This document shows positions 1 through 64,000 of a stretch of 64,000 nucleotides of DNA, one piece after another. This DNA is from Pseudoalteromonas sp. UG3-2 (lineage in GTDB: Bacteria; Pseudomonadota; Gammaproteobacteria; Enterobacterales; Alteromonadaceae). Each line of letters opens with the position of its first letter. Positions within the stretch are counted from its first letter, which is position 1. The DNA is taken from contig NZ_JAWLJU010000001.1 in assembly GCF_037120705.1 (NCBI RefSeq), positions 558,001 to 622,000 on the forward strand, written 5' to 3'. The notes under the pieces were generated by a model. The model worked only from the letters and a program-made list of their open reading frames with translations, had not been told where the DNA came from and ran no database searches. The position numbers and the translations under genes are program-made.

Positions 1-1
1 C

Positions 2-868
2 AAACGTTGGGCGCTGAAACTGCTTTCTTACGCAATTCTGGCGTTTTTATTGATGTTATGGATACGACCACTGTGGGTAGACTTGCTGCAATTAAAACAC
101 ATTACCGCCAGCCTCACCCAAGGGCAGTTACCCAGCACAACTCGGCGCTCACGATTTTCAGCCATTGCTACCTTGACCGAGCAAATTCGTGCTCTTGCGG
201 CGCAAGTAGCGAGGCTAATAGAGAATCAAAAGTTATTGGTTAATGCCGTCTCCCATGATCTGCGTACGCCCCTAGCAAGGCTTAAGTTTGCCCTCGCCAT
301 GCTGCCTAAGGAGAGCCAACAGCAAGCTCAAGCCATGGCCGAAGACGTTACCGAGATGGAGCAGTTAATCGCCGAAATGCTGGCTTACGCGCGACTGGAG
401 TTCGAGCTTGAGGACTTAACCATGAGCGACATCGACCTCAACGAGGTGGTAGCGCAGCAAGTCAGCAAACTCGGTAAATTAACCGAGAAAACCATTCACT
501 TTCAGGCTGGCAGCAACGCAATTAATGTCACTGGCAATAATCATTACCTCAGTCGTGCCTTGCAGAACCTGATCCAGAATGCCGATAAATACGGTCACAG
601 CCAAATTTCAGTGTCGCTGCAATACAACAATGAACAAGCCAGTATTATTGTTGAAGACGATGGTAATGGCATTGCCAAAGAGCAATGGCAAAGCATTTTT
701 GTGCCTTTCTCGCGGTTAGACGAAAGCCGCAGTAAAAACAGCGGCGGCTACGGCCTGGGGCTGGCTATAGTCCGCAAAATTGCCCAATGGCATCACGGTG
801 AATGTGAGGTTGGCGAGGCCAGTTTAGGCGGCGCCAAGTTTACTTTAACCCTGCCGTTAAAGCGTTAG
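2..868 (+). CDS. Sensor histidine kinase, C-terminal part (start lies outside the window)
   Basis: The reading frame is open to the left edge, so the N-terminal sensor part is missing. The visible part starts with a hydrophobic segment ending in LWIRPLW, probably the second membrane helix, then a HAMP/linker-like stretch. The dimerisation/phosphoacceptor box SHDLRTPLARL follows, with the histidine codon at 254-256. Next are the ATPase boxes: N-box (LIQNADKYG), G1 (VEDDGNGI), F-box (FVPFSRLDESR) and G2 (GGYGLGLAIVRKI). This is the layout of RstB/EnvZ-type inner-membrane kinases, and the H-box resembles RstB. The partner regulator would be expected upstream, off the window. arfB converges from the right with only 11 bases between. 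The kinase call is secure; the stimulus is unknown. Confidence 0.93.
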   Translation, partial: KRWALKLLSYAILAFLLMLWIRPLWVDLLQLKHITASLTQGQLPSTTRRSRFSAIATLTEQIRALAAQVARLIENQKLLVNAVSHDLRTPLARLKFALAMLPKESQQQAQAMAEDVTEMEQLIAEMLAYARLEFELEDLTMSDIDLNEVVAQQVSKLGKLTEKTIHFQAGSNAINVTGNNHYLSRALQNLIQNADKYGHSQISVSLQYNNEQASIIVEDDGNGIAKEQWQSIFVPFSRLDESRSKNSGGYGLGLAIVRKIAQWHHGECEVGEASLGGAKFTLTLPLKR

Positions 869-879
869 TGAGTAGTAAA

Positions 880-1293
880 TTAAAGCTTCACTGAGCCACG
901 CAATGCCTTGGTTTGCCCACGCTTGGTTTTTTGATTAAGCCGCTTGCGCTGGGCACTTTTACTGGGCTTGGTGGGGCGACGCTTTTTTTCCACTTTGGTC
1001 GCTTGTTGAATAAGTGCTTGCAAGCGCTTCAGGGCGTCTTCGCGGTTTAGCTCTTGAGTACGATGGTTTTGCGCCTTGATCACCACAACCCCTTCTTTGG
1101 TGATGCGCGAATCGTTCAGTTCAAGGAGCTTATCTTTATAAAAGGCAGGTAAAGTTGAGCGCTTGATATCAAAACGCAAATGTATCGCACTGGCTACCTT
1201 ATTGACATTTTGCCCTCCGGCGCCTTGGGCGCGGATCGCCGATAAGTCAATTTCCCACTCTGCCAATGTTACGTTATTTGAAATTTTTAGCAT
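880..1293 (-). CDS. arfB: ArfB, alternative ribosome-rescue peptidyl-tRNA hydrolase
   Basis: A 137-residue protein close in length and sequence pattern to E. coli YaeJ/ArfB. It has the release-factor-type GGQ motif at residues 26-28 within IRAQGAGGQNVNK, and a long basic C-terminal tail (about residues 105-137) that in this family enters the empty mRNA channel of stalled ribosomes. The GGQ loop hydrolyses the peptidyl-tRNA ester and frees non-stop ribosomes. The start is supported by a GGGGGAAG Shine-Dalgarno sequence just upstream. A perfect 13-bp hairpin (1304-1340) abuts this ribosome binding site and may affect expression. The gene lies downstream of the ABC export operon on the same strand, separated by 67 bases. 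Confidence 0.95.
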   Translation of the reverse strand: MLKISNNVTLAEWEIDLSAIRAQGAGGQNVNKVASAIHLRFDIKRSTLPAFYKDKLLELNDSRITKEGVVVIKAQNHRTQELNREDALKRLQALIQQATKVEKKRRPTKPSKSAQRKRLNQKTKRGQTKALRGSVKL

Positions 1294-1303
1294 ACTTCCC
1301 CCA

Positions 1304-1340
1304 TTGGTGTGATTTTACCATAGCAGCAAAATCACACCAA
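1304..1340. other. Perfect 13-bp hairpin between ABC permease stop and arfB start
   Basis: An inverted repeat with arms TTGGTGTGATTTT and AAAATCACACCAA and an 11-base loop. Read on the minus strand it follows the permease stop codon, ends next to the arfB Shine-Dalgarno, and has no T-run. It could stabilise the upstream transcript 3' end, act as a weak terminator, or shield the arfB ribosome binding site. Confidence 0.55.
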
Positions 1341-1360
1341 ATGAGGGCCGCGAAGTGTTA

Positions 1361-2569
1361 TTAAGCGGTGCGAGTGGCTATCGCAGGAGGAACTCGCGCA
1401 GCCATCACTGCAGGGTAAAGCGTTGCTAGCTGGCCAACAGCAATCATGGCGCCGGCACACCAAAGTAAATACTCCCCGGGCACCGCGCTAAGAGCAAAGT
1501 AGTTAACCAAATACATGTTCGCTAAGATGGCAAGCACTGAGCCCAGCACGATGCCTGCAACCATCATAATTGCATTTTCTAACAGCAAGTAAGCCAATAC
1601 CTGGCTGCGAGTCGCGCCTAAGGCACGCCGCGTGCCTATTTGCTTACGGCGCTTGATCACGGTGTATCGTGCCTGACCAAAAATGCCCAACATAGTGACA
1701 AAAGCCAGTGCGATGATCACCGCCTTTAAGGTTTGGCTGGCAGCAAAGTCGGCTTGCAGATTGTCTTTTTTTATCTCTGTGAAGGCCTGAAAGTTATCAA
1801 GGTGACGACCGGGCTGCTGCACTAACAAGGAATACGTCGCTTCCATGGCTTGCTGGCGTTGACCGGGCTTGGCTCGTACCACCAACATGCTTTCTTCATA
1901 ATGCTCGCGCACCGAGCTTATTACCGTCATGTCGTAGGCATACCAAAATCGCCAGGCGGCTTTCATGTTGTCTACCACCCCAATCACACGTTGCGGCACA
2001 AACTCAACAAAAATGGTGTCGCCAACAACACTACGCCAATCTTGCGGTTTTATTTTAGCTGCGAGCTGCTTGGAAATAATCACACTGGCCGAGCTTTTGT
2101 GGCCATCGTAATACTGCTCAATGACATCGGAGGGAGAAAAGTTTCTGCCAGCGATTATGTTCAATCCCAGCGTCTCTATCACAGTATGATCAGAGCCATA
2201 ATATCCAGCGTGGGTGATGCGGTCGTTTTCATTATCCGATAAGCCAACGTCCAGCGAGCGTCCCCAATTGGTCAGTGGCATGCCAGTGATCGGACTGACA
2301 CTGGCCACGCTGGGTAAGGCACGAATGGCGGCTAGGTCTTGCTCCAATTGCGCACTTTTTTGCGCTTGGTTACCGACCAAGTTGGTAGAAAAGCTAAATA
2401 ACTCGCTTTCATTTAACCCGGTGGGCTTTACCAACTCAGCCTCTTTAGTCACCATCATGTACATGGCATTAACCAAAATAGTGAAGGTTAACGCCACTTG
2501 TAGCGTCAAAAGTAAGGGGGCAAGCTTGCTATGTTTAATGGTTTTCAAAATAGGAAATAAGTCTCTCAT
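1361..2569 (-). CDS. FtsX/MacB-type ABC transporter permease (second permease)
   Basis: A 402-residue membrane protein with the FtsX/MacB plan: one N-terminal helix (about residues 17-40), a large periplasmic MacB_PCD-like domain, then three C-terminal helices (about 283-305, 330-355 and 367-390). The segment RRKQIGTRRALGATRSQVLAYLL before the third helix is the cytoplasmic coupling region typical of these permeases. It is the last gene of a minus-strand operon (adaptor, ATPase, permease, permease) and starts 9 bases after the preceding permease stop. The family uses ATP hydrolysis for mechanotransmission, driving substrates through an adaptor rather than moving them across the inner membrane. 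The substrate is unknown; antimicrobial peptide or lipopeptide export is a guess from the family. Confidence 0.85.
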   Translation of the reverse strand: MRDLFPILKTIKHSKLAPLLLTLQVALTFTILVNAMYMMVTKEAELVKPTGLNESELFSFSTNLVGNQAQKSAQLEQDLAAIRALPSVASVSPITGMPLTNWGRSLDVGLSDNENDRITHAGYYGSDHTVIETLGLNIIAGRNFSPSDVIEQYYDGHKSSASVIISKQLAAKIKPQDWRSVVGDTIFVEFVPQRVIGVVDNMKAAWRFWYAYDMTVISSVREHYEESMLVVRAKPGQRQQAMEATYSLLVQQPGRHLDNFQAFTEIKKDNLQADFAASQTLKAVIIALAFVTMLGIFGQARYTVIKRRKQIGTRRALGATRSQVLAYLLLENAIMMVAGIVLGSVLAILANMYLVNYFALSAVPGEYLLWCAGAMIAVGQLATLYPAVMAARVPPAIATRTA

Positions 2570-2578
2570 GGGCCGCTC

Positions 2579-3910
2579 CTACAAGCTTTTCAACTGACTC
2601 GATGGCTGCGTTTGCGCCGCTCGAATGGTGGGTAACAAGCCAAAGATCATGGCGCTAATAATGGCCAGCGCCAGTGTCATGATCACCAATCCAAAGGTCA
2701 TTTCCAGCATTTGCGCATAGAGGTGACTGTAAAGCTGTGCGGTAATACTGAGCCCTAATTGAGCCAGCAATAAGCCTGCTACTCCCCCCAGCAAACCAAT
2801 AATGCAGGTTTCAACTAAAAACTGCAGGATAATATCGCGCTGCGATGCGCCTACGGCACGGCGTAAACCCACTTCACCGGCGCGGCTGTGAAACTTGGCC
2901 ATCATCATTGCCATACTGTTGAGCAAACACACCAGTAAAAAAGCAAAAGCCAGCCAAATGGCAATGTTGCCATCTTCTTTGAGGACTTTTTGATCGTACA
3001 AATACTCCTTCACATCCAACAACTGATGTAATGGTTCGCGCAAAAATCGGCCATACTCTCTTTGCTCTGCCGAGTAACTGCGTAAAAAGTCGAGGTACTG
3101 TGTACGCTCTGAGGCAGAGCCCAGCTCTACCCAATAAGAAAGCCAAACACACTCAGAAGCCAAACGGGCAGCAAATGACTCATCGGCAGGCTCGCGCCAG
3201 CAGCGGGAAGAAATATCCGAGGCCGTCCAAAAGGTGTGATTTACTTGAGATTGCAGTGGGATCATGACATCACGAGGCTTGCTGAAGGCACGTACGCCAT
3301 AATCATAGAATTTGGGGGTGGGATACCAGTGATCGATAACTCCGACCACGCGGTATTGATGTTCCCCAATCAGTAGTCCCTGTCCTACCGAGTTTGCACC
3401 GTTAAATAGCTTGTCGTTTAACTCTCTGGTGATCACCGCCTCAGGCAACCCTGCTTTATCTGCCTGCTCGCTCCATGGTTGGCCAAACAGGAATGGCACC
3501 TCGAACATGGCGAAAAAGTCGCGATAGGCACTGCGGATCGGAGTCATCTTAGCTGCTACCCGGCTTTGTTCAGTGCTGCGCACCATTTGTTTAAAGCTGG
3601 CTAGAGGAGTTTTTCTTACCCCCGGCTCGGCTTGCTGTAAATTCATGGCGTCTTGATAGGTCATGATTTTAGGCGGAATTTCTTGCCCATTTTGAATAGC
3701 AAAAGGCTTATCGGGACCATAACTGTTAAGCCGAACATGGAACAGTTTATCGCTTTTTGTCGGAATGGGATCTTTGCTCAGCATATAACTGACCGTGTAG
3801 GTGGTCATTGCCGCACCGATACCAATGGCAATGGTCGCTATCATTGACAGGGATAAAAAAGGGGTTTTGCGTAATGACAATATTGCCAGCTTAATGTAAT
3901 AACCGAGCAT
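2579..3910 (-). CDS. FtsX/MacB-type ABC transporter permease (first permease)
   Basis: A 443-residue paralogue of the neighbouring permease with the same four-helix plan: N-terminal helix at about residues 19-43, a periplasmic domain of some 250 residues, and three C-terminal helices. The motif GEVGLRRAVGASQRDIILQFL before the penultimate helix is the MacB/FtsX coupling segment. Two different permeases in one operon suggest a heterodimeric membrane core. It starts 8 bases after the ATPase stop, so co-translation is likely. The cargo cannot be inferred from sequence. Confidence 0.85.
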   Translation of the reverse strand: MLGYYIKLAILSLRKTPFLSLSMIATIAIGIGAAMTTYTVSYMLSKDPIPTKSDKLFHVRLNSYGPDKPFAIQNGQEIPPKIMTYQDAMNLQQAEPGVRKTPLASFKQMVRSTEQSRVAAKMTPIRSAYRDFFAMFEVPFLFGQPWSEQADKAGLPEAVITRELNDKLFNGANSVGQGLLIGEHQYRVVGVIDHWYPTPKFYDYGVRAFSKPRDVMIPLQSQVNHTFWTASDISSRCWREPADESFAARLASECVWLSYWVELGSASERTQYLDFLRSYSAEQREYGRFLREPLHQLLDVKEYLYDQKVLKEDGNIAIWLAFAFLLVCLLNSMAMMMAKFHSRAGEVGLRRAVGASQRDIILQFLVETCIIGLLGGVAGLLLAQLGLSITAQLYSHLYAQMLEMTFGLVIMTLALAIISAMIFGLLPTIRAAQTQPSSQLKSL

Positions 3911-3918
3911 ATGATCTC

Positions 3919-4608
3919 CTAAGCAATGGCTTTGGCGTAGTCGGCGACTTCTGCAATAATGCCGTCGCGAATTTCCACTACACGCTGTGCTTTTAGCGCT
4001 TGTTGCGGATCATGTGTCACCATAATAATACTGGTGCCTTGGTTATTAATGTCTTGCAGCAACTTCATAATGCTATCAGCCATTTTGCTGTCTAAGTTGC
4101 CTGTTGGTTCATCCGCGAGCAAAAAAGCAGGCTTACCGGCAATGGCTCTGGCTATCGCCACTCGTTGTTGTTGACCACCAGAGAGTTGTGCTGGAAAGTG
4201 GCTTTGCCGAGACGCTAACCCCACCTTGGTGAGGGCATCCATAATGCGTTCATGACGCTGTTTGCTCGACAGCTTACGATAGCGTAGTGGCATATCGATA
4301 TTGTCGTACAGATTCAGCTCGGGGATTAGGTTAAAACTTTGAAAGATAAAGCCTATTTTCTCATTTCTAAGCTTTGACTTGTGCTTGTCGCTGAGTTTTT
4401 CCACATTAATGCCATCTAATTCATACTGGCCTTCGCAGGGATTTTCCAGCAGTCCGGTAACGTTTAAAAACGTCGTTTTTCCAGAACCCGACGGCCCAAC
4501 TACGGCGACAAACTCGCCAGCGGCAATCTCCAAATCGAAAGGCTGCAACGCTTGAGTTTTGATGGTATCGGTATAGTATGCCTTGGCCAAATTGCGCATT
4601 GCTAACAT
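3919..4608 (-). CDS. ABC transporter ATP-binding protein (MacB/LolD class)
   Basis: A 229-residue ATPase with Walker A GPSGSGKTT (residues 38-46), Q-loop (FIFQSFNLIPELN), signature LSGGQQQRVAIARA (about 142-155), Walker B FLLADEPTGNLD and switch histidine (MVTHD). The NLD after Walker B and the LNLYDNIDMPL stretch are typical of the LolD/MacB/FtsE class that powers FtsX-fold permeases. It lies between the adaptor (11 bases upstream) and the two permeases, so it is the motor of this export complex on the cytoplasmic face of the inner membrane. Confidence 0.92.
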   Translation of the reverse strand: MLAMRNLAKAYYTDTIKTQALQPFDLEIAAGEFVAVVGPSGSGKTTFLNVTGLLENPCEGQYELDGINVEKLSDKHKSKLRNEKIGFIFQSFNLIPELNLYDNIDMPLRYRKLSSKQRHERIMDALTKVGLASRQSHFPAQLSGGQQQRVAIARAIAGKPAFLLADEPTGNLDSKMADSIMKLLQDINNQGTSIIMVTHDPQQALKAQRVVEIRDGIIAEVADYAKAIA

Positions 4609-4619
4609 GTGTAAGCTCC

Positions 4620-5891
4620 CTATTGCAGAATTCTGACGCTTGGTGCGTCATTAAATAAGCGCGGATCCGACGTCACCACTAAATCCCCTTCTTTGAGACC
4701 AGCAAGCACTTCAACTTGCGAAATACTTCGAAGCCCCACCTTAATCGGCGTTTTAATCGCCCTTCCTTCTTTTATAACATAGGCAAATTGGCCGTTATGC
4801 ACCGTGAGGTATTGACCATGGGGTAAGTAAGCAATATTTTGCTTGTGCTCTATCACAATACGGCTGGTAAGGCGTTGGTTTTGCCTAAGTCCTTTCACTG
4901 TTTGCTGATTAAAGCGGATTTTACCGGCAACCCGACCGTTTTCTATTTCTGGGGAAATGGCAACAATTTCACCTTGGTATGATTCACCATTAAGGTTAAT
5001 TTCAGCACTCATGCCAATGGCTAAATCTTCTGAATAACTTTCGGGGATCTGAACTTCGATTTCGTATTCGGACAAATCAACCACACTCAACAAGGATTGA
5101 TTTTTTGCCACCGTATTTTTTTGCTCAACCGCCAAATTCCCCACGATCCCCGCGACCGGTGACACCACTTTAAGGGCATCAACCTGGCGACTCAGTTCAG
5201 CCACCTTGACCTTTTGAGCATCGTATTCCAGCTCTTTGGTACGAATTTCAAACTTCTGGCTTTCTTTTAATAGCGCCACTTCTTTTAGTGCCAAACGGTA
5301 TTCCCGCTCGGCATTTTGCAATTCGTCTTTGGCTTTTTGGTAATCTATATCGCTGATCACTTGGCTTTTTAGGCCATTTTCTGATCGCTGCATTTCTCGC
5401 TTTGCCGCATTCAGTGCCACTTCGGCTTCACCAAGGTAGTTTTCTTGTACTAAGTCTTGTTTTTTGGCGTGAATGATCTGACGTTGCAGTTGGGTTTCTA
5501 GGCGGTTGAGTTCAGCTTGCTGTTGCGCCAGTTCACTTTTCAGTTCTGGGCTGTCGATAACGGCTAACGTTTGCCCGGCAACCACGGAATCGCCGGCGGC
5601 AACGTGATAAGTCACCGTGCCTTGAGCTGGGCTGTAAATCTGCGGCCGCCTCGCGGCAACCACTTTACCTTGCACCGAAATATCTCTGATAAAATCGCCC
5701 TTTTTAACACTGGCAATGTGGAGGTCTTGTTTTGCAACCGCCGCTTCATCACTGAGCCACTGGGAAAAAAGGGGCGCTAACGCAACCACAACCAGCACTA
5801 TAGAAATAGCAGCCAATACTAGTAACGGTAGGCGTTTTTTCGGCTTTTCGACCTTAGTATCCTGGGAGCTGGTATCAGGGATATAAGTCAT
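4620..5891 (-). CDS. HlyD/MacA-like periplasmic adaptor (membrane fusion protein)
   Basis: A 423-residue protein with a single N-terminal helix (about residues 23-44), a split lipoyl-like domain (PQIYSPAQGTVTYHVAAGDSVVAGQTLAVIDSPEL and, after the hairpin, VVSPVAGIVGNLAVEQKNTVAKNQSLLSVVD), a long helical hairpin between them (about residues 110-240), and beta-barrel/membrane-proximal domains at the C terminus. This is the adaptor plan that links an inner-membrane transporter to an outer-membrane channel. No TolC-like gene is in the operon, so a channel encoded elsewhere is presumably used. It is the first gene of the four-gene operon; the 200-base AT-rich gap upstream should hold the promoter. 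Confidence 0.9.
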   Translation of the reverse strand: MTYIPDTSSQDTKVEKPKKRLPLLVLAAISIVLVVVALAPLFSQWLSDEAAVAKQDLHIASVKKGDFIRDISVQGKVVAARRPQIYSPAQGTVTYHVAAGDSVVAGQTLAVIDSPELKSELAQQQAELNRLETQLQRQIIHAKKQDLVQENYLGEAEVALNAAKREMQRSENGLKSQVISDIDYQKAKDELQNAEREYRLALKEVALLKESQKFEIRTKELEYDAQKVKVAELSRQVDALKVVSPVAGIVGNLAVEQKNTVAKNQSLLSVVDLSEYEIEVQIPESYSEDLAIGMSAEINLNGESYQGEIVAISPEIENGRVAGKIRFNQQTVKGLRQNQRLTSRIVIEHKQNIAYLPHGQYLTVHNGQFAYVIKEGRAIKTPIKVGLRSISQVEVLAGLKEGDLVVTSDPRLFNDAPSVRILQ

Positions 5892-6092
5892 GTGAGGATT
5901 CCTTTGTCACGGCTTATGTTGTTTTTATTGCTATGCAAGCGCCGCGCACAGTTTTACCCAACATAACCAGGTGTACTGAACCGTAATGCCTTATGATTGT
6001 GCTACAGCAACTTACTTTGCGTCCTATATCAACGTGCCTAAACCCTACACAAATTAAAATAAAATGTCACTATTTATAGTAATTTTTGTTAA

Positions 6093-6923
6093 TTATTCGT
6101 TCTGATTGTTTACCAGCTCCAGATAGCGACTTTCAATAAACTTTTTCTCCTTTGACAGGTGCTGTAAGGCTTCTCGGGTTTGCTCCAGCTCTGCCTTAAT
6201 TTCTTGTAATTTGGCACCATCTTCCACTTCTTGCTCTTGTACTATTAGCTGTTGAAGGGCCTGACTCTGCTCAGCAATTTGGCGCTTATACTCATTAATT
6301 GTGTGGGACATGTCTTGGCGCTCACGCTCAAAATTCGCCACCAGTTGCTCCAGCTCCTGCTCCGATGGCCCAGCCGCGGTGGTTGACTCCTCTAACTGTT
6401 GTCGCAACTCTTGATTTTCTTTTTGTAATTGTTCAGTCGATTGGTATTGATCATAGAGTTTGCGACGGGTGACTTTAAGTCGCTCAATGCTGCTATCTAA
6501 ATCGCCTTTGAGCTTTTTTATGAGCCTATGAGACTTAATTAACTTGCGATTCAATTCATCAATTTTGGTTTGTTCATCTTTGGTAATGTGATCTCGGGTG
6601 GAGGTTTTTATTTCTATTAGCTGCTGCTCGAGGTTGGATTGTATGCTGGCCAGCTCTTGGATGGTTTTTTGGTTATCGGCAATAAACCGCATAGAGCGGT
6701 CAATGGCATCGCGACACTGTTGCAATAAATAGTGGTTATCGTGTCCTGCTTGGTGATTGCCTTGGACATTTTTTGCAAATAGCCGGAATTCTCTTAATAT
6801 CAATAATAGGATATAAAACCAGGCCGCTAATATTAGCAGCCCGAGGTTCACCGCCATATAAATGAATACATCGCTGGGTAGTTTATCAATTAACATATTG
6901 CTTGCTCTTGGTTTACTCTTCAT
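6093..6923 (-). CDS. Membrane-anchored coiled-coil protein, function unknown
   Basis: A protein of 276 residues, or about 267 if translation begins at the internal ATG at 6896, which has an AAGAG sequence upstream. One N-terminal transmembrane helix (about residues 20-44, VFIYMAVNLGLLILAAWFYI) is followed by some 200 residues of nearly continuous charged heptad-like helix rich in Glu, Gln, Lys and Arg, with no recognisable enzymatic domain. The family is not recognised. It is divergent from the response regulator at 6990 with only 66 bases between starts, so the two probably share a control region and may share a process such as polar localisation or motility. That link is inference. Confidence 0.75.
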   Translation of the reverse strand: MKSKPRASNMLIDKLPSDVFIYMAVNLGLLILAAWFYILLLILREFRLFAKNVQGNHQAGHDNHYLLQQCRDAIDRSMRFIADNQKTIQELASIQSNLEQQLIEIKTSTRDHITKDEQTKIDELNRKLIKSHRLIKKLKGDLDSSIERLKVTRRKLYDQYQSTEQLQKENQELRQQLEESTTAAGPSEQELEQLVANFERERQDMSHTINEYKRQIAEQSQALQQLIVQEQEVEDGAKLQEIKAELEQTREALQHLSKEKKFIESRYLELVNNQNE

Positions 6924-6989
6924 TTAGTTTAGTATTGGTACAAAATCGTGCCTATAATAAATCTATATTTTTCAATTAAGTGGTAGTTT

Positions 6990-7889
6990 GTGAAGGTATT
7001 AATCGTTGATGACAGCCCGGCAACCTTAGAAATAGTCCGACGAGGTCTTTCGCGATTTCAATATCGCAAGCTGCTGGTGAAAAAGGCGCAAAGCGCCAAA
7101 GAAGCGCTGAAAGTCATAGGCTCGTGGCACCCCGACATAGTGTTAACCGATTGGCATATGCCAGACATCTCAGGCTTGGCATTGGTTAAGGCAATTAAAC
7201 AGAAGAAGCTCGACATTACCATGGCGATGGTGACAACCGTCGACGATAAAGAACAAATTAAATTGGCCATGGAATATGGCGCGGCTTTTGTGCTGTCGAA
7301 GCCCTTTGCCGACGACGATCTGCATTTGAAAATGCAGCCTTTGGTAGAAGCCGCAGAGCAAAGCATTAAAACCCGTCAAATCCATGCCCTTCACAAAGGC
7401 GTGCCCTTGCCACAAGTGGCACAACTTGAAAAACTGATGAATAAACACATCGACCCAGAGCTACGATTAGATCAGGTCCAGCCGCTGGAGTTTGACGCCG
7501 ATAACCTACCTTGTGTGATGGTGGCGTATGAAGACCCCAAAATACAAAAAGTCAGGGCTGTGGGGGTGTTAGATATTTATGCCCTTTGCGTTATTGTTGC
7601 CTCAACGGGCAACCTATCTAAGTCTGAAGCGATGCAGGTGATCCATAACCATCAGATTAATGAAGAGATTTTGTCAGCCTGTAAATCGGCACTTAATTCC
7701 ACTTCCTACGCTTTTTTAGACACCATGACTCGCAGAAGTTTGAAAGTAAAAACCCTGCAATTTGTGGAAAAGCCTTTTCCTAAATTACGCCAGCTGTATC
7801 AGACCGCCGCCAATATGCGCATCGATCTGTGCTGCCAACGCCCGGGTATGGCGCAAGGTAAAATCTTACTGGTGGGCTTTTTAGGCTAA
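6990..7889 (+). CDS. CheY-like response regulator with unrecognised C-terminal domain
   Basis: A 299-residue protein with a GTG start. Residues 1-120 form a canonical receiver domain: acidic pair D7-D8, phosphoacceptor D54 in LTDWHMPD, T82/T83 and K104 in LSKPF. Residues 150-299 are not a standard DNA-binding, GGDEF, EAL or HD output. They hold the pattern VAYEDPKIQKVRAVGVLDIYALCVIVAS and a later VEKPFPKLRQLY, and may be a single alpha/beta domain of the CheX/CheC type, though no diagnostic motif of those families can be shown. The neighbouring divergent coiled-coil gene suggests a shared function. Receiver confidence is high; output function is unknown. Confidence 0.85.
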   Translation: MKVLIVDDSPATLEIVRRGLSRFQYRKLLVKKAQSAKEALKVIGSWHPDIVLTDWHMPDISGLALVKAIKQKKLDITMAMVTTVDDKEQIKLAMEYGAAFVLSKPFADDDLHLKMQPLVEAAEQSIKTRQIHALHKGVPLPQVAQLEKLMNKHIDPELRLDQVQPLEFDADNLPCVMVAYEDPKIQKVRAVGVLDIYALCVIVASTGNLSKSEAMQVIHNHQINEEILSACKSALNSTSYAFLDTMTRRSLKVKTLQFVEKPFPKLRQLYQTAANMRIDLCCQRPGMAQGKILLVGFLG

Positions 7890-7890
7890 T

Positions 7891-7918
7891 ATAAAAATTG
7901 CGTGGCGTCCTTGCCACG
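7891..7918 (-). terminator. Hairpin terminator for the HPF-like gene
   Basis: A CGTGGC/GCCACG stem with a six-base loop. On the minus strand it is followed by CAATTTTTAT, so it suits transcripts from the gene ending at 8013. It may also stop the convergent response regulator transcript. Confidence 0.5.
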
Positions 7919-8012
7919 GCAAGTGCTTGGGAACTGGAAAATGGACATCGGTCATAGCAATCGCATTGCTGCGTTTACAATAGCTTGATTACTTCATGCA
8001 ATTGCTAAAAAA

Positions 8013-8318
8013 TCATGAGCCGTTTAGTTTAAAATAACTCTGCGCCAATATTTGTTGGCTGTTTTTCAGCGCTCGGCTCAGCGCTTGCAATACTGTTTTC
8101 CCCTTAGCCTTAACAATTAGCGTAGGTAAGCCAGGCAATAGCACTTCTACCTTGCACAGTGTCATGTTGCCACTTTTGCTGCTTAACTCGTCTAATCTCA
8201 CGTTGACCTTGCGAATATTATCGGCATAGCTTTTTAGTCGACTTTTTACCGCTTTAGTAAAAGCGACCTTGTTATCTGCAGATAACGTGGTGTTCTGGCT
8301 AACAAGATTTAGTTTCAT
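8013..8318 (-). CDS. HPF/RaiA-like ribosome-associated protein
   Basis: A 101-residue protein with the beta-alpha-beta-beta-beta-alpha pattern and composition of the S30AE (HPF/RaiA) family: an N-terminal strand MKLNLVSQNT, a helix FTKAVKSRLKSYADNI, the strand VNVRLDEL with a KVEVLLPGLPTLIVKAKG strand pair, and a final helix with ALSRALKNSQQIL. Members bind the decoding region of the small ribosomal subunit and inactivate or protect ribosomes under stress. It is not next to rpoN, where classical hpf sits, so it is probably a paralogue. It is divergent from nhaR with 119 bases between. Confidence 0.7.
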   Translation of the reverse strand: MKLNLVSQNTTLSADNKVAFTKAVKSRLKSYADNIRKVNVRLDELSSKSGNMTLCKVEVLLPGLPTLIVKAKGKTVLQALSRALKNSQQILAQSYFKLNGS

Positions 8319-8437
8319 CTTCTACCTCAATTTGGTCGTGAACAATCTTTCTCTTGCTCCGTGACAACAAATTTACTAACCTTGAAGAAAAGATAAAAGC
8401 TGATTATATCTAACCAAGCATAAGATTTTAACGAACA

Positions 8438-9328
8438 ATGAACATAAACTTTAACCATCTATATTATTTTTGGCAGGTGAGTAACGAAGGCAGCATCGCG
8501 GCCGCGAGTAAAATACTGCATTTAACCCCGCAAACGATCAGCGCTCAGCTATCCAGCTTAGAACAGCGCTTGGGCAAACCTTTGTTTATTCGTGAGGGTC
8601 GCGGACTCAGGCTAACGGATTTTGGCATTCTAACCAAACAGTACGCTGATGATATGTTCTCAATTGCAAAAGAGTGGTTAGAAACCACCCAAGATGAATT
8701 CGGTAACGCTCACCGCACGCTAAAAGTGGGTATTTCTGATGCCATTCCCAAATCTTTGGTTTCAAAATGGCTAGCTCCTTTAATCGAAAACGATAAAGTC
8801 GCCAACTTGCACTGCATTGACGGCCAACAAGCTGAGCTGTTAGCGCAAATGGCCACTCATAAGCTCGATATTGTATTGGCAGATAAGCCCTTAGACAGCC
8901 AATTACCTTTTAAGGTGTTTTGTCATGAAATAGGAAAGAGCCAAATTGGCTTTTATAGCTCGTCAGATACATCCGAAAAGCTCAACACACACTATCCAGC
9001 CTCACTACAAGATAAAGCGATTTTATTACCGGCAAAGCATAGCCCAGTAACCAACGCCATCCAGTATTGGTTGCAGGAGCAAGATATTGAAGTGAAAGTA
9101 GCCGGCCACGTTGATGACAGTGCCTTGATGAAATCCCTTGGTCAGCAAGGGTTTGGTTTATTTCCGGCGCCTTTATCCATAAAGCGCGAACTGGAACGCC
9201 ACTATGATGTAGTGTTAATTGGCACCATGGAGAATGTTTACCAAAGCTACTACGCCTTTACCCCAGATAGGCTAATAAAAGATTCTATCTTCTCTGAGTT
9301 TGTTCGGCTCGCGAAGAGCATCAGTTAA
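8438..9328 (+). CDS. nhaR: NhaR, LysR-family activator of Na+/H+ antiporter genes
   Basis: A 296-residue LysR-type regulator. The first 60 residues (MNINFNHLYYFWQVSNEGSI, then LHLTPQTISAQLSSLEQRLG and KPLFIREGRGLRLTDFG) match the distinctive NhaR winged helix-turn-helix, whose NHLYYFW start is characteristic. The remainder is a LysR effector-binding domain. In E. coli NhaR activates nhaA in response to Na+; no antiporter gene is adjacent here, so it acts in trans if that role holds. The ATG follows an AT-rich region shared with the divergent HPF-like gene. Confidence 0.88.
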   Translation: MNINFNHLYYFWQVSNEGSIAAASKILHLTPQTISAQLSSLEQRLGKPLFIREGRGLRLTDFGILTKQYADDMFSIAKEWLETTQDEFGNAHRTLKVGISDAIPKSLVSKWLAPLIENDKVANLHCIDGQQAELLAQMATHKLDIVLADKPLDSQLPFKVFCHEIGKSQIGFYSSSDTSEKLNTHYPASLQDKAILLPAKHSPVTNAIQYWLQEQDIEVKVAGHVDDSALMKSLGQQGFGLFPAPLSIKRELERHYDVVLIGTMENVYQSYYAFTPDRLIKDSIFSEFVRLAKSIS

Positions 9329-9534
9329 AGTTGAACTGTCACAAAATGCATGGGCTTGAGGTAAAAACCCACAATAAAAATTAAAACAAAAGTCACAATG
9401 ATTTCAAAGTTAATAGCTTATTGAAGTACTGTCATCAGTTTATAATTTATGGGGTTCCCTACCATCGAACTTTGGGCTTTTCTCTCAGCTTCCATGCCTC
9501 TATAATTTATCGAACCCTTAAATCAAACGGTATC

Positions 9535-9813
9535 ATGTTGCACAAGCCCAAAATTCGTATTCATTTTTGCACTTTGTGTCAGTGGTTGTTGCGTTCAGCC
9601 TGGCTGGCACAAGAGTTACTCTCGACTTTTTCCGATGATCTAGCTGAAGTCGCCTTAGTGCCGGCTAGCAAAGGCTGCTTTGAAATTTATTATAATGATA
9701 CCTTAATCTGGTGTCGCAAACTCGATGGTGGTTTCCCTGAAGCAAAGGAACTAAAACGGCGGGTTCGTGATAAATTGGACCCAGAGCGAGACTTGGGTCA
9801 CATTGATAATTAG
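9535..9813 (+). CDS. SelT/SelW/SelH (Rdx) family thioredoxin-like protein, Cys form
   Basis: A 92-residue protein when started at the ATG at 9535; the frame is open further upstream but that extension looks non-coding. It carries the N-terminal redox motif CTLC (residues 12-15) after strand KIRIHF, and the Rdx pattern of a Gly-rich turn and C-terminal DGGFPEAKELKRRVRD. In selenoprotein W/H relatives the second Cys is selenocysteine; here it is Cys. The family has a thioredoxin-like fold and a presumed redox role. It is monocistronic, with a hairpin just downstream (9828-9843). Confidence 0.8.
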   Translation: MLHKPKIRIHFCTLCQWLLRSAWLAQELLSTFSDDLAEVALVPASKGCFEIYYNDTLIWCRKLDGGFPEAKELKRRVRDKLDPERDLGHIDN

Positions 9814-9827
9814 CTTGATACAGGCGC

Positions 9828-9843
9828 ATGCCCTACTGGGCAT
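9828..9843. terminator. Short hairpin between convergent genes
   Basis: An ATGCCC/GGGCAT stem with a TACT loop between the Rdx gene and the convergent acetyltransferase. There is no clear T-run, so termination is only likely. Confidence 0.35.
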
Positions 9844-9858
9844 TCCCCTATAACCTTA

Positions 9859-10338
9859 TTAACTGGTGGCAAAGTCTTTTAGCGCTTGGCCACTCAAGCG
9901 GTAAATGATCCATTCGTTTTGCGGCTCGGCGCCGATGCTGTCGTAGAAATCAATGGACGGTTTATTCCAATCTAATACCACCCACTCAAAACGCCCACAG
10001 TCCTTTTCTAACGCCAAGTTAGCTAAATACTTCATAATCCCCTTCCCTGCTCCATTTCCACGCTTATCTTGGCTTACGTAAAGATCTTCGAGGTATAAAC
10101 CATGCTTTCCTAACCAGGTTGAATAATTAAAGAAATAGACAGCAAAACCGATCGCCTCACTATCTTGCTCACAAATGACACTGTGGGCCCTTGCCTGCTC
10201 GCCGAACAGTTTTTTTTCTATTTCGGCTACGGTGTTCACCACAGCATCAGGCTCTTTCTCGTAAATGGCTAATTCATTGATAAAATGTAAGATGGTTTTG
10301 GCATCGGATGGCTCTGCAGGCCGCACGGTTATGGTCAT
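9859..10338 (-). CDS. GNAT acetyltransferase, diamine (SAT-like) type
   Basis: A 159-residue GNAT protein. Starting from ITVRPAEPSDA, it carries the segment YFFNYSTWLGKHGLYLEDLYV, which is strongly typical of the spermidine/spermine or thialysine N-acetyltransferase branch, then the acetyl-CoA loop QDKRGNGAGKGIM (Q/RxxGxG/A) and the C-terminal NKPSIDFYDSIGAEP. These enzymes transfer acetyl from acetyl-CoA to primary amines. The substrate is predicted from the family only. The start has an AAGGAAAAA sequence upstream. Confidence 0.85.
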   Translation of the reverse strand: MTITVRPAEPSDAKTILHFINELAIYEKEPDAVVNTVAEIEKKLFGEQARAHSVICEQDSEAIGFAVYFFNYSTWLGKHGLYLEDLYVSQDKRGNGAGKGIMKYLANLALEKDCGRFEWVVLDWNKPSIDFYDSIGAEPQNEWIIYRLSGQALKDFATS

Positions 10339-10481
10339 TGTTTTTCCTTTTTATGAGTTTGTTTCAGACTAGCAAAAACGCTAAGTGGAAAACAGCAGCA
10401 CAAGATAAGTGCACTGAAAAAGTGAACAATTAAGGTGAGCCACTCGTATAAAGGGTAAATTTAGGTATGAGGAGTCCTACC

Positions 10482-11009
10482 ATGTTTACAAGGATATTTG
10501 CTGCCATAGCTCTACTTTTTACCAGTTTTTCATCACTCGCCAGTATCGATGTGGTGCAGCGCTTTATTGAGCAACCGAAAGCAGTGGGTGAAACAGCCAG
10601 AATGACCTATTTATTTTGGGACGTTTACGATGCCACCCTGTACGCACCACAAGGGACTTACTCTGAGCAGCAGCCCTTTGTATTAGCACTACGCTATTTA
10701 CGCGATCTTGACGGTAAAGCCATTGCGGAGCGCTCTATTGAAGAGATGCAGAAACAAGGCTTTAATGACCATGAACTGGAAAAAAAGTGGCTACAACAGA
10801 TGATTGCTATATTTCCTGATGTCAGTGAAGACACAACCCTTTATGGTGTCCGTAATGCCGCAGGCTATACTGAGTTTTATCAGGGCAGCAACAAAATTGG
10901 TGAAGTCCAAGACCCACAGTTTACCCGTTGGTTTTTCGATATTTGGTTAGGAAGTAAAACCTCAGAGCCCAAATTACGTGCAGAAATATTAGGACTAGGG
11001 AGTAAATAA
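10482..11009 (+). CDS. Exported chalcone isomerase-like protein
   Basis: A 175-residue protein. The ATG at 10482 is chosen over the upstream in-frame ATG at 10467 because GGAG (10471-10474) is correctly spaced and a clean signal peptide follows (MFTRIFAAIALLFTSFSSLA). The mature part shows the bacterial chalcone isomerase-like pattern: YLFWDVYDATLYAP, then FVLALRYLRDLDGKAIAERSIEEM and later FYQGSNKIGEVQDPQFTRWFFDIWLG. Bacterial members are periplasmic and of unclear function, probably fatty-acid binding rather than enzymatic. It ends immediately before the DUF3833 lipoprotein start, so the two form an operon. Confidence 0.8.
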   Translation: MFTRIFAAIALLFTSFSSLASIDVVQRFIEQPKAVGETARMTYLFWDVYDATLYAPQGTYSEQQPFVLALRYLRDLDGKAIAERSIEEMQKQGFNDHELEKKWLQQMIAIFPDVSEDTTLYGVRNAAGYTEFYQGSNKIGEVQDPQFTRWFFDIWLGSKTSEPKLRAEILGLGSK

Positions 11010-11540
11010 ATGCGAGCCACCATTATTATACTTATTACGTTGCTACTTACCGCTTGCAGCAGCGGTATTGAAGGAAACCGCTATGCCCAGTTGCAACCCA
11101 AGTTTGACCCTTACACCTTCTTTCAAGGGGACATAAAAGCTTGGGGCATTGTACAAGACCGTGATGGCAATATGATCCAGCAGTTTGTGGTAGACATTAA
11201 CGCCTACCAGAATGAGTCGGGACAACTGATACTCGACGAAACGTTTGAGTATTTGTTGGGAGACGGCGTTAAAGAACGAGTTTGGAAAATTCGTCAGCAA
11301 CAAAATGGCAGTTACGTTGGCCGAGCTGGTGATATTTTAGCCGAGGCTTCAGGTGAAACCTTTGGTAATGCCATGAACTGGCGCTATGAGATGGACTTAC
11401 CTGTGGGTGACACCAGCTATGTAGTGACTTTTGATGATTGGATGTGGGCGTTTGATAATAACACCCTTATGAACCGCTCTTACATTGAAAAATTTGGCTT
11501 AACTATGGCCGAGGTGACTATTTTTATGCAAAAACAATAA
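11010..11540 (+). CDS. DUF3833 family lipoprotein
   Basis: A 176-residue lipoprotein with signal sequence MRATIIILITLLLTACSS and lipobox LTAC. The body shows the DUF3833 pattern: FFQGDIKAWGIVQDRDGN, a beta-rich middle, and AMNWRYEMDLPVGDTSYVVTFDDWMW. Function is unknown. The ATG directly follows the stop of the chalcone isomerase-like gene with no spacer. These two genes often travel together in marine gammaproteobacteria, with a possible role in envelope lipid metabolism (inference from family memory). Confidence 0.8.
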   Translation: MRATIIILITLLLTACSSGIEGNRYAQLQPKFDPYTFFQGDIKAWGIVQDRDGNMIQQFVVDINAYQNESGQLILDETFEYLLGDGVKERVWKIRQQQNGSYVGRAGDILAEASGETFGNAMNWRYEMDLPVGDTSYVVTFDDWMWAFDNNTLMNRSYIEKFGLTMAEVTIFMQKQ

Positions 11541-11560
11541 AGTTATGGCGAGCTATTTAT

Positions 11561-11584
11561 ACGGCGCTTAGGCGCCGTCTTTAA
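11561..11584 (+). terminator. Rho-independent terminator after the DUF3833 gene
   Basis: A GC-rich stem ACGGCGC/GCGCCGT with a TTAG loop followed by CTTTAAA, 20 bases after the stop codon and before the convergent acetyltransferase. Confidence 0.6.
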
Positions 11585-11604
11585 AGGTAATACTCACTCT
11601 TTTA

Positions 11605-12072
11605 TTAGGCCTCTTGATGCATTGCTAGAGACATAAATACACTCAAGGGGTTATCACGGTAAAAGCCAAAGCGCTCACAACGCTCAAATCCTAGACTTTC
11701 ATATAACTTAATCGCATTGGTTTGTTTTGAACCTGTCTCTAGGCGGATCAGGGGAATTTGCGCATCTCCAGCGTAGTGCAACAAGATTTGCATAATACGC
11801 TTAGATAGCCCCTTGCCGCGATAGCTTGGCTTGACATACAAGCGCTTAATTTCGCCGTACAAGGTTTTATCAAATTGTTTTACAATGGCGCCGCAAGCAA
11901 CAATACCTTCATCTGTTTGCAGGCCTACGGCATAAACATTGGGTTGGTTTAGCTCTTCCACAGCCAAAGACTGTGCACTAGCGATGGGATACAAGCTATT
12001 CATTAGCTTGTCGATTTCAGAGAACACCGCAATGGTCTGCGGATCCTCTGGCTTAAGTTGAACTAATTGCAT
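11605..12072 (-). CDS. GNAT family N-acetyltransferase
   Basis: A 155-residue GNAT protein with a central strand GIVACGAIVKQF, the strand EIKRLYVKPSYRGKGLSKRIM containing the R-G-x-G-x-S acetyl-CoA pyrophosphate loop, and the C-terminal IRLETGSKQTNAIKLYESLGFERC motif. This pattern is shared with many small-molecule acetyltransferases; the acceptor cannot be predicted. It is monocistronic, and a long gene-free region lies upstream. Confidence 0.85.
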   Translation of the reverse strand: MQLVQLKPEDPQTIAVFSEIDKLMNSLYPIASAQSLAVEELNQPNVYAVGLQTDEGIVACGAIVKQFDKTLYGEIKRLYVKPSYRGKGLSKRIMQILLHYAGDAQIPLIRLETGSKQTNAIKLYESLGFERCERFGFYRDNPLSVFMSLAMHQEA

Positions 12073-12353
12073 ACCTGCCTCTATATCAAACAGTCACCTA
12101 CAGAGCTACTTCCGGCTCTAGCTCAAAGAGCATACTTTATACCTACTTACTGCGCAGATTGATCAATGTGTTTCATTATTTTGTTGATACTTATTGCAGC
12201 GCATAGCGTGACCGAGGTCAGACTATACCGAGTTAAACAAAATAAGCAACTTGGTGAGGTATTTTTGAATAGCTTGTTAGCTGTACCTGATGAAGAAAAA
12301 ATAAATTTTTTTATTTTAATCAAATAGTTAAGATTGAAAGTTAACGTCTGAAC
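12073..12353. other. Gene-free stretch upstream of acetyltransferase
   Basis: About 280 bases, AT-rich toward the right. No ORF with a convincing ribosome binding site, no RNA-like structure and no motif copy was found. It should hold the promoter of the acetyltransferase at 11605-12072. Confidence 0.4.
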
Positions 12354-12458
12354 TTAACTGGGGAAGATTAACAAAGTCAGTATTAACAAAACCAGCACAA
12401 GTAGGGTAAGCGCCGGCAGTGAAGGGGCCGTATTTGAATTTGGTGATTTGTATGGCAT
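12354..12458 (-). CDS. Candidate 34-residue small membrane protein
   Basis: A short minus-strand frame starting ATG at 12458 with a GGGAG sequence ten bases upstream. The product has a polar, Pro/Ser/Asn-rich head of about 13 residues and then one strongly hydrophobic segment, LPALTLLVLVLLILTLLIFP, ending two residues later. That is the plan of single-pass small membrane proteins. It sits in the 634-base gap before the hybrid kinase, on the opposite strand. No family is recognised and chance cannot be excluded; conservation in relatives would decide. Confidence 0.4.
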   Translation of the reverse strand: MPYKSPNSNTAPSLPALTLLVLVLLILTLLIFPS

Positions 12459-12706
12459 AAACGGAATACTCCCATTGCAGCTTCTCGGATTTTGCTTCCT
12501 AGCAAGCTTCAGAAGTGCAAAAAAACAAGCGGTGGGTTAACTCCAGCCCACAGTAATAAAGTACCAAACAAAAAATAAAAAGCAATACTAAAGATTTTGC
12601 TCGCTATACTTAGCGTGTGCGTCACAGTCGTTTTCTACTGTTACGAAAGCACAGAGGCAAAAAGCGACTACTATTGTTACAGGTGAATTTTGTTAAAGGC
12701 ATGATT

Positions 12707-15442
12707 ATGGCTTTATCGGTGAATGAAAGTATGCCAATCCTTATCGCCTCTTCAAGCTGGCGGATCATAAAGGCAACGCAGGCTGCACAACAGCTACTGG
12801 GAAACCAAGATAATATTGTAGGCAGTCAACTTGACGAACTGTTTAGCTTTCCCAGCTGCTTCCTAGAGCAACACAAAATAGATGATGGTATTTCAGTACA
12901 AGTAACACTGCGCCTTAAAGGAAAAGCTCAATATTTACTTTCTTTTTATGATGTCGCACACAATGACATTTCCATCCATATCACAGAGTTAACCAGCTAC
13001 TACTGCCAAAACCCACTCGAGGATGAACAAACTCGGATCTTAAGACATGCAGTCAACAGTGCCAACTTAGGGATCTGGTGTTATGACTTAGTGAGCAAAC
13101 ATGCCTACTTCTCTCCTAAGTTTAAAGCCCTTATTGGCCTACCAGCATCCGCTGAGCTCGACTGGGAATCACTTAAGTCAATGATTTATCATGAAGATCG
13201 CAGCTTGTTTGCAGAACTCTTAGCGCATCATATTGAGCAGGGGCTGATGATCCAATTTGAGTTTCGTATTGAAGTACGAGGCGCCATTCGCTGGTTTGAA
13301 TTCAAGGGTGAACAAGTTAAATACTGCATAAAAACACACAATGTTTATGGTATTTTGGCAGACTGCACCCATGAAAAAGACATGTTGGTTGCGCTACATG
13401 ATGCTGAGGAAAGCAAGCAGCTGGCCATGCAAGCAGGAAAGATCGGCACATGGCGAGCCATAAAAGTAGCGAATCAATGGGTTTGGAACTGGGATCGACA
13501 GGCCAACTCTATCTTCAAGCTCGAAGATGACGATATCGGAAACTTACCAAAATGGCAGCAGAGCCTTCACCCTGATGACAAAGCTCGAGTCACAGAAGCG
13601 CTGCAAAACTCTTTACAAACCGGTGATACTTTCGAACAACGTTACCGCAGTGTTATTGCAGAAGGTGACGTTATCGTGCTGTATGCAAAAGGCGTGGTAG
13701 GCTGTGATGAACATGGCGTTCCCAAGCGCATCGATGGTGTGGTCATTGACCAAACCGATGTGTACATTGCGCAAAAGAAGCTACAGCATATTAATCAAGA
13801 ACTAGAACAGCGGGTGGCGGAGCGTACCGCCGACTTAGAAGCCGCCATCATCAAGGCAGAGCATGCAAATCGTACCAAATCAGATTTTTTATCCATGATG
13901 AGCCATGAGCTACGCACTCCAATGAACGGTATTATTGGCGCCCTTGATTTAATTAACATTAGTGAGCTAAATGACGATAACCAAGAGCTAATCGAAACCG
14001 CCACGGTTTCGGCCAATAACTTAGTGGCGATTTTAAATGATATTCTCGATCTTGCTAAAGTAGAGCAAGGCAAGCTAGAGCTAGAAAGCTACCCCTACTC
14101 GCCATCAAAAATGCTCAATAACATTGTCAAAACGTTTTCTGCCCATGCGAATGATAAGTCCGTTAAGCTCGTGGTATTAGAAGCTACAGATTTGCCTATG
14201 ACGGTCACCGGAGATGAAAACCGTGTCCGGCAAGTTATTTTTAATATTGTCAGCAATGCCATAAAGTTTAGCGTGCCGACCAGAGCAGAAGGTGCCTTAG
14301 TGTCCATTGAAGTGAGCTGGAGAACGGAGGGAGTGGCATTGTCTCACCTGATTTTCACCATATCAGACAACGGCATTGGCATCACTACAGAAGTACAGAA
14401 AAAACTGTTCACCCCCTTTACACAAGCCGAACGCTCCATCACTCGTCGCTTTGGCGGTACTGGGCTAGGATTAGCCATATGTGGCAAACTGGTTGATTTA
14501 ATGGGTGGTAAAATCAGCTTAACCAGCAAACCTAATCAAGGGTCAAGCTTTGCTATTACCATCCCGGTATGGCAAGGACACACACCACAACCATTAGCGC
14601 CAACCTTTAAAACCCTTTACTTGCTTCACAGTTCAGACCAACAGGCTCCAGAATTACAACAGCTTAGCAACTGCTGCCATAAAGCCTGTGAGCAGGTCAT
14701 TGTTATTGAAGACATCTCGCAAGCAAAGCCTGAGAAGGATGCTGCTCTGATCATGACTGTTACTGCGAATGAAGAAATTACACAAGGTGCTAATCAGCGT
14801 GCCTCTTTACCAACATTAGCCTTTGTCACTCCAGCTCTGCATACCACCTCTACTGAGCAGCAACTGCAGGTGGATATGGTACGCTCACTCTACCCCCACA
14901 CCCAGCACTCTTTTATGCAGTTACTGAAGAAGCTGCGCCAAACGACTAAGCCAGTCCCCGTCGACAGTCTCGATGACTTAGCGCCACTGGATGAGCTCGA
15001 TAGCCTGCTAACGCAAACAAAGGACTCTAGCTGCAATGAGCAAAGTGATGCCGGTAAAACAATCTTGCTCGCAGAGGACAACCCTTTTAACCAGAAGCTG
15101 ATTGTTAAGCAACTGGCTCGATTACAATTAAACTGTGATATTGCCAGCAATGGCCAAGAAGCTTTGGATAAATTCAAAAATAATGACTACAGCCTACTAC
15201 TCACCGACTGCCATATGCCAGAAATGGACGGTTACGAGCTAACTAAGCATATTCGTGAATTAGAACAACAACAGCAGCGCACCGCTATACCTATTGTTGC
15301 GGTGACCGGTGCGGCCATGAAAGGCGATAAAGAAAATTGCATCGACAGTGGTATGAATGATTACGTCAGTAAACCGGTAAGACTGATGGAATTAAAGGAC
15401 ACTTTATACAAATGGCTGAACACAGAGGATAGTAATGAGTAA
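12707..15442 (+). CDS. Hybrid sensor histidine kinase (PAS-PAS-HisKA-HATPase-REC)
   Basis: A 911-residue kinase from the ATG at 12707, which has AAGG seven bases upstream; the frame is open to a GTG at 12617 but that extension is not kinase-like. Order: an N-terminal PAS-like region, two clearer PAS domains (about residues 110-230 and 240-360), a coiled coil, HisKA with H400 in MMSHELRTPMNG, HATPase (N-box NIVSNAIKF, G1 ISDNGIGI, G2 RFGGTGLGLAI), and a receiver with D834 in LLTDCHMPEMDG and K in YVSKPV. No transmembrane helix is evident, so it is probably cytoplasmic. The HPt needed for onward phosphotransfer is the next gene, overlapping by 8 bases. Signal and final regulator are unknown. 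Confidence 0.92.
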   Translation: MALSVNESMPILIASSSWRIIKATQAAQQLLGNQDNIVGSQLDELFSFPSCFLEQHKIDDGISVQVTLRLKGKAQYLLSFYDVAHNDISIHITELTSYYCQNPLEDEQTRILRHAVNSANLGIWCYDLVSKHAYFSPKFKALIGLPASAELDWESLKSMIYHEDRSLFAELLAHHIEQGLMIQFEFRIEVRGAIRWFEFKGEQVKYCIKTHNVYGILADCTHEKDMLVALHDAEESKQLAMQAGKIGTWRAIKVANQWVWNWDRQANSIFKLEDDDIGNLPKWQQSLHPDDKARVTEALQNSLQTGDTFEQRYRSVIAEGDVIVLYAKGVVGCDEHGVPKRIDGVVIDQTDVYIAQKKLQHINQELEQRVAERTADLEAAIIKAEHANRTKSDFLSMMSHELRTPMNGIIGALDLINISELNDDNQELIETATVSANNLVAILNDILDLAKVEQGKLELESYPYSPSKMLNNIVKTFSAHANDKSVKLVVLEATDLPMTVTGDENRVRQVIFNIVSNAIKFSVPTRAEGALVSIEVSWRTEGVALSHLIFTISDNGIGITTEVQKKLFTPFTQAERSITRRFGGTGLGLAICGKLVDLMGGKISLTSKPNQGSSFAITIPVWQGHTPQPLAPTFKTLYLLHSSDQQAPELQQLSNCCHKACEQVIVIEDISQAKPEKDAALIMTVTANEEITQGANQRASLPTLAFVTPALHTTSTEQQLQVDMVRSLYPHTQHSFMQLLKKLRQTTKPVPVDSLDDLAPLDELDSLLTQTKDSSCNEQSDAGKTILLAEDNPFNQKLIVKQLARLQLNCDIASNGQEALDKFKNNDYSLLLTDCHMPEMDGYELTKHIRELEQQQQRTAIPIVAVTGAAMKGDKENCIDSGMNDYVSKPVRLMELKDTLYKWLNTEDSNE

Positions 15443-15782
15443 ATCGCTGAATCCACAAGTTATGATAGAGCTTATCGGTGATGATAAGGCCAGCGCGAGA
15501 AAGTTTTATAGCGATTTTCTCCAGCAAGCAAAGTCCAGCTGTGGGCTACTTAAACAAGCTTACCAAGACAGCGCATATCAAGAGCTGAAAGACCATGCAC
15601 ACTTTTTAAAAACGTCTGCCAAAGCCGTGGGGGCAGAAGTACTAGCGGAGCAACTACAAGAACTAGAGGAGCAAGCCTTAGCTAATAACCAAGCACAGTG
15701 TGCCGAGCTTATCCGCGCCATTCATACCGAACTGGGCAGCCACTTTGTGTTAGCACTAAAAGCGCATTTACAGCAAGCTTAA
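15435..15782 (+). CDS. HPt phosphotransfer protein
   Basis: A 115-residue all-helical protein with the HPt signature around DHAHFLKTSAKAVGA; H56 matches the conserved H-x-L-K histidine, although the usual Gly after Lys is Thr here. It starts inside the end of the hybrid kinase (8-base overlap), so the pair is translationally coupled. It would accept phosphate from the receiver D834 and pass it to a response regulator, none of which is adjacent. In ArcB- or EvgS-type kinases the HPt is fused; here it is a separate gene. Confidence 0.87.
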   Translation: MSKSLNPQVMIELIGDDKASARKFYSDFLQQAKSSCGLLKQAYQDSAYQELKDHAHFLKTSAKAVGAEVLAEQLQELEEQALANNQAQCAELIRAIHTELGSHFVLALKAHLQQA

Positions 15783-15935
15783 TAGCTACCTCATTTAGTT
15801 GAATAAAATAAACAGGCCGCCATACCACAACAGTAGACAATCTATTTTACAGAACATAACAATCAAAATATACCATTATACAGATTAAACACATTCACTC
15901 ATAATAGCGTCATCAACTTAATGAGGAGCGACAAG

Positions 15936-16664
15936 ATGCTAAACAATATGGAAGGTAAATCAGTACCTAATGTAACATTTCCGGTTCGAAAAGGTGAACA
16001 GTGGCACCACCTAACCACAGCAGAGATTTTTAATAACAAAACGGTTGTGGTGTTTTCATTGCCAGGGGCATTTACGCCTACGTGCTCTTCTACTCACTTG
16101 CCACGCTATAATGAGCTGGCAAATGTATTTAAGCAAAATGGCGTCGATGACATTGTTTGTGTGTCCGTCAACGATACCTTTGTTATGAATGCTTGGGCAC
16201 AATACCAAGAAGCTGAAAACATTACCCTGTTACCCGATGGCAACGGTGAGTTTACTGATGGCATGGGCATGTTAGTAGACAAAAACGATCTCGGCTTTGG
16301 TAAACGCAGCTGGCGCTACGCTATGTTGGTAAAAAATGGCATCATTGAAAAGATGTTTATTGAGCCAGAAAAACCTGGTGACCCATTTGAGGTTTCAGAT
16401 GCCGACACCATGCTGGAGTATATCAACCCCAGTCAAATTAAGCCGGAGCCGGTTACGGTGATCAGTAAAATTGGTTGCCCATTTTGTGAAAAAGCAAAAG
16501 CTCTGCTGCAACAAAAAGGTCTTGCTTATGAAGAGCTAATGCTGGGCAAGCAAGCCTCTTTGACTAGCTTAAAAGCGTTGTCGGGCCGTGAAACCGTACC
16601 TCAGGTATTTATTGGCGGCAAGCATATTGGTGGCTCTGACGACTTAGCTGAGTACTTTGCATAA
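15936..16664 (+). CDS. Peroxiredoxin-glutaredoxin fusion (PGdx, glutathione peroxidase)
   Basis: A 242-residue fusion, essentially the length of the Haemophilus influenzae PGdx. The ATG at 15936 is preferred because GAGGAG is correctly spaced before it. Residues 1-165 are a Prx5-type peroxiredoxin with peroxidatic C50 in FTPTCSSTHLP. Residues 175-242 are a glutaredoxin with CPFC at 181-184 and the cis-Pro loop ETVPQVFIGGKHIGG. The glutaredoxin half recycles the peroxidatic cysteine with glutathione, so hydroperoxides are reduced without a separate partner. The gene is monocistronic and cytoplasmic. No OxyR gene is next to it. Confidence 0.94.
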   Translation: MLNNMEGKSVPNVTFPVRKGEQWHHLTTAEIFNNKTVVVFSLPGAFTPTCSSTHLPRYNELANVFKQNGVDDIVCVSVNDTFVMNAWAQYQEAENITLLPDGNGEFTDGMGMLVDKNDLGFGKRSWRYAMLVKNGIIEKMFIEPEKPGDPFEVSDADTMLEYINPSQIKPEPVTVISKIGCPFCEKAKALLQQKGLAYEELMLGKQASLTSLKALSGRETVPQVFIGGKHIGGSDDLAEYFA

Positions 16665-16863
16665 TCCTTTACCGTTGCAATCCAAAGCAATGCTTTGTCA
16701 TGGGGGTTTACAGTGGCAAAGCATCTTGCTTAGAGGTTACTCTTACTCGAGCAGTAAAGGAGCATTTATAAAGCCCATTTAAAAACTTGCTTTTATTAAC
16801 AGCGCTTTGCACCATAGCTGTTACACTTAACAGCAAGCTTACGACGTTGTTAAGGATAAGGAC

Positions 16864-17463
16864 ATGGATCACCCCGAATGTTGCCACTATCATGCCGACT
16901 TTTTATCTTCGCATGAACAAAACACGATACTGACTACGCTGAATAATGAGTTTAACCTCAATCAACCCGACTATGTAGAAGTGATTGGCAAAGGCAAACA
17001 GCCAGTATGGCCTTGGAAAATGATGTTGGTTGACCCGCTTTTAGTGGATAGCGATGTCTTTGCTGCACATCACGGACGCCGTCAAGCTTGGTTTCCAGCC
17101 ATATCGCTATTACAACAAAAGCTCGCTGAATTCACTGGGGTAGAATTTCCTGTTTGCGTTTGTATCTACTACCCTGATGGTGAAGAATACCTAGACTTTC
17201 ATAGCGACCTACCCGCTTTTGGTCCAACCAACGTCATTGCCTCAATTAGTTTAGGTGCCGAGCGAGCATTCCACATTCGCCATCAATCTCAGCAACAACA
17301 TCAGTGGCAAATCAGCTTAGCTAGTGGTTCTTTATTGCTCATGGCTGATGGCTTTCAAGACAATTACCAGCACGCTGTACCAAAGGCGACAGGTAAGGTC
17401 GGCCCGCGGTTTAACCTAACATTCCGCCAGTTTAACTGGCCTGGGCATGTTCACTCAGCTTAA
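16864..17463 (+). CDS. AlkB-like 2-oxoglutarate/Fe(II) dioxygenase
   Basis: A 199-residue protein with the full AlkB active-site pattern: H113-x-D115 (DFHSDLP), distal H170 (NYQHAVPKA), and R182/R188 in the R-x5-R arrangement (PRFNLTFR) that binds 2-oxoglutarate and the substrate side. Members oxidatively remove alkyl groups from nucleic acid bases or act on proteins. The length and N-terminal half resemble short bacterial AlkB homologues more than E. coli AlkB itself. AAGGA precedes the ATG. It is followed by a strong bidirectional terminator. Confidence 0.85.
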   Translation: MDHPECCHYHADFLSSHEQNTILTTLNNEFNLNQPDYVEVIGKGKQPVWPWKMMLVDPLLVDSDVFAAHHGRRQAWFPAISLLQQKLAEFTGVEFPVCVCIYYPDGEEYLDFHSDLPAFGPTNVIASISLGAERAFHIRHQSQQQHQWQISLASGSLLLMADGFQDNYQHAVPKATGKVGPRFNLTFRQFNWPGHVHSA

Positions 17464-17532
17464 GCAATTTCGAACTCGGCCTTACCATGAGAGGTGGAGG
17501 TAAAAGAACCCTCCTTGCCTAGCCAACTGTTA

Positions 17533-17563
17533 TAAAAAAAAGAGCGGATGATCCGCTCTTTTA
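17533..17563. terminator. Bidirectional Rho-independent terminator
   Basis: Stem AGAGCGGA/TCCGCTCT with a TGA loop, A-run on the left and T-run on the right. It serves both the AlkB-like gene and the small minus-strand gene at 17571-17687. Confidence 0.8.
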
Positions 17564-17570
17564 TATCAAC

Positions 17571-17687
17571 TTACGCTTTTTTAATCGCTTTTTTCAATTT
17601 CTTGATTTTCGCTTCATGCTTTTCAATTTTTGCCTTGCGGGCTTTCACTTCTTTTTTTAGCTTCTTAACATCGTCTTTTTTAGCCAC
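17571..17687 (-). CDS. Small lysine-rich coiled-coil protein (38 residues)
   Basis: A minus-strand gene with GTG start and an AAGGAG Shine-Dalgarno six bases upstream. About half of its 38 residues are Lys, and it reads as a single amphipathic helix of repeated K-K-x-K-K-E and K-I-E-K-H-E-A-K-I-K-K-L units with no Cys, Trp or Tyr. Its stop is nine bases from the bidirectional terminator, which supports real transcription. Very basic small proteins of this kind may bind nucleic acid or ribosomes; that is inference. No named family is recognised. Confidence 0.7.
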   Translation of the reverse strand: MAKKDDVKKLKKEVKARKAKIEKHEAKIKKLKKAIKKA

Positions 17688-17952
17688 TTAACTCTCCTTA
17701 ATTTGCTTGGTATCAATAATAAAGGTAGCCATTAAGTGCAGTATTTCAAATTCATTGCGCTACAATGAGAACTATCTAAAGGGCGTTAGTCAATTTCATC
17801 ACTTTACTACACAAACGCTTACTTTTTGGTATTTCTTATTACCAAATAAAACCCAGAAATTCATTAAGTTATTGATATTGTATAGTTTTAAAATATTGGC
17901 TTAGTAGTTGCTGCTAACAATCACTATTCGATTATGAGTTGGAGTAAGGATA

Positions 17953-18624
17953 ATGTCCGTACCATTGCAAGACAGACCGTTAGAAAGCGTCAGGGAAGAA
18001 GTCATTGACCAATTAATCTTAAATTATAGCCATGGTGAAATCTCAGCAGATGCCTTTGAAAGGCGGCTTGATAAAGCATACCAGCTTGATTGTCACGAAC
18101 CGTTAGCTGCCTTAAGTGCCGACTTGCCATTACAAGCCGATCCTAGATACCACAGCGAGAAAGCGGCACGAATGGGGCCAAAGTTTTCTCCCAGTGAAAC
18201 GCAGCAGCCTCTCACTATCACTGCTATTTTGAGCTCAGATCACCGTGCTGGTGAATGGCGAGTGCCAAAGTCTATTACTTTGCGCAACTATCTTGGCAGC
18301 ATCGAACTCGACTTTAGCAATGCCATATTCACTCACCCTGAGGTACACATATACAGTGACTGTATCATGGGAAGTGACGACATCATTGTTCCAGACTCAG
18401 TGGATGTCATCACTGAGATCACCAATATAATGGGCTCAGTCGAAAACACCAGAAACACGCTCAGCAATACTGCACACACCAAACAACGGCCACGAATTCA
18501 CCTACATGGTCGCACTATTCTCGGTAGCGTGGAGGTTCGCTCTAAAGTCTCAATGAAAGAGCAGCTGAAGCAATTTGCCAATGGTTTGCGGGACTTTTTT
18601 ACTGAGCACCCAAAGTCAAAGTAA
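17953..18624 (+). CDS. DUF1707 / LiaF-C-like protein
   Basis: A 223-residue protein. Residues 10-60 match the DUF1707/SHOCT-like short helical domain (REEVIDQLILNYSHGEISADAFERRLDKAYQ). Residues 90-205 form a beta-solenoid-like domain with repeated strands and the IMGSDDIIVPDSVDVITEITNIMGSVE pattern of the LiaF C-terminal (cell-wall-active antibiotic response) family. The transmembrane helices usually found between such domains are absent, so it is probably soluble and cytoplasmic. Function is unknown; envelope-stress sensing is suggested only by family. GGAGTAAGGAT lies before the start, and the 265 bases upstream are AT-rich. Confidence 0.72.
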   Translation: MSVPLQDRPLESVREEVIDQLILNYSHGEISADAFERRLDKAYQLDCHEPLAALSADLPLQADPRYHSEKAARMGPKFSPSETQQPLTITAILSSDHRAGEWRVPKSITLRNYLGSIELDFSNAIFTHPEVHIYSDCIMGSDDIIVPDSVDVITEITNIMGSVENTRNTLSNTAHTKQRPRIHLHGRTILGSVEVRSKVSMKEQLKQFANGLRDFFTEHPKSK

Positions 18625-18668
18625 ATACACCTAAATTGGGCAATGTCACCACGGTGACGAAAAAGAAA

Positions 18669-18697
18669 AAACCCTGCCGCGTAGGACAGGGTTTTAC
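18669..18697. terminator. Bidirectional Rho-independent terminator
   Basis: Stem AAACCCTG/CAGGGTTT with a ten-base loop and A/T tracts on both sides, between the convergent DUF1707 and M3 peptidase genes. Confidence 0.75.
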
Positions 18698-18720
18698 TAT
18701 TTTATATGGCGTTTAAACTA

Positions 18721-20886
18721 TTATTTTTCGACTGGGAAACCACGGTCACGCATCAGTGCATCAACCTTGGCATCACGGCCTCTAAACTTACGGTATGCTT
18801 CGGCAGGGTCCATAGCGTTACGCACAGAGAATAGGTAGTCGACTAAACGCTCTGCTACGTCTTCATCATAAAAGCCACCTGGTGCTTCCGCGAATGCCTC
18901 TGCAGCATCAGAAGTCAGTACCTCGGCCCATAAGTAGCCATAGTAACCAGCAGAATACCCTTCGCCAGAGAACACATGGCCAAAATGCGTAGTACGGTGA
19001 CGCATGACAATTTCTTCAGGCATACCAAGCGCATTCAGCTGTGACTTTTCAAACGCAACGGGGTCGCCAATTTTATCTGGATCTGTGGTGTGGAATAACA
19101 TATCCATAATCGCAGACGCTAAGTATTCGGTGGTCGCGAAGCCTTGGTTAAAGGTGGCCGACTTCTTGATTTTCGCAATCAGCTCTTTCGGCATCGGTTC
19201 GCCGGTTTTATAGTGCACCAAGTAACGATTGATCACTTCGTCTGTGGCCAGCCAACGCTCTAGCAGCTGTGATTGGAACTCAGTGTAATCACGTACCCCT
19301 GAGTTTGAGCTTGGGTATTTCACTTGTGATGATAGCGCGTGCAGAGCGTGACCGAACTCATGGAAGTAAGTTTCTGCGTCTGACCAAGAAATCAACGTTG
19401 CTTCACCTTCTGGGGCTTTAACAAAGTTAGAGTTGTTTGAGCTCAAGACATTTTGTTTGCCATCAAAGGTAGTGTGATTACGGTAAGATACTGCCCAAGC
19501 GCCAGAGCGCTTACCTTTACGAGCAAATGGGTCTAAGTACCAAAGGCCAACGTTTTCACCGGTAGTTTTGTCGGTGACTTCCCATACTTTTACGTCTGGG
19601 TGGAATACCGGCACGGTGCCCTTAGCAACTGGCGTAAATTCAAAGTTAAATAAGCGTCCTGCAACATAAAACATGGCTTCACGAAGCTTATCTAGCTGTA
19701 AGTAAGCCTTCACTTCATTTGAGTCAAGCTGATACTTAGCTTGGCGAACTTTCTCAGCATAAAAGCGATAATCCCATGGCTTAATAGTGATATCCGCATC
19801 TTCTTTGTCGGCAATGGCCTGCATATCTGCCACTTCTTGCTCAACACGAGCGATGGCGGCTGGCCATACTTTCTTCATTAGTGCCATGGCATTGTCTGGC
19901 TTTTTCGCCATACGGTCTTCTAAGCGCCATGCAGCATAATTGTCATAACCGAGTAAGTTTACGCGTTCGTGACGTAATTTTAAGATTTCAGAAATAATCG
20001 CCTTATTATCTGCTTCATCACCATTGTTGCCGCGGTTGTAATAATTATTCCAGACTTTTTCTCTGATCTCACGCTCAGTGGAGTAGGTTAAAAATGGGTC
20101 CATTGAAGAGCGAGAGTTAGTAATGGCATACATCCCCTCTTTGCCACGCGCTTTCGCTGCCGCTGCCGCCGAAGTAATAAACGACTCAGGCAAGCCAGCA
20201 AGCTGCTCTTCGGTTAAATAGACCACATAGTTTTCTTCATCAGCCAGCACATTGTTAGCAAACTTAGTATGCAGTTTTGATAATTCTAAGTTTATTTCTG
20301 CGTAGCGTTTAGCATCATCGCCCGTCAAGGTAGCACCATTGCGGGCAAAGCCATCATAACGCATTTTGGTAATTCGCTGTTCCTCAGGGGTCAGCTTTTG
20401 GAACTCTTCGCCCTCGTAAACCGCTTGAATGCGTTTAAATAATTTTGTGTTTTGGGTGATTTTAGAGCTGTAGGCTGAGTACTTTGGCACCACGCGAGAT
20501 TGAATATCGCGAAATTCTGGACTCGACAGGTTAGCGCTCCAAATACCGTAGTAGGTAAAAATGCGATCTAAAGCCGCGCCTGATTTTTCTAGTGCCACTA
20601 TGGTGTTTTCAAATGTCGGCTTAGCGGGGTTGTTGGCAATTGCCTCAATTTCTTTGAGGTTGTCTGCCATTGCGATATCTACCGCAGGCTCTAATAGCTC
20701 TAAATCCATCTTGTCAAAATGAGGAACACCTTGGTAAGGTCCTGAAAACGGTTTTAGCAAAGCATTGTCATACTGTTTATCTTGCAGTAGTTTAACTTGT
20801 TGTGGTGCTTTATCTGCAGTACCTGCGCAGCCCGTAAGTGCCAAACACACAGCTGCACTTAGTAGAGTAATTGAAGGTTTAAACAT
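18721..20886 (-). CDS. M3-family metallopeptidase lipoprotein (dipeptidyl carboxypeptidase-like)
   Basis: A 721-residue M3 peptidase with a lipoprotein signal (LALTGC, lipobox Cys at about residue 20), so it is membrane-anchored in the periplasm or outer membrane rather than cytoplasmic like E. coli Dcp. The zinc site HEFGH is at 509-513, followed by the M3 C-terminal pattern HFGHVFSGEGYSAGYYGYLWAEV and a final ERLVDYLFSVRNAMDPAEAYRKFRGRDAKVDALMRDRGF typical of the Dcp branch. It degrades short peptides, probably nutritional or from envelope turnover. Monocistronic. Confidence 0.92.
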   Translation of the reverse strand: MFKPSITLLSAAVCLALTGCAGTADKAPQQVKLLQDKQYDNALLKPFSGPYQGVPHFDKMDLELLEPAVDIAMADNLKEIEAIANNPAKPTFENTIVALEKSGAALDRIFTYYGIWSANLSSPEFRDIQSRVVPKYSAYSSKITQNTKLFKRIQAVYEGEEFQKLTPEEQRITKMRYDGFARNGATLTGDDAKRYAEINLELSKLHTKFANNVLADEENYVVYLTEEQLAGLPESFITSAAAAAKARGKEGMYAITNSRSSMDPFLTYSTEREIREKVWNNYYNRGNNGDEADNKAIISEILKLRHERVNLLGYDNYAAWRLEDRMAKKPDNAMALMKKVWPAAIARVEQEVADMQAIADKEDADITIKPWDYRFYAEKVRQAKYQLDSNEVKAYLQLDKLREAMFYVAGRLFNFEFTPVAKGTVPVFHPDVKVWEVTDKTTGENVGLWYLDPFARKGKRSGAWAVSYRNHTTFDGKQNVLSSNNSNFVKAPEGEATLISWSDAETYFHEFGHALHALSSQVKYPSSNSGVRDYTEFQSQLLERWLATDEVINRYLVHYKTGEPMPKELIAKIKKSATFNQGFATTEYLASAIMDMLFHTTDPDKIGDPVAFEKSQLNALGMPEEIVMRHRTTHFGHVFSGEGYSAGYYGYLWAEVLTSDAAEAFAEAPGGFYDEDVAERLVDYLFSVRNAMDPAEAYRKFRGRDAKVDALMRDRGFPVEK

Positions 20887-21079
20887 AATGTTCCATCGCT
20901 TGTTGTTATGTTAGCCACAGATATTACCCATAGCAGACAAAAGTGCAATGTGTTTGCGAGCGGCATGCAATCACAAGCGATAGACTGACATCCCTGAGAG
21001 GCCCAGCACAACGCTTGATAGGCTAAGCTAGGCTAATTTTTTTCATCGATTGTTACAATTTAACTTGAAAAATAGGCCA

Positions 21080-21109
21080 AGATCAGCCAAGTTAGTAAAA
21101 AACTGATCT
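21080..21109 (+). repeat. Single copy of the 19-bp GATC motif with an inverted half-site
   Basis: 21091-21109 reads GTTAGTAAAAAACTGATCT, matching the motif arrayed at 29850-30066. It is preceded at 21080-21086 by AGATCAG, the inverse of its own end, giving a flanking AGATCAG...CTGATCT palindrome. It lies 13 bases upstream of the PfpI gene start, where it could bind a regulator. Confidence 0.6.
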
Positions 21110-21122
21110 GTAAGGCAAACTG

Positions 21123-21701
21123 ATGGAAGTTGGCATTTTCATTTATGACGGCGCGGAAAGTTTAGATTTTTGCGGACCATTCGAAGTATTTAATACGGTA
21201 AAACGGTTTATCGATACTCCCATCAATATCAGTATTGTTGCTCCCAGCCATATTCCAATTACTTCTCGTGGGGGAATGAGTGTAAACCCCCATTACAGTA
21301 TTTATTCCCACCCCAAGTTCGACTTACTCATTGTCGTAGGTGGATTACATCAAAACATTTGTCGTGACCACAACGTCTTAAATTGGTTAGCAGAAACCGC
21401 TAACCACACCTCGCAGTGCGCCGCTGTTTGTACTGGCGTGTTTCTGTATGCCGAAGCAGGCTTAATTGATGGTAAACGCGTCACGACTCATTGGCAGAAC
21501 TTAGATCAACTTAAAGAACTGTATCCGACACTCGAAGTAGTGGAAAATGCACGCTATGTTATGGATCAGAATTTTACTAGCTCTGCGGCAGTGTCGGCAG
21601 GTATTGATATGAGCCTCGCTTTAGTAGAAAAAAAGTTTGGCCAAGCCATTGCGATGGAAACCGCAAATTACATGGACTACGACTGGTCAGCAAACGAGTA
21701 A
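21123..21701 (+). CDS. DJ-1/PfpI family protein, isocyanide hydratase-like
   Basis: A 192-residue DJ-1/PfpI protein. The nucleophile C103 is in the elbow AAVCTGVFLYAEAGL and D15 sits in SLDFCGP, an arrangement that matches isocyanide hydratases (Asp near the N terminus, Cys-Thr at the elbow) better than proteases or glyoxalases. The AraC-type helix-turn-helix found in regulator relatives is absent. A copy of the dispersed 19-bp GATC motif lies immediately upstream of the start. The substrate cannot be confirmed from sequence. Confidence 0.82.
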   Translation: MEVGIFIYDGAESLDFCGPFEVFNTVKRFIDTPINISIVAPSHIPITSRGGMSVNPHYSIYSHPKFDLLIVVGGLHQNICRDHNVLNWLAETANHTSQCAAVCTGVFLYAEAGLIDGKRVTTHWQNLDQLKELYPTLEVVENARYVMDQNFTSSAAVSAGIDMSLALVEKKFGQAIAMETANYMDYDWSANE

Positions 21702-21724
21702 ATAGTGTGGCTATTGTGAACTCC

Positions 21725-21753
21725 AGTGAAGGCGCTAATGCAACGCCTTCACT
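21725..21753. terminator. Hairpin between convergent PfpI and yqjG-like genes
   Basis: A ten-base perfect stem (AGTGAAGGCG/CGCCTTCACT) with a nine-base loop; no strong T-run. Confidence 0.5.
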
Positions 21754-21785
21754 TCGTCTCCTTTATTTATACTTACCCGTTATGC

Positions 21786-22769
21786 TCATAAAGCAATGCC
21801 ATTGCGATTATGATAACGTTGATAATCAATATCGGGACCCGCTGGCACCACCTGCGTTGGGTTGATCATGGTATGGCTAAAGTAATAATGACGCTTAATA
21901 TGCTCAAAATTCACGGTCTCGGCTATTTCTGGCTGTTGATACAAGTCACGCACATAAGCACTTAAATTTGGGTAGTCTTCAATTTGCTTAAGGTTACATT
22001 TAAAGTGACCGTGATAAACGCTGTCGAAGCGGATCAAGGTGGTAAATAAGCGCCAATCGGCTTCAGTCAGTTGACCGCGCACCAAATAACGCTGAGCTGC
22101 TAAGCGTTCCTCAAGCTTATCCAGTGCTTTGAAAAGCTCAGTCACCGCTTGTTCATAAGCCGCTTGAGTAGTAGCAAAACCGGCTTTATACACGCCATTG
22201 TTGATGTTGTGATAAACGAACTCATTGATCTCGTCTATTTCTGCCGCTAATGACGCCGGGTAGTAATCGTCATAATTGCCTGTAATGTCGTTAAATGCAC
22301 TATTGAGCATACGAATAATCTCACTCGACTCATTGCTGACAATACGGTCGCGGTGTTTATCCCACAGCACGGGTACCGTAACTCTGCCAGAATAACTAGG
22401 ATCGTTTTTCGTATACAACTGATGCATAAAGTCTAAGCCAAACAGTTTGTCACCCACTTCTTCTCGTGCACTATTAAAGCTCCAGCCATAGTTGAGCATA
22501 TCTGGGTCAACGATGGAGACATCAATGTGGGATTGCAATTGCTTTAACTGACGAAAAATCAGCGCGCGATGTGCCCAAGGGCATGCCAAAGAAACATAAA
22601 GATGATAACGCCCTGATTCAGCCTTAAATCCTCCCTCACCAGAAGGTCCCGCTTCGCCATTGGCCGTGACCCAGTTTCTTAATTTAGCTGATTCACGCTG
22701 AAACTTTCCTTCACTGCTTTTGGTGTCATACCACTTATCATGCCAAGTGCCATCAATTAATAATCCCAT
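21786..22769 (-). CDS. yqjG: Glutathionyl-hydroquinone reductase (Xi-class GST, YqjG/PcpF family)
   Basis: A 327-residue Xi-class glutathione transferase. The catalytic C63 is in SLACPWAHRALIFRQLK, at the same residue number as in E. coli YqjG, and the family motifs DPDMLNYGWSF, TVPVLWDK and IVSNESSEIIRMLN follow. The C-terminal helical domain carries FDSVYHGHFKCN. The enzyme reduces glutathionyl-hydroquinones to free hydroquinones, a detoxification step. It is co-directional with the pirin gene, 8 bases downstream of it, forming a two-gene quinone/redox operon. Confidence 0.93.
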   Translation of the reverse strand: MGLLIDGTWHDKWYDTKSSEGKFQRESAKLRNWVTANGEAGPSGEGGFKAESGRYHLYVSLACPWAHRALIFRQLKQLQSHIDVSIVDPDMLNYGWSFNSAREEVGDKLFGLDFMHQLYTKNDPSYSGRVTVPVLWDKHRDRIVSNESSEIIRMLNSAFNDITGNYDDYYPASLAAEIDEINEFVYHNINNGVYKAGFATTQAAYEQAVTELFKALDKLEERLAAQRYLVRGQLTEADWRLFTTLIRFDSVYHGHFKCNLKQIEDYPNLSAYVRDLYQQPEIAETVNFEHIKRHYYFSHTMINPTQVVPAGPDIDYQRYHNRNGIAL

Positions 22770-22777
22770 GCATCCTC

Positions 22778-23605
22778 CTAAACAATATCGCCAAAACGGC
22801 CTTGTTGATAGTCTCTCACCGCTTGGTGTAGCTCTTCTTGAGTGTTCATTACAAACGGTCCCATATGGGCAATACGTTCATTAATGGCTTTTCCGGCCAA
22901 GATGAGAAACCCCGCAGATTCTTGTGAGCGCAGCACAATGGGGTATTGGCTATCAAGCTCTAATAATGATTGTGTGCCATACTGTTGTAATTGGCCACTG
23001 TGAATATAAATCAACACTTTATCAAAGTGTGATAGGTCTAACTTCAGCTCATCGCCTGGTTGCAAACTGACATCGGCAAGTGCCCCCTGCCCTGCTAATT
23101 GTTGCAAAGGAGAAGCTAAGGTCTGCTCGCCAAGCTGCCAGGTTCCTGCCAGCGCTTTAAATTGGCTACCCGACCCTAAGTCTGTTACCGGCGCTGGATT
23201 GTCGGTGGTGTCTTGGTATTTGGGTGCACGCATTTTGTCTTTTGCTGGCATATTGAGCCAGATTTGAAAGCCATGCATCCCCTCACTGTCATTTAATGGC
23301 ATTTCTGAATGCACCACTCCTCGACCAGTGCTCATCCATTGGACATCGCCGCTGCGGATCGCCTTTACATTGCCCATTTGGTCTTTGTGTTCAAACCCGC
23401 CTTTGCGGATATAAGTAAAGGTCTCAATACCGCGATGAGGATGTGCTGGGAAACCAGCCATAAAATCTTTTTTATCATCTGATTTAAGTTCATCAATCAT
23501 TAAATAGGGATCAAGGCTTTTACCATCAAAACCAGCTATACGGTTAATTTTGACCCCAGCACCATCTTGAGTTGCTTGAGCACGCTTTAATTGTTTGAGT
23601 TTCAT
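22778..23605 (-). CDS. Pirin family protein (cupin, YhaK/YhhW-like)
   Basis: A 275-residue pirin. The ATG at 23605 is preferred over the upstream TTG because AGGA is seven bases before it. The N-terminal cupin has the metal-ligand pattern FPAHPHRGIETFTYI with a later GRGVVHSEMP, and a second cupin-like half carries the C-terminal signature AGKAINERIAHMGPFVMNT. Bacterial pirins such as YhhW have quercetinase activity or act as redox-responsive regulators. First gene of an operon with glutathionyl-hydroquinone reductase, which suggests a shared role against quinones or aromatics. Confidence 0.92.
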   Translation of the reverse strand: MKLKQLKRAQATQDGAGVKINRIAGFDGKSLDPYLMIDELKSDDKKDFMAGFPAHPHRGIETFTYIRKGGFEHKDQMGNVKAIRSGDVQWMSTGRGVVHSEMPLNDSEGMHGFQIWLNMPAKDKMRAPKYQDTTDNPAPVTDLGSGSQFKALAGTWQLGEQTLASPLQQLAGQGALADVSLQPGDELKLDLSHFDKVLIYIHSGQLQQYGTQSLLELDSQYPIVLRSQESAGFLILAGKAINERIAHMGPFVMNTQEELHQAVRDYQQGRFGDIV

Positions 23606-23868
23606 CTTTAGTCCTAGCAAAACTTATCTTGACACTAGAGTAGCAAAGCATAGTAAGATTAAAATTAGCGAAAATCGTCGCTTTCATTCGTTTTAGCAGA
23701 ATGAAAAAGACAATTGTCTTAATGTAAAGCCCCATTACAGCTCCTTAGTTTGCAGCTTTTCTGCTGCTTCAAAATATGACTTTTGTCAGTGTTTTTACTG
23801 ACAACCATCACTGTTACTTGTTACTAGCAAGCGCGATACTGAGCCTAACTTAACAAAGGAGGCCAGTT

Positions 23869-24753
23869 ATGGAGCAGGTCATTAATATACAAGATATGAA
23901 CTTTGCCTACGGCGAAAAAGAAATACTGCAACACCTTAACCTGAGTATGGTTAGTGGCAAGATCTACGCTGTCCTTGGGCCCAATGGCGCAGGAAAAACT
24001 ACCCTCATTAATATTCTGCTCGGGCGACTTGCACCACAAAGCGGTCACGTTAGTATTCTTAATCGGCCACCAGGCAGTGATGATTGTCGCGCCCGAGTTG
24101 GTGCTATGATGCAAACCAGTAGCTTGCCTTTAAATATCAAAGTGAACGAGTTTTTACAGTTATTCTCGAGCTACTACCCCAAGCCATTTCCTATCACTGA
24201 ACTGGTTACTCTGTGTCAGCTTGAGGGTGTCAGCGAACAAACCTTTGAAACCTTGTCAGGCGGACAGAAACAGCGTTTATTTATGGCATTGGCTCTGATA
24301 GGTAACCCCGACATTGTGATTCTGGATGAGCCCAGCGTTGGCATGGACGTGGAGTCAAGGCAACAGCTTTGGCAAGCGATTTTGGCACTAAAGCAACAAA
24401 ATAAGACAGTACTATTGACCACCCACTATTTACACGAGGCAGAACACCTGGCCGATGAACTGTATGTTTTACAAGCTGGAAACTGCCAACCTTTAGCGGA
24501 CATTCCAGAGTTCAATAACCATTATAAACGCTCTGAGATCCGCTTTTGCTGTGATGCCTCTGCTGCCGCTATTGTCTCGGCTTTACCGTTAGTGGAAATC
24601 AGCCATCAGCAAGGCAAATACACTATTATGACTGACAGTCCCAACCAGGTGTTATTGCAACTGCTATCACATTTTTCTGTGTCAGAGCTTGTGGTTTCCC
24701 CCCACTGCTTAGAGCAGAGTTACCTTTCTTACATGAACGCGAGGAGTGCTTAA
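23869..24753 (+). CDS. ABC-2 type exporter, ATP-binding subunit
   Basis: A 294-residue ATPase with Walker A GPNGAGKTT (about residues 43-51), Q-loop MMQTSSLP, signature LSGGQKQRLFMALAL, Walker B IVILDEPSVGMD and switch LLTTHYL. The LPLNIKVNEFLQLF stretch and the C-terminal extension are typical of DrrA/CcmA-like ATPases paired with ABC-2 permeases. AAAGGAGG precedes the ATG. The permease follows 2 bases later. The substrate (lipid, drug or polysaccharide) is unknown. Confidence 0.9.
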   Translation: MEQVINIQDMNFAYGEKEILQHLNLSMVSGKIYAVLGPNGAGKTTLINILLGRLAPQSGHVSILNRPPGSDDCRARVGAMMQTSSLPLNIKVNEFLQLFSSYYPKPFPITELVTLCQLEGVSEQTFETLSGGQKQRLFMALALIGNPDIVILDEPSVGMDVESRQQLWQAILALKQQNKTVLLTTHYLHEAEHLADELYVLQAGNCQPLADIPEFNNHYKRSEIRFCCDASAAAIVSALPLVEISHQQGKYTIMTDSPNQVLLQLLSHFSVSELVVSPHCLEQSYLSYMNARSA

Positions 24754-24755
24754 TA

Positions 24756-25478
24756 ATGTTATCGTCAACGTCTATGATATTAGAGTGTAAAACGGACTTG
24801 CTGAGTACCTTTAGAAACAAAAGTTTTGTCATTCCAGCCACACTGTTCCCATGCCTGTTTTACCTCTTTTTTGGCATTGTGTTTAGCCCAGATAAAGCCC
24901 AAAGCTATATGTTTATCAATTATCTGATCTTTGGCATGATTGGACCGGCCTTGTTTTCGTTTGGGGTTAATGTCGCGCTGGAAAAACAAAATGGCTGGCT
25001 CACGCTTAAACAGTTAGCGCCAGTATCGCCCTACCAGTATTTAGTGGCAAAGTGTGCCAGTGCTATTTCGTTCTCGCTGATTGTCGCGCTATTAATGAGT
25101 GGGTTAGCACTCATGGCAGGGGTGAGTCTCGCCCTAACGCAATGGTTGATGGTTGTTGCAATTGCGCTTATTGGCACGCTACCGCTGTGTGTTTTAGGCT
25201 TGCTATTAGGAATGTCAGTATCAGTAAAAGCGGCCCCAGCCATTGTCAACCTAGTGTATTTACCGCTGTCTTTGTTATCGGGTTTATGGCTGCCAATCCA
25301 CCTCTTTCCGGAAGTAATGCAGTGGTGCGCATGGCTATTACCGAGCTTTCACATTTCACAACTGGCACTAAAAGCGATTGATGCATCACTTGGCTATGTG
25401 TGGTGGCAGCATTTTCTGGTATTGCTATTGCAAACCATAGTGATGGTGGTCGTTGCTAAAGGTAAGTTTCAGTCGTAG
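24756..25478 (+). CDS. ABC-2 type exporter, permease subunit
   Basis: A 240-residue membrane protein with six predicted helices: FVIPATLFPCLFYLFFGIVF, an YMFINYLIFGMIGPALFSFG segment, two central helices, the LVYLPLSLLSGLWLPIHLFP segment typical of the ABC-2 family before the fifth helix pair, and a last helix at the C terminus. It would dimerise with two copies of the ATPase encoded just upstream. The operon ends here, with a long hairpin downstream. Confidence 0.88.
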   Translation: MLSSTSMILECKTDLLSTFRNKSFVIPATLFPCLFYLFFGIVFSPDKAQSYMFINYLIFGMIGPALFSFGVNVALEKQNGWLTLKQLAPVSPYQYLVAKCASAISFSLIVALLMSGLALMAGVSLALTQWLMVVAIALIGTLPLCVLGLLLGMSVSVKAAPAIVNLVYLPLSLLSGLWLPIHLFPEVMQWCAWLLPSFHISQLALKAIDASLGYVWWQHFLVLLLQTIVMVVVAKGKFQS

Positions 25479-25522
25479 TAATTAGTCAGCCCCCTTTCAT
25501 TTAACCACTAGAACTTAATAAG

Positions 25523-25558
25523 CTTCCAGCCCAATATGTAACAATTGTGGGCTGGAAG
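25523..25558. terminator. Long hairpin between convergent ABC-2 and DoxX genes
   Basis: A perfect 11-base stem (CTTCCAGCCCA/TGGGCTGGAAG) with a 14-base loop. T-runs are weak on both sides. Confidence 0.5.
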
Positions 25559-25571
25559 TGGATGACAGAGG

Positions 25572-25994
25572 CTACTGCTGACGTGTAGCTAGCTTATGAT
25601 CAATGCTCCATTGACCTGCACCGGATACCGCCAGTGCCAAAAAGCCACCCGCCATTGCGATATTTTTAAAGAACATCAAAAACTGCATTTGATCGGCTAA
25701 ATCAAAATGAAACAACAAGGCACTGACGACACTAAATAAAGCAAATGCCAGTGCAGTCAGCTGGGTAAGGACACCGAATAGAATAAACACCCCACCTACT
25801 AATTCAAAAGCAATCACCAAAGGCAATAGCTCACCAGGTAAACCACTGGCAGCCATATAGGCTGCATTACCATCGTAATATTGGATTTTATTCACTGCCG
25901 CCAGAGTAAAGATGGCCGCCAATCCAACTCGTCCAAGTAGGGTCAAAAGTGCTGCAAACGGTGTGTTAGGCTTAATAATGTTGATCATGTTCAT
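25572..25994 (-). CDS. DoxX family membrane protein
   Basis: A 140-residue four-helix protein with the DoxX pattern: an N-terminal amphipathic stretch, LLGRVGLAAIFTLAAVNKI, then AYMAASGLPGELLPLVIAFELVGGVFILFG and LTALAFALFSVVSALLFHFDLADQMQFLMFFKNIAMAGGFLAL, including the conserved FFKNIA turn. The DoxX superfamily is linked to redox or quinone-dependent functions, but most bacterial members lack an assigned role. GAGGAAAG precedes the start. Monocistronic. Confidence 0.88.
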   Translation of the reverse strand: MNMINIIKPNTPFAALLTLLGRVGLAAIFTLAAVNKIQYYDGNAAYMAASGLPGELLPLVIAFELVGGVFILFGVLTQLTALAFALFSVVSALLFHFDLADQMQFLMFFKNIAMAGGFLALAVSGAGQWSIDHKLATRQQ

Positions 25995-26218
25995 TTTTCT
26001 TTCCTCAATAACTGTTTGAAAAAACCACCTAGTGGCTAGTTGTTGAGAGAAAGTATATATCCGAAATAAACAAATAAAATTTATATATTTAAAACTACTT
26101 ATTCTGTTTTTCAGAATTTAAGCGCTTGGTTTAATAATTAACTCAATATGAGCGCTTCATGGCACAAGTTGACATGGCAGCCGCTCATTACAACATACCC
26201 AGCTCAGCCCTTCCCCCT

Positions 26219-26581
26219 TTATTGTGGTTTGTCGTCAACGGCAGCAACAAGTAAGTCACGGCTCACCCAAAAACCACAAATACTGAGTACGACTAAGAAT
26301 ATGCCATACATAGAGCCAATATAAATCCAGTCAGTTTGATTGAAAAGCAAGCTTAACTTAGTGCCATCATTAAGGAAAAATACGTTCAGTAATGCGCTAA
26401 AAATGGTTATACGAAAGTAAATGGGCTTGTCCATATGACTGGCAAATGCAGCAATAATTAGGGCAAACAAGCAGACATAAAATCCAATCACCGACATGGC
26501 ACCGGTGAGCATGCTGGGGTAAAACGCGACGAGCGAGAGGGTTACGGCGGCCCAGCCGGTGACGCTGTAAATCATTATCAA
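26219..26581 (-). CDS. Unrecognised four-helix membrane protein
   Basis: A 120-residue protein with four likely membrane helices (about residues 5-28, 30-48, 52-70 and 84-108) and a short acidic tail. No motif links it to a known family. The two leading Met codons (MIM) leave the exact start open by two residues; AAGGGAAT lies just before. It is unlinked by operon to its neighbours, with 224 bases separating it from DoxX and 117 from the glycosylase gene. Confidence 0.6.
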   Translation of the reverse strand: MIMIYSVTGWAAVTLSLVAFYPSMLTGAMSVIGFYVCLFALIIAAFASHMDKPIYFRITIFSALLNVFFLNDGTKLSLLFNQTDWIYIGSMYGIFLVVLSICGFWVSRDLLVAAVDDKPQ

Positions 26582-26698
26582 TTCCCTTGAAAATGTAAAT
26601 GGTGTTCAACATATAAGCAGACGGAAGTATGAGGTAATTTATCTCTTTTAGCAACTAAATCCGAGTCAAAACGCCGTGCCTTTTAACCTTCTGCTGGT

Positions 26699-27274
26699 TT
26701 AGCTCGACTCGGCCAACAGCTTTTCCACCCTGTGCTGCAAAATAGGTAGCTTGAGTTTCTCAAACCACGGATTCTTTTGTAACCAAAAGCGGTTTCTTGG
26801 GCTGGGATGGGGTAACGCTAAATAATGGTGATTTTGGTAGTCGCAGCTACTTACATTGGCCGTTAATGTACTAGCCGCGGTTAAATAATACTTTTGCGCG
26901 TACTGCCCTATTAGCAACGTCAGTTTGGATTGACGTAATGTGGCTAAAATAGAGCGATGCCAAGTTTGAGCACAAATTGATGGCGGCGGTAAATCACCGG
27001 ATTTGCCTTTACCTGGGTAACAAAAAGCCATCGGAATAATAGCAAACAAGCTTGGGTCGTAAAATTGCTGCGAACTTACTGCTAACCACTCACGTAAGCG
27101 CTTGCCGCTAGCATCATTAAATGGTGTTGAGCTTTGGTGCGCCTTGATACCCGGCGCCTGCCCTATAATAACAATCCGCGCCCGCTCACTGCCTTGGATT
27201 ATGGGGTTAGCTCCAAGTGGTAGTGAGTCATGACAAAGCTGACATGCGCGAACTTGTGAAAAGATATCCTGCAA
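26699..27274 (-). CDS. Uracil-DNA glycosylase superfamily protein
   Basis: A 191-residue protein with the UDG-superfamily signatures: IVIIGQAPGIKAHQS (catalytic-loop type GQAPG), FAIIPMAFCYPGKG, LLIGQYAQKYYL and the C-terminal LPHPSPRNRFWLQKNPWF loop that intercalates DNA. An N-terminal CQLC pair could be half of an iron-sulfur site as in family 4/5 enzymes, but the other two cysteines are not clear. Probably a base-excision repair or related DNA-processing enzyme; the substrate branch is uncertain. Confidence 0.8.
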   Translation of the reverse strand: MQDIFSQVRACQLCHDSLPLGANPIIQGSERARIVIIGQAPGIKAHQSSTPFNDASGKRLREWLAVSSQQFYDPSLFAIIPMAFCYPGKGKSGDLPPPSICAQTWHRSILATLRQSKLTLLIGQYAQKYYLTAASTLTANVSSCDYQNHHYLALPHPSPRNRFWLQKNPWFEKLKLPILQHRVEKLLAESS

Positions 27275-27410
27275 ACTAAAGCCTCAAAAATAACTCAGCG
27301 CTACGCTAACAAAATGCCTGCATAATTGCATTTCATTTTATTGTGAATGTTAGCACTCGAGGTTTAAAGGCTGTTCAGCAAATAAAAGCAAAACAGGCAC
27401 AGTAAAACAA

Positions 27411-27429
27411 CTGATAATCACTATCATTT
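27411..27429. promoter_or_regulatory. Probable Fur box
   Basis: The sequence CTGATAATCACTATCATTT holds overlapping GATAAT-like hexamers in the 19-bp Fur pattern. It lies about 60 bases upstream of the DUF3649-PepSY-DUF3325 operon, which belongs to iron-uptake families, so iron repression is likely. Confidence 0.65.
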
Positions 27430-27487
27430 AGCTGTTTATTCATGGATAATACTCGCTTATTTTTTGTTGATTTAAGAGGTCTATGCT

Positions 27488-27793
27488 GTGCCTGCGCTCG
27501 GTAACGCCAATCCGTTATTAAGTACTTATCAAGTACAAGTCGTTATTCGTTTTTTCATTGCAATAGTAGGCGGCTATTTTTTCACCGCCCTATGCGCCTC
27601 ATTACTGGCATTATTATTACCAACCACGCACCTCGACGCGCTGCTATTCGCCTTATCAAGCAGCCTTATTTTTTATACCTTGGTGTTTATTGGGGTCTTT
27701 AGTTGCCGCTCATTTCGCCGCCTTTGTGTTGTTAGCACAATGACATTAACCCTGCTCTATGCCTTGCTGATATCACTTGGAGGGACGCTGTGA
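27488..27793 (+). CDS. DUF3649 family membrane protein (iron-uptake accessory)
   Basis: A 101-residue protein with three hydrophobic helices (about residues 18-43, 49-72 and 80-99), GTG start and GAGG upstream. Size, helices and position first in a trio with PepSY and DUF3325 proteins match the DUF3649 family, which accompanies TonB-dependent siderophore receptors in many gammaproteobacteria. A probable Fur box lies upstream. It overlaps the PepSY gene by 4 bases. No receptor gene is adjacent here. Confidence 0.75.
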   Translation: MPALGNANPLLSTYQVQVVIRFFIAIVGGYFFTALCASLLALLLPTTHLDALLFALSSSLIFYTLVFIGVFSCRSFRRLCVVSTMTLTLLYALLISLGGTL

Positions 27794-29376
27794 AAGACTC
27801 TTTTTTCCGCAGCATGAGCTGGTTACACACTTGGGTTGGGTTACTCGTCTGTTGGCTGTTATTGCTTATTTTTTTCGCCGGCACGACCAGCTTCTTTCGT
27901 CATGAGATCAGTTTTTGGGCACAACCAGCGGTTCATGACTTACCCGACTATAACCCAGCTTTACAACGCCAAATCGTCAGCGACAGCATTGCTAAGCTGC
28001 AACAGCAGGCCGCTGACGCCCGTTCATGGCGTATTGAAATGCCCACCGAACGTCGCCCTAGCCTGCTATTAATTACTTCGCAACAACCTGAAGCCGGAGA
28101 ACGTCGTGGTAAACGCGAATTTAATTACTATAATCCTTTGACGCTTGAGCCATTACCTGACTATCGCGAAACCCGCGGCGGTAACTTCTTCTACCGCTTA
28201 CATTTTGACCTGCATTATATGGATGCCATTAGTGCACGCTGGATAGTCTGTTTTGCTAGCTTATTTATGCTGATCGCTTTGGTCTCGGGCGTGGTGATCC
28301 ACAAACGTATTTTTAAAGATTTATTTCAGTTTCGCAGCGGCAAAGGACTCAGGAGCTGGTTAGACGGCCATAATGTGTCTTCGGTTATTGCCCTGCCCTT
28401 TCATATTATGATCACCTACACCGGATTGGTGACGTTGATTTTTATGCTGTTGCCACAGCCACAAAAACAGCACTTTGGCGACCGTCAAGCCGTGCGCGCG
28501 GAGCAATTTCCTTTCTCAGCCAGTATTGAAAAAAGTGGCCAGCCTTTACAGCAGATAGCACTTGGTACCATTCTGGATCATTATTTTACTAACAATAATG
28601 ACCTACCCATTCGCCGCATTAGTATCTCATCGCCTGCGGATGCCAATGCCACAATAAAAATCTATGCTAATGCCGTGCGCCAAGTGCAGGACGATCCACC
28701 TGGTTGGATGTATCAGGCTGCCAGTGGTGAGTTGCTGGCCACTCAGCATACCGAGTTGTCAGCAGCAGAAAAACTCTATGGTGGCATGATTGCACTGCAC
28801 ACTGGTCGCTTTGCTGAGCCTATGCTACGTTGGCTCTATTTCCTTTGTGGTTTGGCCGGCTGCGCCATGATTGCCACGGGCGCGGTGATGTGGGCAAAAC
28901 GACTGCGACAAAAATCTAAAGCGACCGGTAAGGGTCCCTTTGGCTTGCGCTTAGTGGAAGCATTGAATCTCGCCACCATCATGGGGCTTCCAGCTGCCAC
29001 TGCGGCTTTTTTTCACGCTAACCGTCTGCTGCCTATTGACCTTATAGGCCGAGCCGACAAAGAGGTTTTGGCCTTCTTTATAACTTGGGGCGCATTCACA
29101 TTGGCTGCATTCGTCAGTGCCTCGCGGCGCTCTTGGTGGTTTGCTGCACTGAGCAATGCCCTATTATGGGGCACATTACCATTGGTGAATATGCTTGTAA
29201 CATCAGACAACACCCTAATTTATCTCTACCAGCAACAGTGGCTTCTGTTTGCTGTTGATGCAATTGCCATTATCACAGCAATTGGTTTTCTAATTCAGGC
29301 CAATAAACTGAAGTTAACAGCAAGCTCCTCTGCAGCTAAAGGTAAGCGCATTAAACGCGAGGTAGTCGATTCATGA
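27790..29376 (+). CDS. PepSY-associated transmembrane protein, putative ferric-siderophore reductase
   Basis: A 528-residue inner-membrane protein of the PepSY-TM family. It has an N-terminal SWLHTWVGLLVCWLLLLIFFAGTTSFFRHE helix, a periplasmic PepSY-type domain with the FFYRLHFDLHYM histidines, helices at about residues 147-170, 197-220, 345-370 and several more at the C terminus. The paired His residues on helices fit haem binding, as proposed for FoxB/FegB-like siderophore reductases. GTG start overlapping the DUF3649 stop. Likely role: reductive iron release from siderophores at the inner membrane, under Fur control. Confidence 0.85.
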   Translation: MKDSFFRSMSWLHTWVGLLVCWLLLLIFFAGTTSFFRHEISFWAQPAVHDLPDYNPALQRQIVSDSIAKLQQQAADARSWRIEMPTERRPSLLLITSQQPEAGERRGKREFNYYNPLTLEPLPDYRETRGGNFFYRLHFDLHYMDAISARWIVCFASLFMLIALVSGVVIHKRIFKDLFQFRSGKGLRSWLDGHNVSSVIALPFHIMITYTGLVTLIFMLLPQPQKQHFGDRQAVRAEQFPFSASIEKSGQPLQQIALGTILDHYFTNNNDLPIRRISISSPADANATIKIYANAVRQVQDDPPGWMYQAASGELLATQHTELSAAEKLYGGMIALHTGRFAEPMLRWLYFLCGLAGCAMIATGAVMWAKRLRQKSKATGKGPFGLRLVEALNLATIMGLPAATAAFFHANRLLPIDLIGRADKEVLAFFITWGAFTLAAFVSASRRSWWFAALSNALLWGTLPLVNMLVTSDNTLIYLYQQQWLLFAVDAIAIITAIGFLIQANKLKLTASSSAAKGKRIKREVVDS

Positions 29377-29693
29377 TGTTGGTTGCTTTAATACTGTGTT
29401 TAATGGCCTTCGTCGGCTTTGCGCTCAGCAAACCAAACCACTATAAAGAGGTCATGGGCTGTCGGCCTTCAACACAACTTTGCCGCCAGCTCAATCTGCT
29501 GAGCTGGGTTCTGCTCAGTATCAGTTTTGTGCTAGCAATTAAAGAGAGTGGGGCATATGGTAGCCTTGAGATACTAGGTTATATGACTTTCTCGGTGTTG
29601 TTGTTGGTGTCGCTATTGGCGTTGCGGCCAACCTGGTTGAGATCATTATTTTACCTACTTCCTGCTGCGCTTATTGTCTCCTTACTGATATAG
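29373..29693 (+). CDS. DUF3325 family membrane protein
   Basis: A 106-residue protein with helices at about residues 2-18, 40-58, 64-84 and 88-106; the pattern KPNHYKEVMGCRPSTQLCRQLNLLSWVLLSISF is typical of DUF3325. It overlaps the end of the PepSY gene by 4 bases and completes the three-gene iron-uptake accessory operon. The biochemical function is unknown. It is followed 15 bases later by a strong terminator. Confidence 0.8.
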   Translation: MMLVALILCLMAFVGFALSKPNHYKEVMGCRPSTQLCRQLNLLSWVLLSISFVLAIKESGAYGSLEILGYMTFSVLLLVSLLALRPTWLRSLFYLLPAALIVSLLI

Positions 29694-29707
29694 ATCAGAG
29701 TTTAATC

Positions 29708-29733
29708 AAGGCGCCGTAACTGGCGCCTTTTTT
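29708..29733 (+). terminator. Strong Rho-independent terminator
   Basis: AGGCGCC stem, six-base loop, GGCGCCT and a run of six T. It closes the DUF3649-PepSY-DUF3325 operon. Confidence 0.85.
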
Positions 29734-30066
29734 GGATCATGATTTTACTAGCTTTGGATTGTTAAGCCATTGAAGTAAAATGTTTTTGTCTAAAAATCAC
29801 ACAGTGTTATGGCAATACAACAAGGATTTACTAACTTATTGCCCATTAAGTTAGTAAAAAGCTGATCTATTAGTTCGCACGCCTATCATTAGTTAGTAAA
29901 ATGCTGATCTCTACTAGCAAACACATTAACTAGGTTAGTAAAAAACGGATCTGTGTAATGCCATTTCCGCTTTTGTTGGTATAAGTCTGATCCATATTAT
30001 CAGCCCCGATAACACAACTAAGTAAAATACTGATCCATAAACATTGAGTTAGTAATTTGATGATCT
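29734..30066 (+). repeat. Array of a 19-bp GATC-containing motif, about 42-bp period
   Basis: Six same-orientation copies start at 29850, 29892, 29934, 29975, 30018 and 30048, at spacings 42, 42, 41, 43 and 30. A reversed copy lies at 29734-29752. The consensus is GTTAGTAAAAWNCTGATCT; AGTA is nearly constant and GATC is invariant. The spacers are not alike. The rest of the gene-free stretch (29694-30321) has no coding frame of note. See the findings for interpretation. Confidence 0.75.
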
Positions 30067-30272
30067 CTAATGCTAGCAGAGGAAAACACGATGAGTGGCT
30101 AGAATTCTTTTATAAGCTAAAAACACAACGAATAAATGCAAAAAGAAGGGTGGTAATAAATGCAAGACTATCAATTTAACATAATAATCTAATCACTACA
30201 TTTATCGTCTCTCTAGTGATCGCGGTTAACCGTTTCATCATGACAGCACAATTAAGTCATAAAACAAAAGAT

Positions 30273-30304
30273 ACCCAAGTAAACACGCTTATGTTTACTT
30301 GGGT
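30273..30304 (-). terminator. Rho-independent terminator of the di-haem lipoprotein gene
   Basis: A perfect 13-base stem (ACCCAAGTAAACA/TGTTTACTTGGGT) with a six-base loop. On the minus strand it is followed by ATCTTTTGTTTT, 17 bases after the stop codon. Confidence 0.8.
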
Positions 30305-30321
30305 TATAGCGCTAAGGCGTA

Positions 30322-31971
30322 TTATTCTTGTTGCCACTCAAGCTGCATGTCCCACACATATCGATGCTCAGGCTCAAGGGGCTGCTGAGAGTCGTCTACT
30401 TGTTGCAGCACATTTTGTGCCTCAACTAGGGTAGCATCGCGACCAAACAAGTAACTTTGCTCAGCAACTATGGTTTTATAGGCTTTATTCAAAGCCAACG
30501 CTCGTTCTTTAGAAGGGGTAATTAACTCATACAAATTAGTGGCGGATTTGACCTTTTGTTTATTCACTGTTCCGTCTTGATTGAACCAACGCATTAGCAT
30601 TTCTTGGTTTTGTCTAAACTCATCGCCACCGCCGACACGCATCATATAGGTTAAGAACTCACCTTGCGTTTCGCCCTTATTTGGCACGTCAGTCATGGCT
30701 TTTAAATCAATGTAGCCCCAACCAAGCTTACCTTCTACTTTTCTGGCAAAAGAAAATGTTTGATCATAGGTTGAGCCAATGGTCTTATGACAACCATTGC
30801 AAAAAGCGAGCTCCTGTTCATGCTGTGGTCGTAACTGCCCCTCTTTATCCTCTATATAGCCATTTAGAGTCCAACCAAAGTTATTATTAATTCCTTGGTC
30901 ACCTAAATAAAGCGTTTGTGGATAATTTTCAAAGGCTTTTTCTTTTGCCTCGCGGTAATAGGCTGCGCCCAACGATTGCTTTGACTTGAAGTTGTGCTTT
31001 TTCATATAACGCACTTCTTTCATTCTTGGTGCATTAAAGATATTCCCTTGCTCATCTACTCCAATGTACCTTACGGTATGTAAAAACTCTGTATTCTCAG
31101 GGTACAGTTCGTGAGCCAGCTTGATGCTGTTGGCATCGCCGACATAGTATTGTCTGGCTTTAATTTTAGTGATGCGACTAAGCACACCATCGCCATTCAA
31201 GTCCGTACCAATTTGCGATTCTGAAATTTCTGGAGTAGTTATGGTGTCAAGCCCCTTTACAGCCATCTCCACCAAACTGAGGTTGGCAAGGTAGACGTCT
31301 TTGCTGAAGCTGCCAGAGGTTTCCCTAAAGGCATCGGCAAGGCGGATCATGACATCACCGGTGGAGCCATTGGTTGGCCAAAAGGTACTAGGAAAGGGCT
31401 TGTAATTAAACGCCACCCAACCACTGCCGTCTTTAGCAAAGCCTTGCTCATCGAACGCCTGCTCAGGATAAGCTAAATTTTCAATCGGGGTAATCTCGCC
31501 CTTCCAGCTTGGATCGGCTTTTAGCTTTTCAATCAGGGGAGCGTAGTTGTCTTGATTGACCCAGTTAGTAATATCTTGATCTGAGATATTGGCAATAAGC
31601 TCAGAGCGATCTTTGAATAGGTTTTTCCAATGGTTCTTAAAACCTAAATCAGAGAATTCATAGGCACCTTGTAAGTTGCCATCACGCATCATATTAGGTC
31701 GCTTTTTATCATCATAAGACTGGTGACAAGCGTAGCATGGGTTATTCACGCCATCGGTTTTGGTGTAGCACTGCGGCGGGATCACCGATTCAGGGTTATA
31801 TACTTCATCATGCGCCATAAACGCCGTAGCAGGAATATCATCTCCCTCAGAGTAGGGCGCAGTGACAGGGGAGCTCAGCACCTTGGTGCCGTTTGCGGTA
31901 ACAACTGGCGGCTCCTGGCACCCTGTCATGAAGACAGCTAAAGAGACAGCAATAAAGCTAACGTATTTCAC
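30322..31971 (-). CDS. Di-haem c-type cytochrome lipoprotein, function unknown
   Basis: A 549-residue lipoprotein (lipobox Cys18, MTGC; Gln at +2 suggests the outer membrane). Two CxxCH haem-attachment motifs are far apart: CYACH at 79-83 and CNGCH at 391-395, so haem is attached in the periplasm. The remainder is unlike MauG or Dhc peroxidases that could be recalled, although the spacing of two c-haem motifs several hundred residues apart is reminiscent of di-haem enzymes. It lies just downstream of the PhoX-like gene on the same strand, with a terminator between. Substrate and partner are unknown; functional linkage to the PhoX-like protein is inference from adjacency. Confidence 0.8.
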   Translation of the reverse strand: MKYVSFIAVSLAVFMTGCQEPPVVTANGTKVLSSPVTAPYSEGDDIPATAFMAHDEVYNPESVIPPQCYTKTDGVNNPCYACHQSYDDKKRPNMMRDGNLQGAYEFSDLGFKNHWKNLFKDRSELIANISDQDITNWVNQDNYAPLIEKLKADPSWKGEITPIENLAYPEQAFDEQGFAKDGSGWVAFNYKPFPSTFWPTNGSTGDVMIRLADAFRETSGSFSKDVYLANLSLVEMAVKGLDTITTPEISESQIGTDLNGDGVLSRITKIKARQYYVGDANSIKLAHELYPENTEFLHTVRYIGVDEQGNIFNAPRMKEVRYMKKHNFKSKQSLGAAYYREAKEKAFENYPQTLYLGDQGINNNFGWTLNGYIEDKEGQLRPQHEQELAFCNGCHKTIGSTYDQTFSFARKVEGKLGWGYIDLKAMTDVPNKGETQGEFLTYMMRVGGGDEFRQNQEMLMRWFNQDGTVNKQKVKSATNLYELITPSKERALALNKAYKTIVAEQSYLFGRDATLVEAQNVLQQVDDSQQPLEPEHRYVWDMQLEWQQE

Positions 31972-31993
31972 TTTTATGACTCCAAAAAATAGT

Positions 31994-32022
31994 TAAAAAA
32001 AGGCAGTGCCTTAGGCACCGCC
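31994..32022 (-). terminator. Terminator between PhoX-like and cytochrome genes
   Basis: Stem GGCGGTGCC/GGCACTGCC on the minus strand with a TAA loop and a seven-T run. It would end most PhoX-like transcripts before the cytochrome gene, so read-through or a second promoter must feed the latter. Confidence 0.7.
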
Positions 32023-32047
32023 GGGCGTAATCTAAATCCGTTATCGA

Positions 32048-33976
32048 TTACTGTGCTTTAGGGTCATAAAGCCAAAGCGTATTGTTTTCTTGGAAGCCAT
32101 CTTCACCGATGATGATACGGCCGTCTTCCATTACGATGACGTTATCAGGCTGAGAAAGCTGGTTTACATCGCAGCGTTCTGCCCCTGTTAATGACGAACG
32201 GTAAGTGCCACCCATTACCACAGGTTCAATGCGCGTTAGGTTGTAACTGTTATCAATATGCGCACGGTATACACCACCACAGTCTTTCACTCGTGCAGAT
32301 AGCTGAATATCACCCTTACCATTAGTCATGGTTTTATCGATATCCGCAATGCCGATATACATATAAGCTTTATCTACGACTTCGCCAGCCACCACATCTT
32401 GACCAGTCACCGCTTCTAACACGCGATTATGATTGATGCTGATCCCTTCAAGCTTACGCCATTCGGCCGTAGCACCCATTTGACGAGCGGCTTGACGAGA
32501 CTCTAGGAAGATTGCACGATTGTCCATCGGCTGACCCGCTGTCACCAAACCACCGCCATTTTCTACGCTAGGATAGTTAGCAGCGCCCTCGGCCCATGCT
32601 TTAACATCCGCCACTGATAAGTAGCTGGTTTGGCCATCAACGTAGTCTGAGGTATCAATGTTGTCGTATTGTGCAACCCAAGTTTCTATTTCAGCATTGC
32701 TTCCGGAGCCCAGTTCTACCCATGAAACATCAAACCCGGTTACCGCTGGATCGGATAGTCCTGCGTCTTGAGTAAGTTTGGCTGCATACAAAGTACCAGA
32801 ACTTAGGTCTTCAGGCTGATCAGCAACAAACTTAAATAGCACGCCACCGGTATCATCTTGTGATGAGTAAACAGTGCGACGGTCAGGCATAACTACTGAG
32901 TTTTCATGCTCATAACGACCAATAGTGAAATGCTTAACGACATCCGGAGTATCTGATGTTGGGTTTTGAATTTCAGCAATATAGCCATAGCGATATGGAT
33001 TAGGGAAGTCAGGGGCAGTTAGCGCTTCCATGGTATCGTTACCAGTTTCGCTAGGGTCGTTCCAGGCTGGGTCTTGAGTTGAATCAACCGATGACCAAAC
33101 GATCCACTCTTCTGAAGTCAGTGGCGTGCCCCAAGGAGATACTGAGCCAAAACAGTTTGCTGCCGTACCTTTAACGCCATCGAAGTCCACCATCATGGCT
33201 TCTTCGATAGACCATTGACCACTGGTCGCTTTGCTCATTTTTAAGCGACTTACGCCACCAGGGTAGGCCTCCCAGTTAGTAAACAAGTAGCCCGTATCGG
33301 CATCAACAGGAATGAAACCATTAAAATCAGGGTTGTCATTTTTAATGATTTCTTCACCGGTAGAAATGCTGTAATGAACGCCTAAACCGCCCGCTAAACC
33401 TTTGTCGCCAAGCTCATCAAAGGTATCGCCAGTTTGGCCAAGAATTTGATATTGGCCAATCGCCGACACCACGGTTTGCTGTTCCATGGTTGATGCCGGC
33501 ACTGGAGCGCTGGCAATGGCCGCTGGTAGGTTATTAAAGTTAACCCCAGTTAGAACACCTACAGTACCGGTATTAAATGGCTTGCTGTTAAAGCTGTCGG
33601 TTTCCGTATTGCTGTCATTAGGGTGCTGAACGTTAAAAAATAAATCCCCACCTTCTGATAAGAACAAGCCAGTTACTTCTGCACCTGCAGGTACCGTGGC
33701 TATGCGCACTAGGCCAGGTACGCTGTAACTGCCATCACGACCATCTACGCCATCTTGACCATCTTGACCGTCTTGGCCGTCAGTGCCATCTTGACCATCC
33801 GCACCGTTTTGGCCGTTACTACCATTACTGCCGTCAACGCCATCTTGGCCAGCACTGCCTTGTTCACCTTGAGGACCAGCAGGACCAACAGGCCCTTGCT
33901 CGCCATCATCGCCATCACACGCTGTGAGAGACATTGCAACCGCCGCTGCAATCAGAGAATATGCTACACGCTTCAT
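32048..33976 (-). CDS. PhoX-like (DUF839) lipoprotein with collagen-like stalk
   Basis: A 642-residue lipoprotein, lipobox Cys20 (LTAC). Residues 25-82 are about 19 uninterrupted G-x-y triplets rich in Asp, Gln and Asn, a collagen-like spacer. The rest matches the PhoX/DUF839 beta-propeller family: GLFLSEGGDLFFNVQHPND, ANCFGSVSPWGTPLTSEEW (the Cys that binds iron in PhoX is kept), GRYEHENSVVMPDRRTVYSSQDDTGGVLFKFV and the C-terminal RCDVNQLSQPDNVIVMEDGRIIIGEDG. PhoX enzymes are Ca/Fe-dependent periplasmic phosphatases; activity here is predicted, not shown. Asp directly after the lipidated Cys would signal inner-membrane retention by the E. coli Lol rule. No clear Pho box was found upstream. 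Confidence 0.82.
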   Translation of the reverse strand: MKRVAYSLIAAAVAMSLTACDGDDGEQGPVGPAGPQGEQGSAGQDGVDGSNGSNGQNGADGQDGTDGQDGQDGQDGVDGRDGSYSVPGLVRIATVPAGAEVTGLFLSEGGDLFFNVQHPNDSNTETDSFNSKPFNTGTVGVLTGVNFNNLPAAIASAPVPASTMEQQTVVSAIGQYQILGQTGDTFDELGDKGLAGGLGVHYSISTGEEIIKNDNPDFNGFIPVDADTGYLFTNWEAYPGGVSRLKMSKATSGQWSIEEAMMVDFDGVKGTAANCFGSVSPWGTPLTSEEWIVWSSVDSTQDPAWNDPSETGNDTMEALTAPDFPNPYRYGYIAEIQNPTSDTPDVVKHFTIGRYEHENSVVMPDRRTVYSSQDDTGGVLFKFVADQPEDLSSGTLYAAKLTQDAGLSDPAVTGFDVSWVELGSGSNAEIETWVAQYDNIDTSDYVDGQTSYLSVADVKAWAEGAANYPSVENGGGLVTAGQPMDNRAIFLESRQAARQMGATAEWRKLEGISINHNRVLEAVTGQDVVAGEVVDKAYMYIGIADIDKTMTNGKGDIQLSARVKDCGGVYRAHIDNSYNLTRIEPVVMGGTYRSSLTGAERCDVNQLSQPDNVIVMEDGRIIIGEDGFQENNTLWLYDPKAQ

Positions 33977-34156
33977 GTTTTACTCCAGTTCCGATGTATT
34001 GTTTTTGTAAGCGTGCAATAGTGTGCAGTGTCCCTGTTACAGTTAACCGACTAATTTATTAACCCTTTCCTACAGGATTAAGACACTGGTGTGAATACCC
34101 AATACAGGTAAATTTGTACAGGGGGTTTACAGTCAATATAAATAGCCTTGCAGTGG

Positions 34157-34687
34157 TTATTGTGAAATGGGTTTATGCTCCATAAATATCAGCTCATCGC
34201 TAGCAAAACCTTTTTCTGTGGCTGTTGCGATAAAATTATCCATTACTGCTTCATCAACTGTGGGGGTTCTAGACAGTAACCACAGGTAATCACGGTTGTA
34301 ACTGGTAACATAGGCATATTGATAATCGCTGTCTAATTCAAACACCACATAGCTGCCATAGAATGGCCCAAAAAAGGAGACCTTTAAATGTGCGGTATTC
34401 TCATCTTCAACAAATTTAGCTTTGCCAATGGCCTCTTTCCAGGTTTGTTCTGCAGTAACATACCCTTTATTGATTACTTTAATGCTACCATCATCATTTA
34501 AGCTATATGCCGCTGTGACGTTTTGCATTCCTCGCTCAAAGGAATGGTCTAAGCGCGCAATTTCATACCAAGTACCGGCATAGCGCTCTACATCAAACTG
34601 TTTTACCGGCTTAATATTTTCTGGTAACCCCGTGCATGCAGTTAACAGCAGCATAAAGAAAAACAGGGATAGGTGTTGATATTTCAT
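34157..34687 (-). CDS. blc: Outer-membrane lipocalin Blc
   Basis: A 176-residue lipoprotein (lipobox LTAC) with the bacterial lipocalin signature: FDVERYAGTWYEIARLDHSFERGMQNVTAAY, then LKVSFFGPFYGSYVVFELDSDYQYAYVTSYNRDYLWLLSRTPTVDE. Blc proteins bind fatty acids or lysophospholipids at the outer membrane and are induced by envelope stress. TTATTTATTTCC lies before the start; a weak GGAA is the probable ribosome binding site. Monocistronic. Confidence 0.93.
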   Translation of the reverse strand: MKYQHLSLFFFMLLLTACTGLPENIKPVKQFDVERYAGTWYEIARLDHSFERGMQNVTAAYSLNDDGSIKVINKGYVTAEQTWKEAIGKAKFVEDENTAHLKVSFFGPFYGSYVVFELDSDYQYAYVTSYNRDYLWLLSRTPTVDEAVMDNFIATATEKGFASDELIFMEHKPISQ

Positions 34688-34841
34688 TATTTATTTCCTT
34701 CTTCAAACGCCAATAATACGAGAAAAATTTCCATAAAGTTTAGCTTAAATATCATTTTCGCCATATTGGGAAAGGATTTATTAAGTGCTTCTAACCAGCG
34801 ATTGTTTTACTATTTAGTATAAACTCTCTCTAGAGGTCGCA

Positions 34842-35402
34842 ATGCAAAAGGAACAGAACAAAAAAATACTAACTCGAGGGCTGGGTGCTGAAAGTGGCTT
34901 ACTTGCTTTCTACATTGAACATGCGCCCCCTTTACCTCCTTACCAGGATTGTCAGCAAGTGCTGCCTCTGGCACTTGGAGAAGTGGCTCATATTGGTGCT
35001 CAGTGTGGCAATGGCTGGCGTAAAATTTTTAATGTTTTTGCCAAAACCTTGGCCGCTGGCGCTTTTTTAGATCATCAAATTACTAACTATGAGCGCTGGC
35101 AAGACTACCGCGACAACCAATTACTGCAATCCAACTCACAAGAAGCGCTGCTGTTCAGTCCACCAGACTTAGCTGCAAACCGCTATCAATGGCACATTAT
35201 CGCAGGTCGCACCTATGCAAAAAAGCTACTCAGAGATCACGTTTTTACTAACAACTTGGTTTGGTTAGACAGCGAATTCGCGGTTGACTATGAGCGCCGC
35301 CTAATCGTTTCACCGTTTCTTGACTATCGGCAATTAAGTAACATTAAAATCAATAAGTTAGTTAATATAATTAAACAGGCTTCCGGATCGAACAATGATT
35401 AA
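34842..35402 (+). CDS. Hypothetical protein, 186 residues, carrying two copies of the GATC motif
   Basis: A 186-residue soluble protein with no signal peptide or membrane helix and no family recognised with confidence. The N-terminal third has GLGAESGLLAFYIEHAPPLPPY and the striking HIGAQCGNGWRKIFNVFAKTLA, composed like a conserved core rather than random sequence; Trp and aromatic content are normal for a real protein. Two exact or near-exact inverse copies of the 19-bp GATC motif lie inside it, at 35069-35087 and 35234-35252, in the same reading frame (encoding DHQITN and DHVFTN). The ATG follows AGAGGTCGCA. The first half is the more convincing coding region. Confidence 0.6.
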   Translation: MQKEQNKKILTRGLGAESGLLAFYIEHAPPLPPYQDCQQVLPLALGEVAHIGAQCGNGWRKIFNVFAKTLAAGAFLDHQITNYERWQDYRDNQLLQSNSQEALLFSPPDLAANRYQWHIIAGRTYAKKLLRDHVFTNNLVWLDSEFAVDYERRLIVSPFLDYRQLSNIKINKLVNIIKQASGSNND

Positions 35403-35558
35403 AAGAAAAAATAATTAACGACTGAGATCAGCTTTATACCTAGTAATATACTGATCTCTACTTGTTAGTTGCAGACTGTAAAGATTAAGAGATCAGGATT
35501 TTACTAGCTAACCTGTAAGATTTTTCTTTTATTTCAATAGGATCATATTTTTACTAAG
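35069..35558 (-). repeat. Second cluster of the 19-bp GATC motif, mostly inverted
   Basis: Copies on the minus strand at 35069-35087, 35234-35252, 35425-35443, 35490-35508 and 35540-35558, plus one on the plus strand at 35439-35457 overlapping its inverse by five bases. The copy at 35069 is identical over all 19 bases to the copy at 30048-30066. The first two lie within the coding frame 34842-35402; the rest are in the gap before the methyltransferase. Confidence 0.7.
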
Positions 35559-35596
35559 TTAGTATTCAAGCCATGCCGTAAGGGTGAGCAGGGTAC

Positions 35597-36262
35597 TTAG
35601 TATTTTTGCGTATTGTAGCCGGCAAAACCGAGCGCTTTAAAGTAAGGCCTCGCCGGCTTAAACCCAGCATTATCAAGCAGTTCAGCCAAGCGCATTTTAT
35701 CGAGTGGGTAAAATTCCCGTTCAAAGTTCACCCTCATGCGCTGCTCGCCGGCGTCCGTTAAGCCTAGCTGTTTGCATACCAAAAGCTGTGCTTCACGCTC
35801 AAATGGAGTGACAGGGCGCTCAAGGTCGGCTAAGAACAAATAGCCGCCATTTTTTACTTGCTGCCCCATTAACCGAAATAGCGTTTCTTTATCACCGTTA
35901 TCGCTAACAAAGTGCATAACGAGCAGGCACAACACCACATCGACCTGATACTCATCGGCTTGCAGCGGACCATGATGAAGCGTGACACGCGAATCTAGTT
36001 CAAGCTTATTAAAGTGCTGCTCTGCAATTGCAAGCATATCAGCCGATGTATCTTGGGCAATAAACGTCCAACTGGGGTTTATTTTGGCCAGTTCAATAAT
36101 CTCTTTTCCTGTACCGGCACCAACCACCAAAATTTTGGCTTGTTGTGGATACAGCGCCATAAGTTGCGCGGCGGTTAATTGATGCAGTAATTCATAACCT
36201 GGCACCAACTTTGTAATGCGCTTATCGTAATGTAGTGCTTCCTCACCGTTAAAAGTAGGCAT
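35597..36262 (-). CDS. Class I SAM-dependent methyltransferase
   Basis: A 221-residue protein with the SAM-binding motif ILVVGAGTGKEIIELA (about residues 43-58), an acidic ribose-binding loop FIAQDTSADMLAIAEQHF, and motif VVLCLLVMHFVSD. This is the UbiE/CmoA-like small-molecule or tRNA methyltransferase plan, and the leading FNGEEALHYDKRI resembles the CmoA/YafE type. The substrate is not determinable from sequence. A weak AAGGAG precedes the ATG. It is convergent with the gene at 34842-35402 and lies downstream of sbcC with 44 bases between. Confidence 0.82.
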   Translation of the reverse strand: MPTFNGEEALHYDKRITKLVPGYELLHQLTAAQLMALYPQQAKILVVGAGTGKEIIELAKINPSWTFIAQDTSADMLAIAEQHFNKLELDSRVTLHHGPLQADEYQVDVVLCLLVMHFVSDNGDKETLFRLMGQQVKNGGYLFLADLERPVTPFEREAQLLVCKQLGLTDAGEQRMRVNFEREFYPLDKMRLAELLDNAGFKPARPYFKALGFAGYNTQKY

Positions 36263-36306
36263 ATTCTGCTCCTTAAATTACTGAATGCGTAGTACTCGGC
36301 ACATTG

Positions 36307-39300
36307 TTAAGACTCAGGAATGAAGGTTAACGCCGAATACCCGCCGGGCCGCTTATTCACGTGTATGCGGGTAGCAATACGTTCACTCATTTGCGCCACA
36401 TGGGAAATCACCCCCACTTTACGCCCTTGAGACTGTAAGGCATCCAAGGCATCAATAGCAACCGCCAGAGTCTCTGGATCTAAGGTACCAAACCCCTCAT
36501 CAATAAACAGCGAGTGGATCTGCACCTTATTGGCCGACAATGCCGCCAAGCCTAACGCTAGTGCCAAAGAGACTAAGAAAGATTCGCCACCAGATAAGGT
36601 ATTGACGCTACGCTGTTCATCAGCCATATCCTTGTCAATAATAGCAATGTCCAAAGATTGCTCAATGGTAGTCAGCACATAGCGCTTCGACAAGCTGCGC
36701 AACTGCTGATTTGCGTATTGCAGTAAAATCCGTAGGGTTTGCGTTTGCGCCCAGTTACGCAACTTTTTACCTGTGGCATCGCCAAGCAGCTTGTCTAATA
36801 AATACCAGTGTTCGTAATCTTGCCGCTGTTGCTCAAGTTGGCTGGCTTGGGCGGCAAACTTTTCGCGGTTTTGGCTGTCGAGTTCTAGATGTGTTTGCAC
36901 CTGCAATAATTGTTGCTGAGTTTGCTGCAACTGCTGCTGCAATTCATTCAGTTGCTGTTGCAACTGCTGCTGCAATTCATTCAGTTGCTGTTGCAACTGC
37001 TCCTCATCAACTCCCTCAGGGTAGTGGGTGAGAAGCTGTTCGATTTCTTGCTGTTGGTGCTGCTGCTGTAATTTGGCTTCATGTTGCTGCTGGGTTAATT
37101 GGTTATATTGGCGGATCACTTCCTCTGCTGGTGCCAAAGGCTCTCCCAGCAAAGCGTGTAACTGCGCTACATCTTCAATGCCATGATCTTGCGCCAGCCA
37201 TTGCGCTATACGCTCATTGAGGGTGTGTAATCGTTGTTTTAGATCCTGTTGCTGCGCCTGCAGTTCCGTGATGCTGTGCCTCGCTTTCTCAAGCTCTGTA
37301 ACAGCCTGATTATAGGCAATCACAGCGTCATGAAGCCTCTGCTGTGCCTGCTCAAGGCCATGTTGATACTCTGCAATCCATTGCTCTCGAGTTTTGTCCG
37401 CTGGCAAATAGGCTTGCCGTTCAGACGCCAGCTCCTGCAGCGCTTGTTGGTGCTGATCTCGCTGTGACTCAAATTGCCTAAGCTGCTGTTGTTGGTAACT
37501 GCGCTTTTCTTGCTCAGCATCTTGTTGCTGTAGAGTGTTTTTTATTTTTTCTTGCAGCGTCTCAACGTGTTGGCATAACTGTAACCAGCTGCTCACCTGA
37601 CTTTCTAATTCCTCCAGTGCCTCAGTGTCGCTGTCACTAAAGCGCTGCCACCAAGCTGGTTGCGGTAGCAATTGCTGCAGTCGCTGTTGCAGCTCATGGA
37701 CGCTGTGTTGATATTTCGCCACCTCACCTTCAAGTTGCGCCTGTTGTTGCGTAAACGCGGTTTGTTCTTGCTGCGACGCCGTGAGTTGTTGCTGTATGGC
37801 ATCAAGCTGCTGCTGAGCTTGCTGGCATCGTTGCCATTGTTCATCCTGCTGAGTTCTTAATTGATTGAACTGAGCGCGCGCTTGTTGCGCCTCTTCGAGT
37901 CGCTGCTGTGCCAGCTCGCTGGTTACATTGTGATAGTCGCTAGGGAGCGCATTCAATTGCTGTTGCTGTGTCTCAATGGCTCGCTGAGATTGCGCCAATT
38001 CATGTAGTGTGGACTGTAATAGGGCGTTTTCACGCTCTTTTTGTCCAACTAATTCATTGTAACGTTGCAGCACTTGTTCTCGCGCTTGCTCCGCTGCATG
38101 AGTCTGTCCACGGAAATCCTCTAACAACTGTTGCCAATGCTTATCAATGTGTTCGACGGCATAAGGGTGATCTTTAGCGCCACACACCATACACTCTTGT
38201 CCTGGCTGTAACTGGGCTCTTAAGTGGCTAATACTGTCGCTGGCACGAAGCTGTACCTGCGCTAAGTTGTCCTGCGATAAGGCAACCCGCTGCTTAGTCA
38301 GTTCATCTTGTTGTTTGGTGTCTTTAAGCTGCTCTTCAAGACGTTGCAGCGCTATTTGATGTTGGGTTTGCTGGATCTGCAACTGCGCAAGGTGCTCTTG
38401 CTGTTGTTCGAGTTGCTGACGGCTCTGTAGTGCTTGAGTCCAGTTGCTGACTTGCTGATTAACATCAAGGTCTTTAAAGCCAGCTAGTTTTTGTTGCAAT
38501 GCGCTCAGTTGTGATTGTTCATTTTGCTGCTGTGATTGCGCTTGTTCAAACTGCTGACCTTGCTGTTGCAACCGCTCAGCTAATTGTTGCTGTTGATTTG
38601 GTAAGCTACGTAATTGTTGTTGGCGCTTAGCCAATTGCTGTTGCTGAGTGATTAAATCTTGAAATTGTGGCTTTAGCGCCGACCACTGCTGGGCAATACC
38701 AGCAAGCCACTGCTGTTGTTCTTGCTTCTTTTCTAGGGCTTGCAACTCAGCCGTTACGTCTGATACTTGCTGTACCAGGGCTTTGATACGCTTATCATAT
38801 TGCTGCACCAGCGACTGTGCTTCTTCATAATGGCGATTTACTTGTTGCTGTTGCACTTGATGCTTGGCGTGCTCTTCATCAATTTTTTTCACTGCAGCAA
38901 AACTATCCGAGAGGCTATCAAACTCTGTCTGCAATTGCTGTAAAGTGTATTGCTGTTGTTGTTTATTTTTCTCACACGCGGCAATCTTAGCCTCAAAGTC
39001 TTGTTCACGTAGATGTTTTAGACGTTGTTCCAGTTCATGCGACTTTGCTTGAGCCTGTGTTTGTTGCTCAACATTATCGCGCATTGAGTTAGCTTTGCTG
39101 ATTTGCTGTGCTTTTTCTTGCTGCGGTGCTAACTGAGCAAGTTGCTGCGCTAGCGTCTGCAACTTCGACTCGACTTGATTAAGCTGCTGTTTTCGTTTTG
39201 CTAGAGCATCGAGCCACTGTCGCTGCGCGTTAGCAGTATTAAACTGTTGCTGATGGGAATCTCGTTGCTGAATGAGTTGCTGTTGTTGTTCATGCAATGT

Positions 39301-39996
39301 GTGCTGTTGTTCTTCAGTGAGCAGTTCAATCTCACCGAGCTTGTCCTCTTGGCGCTGCAGTAGCTGCTTTTTTTCTTTGTGCGCTTCGAACACCGCTTGA
39401 CCTATTTTACTGAACTTCTCTGTGCCAGTAAGACACTCAAGCAACTGGGCGCGCTCATCACCACTGGCTTTTAAAAAAGCGGCAAATTCATGCTGAGCAA
39501 GTAACACAGCTCGGGTAAACTGCTCAAAGTTCAAACCAACCAACTGTTCAATTTTTTGCTCGGTTTCACGTTTACCCTCACACACCAAGGTCTCTTGCGG
39601 CCAGGTATACAACTCCAGTTTCGCTGTTTTCAGTTTTCCAGCGCTCTTTTTTCTCGCCCGCTCAACCGACCAACAAGCCAGATAGCGTTTACCGTCTTGG
39701 GCTAAAAACTGAACCTTAGCCGAGCCGGATACGCAACCACGACGTAATAGGTTTCTAGGGTCATTGAGTTTTATATCATCGCCATTGAAGGCCACCGTCT
39801 TTTTATCATCTGATTTCAATCTGGCTGTTTTGCCATACAACGCCAAACAAATAGCATCCAATAAGGTACTTTTACCGGCGCCAGTGTCACCGGTAATCGC
39901 GTATAAGCCAGTATCACTCAGCGGCGCAGCAGTGAAATCAACGTCCGCGTCAACAATTGAAGCCAAGTTTTCTATGGCTATTTTTTCCAGTTTCAC
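36307..39996 (-). CDS. sbcC: SbcC, nuclease complex ATPase (Rad50-like)
   Basis: A 1229-residue SMC-like ATPase with N-terminal Walker A GDTGAGKSTLLDAICLALYG, about 900 residues of Gln-rich coiled coil split by the zinc hook CMVC (C602, C605), and a C-terminal lobe with signature NTLSGGESFLVSLALALGLA and Walker B HSLFIDEGFGTLD. With SbcD it forms the SbcCD nuclease that cleaves hairpins and DNA-end structures. Length is slightly above E. coli SbcC (1048), which the Gln-rich coiled coil explains. It starts 3 bases after the sbcD stop. A 33-bp perfect tandem duplication in the coiled coil (36928-36993) inserts 11 residues. Confidence 0.95.
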   Translation of the reverse strand: MKLEKIAIENLASIVDADVDFTAAPLSDTGLYAITGDTGAGKSTLLDAICLALYGKTARLKSDDKKTVAFNGDDIKLNDPRNLLRRGCVSGSAKVQFLAQDGKRYLACWSVERARKKSAGKLKTAKLELYTWPQETLVCEGKRETEQKIEQLVGLNFEQFTRAVLLAQHEFAAFLKASGDERAQLLECLTGTEKFSKIGQAVFEAHKEKKQLLQRQEDKLGEIELLTEEQQHTLHEQQQQLIQQRDSHQQQFNTANAQRQWLDALAKRKQQLNQVESKLQTLAQQLAQLAPQQEKAQQISKANSMRDNVEQQTQAQAKSHELEQRLKHLREQDFEAKIAACEKNKQQQQYTLQQLQTEFDSLSDSFAAVKKIDEEHAKHQVQQQQVNRHYEEAQSLVQQYDKRIKALVQQVSDVTAELQALEKKQEQQQWLAGIAQQWSALKPQFQDLITQQQQLAKRQQQLRSLPNQQQQLAERLQQQGQQFEQAQSQQQNEQSQLSALQQKLAGFKDLDVNQQVSNWTQALQSRQQLEQQQEHLAQLQIQQTQHQIALQRLEEQLKDTKQQDELTKQRVALSQDNLAQVQLRASDSISHLRAQLQPGQECMVCGAKDHPYAVEHIDKHWQQLLEDFRGQTHAAEQAREQVLQRYNELVGQKERENALLQSTLHELAQSQRAIETQQQQLNALPSDYHNVTSELAQQRLEEAQQARAQFNQLRTQQDEQWQRCQQAQQQLDAIQQQLTASQQEQTAFTQQQAQLEGEVAKYQHSVHELQQRLQQLLPQPAWWQRFSDSDTEALEELESQVSSWLQLCQHVETLQEKIKNTLQQQDAEQEKRSYQQQQLRQFESQRDQHQQALQELASERQAYLPADKTREQWIAEYQHGLEQAQQRLHDAVIAYNQAVTELEKARHSITELQAQQQDLKQRLHTLNERIAQWLAQDHGIEDVAQLHALLGEPLAPAEEVIRQYNQLTQQQHEAKLQQQHQQQEIEQLLTHYPEGVDEEQLQQQLNELQQQLQQQLNELQQQLQQTQQQLLQVQTHLELDSQNREKFAAQASQLEQQRQDYEHWYLLDKLLGDATGKKLRNWAQTQTLRILLQYANQQLRSLSKRYVLTTIEQSLDIAIIDKDMADEQRSVNTLSGGESFLVSLALALGLAALSANKVQIHSLFIDEGFGTLDPETLAVAIDALDALQSQGRKVGVISHVAQMSERIATRIHVNKRPGGYSALTFIPES
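36928..36993 (-). repeat. 33-bp perfect tandem duplication in sbcC
   Basis: Two identical 33-base units, at 36928-36960 and 36961-36993, followed by the first 8 bases of a third. On the protein level they repeat an 11-residue QQLNELQQQLQ-type heptad-plus-tetrad coiled-coil segment, so the reading frame is kept. Confidence 0.9.
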
Positions 39997-39999
39997 CGG

Positions 40000-41196
40000 T
40001 TAGTCCTCCATGGCTGTGATAACGGCGGCAAGTTTGTCATGTAACGCTTTAGGTGCCGTCTGTTGCTCGGGGTCAATATTACGGTAAGCAATATCCAGTA
40101 GCGTATTCACGCTTAACGACTCCACCTTACCAAGATCTTCAAATTGCGATTCTTTATCCTCATCCGCTTTACTTACCCGTTCGATACCGCAAAACAGTAG
40201 CGGCTTATCTTTTAAAGCGGCATCAATCTCTGCCCGAAAACGACTGCTAGATTCAGTAGCACTGAGGCGCAAACGCACATAAGGTTTTTCTTCATATTGC
40301 CCAAAGTCAGTATTGCTTATTTGTTCGCATAGCTCATCAAGCGTGGCAGCACCTTGCTCTGGGATATAAAGAAGGTGTTGAAATCTTGGAATGTAAAGGG
40401 GCTTTACATCCAGCAAGTCGCTATCAGAAAACTCTAACAGTAAAACCTGGTGCTGATAGTTACGTTCAGAAAAGGACATTGGCAGCGGGGTGCCGCTATA
40501 ACGAATTGCATTTTGCTTTGCAACAGTTTGTGCCTTATGCAAATGACCAAGCGCGACATAATCAAATTGCTCGCCAAACACGTTTGCAGAAACAGCATCA
40601 AAGCCACCGATATTGATATTGCGCTCAGAATCTTCAGAGATACTGCCACCTTTAGCGTGTAAGTGTCCCATTAAAATAATCGGGCCTGATGGCTTGGCAA
40701 TAGTTTCGATGGCTTGTTGGTAGGCCTGTGCAACCCCTTGTTGGTAGCTATTATCGCCACTTTGACGGGGTAAATCGCCACCACGCAGGAAGGGCATAGC
40801 AACCACATGAGCGGTTGTCGTTGCGGTTGCTAAGGTTAGTACCACCTGCTCTGGTGCGTTTTTGTCAAAGTGACCCACGACATGGGTATTAAAGGATTGC
40901 AACAGCGGCTTGGCGGTTTCAATGCCACTAGCAGAGTCATGATTGCCAGCTATCAACACAATATGGAGCTGAGGTAATTGTTTTGAGATGTGCTGAATGA
41001 AGGTGTAGAGTTGTTTTTCGGCGCTGGCAGGGGGAGTGGCGGTGTGGAAAATATCCCCGCTAATAAGCAGAATATCAACTTGATGCTGCAGCAGCGTATC
41101 GCTTAGCCAATCTAAAAATTGCTGATGCTCAGCTGCTCGTTCATGTTCATAAAACGATTGCCCTAGGTGCCAATCAGATGTGTGTAAAACCTTCAT
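40000..41196 (-). CDS. sbcD: SbcD, nuclease subunit (Mre11-like)
   Basis: A 398-residue metallophosphoesterase nuclease with the motifs LHTSDWHLGQSF, LISGDIFHTATPP, LIAGNHDSASG, MGHLHAKGG and VALGHLHKAQ that bind two Mn ions, followed by a cap domain and C-terminal region that contacts SbcC. It is the upstream gene of the sbcDC pair; its stop is 3 bases from the sbcC start. Role: endo- and exonuclease on DNA hairpins and blocked ends. A LysR-free AT-rich stretch lies upstream. Confidence 0.95.
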   Translation of the reverse strand: MKVLHTSDWHLGQSFYEHERAAEHQQFLDWLSDTLLQHQVDILLISGDIFHTATPPASAEKQLYTFIQHISKQLPQLHIVLIAGNHDSASGIETAKPLLQSFNTHVVGHFDKNAPEQVVLTLATATTTAHVVAMPFLRGGDLPRQSGDNSYQQGVAQAYQQAIETIAKPSGPIILMGHLHAKGGSISEDSERNINIGGFDAVSANVFGEQFDYVALGHLHKAQTVAKQNAIRYSGTPLPMSFSERNYQHQVLLLEFSDSDLLDVKPLYIPRFQHLLYIPEQGAATLDELCEQISNTDFGQYEEKPYVRLRLSATESSSRFRAEIDAALKDKPLLFCGIERVSKADEDKESQFEDLGKVESLSVNTLLDIAYRNIDPEQQTAPKALHDKLAAVITAMED

Positions 41197-41276
41197 TTAG
41201 CGTTCCTTTTCCAATAGAAACGCTAATATAACATCGTCTGGCGATGTTCGTCTTGTGCTTATTCAATGGTGTTAGC

Positions 41277-41516
41277 TCAATGGCTCAGTTGCCACCATGC
41301 CAACATAATCACTGGCAGTGCCAATAAAAAGAACATCGCTGGTACTTTAATGACACGCTTTTGCTTTTCTTGCACTCGCTTGATCGCGGATTTTTCATTG
41401 CAAGCGGCTACCTTATCAACGTAAAAATAACCTTCGTCTAAGTAACCTTTACAATTTTGTTCGTCTGCTGGAATTGCAACAAACTTCTCTTGTTTTTTTA
41501 GTATGTAGAAATCCAT
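41277..41516 (-). CDS. Small C-tail-anchored protein, function unknown
   Basis: A protein of about 79 residues if translation begins at the ATG at 41516; an in-frame GTG at 41528 is possible. The polar N-terminal part (DFYILKKQEKFVAIPADEQNCKGYLDEGYFYVDKVAACNEKSAIKRVQEK) holds two Cys, and one C-terminal helix (VPAMFFLLALPVIMLAWWQL) could anchor it. The upstream ribosome binding site is weak. It is encoded 80 bases upstream of sbcD on the same strand and might be co-transcribed with it. No family recognised. Confidence 0.6.
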   Translation of the reverse strand: MDFYILKKQEKFVAIPADEQNCKGYLDEGYFYVDKVAACNEKSAIKRVQEKQKRVIKVPAMFFLLALPVIMLAWWQLSH

Positions 41517-41528
41517 ACTGCCCACCAC

Positions 41529-41941
41529 ATTTCTTCGCTAAACGGGTATTTAGTACAGAGCAAAACTAACGCCAGTTTTACCCAGAGCTTGTGAAGTGCG
41601 CGATTTTAAAGACAAACTTGGGTCAATATCAACCACTAATTCTGTTTTTTTTATTTATTTATAAAATAGAGACAATAAGCTAACAAAATACCTTCTTGGC
41701 ATGTTAATTTACGAGCCAGACTCAACTAATAATATGACTGTATAACAACCACTTATAAACGTAGGTGGTAGAGGTATCCACGCCGTCAGACAATTTTGTT
41801 ACTTTATCTCAAAATTTTGCTTTGTGAAGTATTCTTTGTCACTTTATTGACACTGACGATCCGCTTGCAACTGCTACACGAGCGCTAAACTTAATTTTGC
41901 GTCATAGCACGGTGGCCAGCCTTAACCTATTGAGAAAAAGA
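41529..41941. other. Gene-free AT-rich stretch before the M1 peptidase
   Basis: About 410 bases with poly-T and AT tracts, no convincing ORF and no copy of the GATC motif. It should hold divergent promoters for the small gene at 41277 and the M1 peptidase; a TTGACA at 41844-41849 has no clear partner. Confidence 0.45.
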
Positions 41942-44365
41942 ATGATAAGAACGCTCACCTTACTCACGCTGCTGAGCAGCGTAACCCTTTCCACCATGGC
42001 AAACGCCAATGCCATAAAGCAAACCAAAGGCAGTTTTGAAGACAAGTTTCGCCAACTCGACGAGACGCTACCTACCGCCAACGTCTATCGCAGTGCCGCA
42101 GGAGCCCCTGGGGAGCGCTATTGGCAACAACAAGTAGATTATGACATTGATGTCATGCTGGACGAACAAGCGCGTCGTTTGAGCGCCAGCCAAACTATCC
42201 GTTACCAAAATAATTCTCCCCATCAATTAAAATATTTATGGCTACAACTGGACCAGAATATCTTCAAATCGGATTCCATGGCCGAGCGCAGCGCTACTTT
42301 TGGGAATGAATTACAGAGTAATCCTATCGCGAAGCCGGCAAAAATTTCCCTCAATCAGCTGCGTCGCCAGCAATTTATGGCCGACAACGAACTGGGTTTT
42401 GTGATCAGTAATGTCACCGACAGCAATGGCCAAGAATTAAAAGTGACTATCGTTGATACCATGATGCGGGTCGATTTAAACCAACCACTGGCAAGCAATG
42501 AAGCGACCGAGTTTTCGCTCGACTTTGCCTTTAATATTGTTGAAGAAGATGCTGTGGGCGCACGCTCGGGATATGAGCACTTTGAAAAAGATGGCAATGA
42601 TATTTTCTTGCTGGCGCAATGGTTTCCACGCTTAACTGCTTATACCGACTATGAAGCTTGGACCAATAAAGCCTTTTTAGGCAGTGGCGAGTTTACCCTC
42701 GAATTTGGTGACTACGACGTTGAGATCACCGTCCCGGCAGATCATATTGTGTCAGCCACCGGTGAGTTAGCCAACCCCAGTTCAGTGCTCACTAAGACAC
42801 AGCAAGCACGTTTAGAACAAGCAAAAACAGCCAAGCGCCCGGTTTTCGTTGTCACCGAAGAAGAAGCGTTAGAGAAAGAAAAATCACACAGCAAAGACAC
42901 CAAAACCTGGCACTTTAAAGCGCAGAATGTCCGCGACTTTGCTTGGGCCTCATCACGTAAATTTATGTGGGATGCCAAAGGTTACCAGCAAGGCGGGGAT
43001 GAGCAGCCCTTGGTGATGGCAATGTCGTTTTATCCTAAAGAGGGCGGCGACCTTTGGAAAAAGTATTCCACTGAGTCAGTGATCCATACCATGGAAGTCT
43101 ACTCACGATTTTCATTTGATTACCCATATCCCACCGCACAATCGGTCAATGGCCCAGTAGGGGGAATGGAGTATCCGATGATCACCTTTAATGGTCCGCG
43201 CACCAAGTTGCAAGAGGATGGTACCAGAACCTACTCCTTAGCAGAAAAGCGCTTTTTAATTGGGGTGGTTATTCATGAAATCGGCCACATTTACTTTCCT
43301 ATGATTGTCAACTCCGACGAGCGCCAGTGGACTTGGATGGACGAGGGCTTAAACAGCTTTTTAGATGGCGTGGCTGGGCGTGAATGGGATCCTACCATCC
43401 CGTGGGGCGTTGAACCACGAGATATTGCCGCTTATATGAAGTCGGAGCATCAAACCCCAATTATGACGCAATCTGACAGCGTGCTAAGACTGGGGCCAAA
43501 TGCCTACACTAAGCCTGCAGCGGCACTGAATATTTTACGCGAAGTGATTCTCGGACGAGAGCTATTTGATTTTGCCTTTAAAGAGTATGCTCAGCGCTGG
43601 AAATACAAACGTCCCACTCCAGCAGATTTTTTCAGAACCATGGAGGAAGCGTCTGGGGTTGATTTAGACTGGTTTTGGCGCGGCTGGTTTTACAGCACCG
43701 ACCACGTTGATATTTCACTGGATAAAATTTACCAGCTGAGAATTGATACCAAAAATCCCGACATTGATTATGGTCGCTTACGCGAATTTGAAAAAAACAA
43801 GCCCATGTCCTTGTTTGTTAAGCGTAACCGTGAAGAGGGTAGGGCACTGTGGGTTGACAAGAATCAAGATATCCAAGATTTCTACGACCAAAACGACCAA
43901 TTTACGGTGACCAATAAAGAGCGCAACGAGTATCAGGAATTCCTCGACAAATTAAAACCTTGGGAAAAGCGCACGCTGGAACGTGCGGTGGCCGAGGACA
44001 ACAACTACTATGTTATGGAATTTAGTAATCTTGGCGGCCTGGTTATGCCTATTTTGTTAGAGTTAACCTATCAAGATGGCAGCAAGGAAGAACGCATGAT
44101 CCCAGCGGAAATTTGGCGTAAAAATGCTCGCCATGTCAGCAAGTTGATCATTACAGACAAAGACAAGCCACTGGCTTCTGTTAGTGTAGATCCGCGCTGG
44201 GAAACGGCTGACGTTGATATTGAAAATAACCACTATCCCAGACGGATCATTGAATCACGTTTAGAAGTGTTTAAGAGAAAGAAACGCGACGGCAAAGTAC
44301 ATCGCGATATTATGCAAGACAGCAAAACCCAGATAAAAACCGATAAAGAGCAAGAGGAAGACTAA
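41942..44365 (+). CDS. M1-family zinc metallopeptidase, exported
   Basis: An 807-residue protein from the ATG at 41942, chosen because a clean signal peptide (IRTLTLLTLLSSVTLSTMANA) follows; the longer frame from 41897 would bury it. The M1 exopeptidase motif VGGMEYPM and the gluzincin site HEIGH (445-449) with E468, HEXXH-x18-E, are intact. The N-terminal beta domain and long C-terminal helical region are as in M1 enzymes. It is a periplasmic or secreted aminopeptidase-like enzyme; specificity is unknown. It overlaps the next gene by one base (TAATG). Confidence 0.88.
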   Translation: MIRTLTLLTLLSSVTLSTMANANAIKQTKGSFEDKFRQLDETLPTANVYRSAAGAPGERYWQQQVDYDIDVMLDEQARRLSASQTIRYQNNSPHQLKYLWLQLDQNIFKSDSMAERSATFGNELQSNPIAKPAKISLNQLRRQQFMADNELGFVISNVTDSNGQELKVTIVDTMMRVDLNQPLASNEATEFSLDFAFNIVEEDAVGARSGYEHFEKDGNDIFLLAQWFPRLTAYTDYEAWTNKAFLGSGEFTLEFGDYDVEITVPADHIVSATGELANPSSVLTKTQQARLEQAKTAKRPVFVVTEEEALEKEKSHSKDTKTWHFKAQNVRDFAWASSRKFMWDAKGYQQGGDEQPLVMAMSFYPKEGGDLWKKYSTESVIHTMEVYSRFSFDYPYPTAQSVNGPVGGMEYPMITFNGPRTKLQEDGTRTYSLAEKRFLIGVVIHEIGHIYFPMIVNSDERQWTWMDEGLNSFLDGVAGREWDPTIPWGVEPRDIAAYMKSEHQTPIMTQSDSVLRLGPNAYTKPAAALNILREVILGRELFDFAFKEYAQRWKYKRPTPADFFRTMEEASGVDLDWFWRGWFYSTDHVDISLDKIYQLRIDTKNPDIDYGRLREFEKNKPMSLFVKRNREEGRALWVDKNQDIQDFYDQNDQFTVTNKERNEYQEFLDKLKPWEKRTLERAVAEDNNYYVMEFSNLGGLVMPILLELTYQDGSKEERMIPAEIWRKNARHVSKLIITDKDKPLASVSVDPRWETADVDIENNHYPRRIIESRLEVFKRKKRDGKVHRDIMQDSKTQIKTDKEQEED

Positions 44366-44853
44366 TGAAAGCTTGGCTTATCGCCATTGTGGTGGTGCTC
44401 ATAGCGCCACCGAGCTTTGCGCATCAGCTTAAAGCCGCGATCACTACGGTGCTATTCAATAAGCGCACCGGCAACATCGAGATCATGCACCGCTTCCATT
44501 TGCATGATACCGAGCATGCCGTAGAAGGGATTTTTGATGATCACGCTGATTTATTTAACAGTGCGGAAGATCGTGCTCGATTCGCTCAATACGTTGACGA
44601 GCGCGTAGCTATGCGCATTTCTCCTGCTCAGCCGCTGCCACTCGAACTCGTTGGAGCCGAAATTGATGGTCGATTTTTTTGGGTGTATCAGCAAACCCCC
44701 ATTCCCAAACAGTTTGATACACTGGAAATGCAGCACGGTGTGTTGCGTGATATTTGGCCACAACAAGTTAATCTGGTTAACTTTGAAGGGTTAGGCAAAG
44801 TCAAAAGCTTGAACTTTAACGGTGATGATAACTGGCTTAGCGCCTCTTTCTAA
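44365..44853 (+). CDS. Exported DUF6702-like protein
   Basis: A 162-residue protein with signal peptide (KAWLIAIVVVLIAPPSFA followed by His). The mature N-terminus HQLKAAITTVLFNKRTGNIEIMHRFHLHDTEHAVE resembles the DUF6702 pattern; it is His-rich in this segment, which could bind a metal. The function is unknown. Its start codon overlaps the M1 peptidase stop, so the two are translationally coupled and may act together. Confidence 0.65.
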   Translation: MKAWLIAIVVVLIAPPSFAHQLKAAITTVLFNKRTGNIEIMHRFHLHDTEHAVEGIFDDHADLFNSAEDRARFAQYVDERVAMRISPAQPLPLELVGAEIDGRFFWVYQQTPIPKQFDTLEMQHGVLRDIWPQQVNLVNFEGLGKVKSLNFNGDDNWLSASF

Positions 44854-44993
44854 ATCATTTAGCCCGCCACAGTGCTGAGCGGGTCCGTCCCACCTTAATA
44901 AACTAGCAACAAACATAGCAAACCGCCCTTTCGTGAACTAGAGTTAGAACAATGCGTTGTGTTGCCGTGAATAAAATAGGTAGGGAGAAAGGA

Positions 44994-45884
44994 ATGAATA
45001 CCTTCTATTTACTGACGTTCTATGTCGCAGCTTGGTTGTTTTGTACACCTCTGCTTGCTACCGATATCGTTCGCTACAATATCTCTCAACAATATAATGA
45101 TCCCAAACAAGATTATTATATCGCTTTGCTACGTATGGCACTTAATAAAAGCAGAGAACGCTACGGACCGTATCAGCTATTTGAAAACTCCTTTGATCAC
45201 ACCCCACAAGGCAGAACTCTGGAACTTGTTGAGCGAGGTAAATTATTAGATGTGCATTGGAGCATGACCTCTAAACAGCGGGAAAAACAACTCGGAACCG
45301 TGTATGTGCCATTACTGAAAGGCATGATGGGCGCTAGGCTGCTTTTAGTACGAGAAGATACCCTAGACAAACTAGGGCTCATTAATTCTCCAGCACAGCT
45401 TACCGACTTCACCTTGGGCAGTGGCTCAGATTGGCCAGATACAGCAATATACGAAGCCAATGGCTTTGTGGTGACCACCAGCAATGCCAGTACATTACCT
45501 AAAATGTTTCAACAGCGTCGTTTTGACTTATTCCCACGAGCTCTTCATGAGCCATGGACCGAACTGAGTGGCTACCAAAAGGTCAGCGTAGGACCGAGAT
45601 TTGCCTTGTGTTACCCCGCCGCCATGTACTTTTTTGTGACAAAACACAATACCCGATTAAAAGAGCGCCTCGAATATGGGCTCAATCAAGCCATAGACGA
45701 TGGTTCGTTTGATCAGCTCTATTTTTCGCACCCCATTCCTAAAGCCGCCATAGAAAAAGCGCAATTTAGTTCGCGGGAGACACTTAAACTGCATAACCCC
45801 AACTTGACAAGACATACCCGAGATGTGCTTTATGATGAGCGCTATACTTGGCAGCCAATTCATCAGTGTATTGCGCCAAATTAA
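44994..45884 (+). CDS. Stand-alone periplasmic solute-binding-like protein
   Basis: A 296-residue protein from the ATG at 44994, which has GGAGAAAGGA immediately before it and a signal peptide (NTFYLLTFYVAAWLFCTPLLA). The mature part has the type-II solute-binding fold pattern (LLRMALNKSRERYGPYQL, RLLLVREDTLDKLG, LTDFTLGSGSDWPDTAIYEANGF, YPAAMYFFVTKHN, LNQAIDDGSFDQLYF), like the SBP_bac_3 family without a transporter next door. Such stand-alone proteins feed a distant transporter or a sensor domain. The ligand is unknown. Confidence 0.78.
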   Translation: MNTFYLLTFYVAAWLFCTPLLATDIVRYNISQQYNDPKQDYYIALLRMALNKSRERYGPYQLFENSFDHTPQGRTLELVERGKLLDVHWSMTSKQREKQLGTVYVPLLKGMMGARLLLVREDTLDKLGLINSPAQLTDFTLGSGSDWPDTAIYEANGFVVTTSNASTLPKMFQQRRFDLFPRALHEPWTELSGYQKVSVGPRFALCYPAAMYFFVTKHNTRLKERLEYGLNQAIDDGSFDQLYFSHPIPKAAIEKAQFSSRETLKLHNPNLTRHTRDVLYDERYTWQPIHQCIAPN

Positions 45885-45965
45885 TACGGCTCAACAAATA
45901 CTTGAATAGTACGCTAAGGCCTTAGTAAAGTCATAGCACGAAAAGATCGGCTAAACACTGCATAT

Positions 45966-46556
45966 ATGGAATTACCTCCACACATCCCGCGTGCCAACAG
46001 CCCCTTAGGTCGAGCGATTGGACGATTGATGCTGAAGCTACTGGGCTGGAAGGTTCATGGTCAGTTTCCTAATAGGAGTAAGTTTGTCGCTGCTGTGGCA
46101 CCGCATACCTCCAATTGGGACTTTTTTGTTGCCATCGCCGTTAAGCTCGCTTTAGATGTCGACATTCGCTTTCTGGGTAAGCACAGTATTTTTATTCCGC
46201 CTGTCAGTTGGTTGCTGCGTCACTGGGGTGGCATTGCGGTACGTAGAGACTCACCTCACGGTATGGTTGAGCAAGTCAGTCAGATTTTTGCTGAAAAGGA
46301 TGCCCTGGTGCTTGGACTCGCACCGGAAGGCACCAGAAAATACACCCTTGAGTGGAAAAAGGGCTTTATTTATATCGCGCAAGCCGCCCAAGTCCCCATT
46401 GTGCCCATGGCCATCGACTACCGTAACAAGACCTTTATTATTATGCCGCCGCTACAACCGGATGCCGAAGCCGATGTCGATATGCTGCTTGCCAAAATAA
46501 AGTCTAGGTATAGCAAAACCATGGCAAAGTATCCCAACCAAGTCTCTGGAATGTAG
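45966..46556 (+). CDS. PlsC-like lysophospholipid acyltransferase
   Basis: A 196-residue acyltransferase with motif I HTSNWD (H-x4-D), motif II around GGIAVRRD, motif III APEGTRK and motif IV VPIVPMAID. This is the short (about 200-residue) branch of the PlsC/LPLAT family. It probably acylates a lysophospholipid or related lipid in the inner membrane using acyl-CoA or acyl-ACP. The exact substrate is undetermined; a related family acts on lipid A-like or ornithine lipids. AT-rich leader; monocistronic. Confidence 0.85.
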   Translation: MELPPHIPRANSPLGRAIGRLMLKLLGWKVHGQFPNRSKFVAAVAPHTSNWDFFVAIAVKLALDVDIRFLGKHSIFIPPVSWLLRHWGGIAVRRDSPHGMVEQVSQIFAEKDALVLGLAPEGTRKYTLEWKKGFIYIAQAAQVPIVPMAIDYRNKTFIIMPPLQPDAEADVDMLLAKIKSRYSKTMAKYPNQVSGM

Positions 46557-46796
46557 CAACTTAAAAGCAACAGCACCTATCCGTTTGCAATGCAGCTTGG
46601 GGTTTCATTGCATTAGAACGAGTTAAAATCGAAAAGTGTAAATAATTGTTAATGAAACTTAACCATAGTTATCATGAAGATATTTCAATTTAATGAATTA
46701 AAATGAAAACATAAAGTTAAATTAAGGTTGCAATAAGTAATTACTTCTGAATATTATTTCAACATTGAAACATTGCTTTGATGATGAGATGAATGA
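46557..46796. other. AT-rich leader before the metzincin operon
   Basis: About 240 bases, strongly AT-rich near 46625-46760, with no ORF or RNA-like structure. It should hold the promoter of the 46797-48254 gene pair. Confidence 0.4.
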
Positions 46797-47492
46797 ATGC
46801 GTGTATTTATAGTAACCATACTCCTAACGCTAATTACGGCCGCTTTGTGGGCCTTAACGCAATACAGCACCACAACCCCAGCGGATGAAACCGTGACGGC
46901 TAAACCAAAGCCACAGCTTAGCGCTGACAAAGCAAAAATCACCACAACACCTGAGCCTAAGGTAACAAAAGAATTAGATAAAGGCGCTGAGCCGCGCTTG
47001 CCACTATCTGATTTTTATGCCGTTAATAAGCCCTCCACAAAGGCAAAACAAGTGTTGCAAGGGGCAAACGTATTACCTAAAGATCTCCATAATGAAGCCT
47101 ACATTGAGTTTGACTTGGACTCGTTAAGAACACTTGAACCTGGCCAAAACTTCGAATTATTGATCCCACAAACACAAGCCTCATTTATTGCTGAAGTGAC
47201 CGCAATCTCGGAGTCAGGCAATGGCGATAAAAGCATATTTGGCAAAGTCACTGGCGTTGATGGTCGTTTTCATACCACGGTCTTAACGGTTGGCGAGAAT
47301 GCCGTTTATGGTCAGCTAACCGCCCCCAGTGGCAACTATGTGTTTGAATCTAAAGATCAGTATGGCTGGATAGCAGCCAAGCGCGACCTCTACCGCTCAC
47401 ACCAAGAAGAAGAAATGCATCCATCACACGCGAAGGAACACCATACAGGCGTGCAAGAAGATATCTTTAACCCAAAAAGTAACATTAACTAA
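46797..47492 (+). CDS. Membrane-anchored propeptide-like partner of the adjacent metzincin
   Basis: A 231-residue protein with an N-terminal hydrophobic anchor (about residues 3-24, with no clear cleavage site), a Pro/Thr/Lys-rich linker of some 60 residues, and a beta-rich domain (about residues 100-205). That domain resembles the N-terminal pro-region of bacterial M12-type metalloproteases: FELLIPQTQASFIAEVTAISESGNGDKSIFGKV then TTVLTVGENAVYGQLTAPSGNYVFESKD. It has no protease active site. A His/Glu-rich tail follows. It precedes the protease gene by 15 bases, suggesting a detached, membrane-tethered propeptide or chaperone. Confidence 0.65.
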   Translation: MRVFIVTILLTLITAALWALTQYSTTTPADETVTAKPKPQLSADKAKITTTPEPKVTKELDKGAEPRLPLSDFYAVNKPSTKAKQVLQGANVLPKDLHNEAYIEFDLDSLRTLEPGQNFELLIPQTQASFIAEVTAISESGNGDKSIFGKVTGVDGRFHTTVLTVGENAVYGQLTAPSGNYVFESKDQYGWIAAKRDLYRSHQEEEMHPSHAKEHHTGVQEDIFNPKSNIN

Positions 47493-47507
47493 AAGAAAGG
47501 AAGAAAA

Positions 47508-48254
47508 ATGGAAACAACAGTAAAGGCACTATCGCTGGCAACAGCACTTACGTTATCGTCGGCGGCATCAGCGCAAACCATTGATATTGGTATTTTATAT
47601 ACCGATCAATCTGCCGCTGCAACAGCTAACATTAACACCAAGATAAACCAGCTGGTTTCATTCACCAATCAAGTGTATAGCCAAAACAACTTGAACCTTA
47701 ATTTGCGCCTAGTAGGCACTCAAAACCTAGGTAATTACGACATTCGGCCGACAGGCGACTGGTTAAACAGCGTAACTGACAGCGGTTACTTAGCCAATTT
47801 ACGTAATAACTGGGGTGCTGATATGATCGCAGTGATAGGCACTGCTGAGCGCACCGCTCGTGGAACAACCTGTGGTATCGCATGGGTGGGTCAAGGCAGC
47901 AGCGCTACGGGTAACCTAAACCCCAGTGCCTCTAGCCGTATGTACAGCATTACCGCTGTTGATTGCGGTGCTACCACATTCGTGCATGAGCTGGGCCATA
48001 ACCAAGGGCTTACCCACTCACCAGCACAAGGTGATAGCAGTGGCGGTGTGTATGTGGATGGCATGGGCTATGGTGTATATAACCAGTTTGCTAGTATCAT
48101 GGCTTATCCGCATGTGTACGGTAATGCCACTCAGTATGACTACTTCTCTAACCCAAACTGGTCGGTGAATGGCCTCGCTTATGGTGAATGGGGCAAAGCA
48201 TTTGCTTGGAAAACAGTCGATGCGACCAAAGCGAGCATTGCTAACTTCAAATAA
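47508..48254 (+). CDS. Secreted metzincin (reprolysin-like) metalloprotease
   Basis: A 248-residue protein with signal peptide (KALSLATALTLSSAASA) and almost no propeptide: the mature enzyme starts at QTIDIGILYTDQS. The zinc site is the full metzincin motif HELGHNQGLTH (H160, E161, H164, G167, H170) and a Met-turn (SIMAYP, M198) follows. Two Cys (C122, C153) could form a disulfide. It belongs to the M12/M72-like reprolysin group of bacteria. The usual N-terminal pro-region is missing and appears as the separate upstream gene. AAAGGAAG precedes the start. Probably exported to the medium. Confidence 0.87.
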   Translation: METTVKALSLATALTLSSAASAQTIDIGILYTDQSAAATANINTKINQLVSFTNQVYSQNNLNLNLRLVGTQNLGNYDIRPTGDWLNSVTDSGYLANLRNNWGADMIAVIGTAERTARGTTCGIAWVGQGSSATGNLNPSASSRMYSITAVDCGATTFVHELGHNQGLTHSPAQGDSSGGVYVDGMGYGVYNQFASIMAYPHVYGNATQYDYFSNPNWSVNGLAYGEWGKAFAWKTVDATKASIANFK

Positions 48255-48276
48255 GCCTGTATTAACCCTTTAGGCA

Positions 48277-48312
48277 AAACACAAAAGCCCGTGAAAACGG
48301 GCTTTTGTGTTT
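48277..48312. terminator. Strong bidirectional terminator
   Basis: A perfect 16-base stem closed by a GAAA loop, with A-tract on the left arm and T-tract on the right, between the metzincin gene and the convergent tesA. Confidence 0.9.
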
Positions 48313-48329
48313 CATATTGCAAGGCAGAC

Positions 48330-48950
48330 TTATTGCTCCATCCATTTTTCAATTTCACGCTGCATAAAGTCACGGATCAAAGGCTGAGCTTGCTCATTAG
48401 GGTGTAAGTTATCGTCTTGCATTAAATCCGGTTTACCGGCGATTTCCAGCATAAAGTAAGGCATTAAGTAACTATCTGTGGCCTCTGTCACCGCCTTATA
48501 GCTGGCGGTAAACATTGACGTGTAACGTGGCCCAAGATTCGGTGGAATTTGGATCTCCATCACCGCCACTTTCGCCCCTGCTTGTTGGCTAGCACGAACC
48601 ATCTCAGTTAAGTTCGAGCGCAGGCGCTTAACTGGAAAGCCGCGCAAACCATCATTGCCCCCGAGCTCAATTAACACATGGCTCGGTTGAATATCCTGAA
48701 GCTGTTGCGCTATCTTGGCAAGCGCGTTCCCAGTGGTTTGCCCGCTGACGCTGACATTGACGATTGCGATCGATTTTTGTTGCGAATCGTATTTATTTTG
48801 TAACAATTTTACCCAACCATCATCTTGTTTCATGCCATAGGCGGCGCTTAAGCTATCACCAACTATCATGAGTTTTTGCTTGGCATTTGCGCTCAAAGGC
48901 GTCATAAAGATAACAAGTATGAACAACAACTTTAGGAAATAGTACTTCAT
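48330..48950 (-). CDS. tesA: TesA, periplasmic GDSL acyl-CoA thioesterase I/lysophospholipase L1
   Basis: A 206-residue SGNH hydrolase with signal peptide (KYYFLKLLFILVIFMTPLSANA), block I GDSLSAAYGM (S33), block III GGNDGLRG and block V DNLHPNEQAQ. E. coli TesA cleaves acyl-CoA, acyl esters and lysophospholipids in the periplasm. It is divergent from ybbA, in the conserved tesA/ybbA-ybbP arrangement, but here the two start codons share the bases CATG at 48948-48951. Confidence 0.95.
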   Translation of the reverse strand: MKYYFLKLLFILVIFMTPLSANAKQKLMIVGDSLSAAYGMKQDDGWVKLLQNKYDSQQKSIAIVNVSVSGQTTGNALAKIAQQLQDIQPSHVLIELGGNDGLRGFPVKRLRSNLTEMVRASQQAGAKVAVMEIQIPPNLGPRYTSMFTASYKAVTEATDSYLMPYFMLEIAGKPDLMQDDNLHPNEQAQPLIRDFMQREIEKWMEQ

Positions 48951-49662
48951 GTCAGTGCTTTCTCAGTTAAATATGATCCAAGTAAAGAGCCTAACCAAAC
49001 AGGTCTCTACCGTCGAGGGTGAGCTCACTATCCTTAGTGATATCGATTTCACTGTCAAGTCGGGAGAGTCCGTTGCCATTGTCGGGGCCTCAGGTTCTGG
49101 TAAATCCACCTTACTCAGTTTGTTAGCGGGGCTCGATGTTGCCAGCCAAGGGGAAGTGTTTCTTGATGGCGATGCGCTACAGTCCATGAATGAAGAAGCC
49201 AGAGCGCAGCTACGTGCTGAAAAAGTCGGCTTTGTGTTTCAGTCTTTTATGCTAGTGCAAAGTTTAACTGCGTTAGAAAACGTGATGTTACCTGCTGAGT
49301 TGGCGGGAGACAAAGGGGCCAAACAACAAGCCACAGAATTACTCGAAAAAGTTGGCTTAGGGCATCGCTTAACGCATTACCCATCGCAGTTATCCGGTGG
49401 TGAGCAGCAGCGTGTTGCTATAGCCAGAGCCTTTGTTGGCAAACCAAAGATTTTGTTTGCCGATGAGCCATCGGCGAACTTAGACAGCAAAAATGGCCAC
49501 CTAATTGAGAAGTTACTGTTCGAACTCAATAAAGAAAATGGCACCACCTTGGTGTTAGTCACCCACGATGAACAACTGGCACAACAGTGCGATCGCATCA
49601 TTCACATTGAAGGTGGTAAGCTTGAAGTGATAAAGCAAGGAGCAGCAAAGAATGTGGTTTAA
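48949..49662 (+). CDS. ybbA: YbbA, ABC ATPase (LolD-type)
   Basis: A 237-residue ATPase with Walker A GASGSGKST (about residues 46-54), Q-loop FVFQSFML, signature LSGGEQQRVAIARA, Walker B ILFADEPSANLD and switch VTHDEQLA. The family partners YbbP, whose gene overlaps by 11 bases, and the pair lies divergent from tesA as in E. coli. An internal ATG at 48973 is the alternative start; the longer form matches the E. coli length better. Confidence 0.93.
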   Translation: MSVLSQLNMIQVKSLTKQVSTVEGELTILSDIDFTVKSGESVAIVGASGSGKSTLLSLLAGLDVASQGEVFLDGDALQSMNEEARAQLRAEKVGFVFQSFMLVQSLTALENVMLPAELAGDKGAKQQATELLEKVGLGHRLTHYPSQLSGGEQQRVAIARAFVGKPKILFADEPSANLDSKNGHLIEKLLFELNKENGTTLVLVTHDEQLAQQCDRIIHIEGGKLEVIKQGAAKNVV

Positions 49663-52153
49663 GTTAGCACTTACTCTATTCTCGCGAGAGCTGCGTAGAG
49701 GGGAGCTAACCATTATCCTTGCAGCTATCGCACTGGCGGTGTTAACGGTGTTTAGTTTATCGTCCATCACCGAGCGGATCCGCCTTAACATTGAACAAAA
49801 GTCGGCTGACTTTATTGCCGCCGACAGACGCCTATCCAGTAACCATGACTTCGACCCCAGCTTTGTCAGTACGGCCCAAGAATATGGCTTGAACACCGCC
49901 AAGCAAGTGTTTTTTGACTCTATGCTGTTCGCCAATGACGAGCTGGTACTGGGTTCAATTAAAGCCGTCTCAGAGTCATACCCACTAAGAGGGCAAGTGA
50001 CCCTTAAAGATACCATTGACGGCTCAGAGTACTTAATACAAGGTGCACCTAAGCCAGGCCACGTGTGGCTTAGTGAAGGACTATTTTACTCCTTAGGGCT
50101 TGCCGTTGGTGACTCAGTGGAAATTGGGGCAGGGCGTTTTCAAGTCAGTAAAGTGCTAATTAACGAGCCCGATGCGCCGTTTTTCTCCCTCGCAGGAAAT
50201 AAGCGAGTACTTATTAACTTTTCTGATATTCCCACTACCAAAGCCATACAACCAGGCAGTCGGGTGTTTTATCGCTTGCTGTTTTCAGGCTCTGAGACAC
50301 AGCTAAGCGATTATTACGCTTGGCTAAAGCCACAATTAAAAAACAATCAGTCTTGGCAAGGCATTAAAGACCGGCAATCGCCGCTGGGCGAAAATCTAGC
50401 GCGCTCAGAGAGCTTTTTATTGTTAGCGGGCCTGTTCGGTATTATGTTGGCAGCGGTGGCCATGGCGGTATCAGCCAAACGCTACTGTGAGCGTCAATAC
50501 GACCCTGTGGCGATGATGAAAACCCTTGGCGGCAGTCGTACTACCATCCGCCGTATTTACCTTTTACATTTAAGCTTAGTGACCGTGTTTTCGATGGTGA
50601 TTGGTTTGGCCATTGGTTATGCGCTGCAAAGCGTAGGGGCTTCTTACCTTATCGCCTTTATGGATACCAGCTTACCTGTGGCAGGACCTCGTCCTTGGCT
50701 GCTGAGCATTGCCGTTGGTGTGGTGTGTGCAATGATGTTTTCATTAAAGCCACTGCTGGACTTATTTGATATTCCACCACTGCGGGTATTGCGCCGTAAC
50801 CTTGGCGATAGCATTGCCATTAGCCGTATTCACATGGGGTTATCGGTGGCCACTATTTTTGCCTTAATGTGGCTATTCAGTCGTGACATTAAGATCACTG
50901 CGATTTTATTCTCTGCCACCGCCTTACTAATGGCGGTATTATTTGTGGTGTCGCGGTTGCTGTTTAAAGCGGGCCGCAGCCTGGGCCTAAGCCCAGGGTC
51001 AAGTTGGTCTTTGGCAATAGCAACCCTACAAAAGCGCGCCAATGCTAATGCCATTCAGCTGATCAGCTTTGCGCTGGCGATAAAGCTAATGCTGTTTTTG
51101 GTGGTACTGAAAAATGACATGATTTCCGACTGGCAAATGCAAGTTCCACCTGATGCCCCCAATGCTTTTTTCATTAATATTAATGAACGTGAAATTGCAC
51201 CAATGGCAGCCCAATTTGAGCAAAACGCCATTCCCCATGAACACTTTTACCCTGTTTTTCGTGGCCGAGTTAATGCCTTAAACGGCGAAGAGTTTGCCCG
51301 CAGAGCCTCATTACAAGAAGGTGAGCAGCAAGACGAAGAAGCCAGAGAAGGAGTCGGTCGCGAGCTGAGCCTTACTTGGCTTAATGAGCTGCCTGAAGGC
51401 AATGAAATTGTTGCAGGGCAATGGTTTGATGGCACCGAGCAATTACAGGTGTCGGTTGCAGAAGGAGTCGCTGAAAGAGTCGGCATTGCGGTTGGCGATA
51501 CCCTGAGCTTTTTGATTAACAACCAAACCATCGAGGCTGAGGTAAGCAGTATCCGTAGTGTAAACTGGGGCTCACTGAAACCCAACTTTGTGATGATTTT
51601 TAACGCTCAAATTGCTGGGCAATTTCCAGTAACCTACTTTACTGCAGCCAAGCTTGGTAGCGGAGACAATGAAACCATCAGCGCACTATTAAAGCAGTAT
51701 CCAACCATTAGCATGATTGATATCCAAAGCCAGATAAAACAAGCCCAGTCGATGATTTCGCAAGTATCAATGGCAATCAGCTTTGTTTTAAGTATCGTGC
51801 TAATTAGTGGTTCTTTGGTGCTTATTTCACAAGTGCAAGCCAGCCTTGCTGAGCGGATGCAAGAAACGGTGATTTTACGGACTCTAGGTGCCAAAGGCCG
51901 ACTGATTAAGCTCGCTACCTTATATGAGTTTTTGATGTTAGGAGCGTTAGCGGGACTGGTTGCAGCCATTGTTAGCGACATCACCTTATTTGTTATCCAA
52001 GTGCAAACCTTTGATGTGGCCGGAAGACTACACCCTTATATTTGGCTGTTAGGGCCGACTACTGGGGCACTGTTTGTGGCCGCAATTGGCTACTTTATGG
52101 TGGCTAAAACCATGCGCCAAAACACCCAAGGCTTGCTCCGAAAGCTTGCCTAA
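49652..52153 (+). CDS. ybbP: YbbP, FtsX-type ABC permease
   Basis: An 833-residue permease with ten hydrophobic helices: one N-terminal, an FtsX-like core with CERQYDPVAMMKTLGGSRTTIRRIYLL, and a second FtsX core at the C terminus with RMQETVILRTLGAKGRLIKLATLYE and final helices. This double-FtsX plan is the YbbP family, thought to move or extract lipophilic or bacteriocin-like molecules together with YbbA and TesA. It overlaps ybbA by 11 bases. A hairpin lies after the stop. Confidence 0.93.
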   Translation: MWFKLALTLFSRELRRGELTIILAAIALAVLTVFSLSSITERIRLNIEQKSADFIAADRRLSSNHDFDPSFVSTAQEYGLNTAKQVFFDSMLFANDELVLGSIKAVSESYPLRGQVTLKDTIDGSEYLIQGAPKPGHVWLSEGLFYSLGLAVGDSVEIGAGRFQVSKVLINEPDAPFFSLAGNKRVLINFSDIPTTKAIQPGSRVFYRLLFSGSETQLSDYYAWLKPQLKNNQSWQGIKDRQSPLGENLARSESFLLLAGLFGIMLAAVAMAVSAKRYCERQYDPVAMMKTLGGSRTTIRRIYLLHLSLVTVFSMVIGLAIGYALQSVGASYLIAFMDTSLPVAGPRPWLLSIAVGVVCAMMFSLKPLLDLFDIPPLRVLRRNLGDSIAISRIHMGLSVATIFALMWLFSRDIKITAILFSATALLMAVLFVVSRLLFKAGRSLGLSPGSSWSLAIATLQKRANANAIQLISFALAIKLMLFLVVLKNDMISDWQMQVPPDAPNAFFININEREIAPMAAQFEQNAIPHEHFYPVFRGRVNALNGEEFARRASLQEGEQQDEEAREGVGRELSLTWLNELPEGNEIVAGQWFDGTEQLQVSVAEGVAERVGIAVGDTLSFLINNQTIEAEVSSIRSVNWGSLKPNFVMIFNAQIAGQFPVTYFTAAKLGSGDNETISALLKQYPTISMIDIQSQIKQAQSMISQVSMAISFVLSIVLISGSLVLISQVQASLAERMQETVILRTLGAKGRLIKLATLYEFLMLGALAGLVAAIVSDITLFVIQVQTFDVAGRLHPYIWLLGPTTGALFVAAIGYFMVAKTMRQNTQGLLRKLA

Positions 52154-52163
52154 CCAACCAAGG

Positions 52164-52190
52164 GCCTGACAGCTACACAGCCTGTCAGGC
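52164..52190 (+). terminator. Hairpin after ybbP
   Basis: Nine-base perfect stem (GCCTGACAG/CTGTCAGGC) 10 bases after the stop codon; no T-run, so weak as a Rho-independent terminator. Confidence 0.5.
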
Positions 52191-52294
52191 TCGACCTTCT
52201 CAGCGCCTTAGGCTGTGGTGATCTTTACAAACCCCAGCTACGTACCTATCTTTAATGAATAACTCAACACAGCGTTGCATGTTAAGGATACGAC

Positions 52295-52912
52295 ATGGAT
52301 AGAATACCAGTGCAAGGTATTATTTTTGATCTCGATGGCACTCTTGTCACCTCAGAGCTCGACTTCTCATTGATAAGAGCACAAATAGGCTGCCCCAAGG
52401 ATACCGATTTATTAAGCTTTATTGCCGATTTACCGTCCCCTTATATGCAAGAGGAGGCCATGAGCATTGTGCATCAACATGAGCTATCCGATGCCCAACA
52501 TTGCAGCGTCATTCCCGGAGTACCAGAAACTTTAGCTCAACTTATTCATCATGGTGTGCCTTTGGCCGTGGTAACCAGAAACTTTACCAAGGCCGCTGAG
52601 CTAAAATTAAAAACCGCTGGCTTGCCCATACCGCTTCTGCTTACCAGAGACGACGCCCCAGCCAAACCCGATCCCAGCGCCTTGCTGCATGTTGCTCAGT
52701 CGTGGCAGGTCGCACCAAGCCAGTGTGTGTACGTTGGCGACTACTTGTACGACATTGAAGCGGCCAAAAACGCCCAAATGCGCTCTTGTTTATATGCTCC
52801 CGGAGTAATACCGCATTATGCCGACCAAGCGGATATGGTCATCGACCATTTTGAGCAGTTGATTTCAGCGCTTTGCCAGTTTGCACCGTCAAAGTCTAAA
52901 GACTATGCCTAG
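52295..52912 (+). CDS. HAD-superfamily phosphatase (phosphoglycolate phosphatase-like)
   Basis: A 205-residue HAD hydrolase with motif I FDLDGTLVTSE (D12, D14), motif II VVTRN, motif III Lys in PAKPDPSALL, and motif IV VGDYLYDIEAAKNA. A small helical cap lies between motifs I and II (the Gph/PhnX type). It dephosphorylates a small metabolite; the substrate is unassigned. ATG with AAGGATACGAC upstream. Monocistronic, in the same orientation as the YebC-family gene. Confidence 0.88.
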   Translation: MDRIPVQGIIFDLDGTLVTSELDFSLIRAQIGCPKDTDLLSFIADLPSPYMQEEAMSIVHQHELSDAQHCSVIPGVPETLAQLIHHGVPLAVVTRNFTKAAELKLKTAGLPIPLLLTRDDAPAKPDPSALLHVAQSWQVAPSQCVYVGDYLYDIEAAKNAQMRSCLYAPGVIPHYADQADMVIDHFEQLISALCQFAPSKSKDYA

Positions 52913-53083
52913 CAGGCGAAGCACTGGTCGATGTAATGCCCCTTTACAGCCAACCCCAGCGAGGTATTTTCGTTACAGTGACATGATAACAGTGACCGTT
53001 ACCGAATAGCTGCTATTGGGTATAGCCCAAACCCAAATGTCTTGGTAAAATCTTGTGCAATCTTTTTAAAAACGAGAATTAAG

Positions 53084-53809
53084 ATGGGTAGAGCATTTGA
53101 AGTCCGTAAAAACGCCATGGCAAAAACGGCGGCGGCAAAAACAAAAGTGAACTCCAAATACGGAAAAGAAATATACGTGGTGGCTAAAAACGGCGGCGCC
53201 GATCCAGACATCAATTTGTCATTACGTCGCCTTATTGATAAAGCGAAAAAAGATCAGGTTCCGGCTCACGTTATCGATAAAGCTATTGAAAAGGCCGCTG
53301 GCGGTGCAGGCGAAGATTACTCTCCTGCACGTTATGAGGGATATGGCCCAGGTAACAGCATGATTATCGTTGACTGCCTAACAGACAACATGAATCGTAC
53401 CATTAAAGATGTACGCTTACCGTTTACCAAAACTGGTTCTAGCCTAGGTAGCCCAGGCTGTGTTGCACACATGTTCGACCACTTTGCTATTTTGGGCTTT
53501 GCTGGTGATGACGACGAGTCAGTTTTGGAAGCGCTAATGATGGCCGATGTTGACGTAACGGATGTCGAAGTAGAAGATGGCAAGGTATCGGTTTTTGCAC
53601 CGCACACAGAATACTTCAAAGCCAAAACGGCACTCACAGAAGCGTTTGATGGCATTACTTTTGAAGTTGACGAAATTACTTGGGTACCACAAACCCACGT
53701 AGAAATTGACGACGAAGAAACCATCGAAGCGTTTGAAAAACTCATCAATATGCTTGAAGACGTTGATGACGTTCAAAACGTCTATCACAACGCCATTGTG
53801 ACCAAGTAA
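53084..53809 (+). CDS. YebC/TACO1-family protein (YeeN type)
   Basis: A 241-residue protein from the ATG at 53084, where the family N-terminus [32 protein letters not shown] begins; the frame extends upstream to 53042 without family similarity. The central [31 protein letters not shown] and [18 protein letters not shown] segments are YebC hallmarks. The first-residue pattern fits YeeN rather than classical YebC. YebC-family proteins assist translation of proline-rich stretches and some were earlier called transcription regulators. Monocistronic with a terminator 14 bases downstream. Confidence 0.9.
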
Positions 53810-53822
53810 ATCACACTAAAAT

Positions 53823-53843
53823 AGGCCGCCAATGCGGCCTTTG
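53823..53843. terminator. Terminator after the YebC-family gene
   Basis: AGGCCGC/GCGGCCT stem with a CAAT loop, followed by TTTGTT, next to the convergent membrane protein gene stop. Confidence 0.75.
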
Positions 53844-54635
53844 TTATTTCTTGTAGTCGCGCAGCAGTATCAGAGGGAACAACAATACTAATGATTGCGA
53901 TAGGGTATACATCACCCAATTGACGTTTCTCGCCACAGGAAAATAGCCCAAGCCATTATTACCGAACAACCAAAACTGCCCAATAACCGCATCAGCTAAG
54001 GTGGCTAGTAAAAAACCCGCCGCCACAGCCATCAGCATAATATCGTTGCGCCTCAGCGCGAAGGTCGCCAATATAACCGCAAATACCCCAAGGTTTGCCA
54101 TTAATACAGTGTACCCCCCAGCCAGCAACAGTGAGTAGTGACTCGCCGAGTTCAGCGACATCATCACAAAACTCAGAAACCCCATCCCCGTAGCCAATGC
54201 AGTGGCAAGCCATAGAGCATTGCTTGAAAGCCCTAATACTTGGCGTAAAAAACGCAGCAGCAGATACAACAGCAAGCCATAACCGGGGGCAAAAAACCAA
54301 ATAGAGTCGATTAAATAGTCATGGCGAATAACGGGGTCTTGACGATGGTATTGCTGCCATAGGTTTTGATTGACCAGATCGCCTACGCTACAAAACAACA
54401 CGCTCACCCAGCATGTTTTAATTGCTGTTATAGCGTAGGAGGGGGCATGGTTCAAGGCAACGTGTTTAATCCGCCACGCCAAGCATATCAAACAGATAAT
54501 GGTTATCGACGGCAACACAACCTGCAACAGCAGCTGCTGACTGCGCCACAAAACGGTACTGGCTAATGCAGCCGTCATAACCGCCATAGCACAAGCAATC
54601 CCCGCAAGAGGGTAGTAGCGTATTTCCTTTAGCAT
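53844..54635 (-). CDS. Polytopic membrane protein, function unknown
   Basis: A 263-residue protein with about eight hydrophobic helices and short loops. Short polar loops such as CSVGDLVNQNLWQQYHRQDPV and ATLADAVIGQFWLFGNN contain the few conserved-looking charged residues, loosely reminiscent of seven- or eight-helix membrane enzymes, but no diagnostic motif is visible. No family is recognised. The ATG at 54635 starts MLKEIRYYPLAG; the preceding 170 bases are AT-rich. Not in an operon with its neighbours. Confidence 0.6.
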   Translation of the reverse strand: MLKEIRYYPLAGIACAMAVMTAALASTVLWRSQQLLLQVVLPSITIICLICLAWRIKHVALNHAPSYAITAIKTCWVSVLFCSVGDLVNQNLWQQYHRQDPVIRHDYLIDSIWFFAPGYGLLLYLLLRFLRQVLGLSSNALWLATALATGMGFLSFVMMSLNSASHYSLLLAGGYTVLMANLGVFAVILATFALRRNDIMLMAVAAGFLLATLADAVIGQFWLFGNNGLGYFPVARNVNWVMYTLSQSLVLLFPLILLRDYKK

Positions 54636-54814
54636 CTGTTGACCGATCTTGAGTAGATGATGTTATAAAGCTAGTTTACTAATTTATACTGGTTGAAAGC
54701 TTCCTTTAGTTATTGTGTTGGGAAGCTGCTTGAGCAACTATCAATACTAATTAGTATTACAAGTTTACCGAAAAAATAGCAGCCGCCATAAAAGCAGTAA
54801 GAAAGCGTATTTTG

Positions 54815-55351
54815 TTAATTCTTAGCCTCTTCAATAAGGCTAGAAATCTGGCTAACTGTCAGAGCGCCACTGCTTCTTTTGAACTCAACTCCATCACAAA
54901 AAATGATGACTGTCGGTAGCCCTCTCACGGCAAGTGACTTACTTACAGTGGAGTTTAATGAAGCATCCACTTTAGCAACAAGAACTTCTCCGGAATACTT
55001 ACGAGAAACATCCTCAATAGCACTATTCATCAACAGACAAGGTCCACACCAGTCAGCCCAAAAGTCGACCAGCACGATATCGTGTTTTGAAACCAGTATT
55101 TTTAATTCTTCTTGCGAGGATACCTCAACAATTTCACTCGTCTTTGTTCCATCACGGCGTGCTAGTTTTGCAATTGCGACCAATGGCCACCGAAGGAGTG
55201 CCAACATGTTGGTTAGAATAAGTGTTAGTAAGAGAATAAACCAAGCAACAAGTTTTAAGGGAAAAAAATAAGCTGGGGAATTCGCTGTGAATGACTCTAG
55301 CTGGTTCAATTTACCGGTAACTTTATCTGTAATGCTCAATTTTTCCTCCAT
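54815..55351 (-). CDS. Membrane-anchored thioredoxin
   Basis: A 178-residue protein with one N-terminal helix (about residues 32-53) followed by a basic segment (RWPLVAIAKLARR) and a C-terminal thioredoxin domain with the standard active site WCGPC (C102, C105) and cis-Pro loop RGLPTVIIFCDG. The positive charges after the helix put the thioredoxin domain in the cytoplasm by the positive-inside rule, unlike periplasmic DsbE/ResA-type proteins. An extra Cys lies in IIFCDG. Role: reduction of disulfides near the inner membrane; target unknown. Confidence 0.88.
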   Translation of the reverse strand: MEEKLSITDKVTGKLNQLESFTANSPAYFFPLKLVAWFILLLTLILTNMLALLRWPLVAIAKLARRDGTKTSEIVEVSSQEELKILVSKHDIVLVDFWADWCGPCLLMNSAIEDVSRKYSGEVLVAKVDASLNSTVSKSLAVRGLPTVIIFCDGVEFKRSSGALTVSQISSLIEEAKN

Positions 55352-55766
55352 TGAGTCTAACCACCACGAACAAAAACGTATTGAGTTATTTTTTTATGGC
55401 TTATCAAATCCATGGTAGCACTTTATTGACTACGTTTAAGTAATTGTTATATCAGATATTCACTCAAACGAATAATAGTTTCTACTATTCGCTCAAACCT
55501 ACCATCAACAACGCTGAGATCCAACCTCTTAAAATTATAGTAACCAATCCTTAATCAATGCCTTAATTAGAAAATTGTTTACCTATTGTAAGTAGGCTCA
55601 GCCTTCAAACCAGTCAATAGGAGAGCCAATTAAGCTCTTAAAAAGTTTTCTACTCGCTATTTCACCACAACGCCAATAAAACAATATCCGTGAAAATAGA
55701 ACCAGATTACAATACAATGCCCTTATCACCGTAGCTGGTAACAGCGCATTTTCTAGAGGGTCGATT
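55352..55766. other. Gene-free AT-rich stretch with a hairpin and direct repeats
   Basis: About 415 bases without a convincing gene. At 55458-55498 two near-identical 12-mers (ATTCACTCAAAC and ATTCGCTCAAAC) flank a 21-base hairpin (GAATAATAG/CTACTATTC around TTT). Nothing else stands out. Confidence 0.5.
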
Positions 55767-56690
55767 ATGTCTAATCTTAAACTCAATATTGCTCTATCTT
55801 GCTCAGTGTTAGCCTTAGCATTTTCTGGGTTTAATGTTATTCAAACAAAGTTGGCATCCAGCCAAGTGAAGCCAATGCAATACTTACCTAAAGATGATAC
55901 TACGCTTACACAGCCTGAAGTCATTATTGATGCCCCCGAACATTCAGGTCCAGCAGACAAGATAGCGGCATTGCAAGCGCGGATCGCCAAGCTAGAAAAG
56001 CGGCTTGGCAGCACAAACCAAAGCACAGATACCGCTTATGTCGAGTCTAATGCCGAAGACTTCGAATCCTTAGTCTTTGCCCTGATAGACAAACATGAGG
56101 AACAAAAAATAGCAGCGATGAAAGCCGAAAACCCCATTTATGGCTTTTATGAAGACCTGCCCGATGACTATGAAATGCGCATCAAAACCGACCCTGAATA
56201 CGCCACCCAAATCAGTAATGAGCTGAAGCAAAAGGTCCTCAATAGCAGCCTACCGGCGGCTGAGCGGCTGGCCGCAATGAGCCAATTACAAATGAATATG
56301 TTTATGCTAAACCGTAACGAGCTTGAGCAATACGATTATCAAGCGGTGGAGTCGATTCTCAATATGACCCACAGCATGAGCGATGAAAAACTGCGTTTGC
56401 AAGCCTTAGAGTTGGTGTCGCGTACCCCTATTGTCGATGAGCGGTTGTCACAATCGTTTGTCAAAATGCTCGAGCAAGAGCCCAATGATTATGTAAAGAG
56501 CCTGGCAGCTGAGGGGTTAATGTCGCAATACTTTCAATCGGGTTCTAAGCCAAAGCAACAACGGAAAATTGCCCAAGACTTATTATCCTTGTATGAACAT
56601 GCGTCCGATCCTAAGGTAAAAGCCATCTTGAAAAACTTAATGGGCGATGAGCGCATGCTGGAAGAATTACAGCGCCAAGCCAACGGTTAA
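55767..56690 (+). CDS. Exported or membrane-anchored helical protein, function unknown
   Basis: A 307-residue protein with an N-terminal hydrophobic segment (KLNIALSCSVLALAFSGFNVI) that may be an uncleaved anchor, a short coiled coil (ADKIAALQARIAKLEKRLG), then a long acidic all-helical region with HEAT-like repeats (SDEKLRLQALELVSRTPIVDERLSQSFVKMLEQEPNDYVKSLAAEGLMSQYF). No enzyme motif is visible. The stop is followed within 8 bases by the first TGTTGC dyad. No family recognised with confidence. Confidence 0.65.
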   Translation: MSNLKLNIALSCSVLALAFSGFNVIQTKLASSQVKPMQYLPKDDTTLTQPEVIIDAPEHSGPADKIAALQARIAKLEKRLGSTNQSTDTAYVESNAEDFESLVFALIDKHEEQKIAAMKAENPIYGFYEDLPDDYEMRIKTDPEYATQISNELKQKVLNSSLPAAERLAAMSQLQMNMFMLNRNELEQYDYQAVESILNMTHSMSDEKLRLQALELVSRTPIVDERLSQSFVKMLEQEPNDYVKSLAAEGLMSQYFQSGSKPKQQRKIAQDLLSLYEHASDPKVKAILKNLMGDERMLEELQRQANG

Positions 56691-56698
56691 TTGTGAGC

Positions 56699-56971
56699 TG
56701 TTGCCGTTTGGCAACAGTTTAGCTGCCGCGAGAAAAATTTTTTACTACTTCTGCTACTGATGACCTTACAGCCCTTATAGCTTGGCTGAAGTGCATGCAA
56801 AAAATATTTCACTGTCGTTGTCATACCCCACCAGCGCGCTGTGACTTTTCCACTAGGATACCACGTAGAACAATCACCAGCTCCCTCTGTTGCCAATGAG
56901 CAACAACTTAAGTTATTGATTTTTATAGGATAGTAAAAGACCCAAACAATACCTGTTGCCAAATAGCAACA
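56699..56971. repeat. Three TGTTGC-N6-GCAACA dyads
   Basis: Identical 6-bp arms with different 6-bp spacers at 56699-56716 (CGTTTG), 56888-56905 (CAATGA) and 56954-56971 (CAAATA). The first can also fold as a terminator-like hairpin after the preceding gene. The last two lie 170-250 bases upstream of the first EF-hand gene. The surrounding stretch, 56691-57140, has no convincing gene. Confidence 0.7.
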
Positions 56972-57140
56972 CCCAGCCTGAACCCGTTCTTAACAAAATC
57001 CCAGAAAGAAATTTAACACATTGTTTTTAAATGATTTTTAAATTATGGCATCAAAGTTGGAATAGTCTCTGTGAAAGCACAATTTGGCTGCTCAATGTAA
57101 TGAGTACAGCAACAACAAGTTACTTAACAGGAGAGACATT

Positions 57141-57359
57141 ATGAAAACAGCAATCACAGCAGTAAGCGCATTATTAGCATTAGCGTCACTTGGCGCGCAT
57201 GCCACATCCACATTTGATCAATACGACAGCGATGGTGATGGTTACATTTCTCTAAGTGAATCAAAAGCCAACCCAAAGCTGATGGCACAGTTTAAAGACT
57301 TAGACGCGGATCAAGATGGTCAACTTAGCCCTGAAGAATTCGCTCAATTCAAAGGCTAA
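57141..57359 (+). CDS. Exported two-EF-hand protein 1 (72 residues)
   Basis: Starts at the ATG at 57141, preceded by CAGGAGAG; the longer frame from 57084 is rejected. The signal peptide KTAITAVSALLALASLGAHA is followed by two EF-hand loops: DSDGDGYISLSE and DADQDGQLSPEE, each a 12-residue D-x-D-x-D-G-x-I/L-S/x-x-x-E calcium loop. Nothing else is in the mature protein, so it is a bare calcium-binding pair. It is the first of four tandem paralogues. Confidence 0.85.
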   Translation: MKTAITAVSALLALASLGAHATSTFDQYDSDGDGYISLSESKANPKLMAQFKDLDADQDGQLSPEEFAQFKG

Positions 57360-57396
57360 AACCAACATCATTGGTAAGTAAAATAAGGAGAGTAAC

Positions 57397-57612
57397 ATGA
57401 AAAACCTATCAATATTGATTGCAACAGCAGCGTTATCACTGAGTTCAACAGCGGCGTTTGCCAAGGCTGATTTTGCGAAATACGACCTTGATGGTAACGG
57501 CACCATTAGCATCAAAGAAGCACAGGTTGACGAAGCCCTAGTCGAGCAGTTTAACGACCTAGATAGCAATGCCGATGGCGTGTTAAGCAAATCCGAGTTT
57601 GCCAAGTACTAA
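57397..57612 (+). CDS. Exported two-EF-hand protein 2 (71 residues)
   Basis: Signal peptide KNLSILIATAALSLSSTAAFA, then loops DLDGNGTISIKE and DSNADGVLSKSE; the second has Asn at loop position 3 but is still compatible with calcium binding. It starts 37 bases after the first paralogue, with its own AAGGAGAG ribosome binding site. Same size and plan as its neighbours. Confidence 0.85.
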   Translation: MKNLSILIATAALSLSSTAAFAKADFAKYDLDGNGTISIKEAQVDEALVEQFNDLDSNADGVLSKSEFAKY

Positions 57613-57656
57613 TACCAAGCTTGCTTAAATATTGAAACATAGTGAGGAGAATGGCT

Positions 57657-57878
57657 ATGAAAATTAGAAATGTATTTATGACTACCGTGGGTATTTTGGT
57701 CAGCACCATGGCATTGGCAGCAACTTTATCTTTTCAAGATATTGATAAAGACCAAGATGGTCAGATCAGTGAGGCGGAAGCCGCCGTTTCAAGTGAACTA
57801 CTAGGACAGTTCAAGCAATTGGACAGCGATAAAAATGGCCAATTGAGTGCATCGGAGTTTGCTAACTTCAAAAAATAG
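57657..57878 (+). CDS. Exported two-EF-hand protein 3 (73 residues)
   Basis: The ATG at 57657 is preferred because AGGAGA is seven bases away; two further Met codons lie just upstream. The signal peptide KIRNVFMTTVGILVSTMALA is followed by loops DKDQDGQISEAE and DSDKNGQLSASE. It lies 44 bases after paralogue 2 and has its own ribosome binding site. Confidence 0.85.
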   Translation: MKIRNVFMTTVGILVSTMALAATLSFQDIDKDQDGQISEAEAAVSSELLGQFKQLDSDKNGQLSASEFANFKK

Positions 57879-57962
57879 TCTGGCTGGCAGCCTATGACGT
57901 TCCGTTCACTGTTATTACCAATAATAGGCTGCCTTTATCGCTCATTCAGCAAGGAGTTTGGA

Positions 57963-58169
57963 ATGAAAAAAACACTATTAATCATCAGTACTTTCAGTGC
58001 AATGTTTGCGGCACAAGCCATGGCTGCAGACTTTAAAGACTACGACTTAGACCAAGATGGTTTTATTTCGAAAAGCGAAGCCGCTTTATCTGAGTCTCTG
58101 GCGTCTATTTTCGATAAGTTAGATAGCGACGGTGATGGCAAGCTATCAGAGCAAGAGTTTAATCAGTAA
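57963..58169 (+). CDS. Exported two-EF-hand protein 4 (68 residues)
   Basis: The ATG at 57963 has AAGGAG eight bases upstream and starts a signal peptide (KKTLLIISTFSAMFAAQAMA); the frame is open from 57894 but the upstream part is not a plausible signal. The loops are DLDQDGFISKSE and DSDGDGKLSEQE. It is the last gene of the EF-hand cluster and ends 29 bases before a strong terminator. 84 bases separate it from paralogue 3, the largest gap in the cluster. Confidence 0.85.
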   Translation: MKKTLLIISTFSAMFAAQAMAADFKDYDLDQDGFISKSEAALSESLASIFDKLDSDGDGKLSEQEFNQ

Positions 58170-58198
58170 GCTTGTGATATTCACTATCACGCCTCCCC

Positions 58199-58225
58199 AA
58201 GCTCGGTATTGCCGAGCTTTTTTTG
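58199..58225 (+). terminator. Terminator after the EF-hand cluster
   Basis: GCTCGG/CCGAGC stem, TATTG loop and a run of seven T. Confidence 0.85.
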
Positions 58226-58229
58226 TGAG

Positions 58230-58781
58230 TCACCGGCAATTTTTGCTAACAGTACCCTCATTGTCTGGCAGTTCTTCTACCCAGCGTAGCTCACGGATCC
58301 AACGCAGCATATGAGGAAAGCCGCGTTCAGGGCAGGTCATCTGCCAAGCCGATAGTAAGGGTTGACCAAACAACCCTCCTTGTTGAAAGATATCTATTAT
58401 TGACTGACTCCCCCCTCTGTATGCGTGTTCATGCATCACCACCTCCAATGGTAAACCTATCTTTTTGCTTGCTGCAACCGACCAAGCTGTGGCTGCAATT
58501 TCTTCACCGTGCATTGCTTGTTTTTCCCGCCCCAGTAGTAAGCCGTTACGGTAGACATCGGCATTAAGATAAGGCCTAAACGCCGGCTCACACACAGCAA
58601 TATGACCAGCTTCATGAAGTATATCGCCAGGGTATTTCAAACTTTCTACATCGATATGTAAGACGCCATTGTGGGTCTCTAAGCCTGGTAGGAAGCTGCC
58701 ATTCGACAACGCACACAACTTAAATGGCAACCCTATCTCGCTCAGAAACTGGCAAATGCGAGTTATTTCAGATTGCATCAT
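58230..58781 (-). CDS. Putative metalloprotease-like protein with HEAGH motif
   Basis: A 183-residue protein (181 from the second Met), without signal peptide. An HEXXH motif lies in PGDILHEAGHIAVCEP, then a tail with EEIAATAWSVAASKKIGLPLEVVMHEHAYRGGSQSI that carries further His and Glu. HEXXH alone is weak evidence, but the LHEAGHIAV context is typical of zinc peptidases. The family is not recognised. It is convergent with the EF-hand cluster and divergent from the nitronate monooxygenase gene. Confidence 0.6.
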   Translation of the reverse strand: MMQSEITRICQFLSEIGLPFKLCALSNGSFLPGLETHNGVLHIDVESLKYPGDILHEAGHIAVCEPAFRPYLNADVYRNGLLLGREKQAMHGEEIAATAWSVAASKKIGLPLEVVMHEHAYRGGSQSIIDIFQQGGLFGQPLLSAWQMTCPERGFPHMLRWIRELRWVEELPDNEGTVSKNCR

Positions 58782-58936
58782 CTACTCCCTTTATCATCAA
58801 GGTTATCCTAACGCTTTGCCATGCTGCTTGACATTACCTTAGCTTACAGAAGCAAGTAGTTTACTGGCAAATATTGACCAATGCTGTTTTTTTACACAAA
58901 CTAGATGATGTTGCAGTTATCAGCAAGGAGCCTGCT

Positions 58937-59974
58937 ATGCTTTTGACAGAATTACTCGGTATCTCCATTCCTATGATCCAAGCCCCGATGGCTGGGGTAC
59001 AAAACTGGCGTTTGGCTGCTGCCGCTGCAAATGCCGGAGCCTTAGGGTCTATTCCCTGTGGCATGTTAAGTCCAAACCAAGTTGTCGATGAAATCGAAGC
59101 CTTTAGAGAAAATGCATCCGGGCCCTACAACTTAAACTTTTTCTGTCATGACATGCCAGAGCGCAATCCATACCAAATGGAGAATTGGCTGAAAAAGCTG
59201 TCGCCCTACTATAAGGTCCTGGACCTAAAACCCAATACTCAAACCAGTGCCAGCTTACGCATGCCATTTGATGCACAAATGGCGGCTGCCATTGCGCCCT
59301 ATAAGCCCCCGGTGATTAGTTTCCATTTCGGCCTTCCAAGCCCAGAGTTGGTCGAGCTGATAAAGTCGTGGGGAACCACCATCTTGTCTTCGGCCACCAC
59401 CTTAGAAGAGGGTAAGTGGCTTGAACAGCATGGCGCTGATATTGTGATTGCACAGGGAATTGAAGCCGGTGGCCATCGTGCAACCTTCACCTCCGCGCGT
59501 ATGCAATCGCAGCTACATACTAGGCAGCTGGTCACAATTCTGGCCGATGCCCTGAGCATTCCTGTGGTTGCCGCCGGTGGCATCGCCTCACATCATGATG
59601 TAAAAATGATGCATGATTTGGGTGCCTGCGGTACTCAAGTGGGTACATGCTTTTTACTCTGTGATGAAGCCGATACCTCTGCAGTGCATCGAGCCGCATT
59701 AAAGTCGTTAGCCGCCCCTTCTGCCATTACCAATATTTTTACTGGAAAACCCGCTCGTGGCATTGAGAATAAGCTCATGGTGGAACTCAATTATATGTCT
59801 AAGGATGTGCCCGACTTCCCTTACGCCGCCGCGGCTTTGGCGCCATTAAGAGCTGCCGCGGAATCCCAAGGCCGCAGTGACTTTAGCCATTTGTGGTCAG
59901 GGGCAAATCGGCAAGGGTGCCGTGAAATAAGCACTAAAGCCATGATTGATTTGCTCTGGCAAGGACTAGAATAG
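58937..59974 (+). CDS. Nitronate monooxygenase
   Basis: A 345-residue FMN TIM-barrel enzyme of the NMO class I (2-nitropropane dioxygenase) family, from the ATG at 58937 with AAGGAG upstream. It has the N-terminal LGISIPMIQAPMAGVQNWRLAAAAANAGALGSIP, the GADIVIAQGIEAGGHRA segment with the active-site His, VVAAGGIASHHDVKMMHDLGA and GTCFLLCDEAD phosphate-binding region. It oxidises toxic alkyl nitronates such as propionate-3-nitronate. Monocistronic with a hairpin downstream. Confidence 0.9.
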   Translation: MLLTELLGISIPMIQAPMAGVQNWRLAAAAANAGALGSIPCGMLSPNQVVDEIEAFRENASGPYNLNFFCHDMPERNPYQMENWLKKLSPYYKVLDLKPNTQTSASLRMPFDAQMAAAIAPYKPPVISFHFGLPSPELVELIKSWGTTILSSATTLEEGKWLEQHGADIVIAQGIEAGGHRATFTSARMQSQLHTRQLVTILADALSIPVVAAGGIASHHDVKMMHDLGACGTQVGTCFLLCDEADTSAVHRAALKSLAAPSAITNIFTGKPARGIENKLMVELNYMSKDVPDFPYAAAALAPLRAAAESQGRSDFSHLWSGANRQGCREISTKAMIDLLWQGLE

Positions 59975-59988
59975 TGTATTAACGTTGC

Positions 59989-60015
59989 GAGCCAACGATA
60001 TACCAGCGTTGGCTC
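59989..60015 (+). terminator. Hairpin after nitronate monooxygenase
   Basis: GAGCCAACG/CGTTGGCTC stem with a nine-base loop, 15 bases after the stop; no T-run. Confidence 0.5.
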
Positions 60016-60167
60016 ACACTTTGCTCCTTCATCTCTCCCTGACTCAATAAAAAAACACTTAGTTAACATTTTTGACACACTTTGAGTTTATGCTCTACCT
60101 TTAGATTTCAGCCACCTGTGCTGTTCATCTGAATTTTAATTAACATAAATATAACTTGGAGTCGTGC

Positions 60168-61130
60168 ATGAAATACTCTCTTTTAGCCGCAGCGATATGC
60201 TGTGCTAGCAGCGCTGTTGCCAACCCACAATGTCCTAACTTAGTTGAGCTAGAGACCCGCTATACAGCCCCAGATATGACAGATCGTAGCTTTAACAATC
60301 CACTCAATCGTTACCTTTCTTGGCTGCCTAGCTACCACATGGTGCACGACCAAATTAGCGCTGCAGAGCAACCCATTCAGCTTACAGCAAAATTCGATTA
60401 CGGCAGCGTCAGCCACAAAGACTTAGAGTTTGAAACGGTAGAGTTTTACTATCGCGGTGAAACGGATAGCCAATGGCGCTATGTCGGCCAGCAAACCACC
60501 AACGGTGATGGCAAAGCGTTTATCACCTTACCAGGCTTACCCGCTGGGCAATACCGTGTATACGCAGGCGTACCCGCTGATGGCACTGGCGCAGAAGGAT
60601 TTGTTACAGTGGTGGAACCTGGCACTCAAGCCGTGCTATTTGATATTGATGGCACCTTAACGCAATCTGATGCTGAGCAAATCGGCGACTATACGGGCAT
60701 TAAGTATGCCGACCCCAAAGACGCAGCCTTTGATTTAGTACAACACTATCTCGACCGCGGCTATCAGCCGGTGTACTTAACCGCACGAGTTTATTGGTAT
60801 GCCAAAGGCACCCGCAGCTGGCTAGAATGGATGGGGTTACCGCAAGGTTTCTTACGCACTTCGTTAAGCAATGAGACCAGTTTGTTTAAAACGGCTGAAT
60901 ACAAAACCGCTGAAATTAATCGCCTTAAAGCCCAAGGGTTAGACATTGTTCGTGCCTATGGCAATGCAAAAACCGATGCCGAAGCCTTTATTACTGCCGG
61001 GATCCCAGCAAGTGATGCCTTTACCATTGGTCCTGATGCTGGTCACTATGGCACCACCGCCATCACCACAGACAGCTACCGAGCTCACTTAGGCGACTTA
61101 ACGTCATACCCCATCGCCAACTGCCAATAA
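60168..61130 (+). CDS. Secreted lipin-like (LNS2/PITP) HAD phosphatase
   Basis: A 320-residue protein from the ATG at 60168 (four codons after a GTG-less upstream Met), with signal peptide KYSLLAAAICCASSAVA. Residues 70-150 form an Ig-like beta domain. Residues 153-310 match the LNS2 domain of lipins and phosphatidylinositol-transfer relatives: VLFDIDGTLTQSDAEQIGD (D159, D161), PVYLTARVYWYAKGTRSWLE, a LFKTAEYKTAEINRLKA segment and AYGNAKTDAEAFITAGIPASDAFTIGPDAG. In eukaryotes the domain dephosphorylates phosphatidate. Here it is exported and sits next to a lipase operon, so an extracellular lipid phosphatase role is inferred. Confidence 0.75.
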   Translation: MKYSLLAAAICCASSAVANPQCPNLVELETRYTAPDMTDRSFNNPLNRYLSWLPSYHMVHDQISAAEQPIQLTAKFDYGSVSHKDLEFETVEFYYRGETDSQWRYVGQQTTNGDGKAFITLPGLPAGQYRVYAGVPADGTGAEGFVTVVEPGTQAVLFDIDGTLTQSDAEQIGDYTGIKYADPKDAAFDLVQHYLDRGYQPVYLTARVYWYAKGTRSWLEWMGLPQGFLRTSLSNETSLFKTAEYKTAEINRLKAQGLDIVRAYGNAKTDAEAFITAGIPASDAFTIGPDAGHYGTTAITTDSYRAHLGDLTSYPIANCQ

Positions 61131-61138
61131 AGCACTCT

Positions 61139-61158
61139 GGGCGAGTTACTCCTCGCCC
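61139..61158 (+). terminator. Hairpin after the LNS2 gene
   Basis: GGGCGAG/CTCGCCC stem with a six-base loop, 8 bases after the stop codon. Confidence 0.55.
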
Positions 61159-61262
61159 TCCAGTTAACAAAACCCTAACCTTTTCATCATTCTGGCTTGA
61201 CCTCTTACCAGCCTGTTCTACAGTGTATTTTGTTACTATTTTGTAACAACTGGAGCAAGTAC

Positions 61263-62177
61263 ATGAAAAAAATAATTACACTCACCCTGACGGCACTGCT
61301 GTTGCTAGCTAAACCTGCCTACAGCAATGAGCCACTGCAATACCCCGTGGTATTAGTACACGGCTTATTTGGTTTTGATAACTTACTTGGGGTAGATTAT
61401 TTCTACCGTGTGCCACAAGCAATGCAGGCGGTGGGCGCAGACGTCCATGTTGCAGAAGTGTCGTCCGCCCATAATTCCGAGTTACGAGGGGAGCAGTTGC
61501 TGCAGCAAGTGGCACTAATCAGGGCCGTTACTGGCAAAGACAAAGTGAACCTAATAGGGCACAGTCAAGGAGCGCAAACCATTCGTTATGTCGCCTCAGT
61601 GAAACCACAATGGGTGGCCTCAGTGACCAGTATCGGTGGTGTTAACTGGGGCAGTCGCTTTGCCGATGTGGTCCGCGGCAACGTCGATAACGGCTCTTTT
61701 TCAGAGCAATTTCTTGCTAGTTTAGCCAATGGTCTGGCTGGATTAATCGATTTGCTCTCCGGCAAAGCAACCGCACCCAAAGACGCCATTGAGGCACTAG
61801 AAGCGCTGACCACTTCTGGCTCAATAGCGTTTAATCAAAAGTATCCCGAAGGGGTTCCAGAACAATACTGTGGAGAGCAGCAAAGTCTGGCTGAAAATGG
61901 CGTGCATTACTTTTCTTGGAGTGGCAGCAAAGCGTGGACCAATGTCTTTGATCCCGCAGACAATGCCCTGGCTTTATTTTCCCAAGTATTTGATGAACCC
62001 AATGATGGACTAGTTTCGGCATGCTCAAGTAACCTCGGCTTTGTGATCGGCAATCAGTTCAAAATGAATCATTTAGATCAGGTTAATCAGACGCTTGGGA
62101 TCCACCACTTATTTGAAACGGATCCATTAACCTTATATCGCCAACATGTCGCTCGGCTAAAAGCATTAAATCTATGA
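61263..62177 (+). CDS. lipA: Secreted triacylglycerol lipase (Pseudomonas LipA family)
   Basis: A 304-residue lipase from the ATG at 61263; the frame is open upstream but the signal peptide KKIITLTLTALLLLAKPAYS starts here. It has the oxyanion region VVLVHGLFGFDN, the nucleophile elbow GHSQGA (S101), an acidic residue in EPNDGLVS and a catalytic His in MNHLDQ. Two Cys (EQYCGE and VSACSS) could form the usual disulfide. This is family I lipase, secreted by the type II system after folding with its foldase, which overlaps the end of this gene by 4 bases. Confidence 0.92.
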   Translation: MKKIITLTLTALLLLAKPAYSNEPLQYPVVLVHGLFGFDNLLGVDYFYRVPQAMQAVGADVHVAEVSSAHNSELRGEQLLQQVALIRAVTGKDKVNLIGHSQGAQTIRYVASVKPQWVASVTSIGGVNWGSRFADVVRGNVDNGSFSEQFLASLANGLAGLIDLLSGKATAPKDAIEALEALTTSGSIAFNQKYPEGVPEQYCGEQQSLAENGVHYFSWSGSKAWTNVFDPADNALALFSQVFDEPNDGLVSACSSNLGFVIGNQFKMNHLDQVNQTLGIHHLFETDPLTLYRQHVARLKALNL

Positions 62178-63019
62178 AGTACTGGATCACGGCATTGATA
62201 GTCTGCCTCACCATCGGCTGGTGGGGCGGACTCTCTAAAAAAGCACCACCGATTGCAAGTAACGACAGTGATAACAGAGTGGACACAGAGCTTAAGCTCA
62301 GCCAAGCACCTCTAGTGAGCTTGAAGGTTCATAACCCAGATACATGCCCAGCAATCACTTTAGCAGATAAGCATACGCTGGATGACTGGGTGCTACAGCT
62401 ACAACAGCAGCAACGCACCGCGCAGTGGCAAACACAGCTATCATCACTGCCTCAGTGCTTACAGCCTCTGGCACAGCGTTATTTGAGGTATCGACAAGCG
62501 CTTACCAGTGTTGATGATACCCTCAATTTAGTCGAGCGCTTGGAACTACTCACCAGCCTACAACGGCAGTTTTTTTCAACCCAGCTCATAGCGGTTTGGT
62601 TTGCAGACGAAAATGACTGGCACCAGCACGCATTAGCGCGTTGGCAGATTTTGACTGATCAGAGCCAAAGTGATGCACAAAAGGCACAATTAATTGCCAC
62701 CCATATAAGCCAATTAAATGAAGATGACCAAGCTATTGTGGCTAAACAACAGCACTTACAACGGCTCGCTAAGGAATGGCAAACAATGAGTTATAATGAG
62801 CTGGCCGATAAGGTGGGAACAGCGGCTGCTACTCGATTAATGAAAGCACAGCAGCAGCAACAACTATGGCAAAGTAGAGTGCAAGCTTTCGTCACCCAAA
62901 CAGCGCAAATACATGCTCAGTATGGTGATACTGCTAGGGCAAAGCAGGAAATAGCACGGCTTAAGCGCAGCGACTTTAGTCCAAATGAACGTAAACGCTT
63001 GGCGGTGCTTGTGCCTTAG
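62174..63019 (+). CDS. Lipase-specific foldase (LifO-like), N-terminally divergent
   Basis: A 281-residue inner-membrane-anchored protein (helix at about residues 2-20) with the helical pattern of lipase foldases: PLAQRYLRYRQAL, LERLELLTSLQRQFFSTQLIAVWFADENDWHQHALARW, QKAQLIATHISQLNEDDQAIV and a C-terminal RIAQ-like TRLMKAQQQQQLWQSRVQAF. The start codon overlaps the lipase stop (ATGA). It is shorter than typical foldases of about 330-350 residues, and the RxxFDY activation motif of mini-domain 1 is not visible; the corresponding region is replaced by a short Cys-containing segment. Confidence 0.8.
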   Translation: MKYWITALIVCLTIGWWGGLSKKAPPIASNDSDNRVDTELKLSQAPLVSLKVHNPDTCPAITLADKHTLDDWVLQLQQQQRTAQWQTQLSSLPQCLQPLAQRYLRYRQALTSVDDTLNLVERLELLTSLQRQFFSTQLIAVWFADENDWHQHALARWQILTDQSQSDAQKAQLIATHISQLNEDDQAIVAKQQHLQRLAKEWQTMSYNELADKVGTAAATRLMKAQQQQQLWQSRVQAFVTQTAQIHAQYGDTARAKQEIARLKRSDFSPNERKRLAVLVP

Positions 63020-63078
63020 TGATTTTGCTTTATTGCTAGTAAGCTATCAAATATAAAACACCCAATTTGAGCCAACTT

Positions 63079-63516
63079 ATGATTATCGAGCCGTCACGCT
63101 GGGAAGTTTATACTGACTGTTTTTTTCGCCCCATTAAGCCATTAAGCCCCGATAGTGAAGGGGCCATTATCAGTTTGTGGAATCCGCTTGGCCAGGTTTA
63201 CTCTGTAGCGGCTAACCGTCGCATTACGCGATTTTGGCAAGGGGCTTTACAGCGCCAGCAAAGTCCCCATCAACTGTTGTGGGGTGGTGATAAGCACATG
63301 CAGTACCGTGAACTCAGTGTGCTGCTAGCATGCAACTTAAACGACGCTATTCATTGGTCACAGCGTATGCAACAACTGGCGTTTTACTTTGTCGAGGACC
63401 ACAGCATCACCTTGTTCAATACCCAGTTTCCGAGTCAACATCAGCAACTCAAAGGCACCTTTGCAGAGCGCATTGGTTATCAGCGTCTGCCTAAGCGCAA
63501 CCAGGCCACGACGTAA
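63079..63516 (+). CDS. DUF3293-like protein
   Basis: A 145-residue protein from the ATG at 63079 (a TTG four codons upstream is possible). The pattern EGAIISLWNPLGQVYSVAANRRITRFWQGAL resembles the DUF3293 family; no enzymatic residues are evident. It follows the foldase gene by about 60 bases on the same strand and could be co-transcribed, but family members occur in many contexts. Function unknown. Confidence 0.65.
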   Translation: MIIEPSRWEVYTDCFFRPIKPLSPDSEGAIISLWNPLGQVYSVAANRRITRFWQGALQRQQSPHQLLWGGDKHMQYRELSVLLACNLNDAIHWSQRMQQLAFYFVEDHSITLFNTQFPSQHQQLKGTFAERIGYQRLPKRNQATT

Positions 63517-63529
63517 AGCACATTTATTA

Positions 63530-64000
63530 TCATGCTGATTTTGTCAGTAATGCGGTGATCATATTGCACACCGTTTCTACGCGACGGGGTAAACTCGCCA
63601 TGCGTTTGGTACACAAATACAGGGGTTCGCTCACCGGATGTGCCAAGGTATGAAGGCTAATTTTATGCTGATTAGCGTAGCCGGCCAGCGCTTGGCTCGG
63701 CAATACCGTAAACCCAAGCCCCCGGCTAACAGGCTCAGCTATTAAACTAATTTGATTACAAAACCCCGATTTTTTTATTCCCTCAATACGCTGAAACTCG
63801 GCAAAGTTTTGACTTAATAACAGACTGGCATGATGGCCACCATCAGGGTGGTCGATAAACCCAAGTTGTTGTAATTTTTCCCACGTGGGGTTGCATAGCT
63901 TTGCTGGCGTTACTAGCACCAGAGTGTCCTCACCAATAAGCTCGCTGTCAATATTAGGCTGTGCATTAGAAGCAGTCATCAATCCAATATCAACTCGGTT
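63530..64000 (-). CDS. LysR-family regulator, C-terminal part (start outside the window)
   Basis: The frame is open to the right edge. The visible 156 codons are a LysR effector-binding domain: NRVDIGLMTASN, EDTLVLVTPAKLCNP, NQISLIAEPVSRGLGFTVLPSQALAGY and SEPLYLCTKRMASLPRRVETVCNMITALL. The N-terminal DNA-binding half lies beyond 64000. The target is unknown; the divergently oriented neighbour would be off the window. Confidence 0.9.
   Translation of the reverse strand, partial: NRVDIGLMTASNAQPNIDSELIGEDTLVLVTPAKLCNPTWEKLQQLGFIDHPDGGHHASLLLSQNFAEFQRIEGIKKSGFCNQISLIAEPVSRGLGFTVLPSQALAGYANQHKISLHTLAHPVSEPLYLCTKRMASLPRRVETVCNMITALLTKSA

What the first reader, a model, noticed from the sequence alone, without database searches (positions are those of the whole stretch)
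29734..30066. Phased array of a 19-bp GATC-containing motif with a 42-bp period
Six same-strand copies of GTTAGTAAAAWNCTGATCT lie at starts 29850, 29892, 29934, 29975, 30018 and 30048 (spacings 42, 42, 41, 43, 30), and a reversed copy at 29734. A 42-bp spacing is four helical turns, so bound proteins would face the same side of the DNA. The spacers are dissimilar, the repeat is degenerate (AGTA and GATC constant), and the array sits between two transcription units. This looks like a cooperative binding array for an unknown protein, perhaps methylation-sensitive because every copy has a Dam site, as in iteron-type replication or chromosome-organising sites. Seen directly; the role is inference.
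Basis: partly seen in the sequence, partly recalled or inferred. Interest (0 to 1): 0.85.

Follow-up and report, generated by a model that had tools for sequence, protein, structure and literature searches.

The report
Second-chromosome replication-control binding array
A row of evenly spaced DNA sites, of the same kind as those in the replication origin of this marine bacterium's second chromosome and at one fixed spot on its main chromosome, probably helps to ration the protein that starts replication so that the second chromosome is copied once and at the right time.

Summary
The array is real and larger than described: three more reversed copies (two weak) belong to it, and the motif (S TTAGTAAAA WWN TGATC Y) has clusters elsewhere. 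The window lies on the 813-kb chromid of a Pseudoalteromonas. The motif fills the chromid origin between parA and repA (74 of 74 loci), occurs in 60 of 60 genus genomes and in 3 of 114 other genomes of the family. Plasmids with 46-49% identical RepA mostly carry diverged versions upstream of repA, so it follows RepA, whose predicted fold best matches RctB and RepE. I read the window array as a satellite RepA-binding (iteron) array, 76 kb from the origin in the early-copied arm, probably limiting re-initiation by titration or handcuffing, like the RctB satellite locus and datA. The unexpected part is an array on the main chromosome, downstream of fba in 60 of 60 genomes, inverted and strictly phased: a candidate for the timing site that Xie et al. 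(2021) proposed but did not find.

The parts
29641..30066 (.). Whole satellite array: reversed copies, then forward copies (116 bp from the strong reversed copy 29735 to the first forward one)
   Evidence: the first four gaps (52, 42, 116, 42) are identical in NC201 and P. piscicida chromids
29641..29658 (-). motif copy, 2 mismatches to TTAGTAAAANNNTGATC; inside 3' end of DUF3325 gene
29693..29709 (-). weak motif copy, 3 mismatches
29818..29834 (-). weak copy without GATC, 3 mismatches, 83 bp from the previous one
29850..29868 (+). motif copy 1, exact
29892..29910 (+). motif copy 2, exact
29934..29952 (+). motif copy 3
29975..29993 (+). motif copy 4 (GGTA instead of AGTA)
30018..30036 (+). motif copy 5
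30048..30066 (+). motif copy 6
28576..28593 (-). outlying motif copy inside the PepSY_TM gene, 1,065 bp from copy 29641; an exact copy lies at the same distance in NC201 and P. piscicida
31564..31581 (+). outlying motif copy inside the 549-aa gene; NC201 and P. piscicida have a copy at a comparable but not identical distance (1,796 against 1,924 bp)
35070..35558 (.). second satellite cluster: 35070-, 35235-, 35426- (weak), 35440+, 35491-, 35541-; the first two lie inside the DUF6942 gene
21091..21581 (.). third satellite pair: 21091+ (exact) and 21564-
27790..29376 (+). flanking gene, PepSY_TM (PF03929)
29373..29693 (+). flanking gene, DUF3325 (PF11804), convergent with the next
30322..31971 (-). 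flanking gene, 549 aa, no Pfam match; two CxxCH motifs seen in the sequence

Best explanation
The window array is a satellite iteron array of the Pseudoalteromonas chromid: a set of helically phased, Dam-site-containing binding sites for RepA, the chromid's replication initiator, 76 kb from the origin in the early-replicated arm. Proposed working: RepA bound to origin iterons starts replication; the fork then duplicates the satellite arrays within the first 15-85 kb, and the doubled sites soak up RepA or pair with origin iterons (handcuffing) and hold off a second start. A third kind of array, on the main chromosome downstream of fba, would act in trans and link chromid initiation to passage of the main chromosome's fork, for example by releasing RepA when it turns hemimethylated. 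Shown by sequence: site identity, origin location, phasing, conservation, position. Supported by homology and co-occurrence: RepA as the binder. Inferred: fork direction (from GC skew), negative role of satellites, timing role of the fba array, methylation dependence.
Confidence: 0.8

Rival explanations
1. The motif is the missing Pseudoalteromonas Ter site, bound by the Tus homologue encoded 2.7 kb from ori2, and the arrays are replication fork traps.
For: A Tus homologue lies beside ori2 (Ter family, 1.6e-78). TTAGT is shared with one end of E. coli Ter (recalled). dif2 is reported 4 to 27 kb from ori2 in most of these chromids (PMC7858055, passages).
Against: Both orientations occur within tens of bases in the origin and inside the fba array (57 of 60 are '- .. 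+'), which would block forks in both directions, also in mid-replichore of the main chromosome. 8 of 114 other-genus genomes of the family have Tus and none of these 8 has the exact motif. Related plasmids carry the motif type beside repA; none of the four named plasmids is among the 40 listed Tus hits (3672 more records not listed, so absence of Tus there is not shown).
Confidence: 0.04
2. The motif is a centromere-like or chromosome-organising site (parS2/ParB2 or another architectural protein).
For: parA2 lies next to the origin array; clusters near an origin are typical of parS (recalled); phasing suits co-assembly.
Against: Plasmids with quite different partition genes (PRTRC-type ParB in NZ_CP032092 and NZ_CP023400, ParA/ParB in NC_015708) keep the motif type upstream of repA, so it tracks RepA rather than ParB. 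A main-chromosome array would be odd for a chromid centromere.
Confidence: 0.07
3. The arrays outside the origin bind RepA but are inert relics of duplicated origins or only weak sinks without regulatory effect.
For: Mutating three of the most prominent extra RctB sites in V. cholerae had minimal effects (PMC11711613, section 6 read). The window array is not beside the same gene in all relatives.
Against: Spacing and motif are kept against NC201 while the sequence between drifts to 51%; same-side clustering, 169 of 170; fba array kept in 60 of 60.
Confidence: 0.12
4. The arrays regulate transcription of neighbouring genes.
For: They are largely intergenic; RepA may well repress its own gene, since one copy ends about 55-70 bp upstream of the repA start.
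Against: The window array lies between convergent genes. The porin gene downstream of the fba array was found in only 26 of 60 regions (short regions, tblastn 1e-3) while the array is in all.
Confidence: 0.03

Closest known systems
Vibrio cholerae RctB satellite locus on Chr2 and E. coli datA (initiator titration loci)
   Same: Clusters of initiator sites outside the origin, tens of kb away on the same replicon; the V. [quoted passage not shown]
   Different: Other initiator; more sites, several clusters, nearly all on one side of the origin; phased inverted architecture; inhibition not shown here.
Vibrio crtS site on Chr1
   Same: One conserved place on the main chromosome tied to the chromid initiator; the remaining distance to ter1 suits termination synchrony.
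   Different: crtS shares no similarity with the RctB iteron or 39-mer motifs (PMC11711613, section 6), whereas the fba array is made of the chromid's own iterons; initiator is RepA; triggering untested.
Iterons of RepE/Pi/Rep plasmids and plasmid inc loci (P1 incA, F incC; recalled)
   Same: Short repeats beside rep, DnaA boxes, helical spacing, RepE-like predicted fold of the initiator.
   Different: Here copies are also spread over about 100 kb of a chromid and on a second replicon.

Membership tests
Iteron (Rep-binding) arrays of iteron replicons | Short repeats in the origin next to the rep gene | tested here: met
   At least 4 copies within 700 bp upstream of repA in 74 of 74 loci
Iteron (Rep-binding) arrays of iteron replicons | Initiator with RepE/Pi-type fold | tested here: met
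Iteron (Rep-binding) arrays of iteron replicons | Repeats in helical register | tested here: met
   fba arrays R=0.92 at 10.5 bp over 49 distinct spacing vectors; for the 25 unique distances R=0.88, reached in 0 of 20,000 random draws; origin R=0.67, window-type arrays R=0.70
Iteron (Rep-binding) arrays of iteron replicons | Rep protein binds the repeat | not testable with these tools
   No binding data; indirect support from co-occurrence with RepA
crtS | Site at one place on the primary chromosome, conserved in the clade | tested here: met
   Array downstream of fba in 60 of 60 genomes
crtS | RctB is the initiator it acts on | tested here: not met
   The chromid initiator is RepA; no RctB chain among its PDB sequence matches, only the predicted fold is alike. 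So: works like crtS at most, not a member
crtS | Distance to ter1 matches the time to copy the chromid | tested here: inconclusive
   Enough time in 13 of 14 genomes (G002 only if bidirectional), but the correlation vanishes when replichore length is controlled (partial r 0.13)
crtS | Its replication triggers chromid initiation | not testable with these tools
   Needs deletion and relocation with marker-frequency analysis
datA-like titration locus | Cluster of initiator sites outside the origin, replicated soon after it | tested here: met
   169 of 170 listed sites on one side of repA, 163 within 105 kb; GC skew in G000 fits a leftward fork through that arm; replication order inferred, not measured
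datA-like titration locus | Extra copies lower initiation | not testable with these tools
   none
Tus/Ter fork trap | Sites polar and oriented to stop forks in one direction | tested here: not met
   Both orientations inside single arrays; 57 of 60 fba arrays are '- .. +'
parS/ParB centromere | Bound by the replicon's ParB | not testable with these tools
   Indirectly disfavoured by plasmids with other partition systems

The most novel reading that the evidence does not exclude
Pseudoalteromonas has evolved, independently of Vibrio and with a different initiator, a two-chromosome replication checkpoint: a conserved inverted, helically phased array of the chromid's own RepA iterons on the main chromosome downstream of fba senses passage of the fork and times chromid initiation, while satellite arrays such as the one in the window close the window for re-initiation.
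Probability: 0.5. Interest if true: 0.88.

Novelty: new variant of a known kind. Interest (0 to 1): 0.78.

Why it matters
Termination synchrony of the two chromosomes is shown in Pseudoalteromonas, and Xie et al. 2021 (PMC7858055, passages) proposed a main-chromosome trigger site but found nothing like Vibrio crtS. A 2026 study (PMC13342612, passages) still lists finding such timers in further systems as an open task. Here is a precise, deletable candidate in 60 of 60 genomes, together with the iteron that lets its partner sites be mapped. If it works, a cross-chromosome checkpoint has arisen at least twice, and the Pseudoalteromonas version, made of the initiator's own iterons, would be simpler to understand than crtS.

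Tried and rejected
Ter/Tus: the E. coli TerB core (recalled) gives 28 matches with up to 3 mismatches in 441 kb of the chromid against 23.6 in letter-shuffled sequence, so no Ter set was found that way; the motif itself fails the polarity expectation. RNA readings: Rfam gives only a sub-threshold MicX match around the array (19.5 bits, gathering 75) and no tRNA was found in the window. dif by an E. coli-type consensus (recalled): 2 of 18 genomes matched; in both (G012, G056) the match lies within about 15 kb of the point opposite dnaA, so ter1 was set at half the chromosome for all. Timing test: raw correlation of chromid length with fba-to-ter1 distance r=0.73 (n=13; G002 left out as probably bidirectional), but given replichore length only 0.13 (0.56, p 0.057, without G017); so not used as proof. 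G017 would have too little time if unidirectional; its GC skew does not settle its mode. Of 18 genomes with dnaA placed 14 were used; G001 (no chromid), G020 and G048 (more contigs) and G059 (chromid length not obtained) were left out. A letter-by-letter comparison of the window array with G014 was out of register, since one gap there is a base shorter, and gave motif 47 of 94 and between 68 of 176; only the NC201 comparison is used. Repeat search around plasmid repA genes: arrays upstream in L221, L222, L224, L225 and L227; none in L229; L228 has no upstream sequence on its contig; nothing comparable downstream. Searches of solved structures by sequence, single and profile, gave only chance matches. 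Paper searches for a published Pseudoalteromonas iteron or crtS-like site; none seen in the listings and passages, but the library lacks most subscription journals. One search (a V. cholerae search) returned nothing. Passages of PMC12053903 and PMC8496264 were also seen and held no iteron or binding site for this chromid. SeqA was not looked for.

Full report
OBSERVATION. With up to three mismatches the 18-base pattern has 17 matches in the window, 0.73 expected. Copy 29975 has GGTA, so only GATC is constant. Further reversed copies at 29641, 29693 and 29818 (the last two weak) make the array 'minus copies, then plus copies', with 116 bp from 29735 to the first plus copy. It lies between two convergent genes (PepSY_TM/DUF3325 to the left, a 549-aa protein without a Pfam match to the right).

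WHERE IT IS. The window is C1:558001-622000 of a two-contig genome: C1 812,891 bases, C2 3,349,174. A whole-genome search shows that good copies are not scattered: of 28 places with at most two mismatches to the 18-base pattern, 23 lie on C1 between 579.1 and 664.4 kb, four form one cluster on C2 at 2,981.5-2,981.65 kb, and one lies elsewhere on C2. A weight-matrix scan of the fetched stretches shows C1 clusters near 579, 587-590, 593, 649.6 and 664 kb with a single copy at 644 kb, and extends the C2 cluster to 2,981,186-2,981,648. Of the 74 related repA loci 73 are titled Pseudoalteromonas and one is an unnamed MAG, so C1 is taken as the chromid and C2 as the main chromosome.

THE CHROMID ORIGIN. 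The cluster at 663.9-664.3 kb fills the gap between divergent parA and a 408-aa gene, with DnaA boxes TTATACACA and TTATTCACA and 15 GATCs where 1.9 are expected from the window's average. The 408-aa protein is RepA: Xie et al. 2021 showed that repA plus ori2 is the minimal chromid replicon (PMC7858055, section 8 read in full, passages elsewhere). At least four motif copies stand within 700 bp upstream of repA in 74 of 74 loci, at similar positions. A logo from 884 distinct clustered sites gives a[GC]TTAGTAAAA[AT][AT]NTGATC[TC]; the final base, which was not part of the search pattern, is T or C in all (0% A and 0% G as rounded).

PHASING. In the fba arrays same-strand neighbours are 20-21, 30-32, 40-43, 51-52, 61-63, 82-84, 93-95, 104, 114-116 or 126 bp apart and never in between: R=0.92 at 10.5 bp over 164 spacings from 49 distinct spacing vectors, and for the 25 unique distances R=0.88, reached in 0 of 20,000 random draws. 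Inverted gaps are phased too (mostly 44, 96, 103-107, 114-117, 127-128; R about 0.8). Origin and window-type arrays are phased less strictly (R 0.67 and 0.70).

CONSERVATION OF THE WINDOW ARRAY. In the chromids of Pseudoalteromonas sp. NC201 (NZ_CP022523.1, 501939-502114) and P. piscicida 2515 (NZ_CP074588.1, 309224-309399), 81-85 kb from repA, the first four gaps (52, 42, 116, 42) are identical; the next differ by at most one base from the window's (41 against 42, 41 against 41) and the window has two more copies. Against NC201 the motifs are 81% identical (76 of 94) and the DNA between 51% (90 of 176). The 549-aa neighbour has homologues in 29 of 60 genomes; in 17 of these 29 at least four copies cluster within 1.5 kb of it, in 12 they do not.

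POSITION ON THE CHROMID. In 16 complete or nearly complete genomes 169 of 170 listed exact chromid sites lie on the parA side of repA, 163 within 105 kb, 126 more than 0.8 kb upstream of repA and so outside the origin (transcribed; some G047 sites were not listed). In G000 the GC skew is negative in 23 of 26 sampled stretches (440,891 of 812,891 bases), which fits one fork leaving the origin towards that side. So the satellites would be copied within about the first tenth of chromid replication. This is inferred from skew, not measured.

THE MAIN-CHROMOSOME ARRAY. C2:2981186-2981648 lies between fba (class II aldolase) and a porin gene. An array stands downstream of fba in 60 of 60 genus genomes: 59 within 1.5 kb and G016 about 2 kb away. 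It has 6.65 copies on average (up to three mismatches), and 57 of 60 have the pure minus-then-plus order. The porin neighbour was found in only 26 of 60 regions, so the array hardly serves that gene. G001, a single-contig assembly without RepA, keeps it too; it may be a chromosome-only deposit. A few single exact copies lie elsewhere on main chromosomes.

TIMING. In 14 genomes with both replicons in single contigs the fba array sits at 0.30-0.45 of the replichore, with 1.00-1.37 Mb left to ter1 (set opposite dnaA). A unidirectional chromid would need 0.66-1.29 Mb in 12 of them, leaving 65-388 kb; the 1.6-Mb chromid of G002, at the size reported for bidirectional ones, would leave 219 kb if bidirectional; G017 (1.32 Mb) would be 206 kb short if unidirectional, and its mode is unclear. 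The raw correlation is r=0.73 (n=13) but 0.13 once replichore length is allowed for. So the place is compatible with a timer and proves nothing. In Vibrionaceae the comparable test supported crtS as an end-control site (PMC5854411, passages).

HOW IT LIKELY WORKS. Iteron systems limit initiation by titration and handcuffing; V. cholerae has a RctB satellite locus 40 kb from ori2 that inhibits ori2 and is likened to datA (PMC6090056, passages), and its iterons bind RctB only when methylated on both strands (PMC11711613, passages). By analogy the window array is a RepA sink doubled soon after initiation. The fba array may hand RepA over when the fork passes; the hemimethylation step is my inference. 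Dam is present in 11 of 11 genomes tested. Three of the most prominent extra RctB sites in V. cholerae had minimal effect when mutated (PMC11711613, section 6 read), which is a fair warning.

NOVELTY. RepA, ori2, tus near ori2 and termination synchrony are published (PMC7858055). I saw no published iteron, satellite array or main-chromosome site for this genus; Xie et al. state that a search of the main chromosome revealed nothing like crtS. This is a new variant of a known kind: initiator-site arrays governing a secondary chromosome.

Noticed in passing
L024:2368-2382 (C1:664368-664382): A conserved element (TGTTGT[TC]AT..) about 30-45 bp upstream of repA in 67 of 74 origin loci; it matches the recalled E. 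coli Ter core at 12 of 15 positions (such matches are no commoner than chance) and may simply be the repA promoter.
   Followed up: partly
RepA, L024:2395-3621: The predicted fold of the Pseudoalteromonas chromid initiator is closest to Vibrio RctB domains 2-3, although the two are described as different initiators.
   Followed up: partly
G001, contig C1 (3,631,285 bases): The only one of 60 genus genomes without RepA; a single contig that still has the fba array. Chromid loss or a chromosome-only deposit.
   Followed up: no
L220:1906-2426: Plasmid NZ_CP027525 has its own diverged iterons upstream of repA and also three exact chromid-type copies downstream: possible cross-talk with the chromid.
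   Followed up: no
G046 C1:1908095, G049 C1:2023158, G008 C1:1364967; also G047 C1:685110, G002 C1:1557372: Lone exact copies on the main chromosome away from fba; the first three have identical letters, perhaps one conserved gene.
   Followed up: no
G018, G002, G016, G428, G023 repA: repA matches with an in-frame stop or split in two; could be assembly errors. Described only.
   Followed up: no
window 32048-33976: A PhoX-type protein with an N-terminal collagen-like repeat stretch.
   Followed up: no
L026:11402-11461: Three near-identical 21-bp tandem copies of the motif in the main-chromosome array, a two-turn spacing.
   Followed up: no
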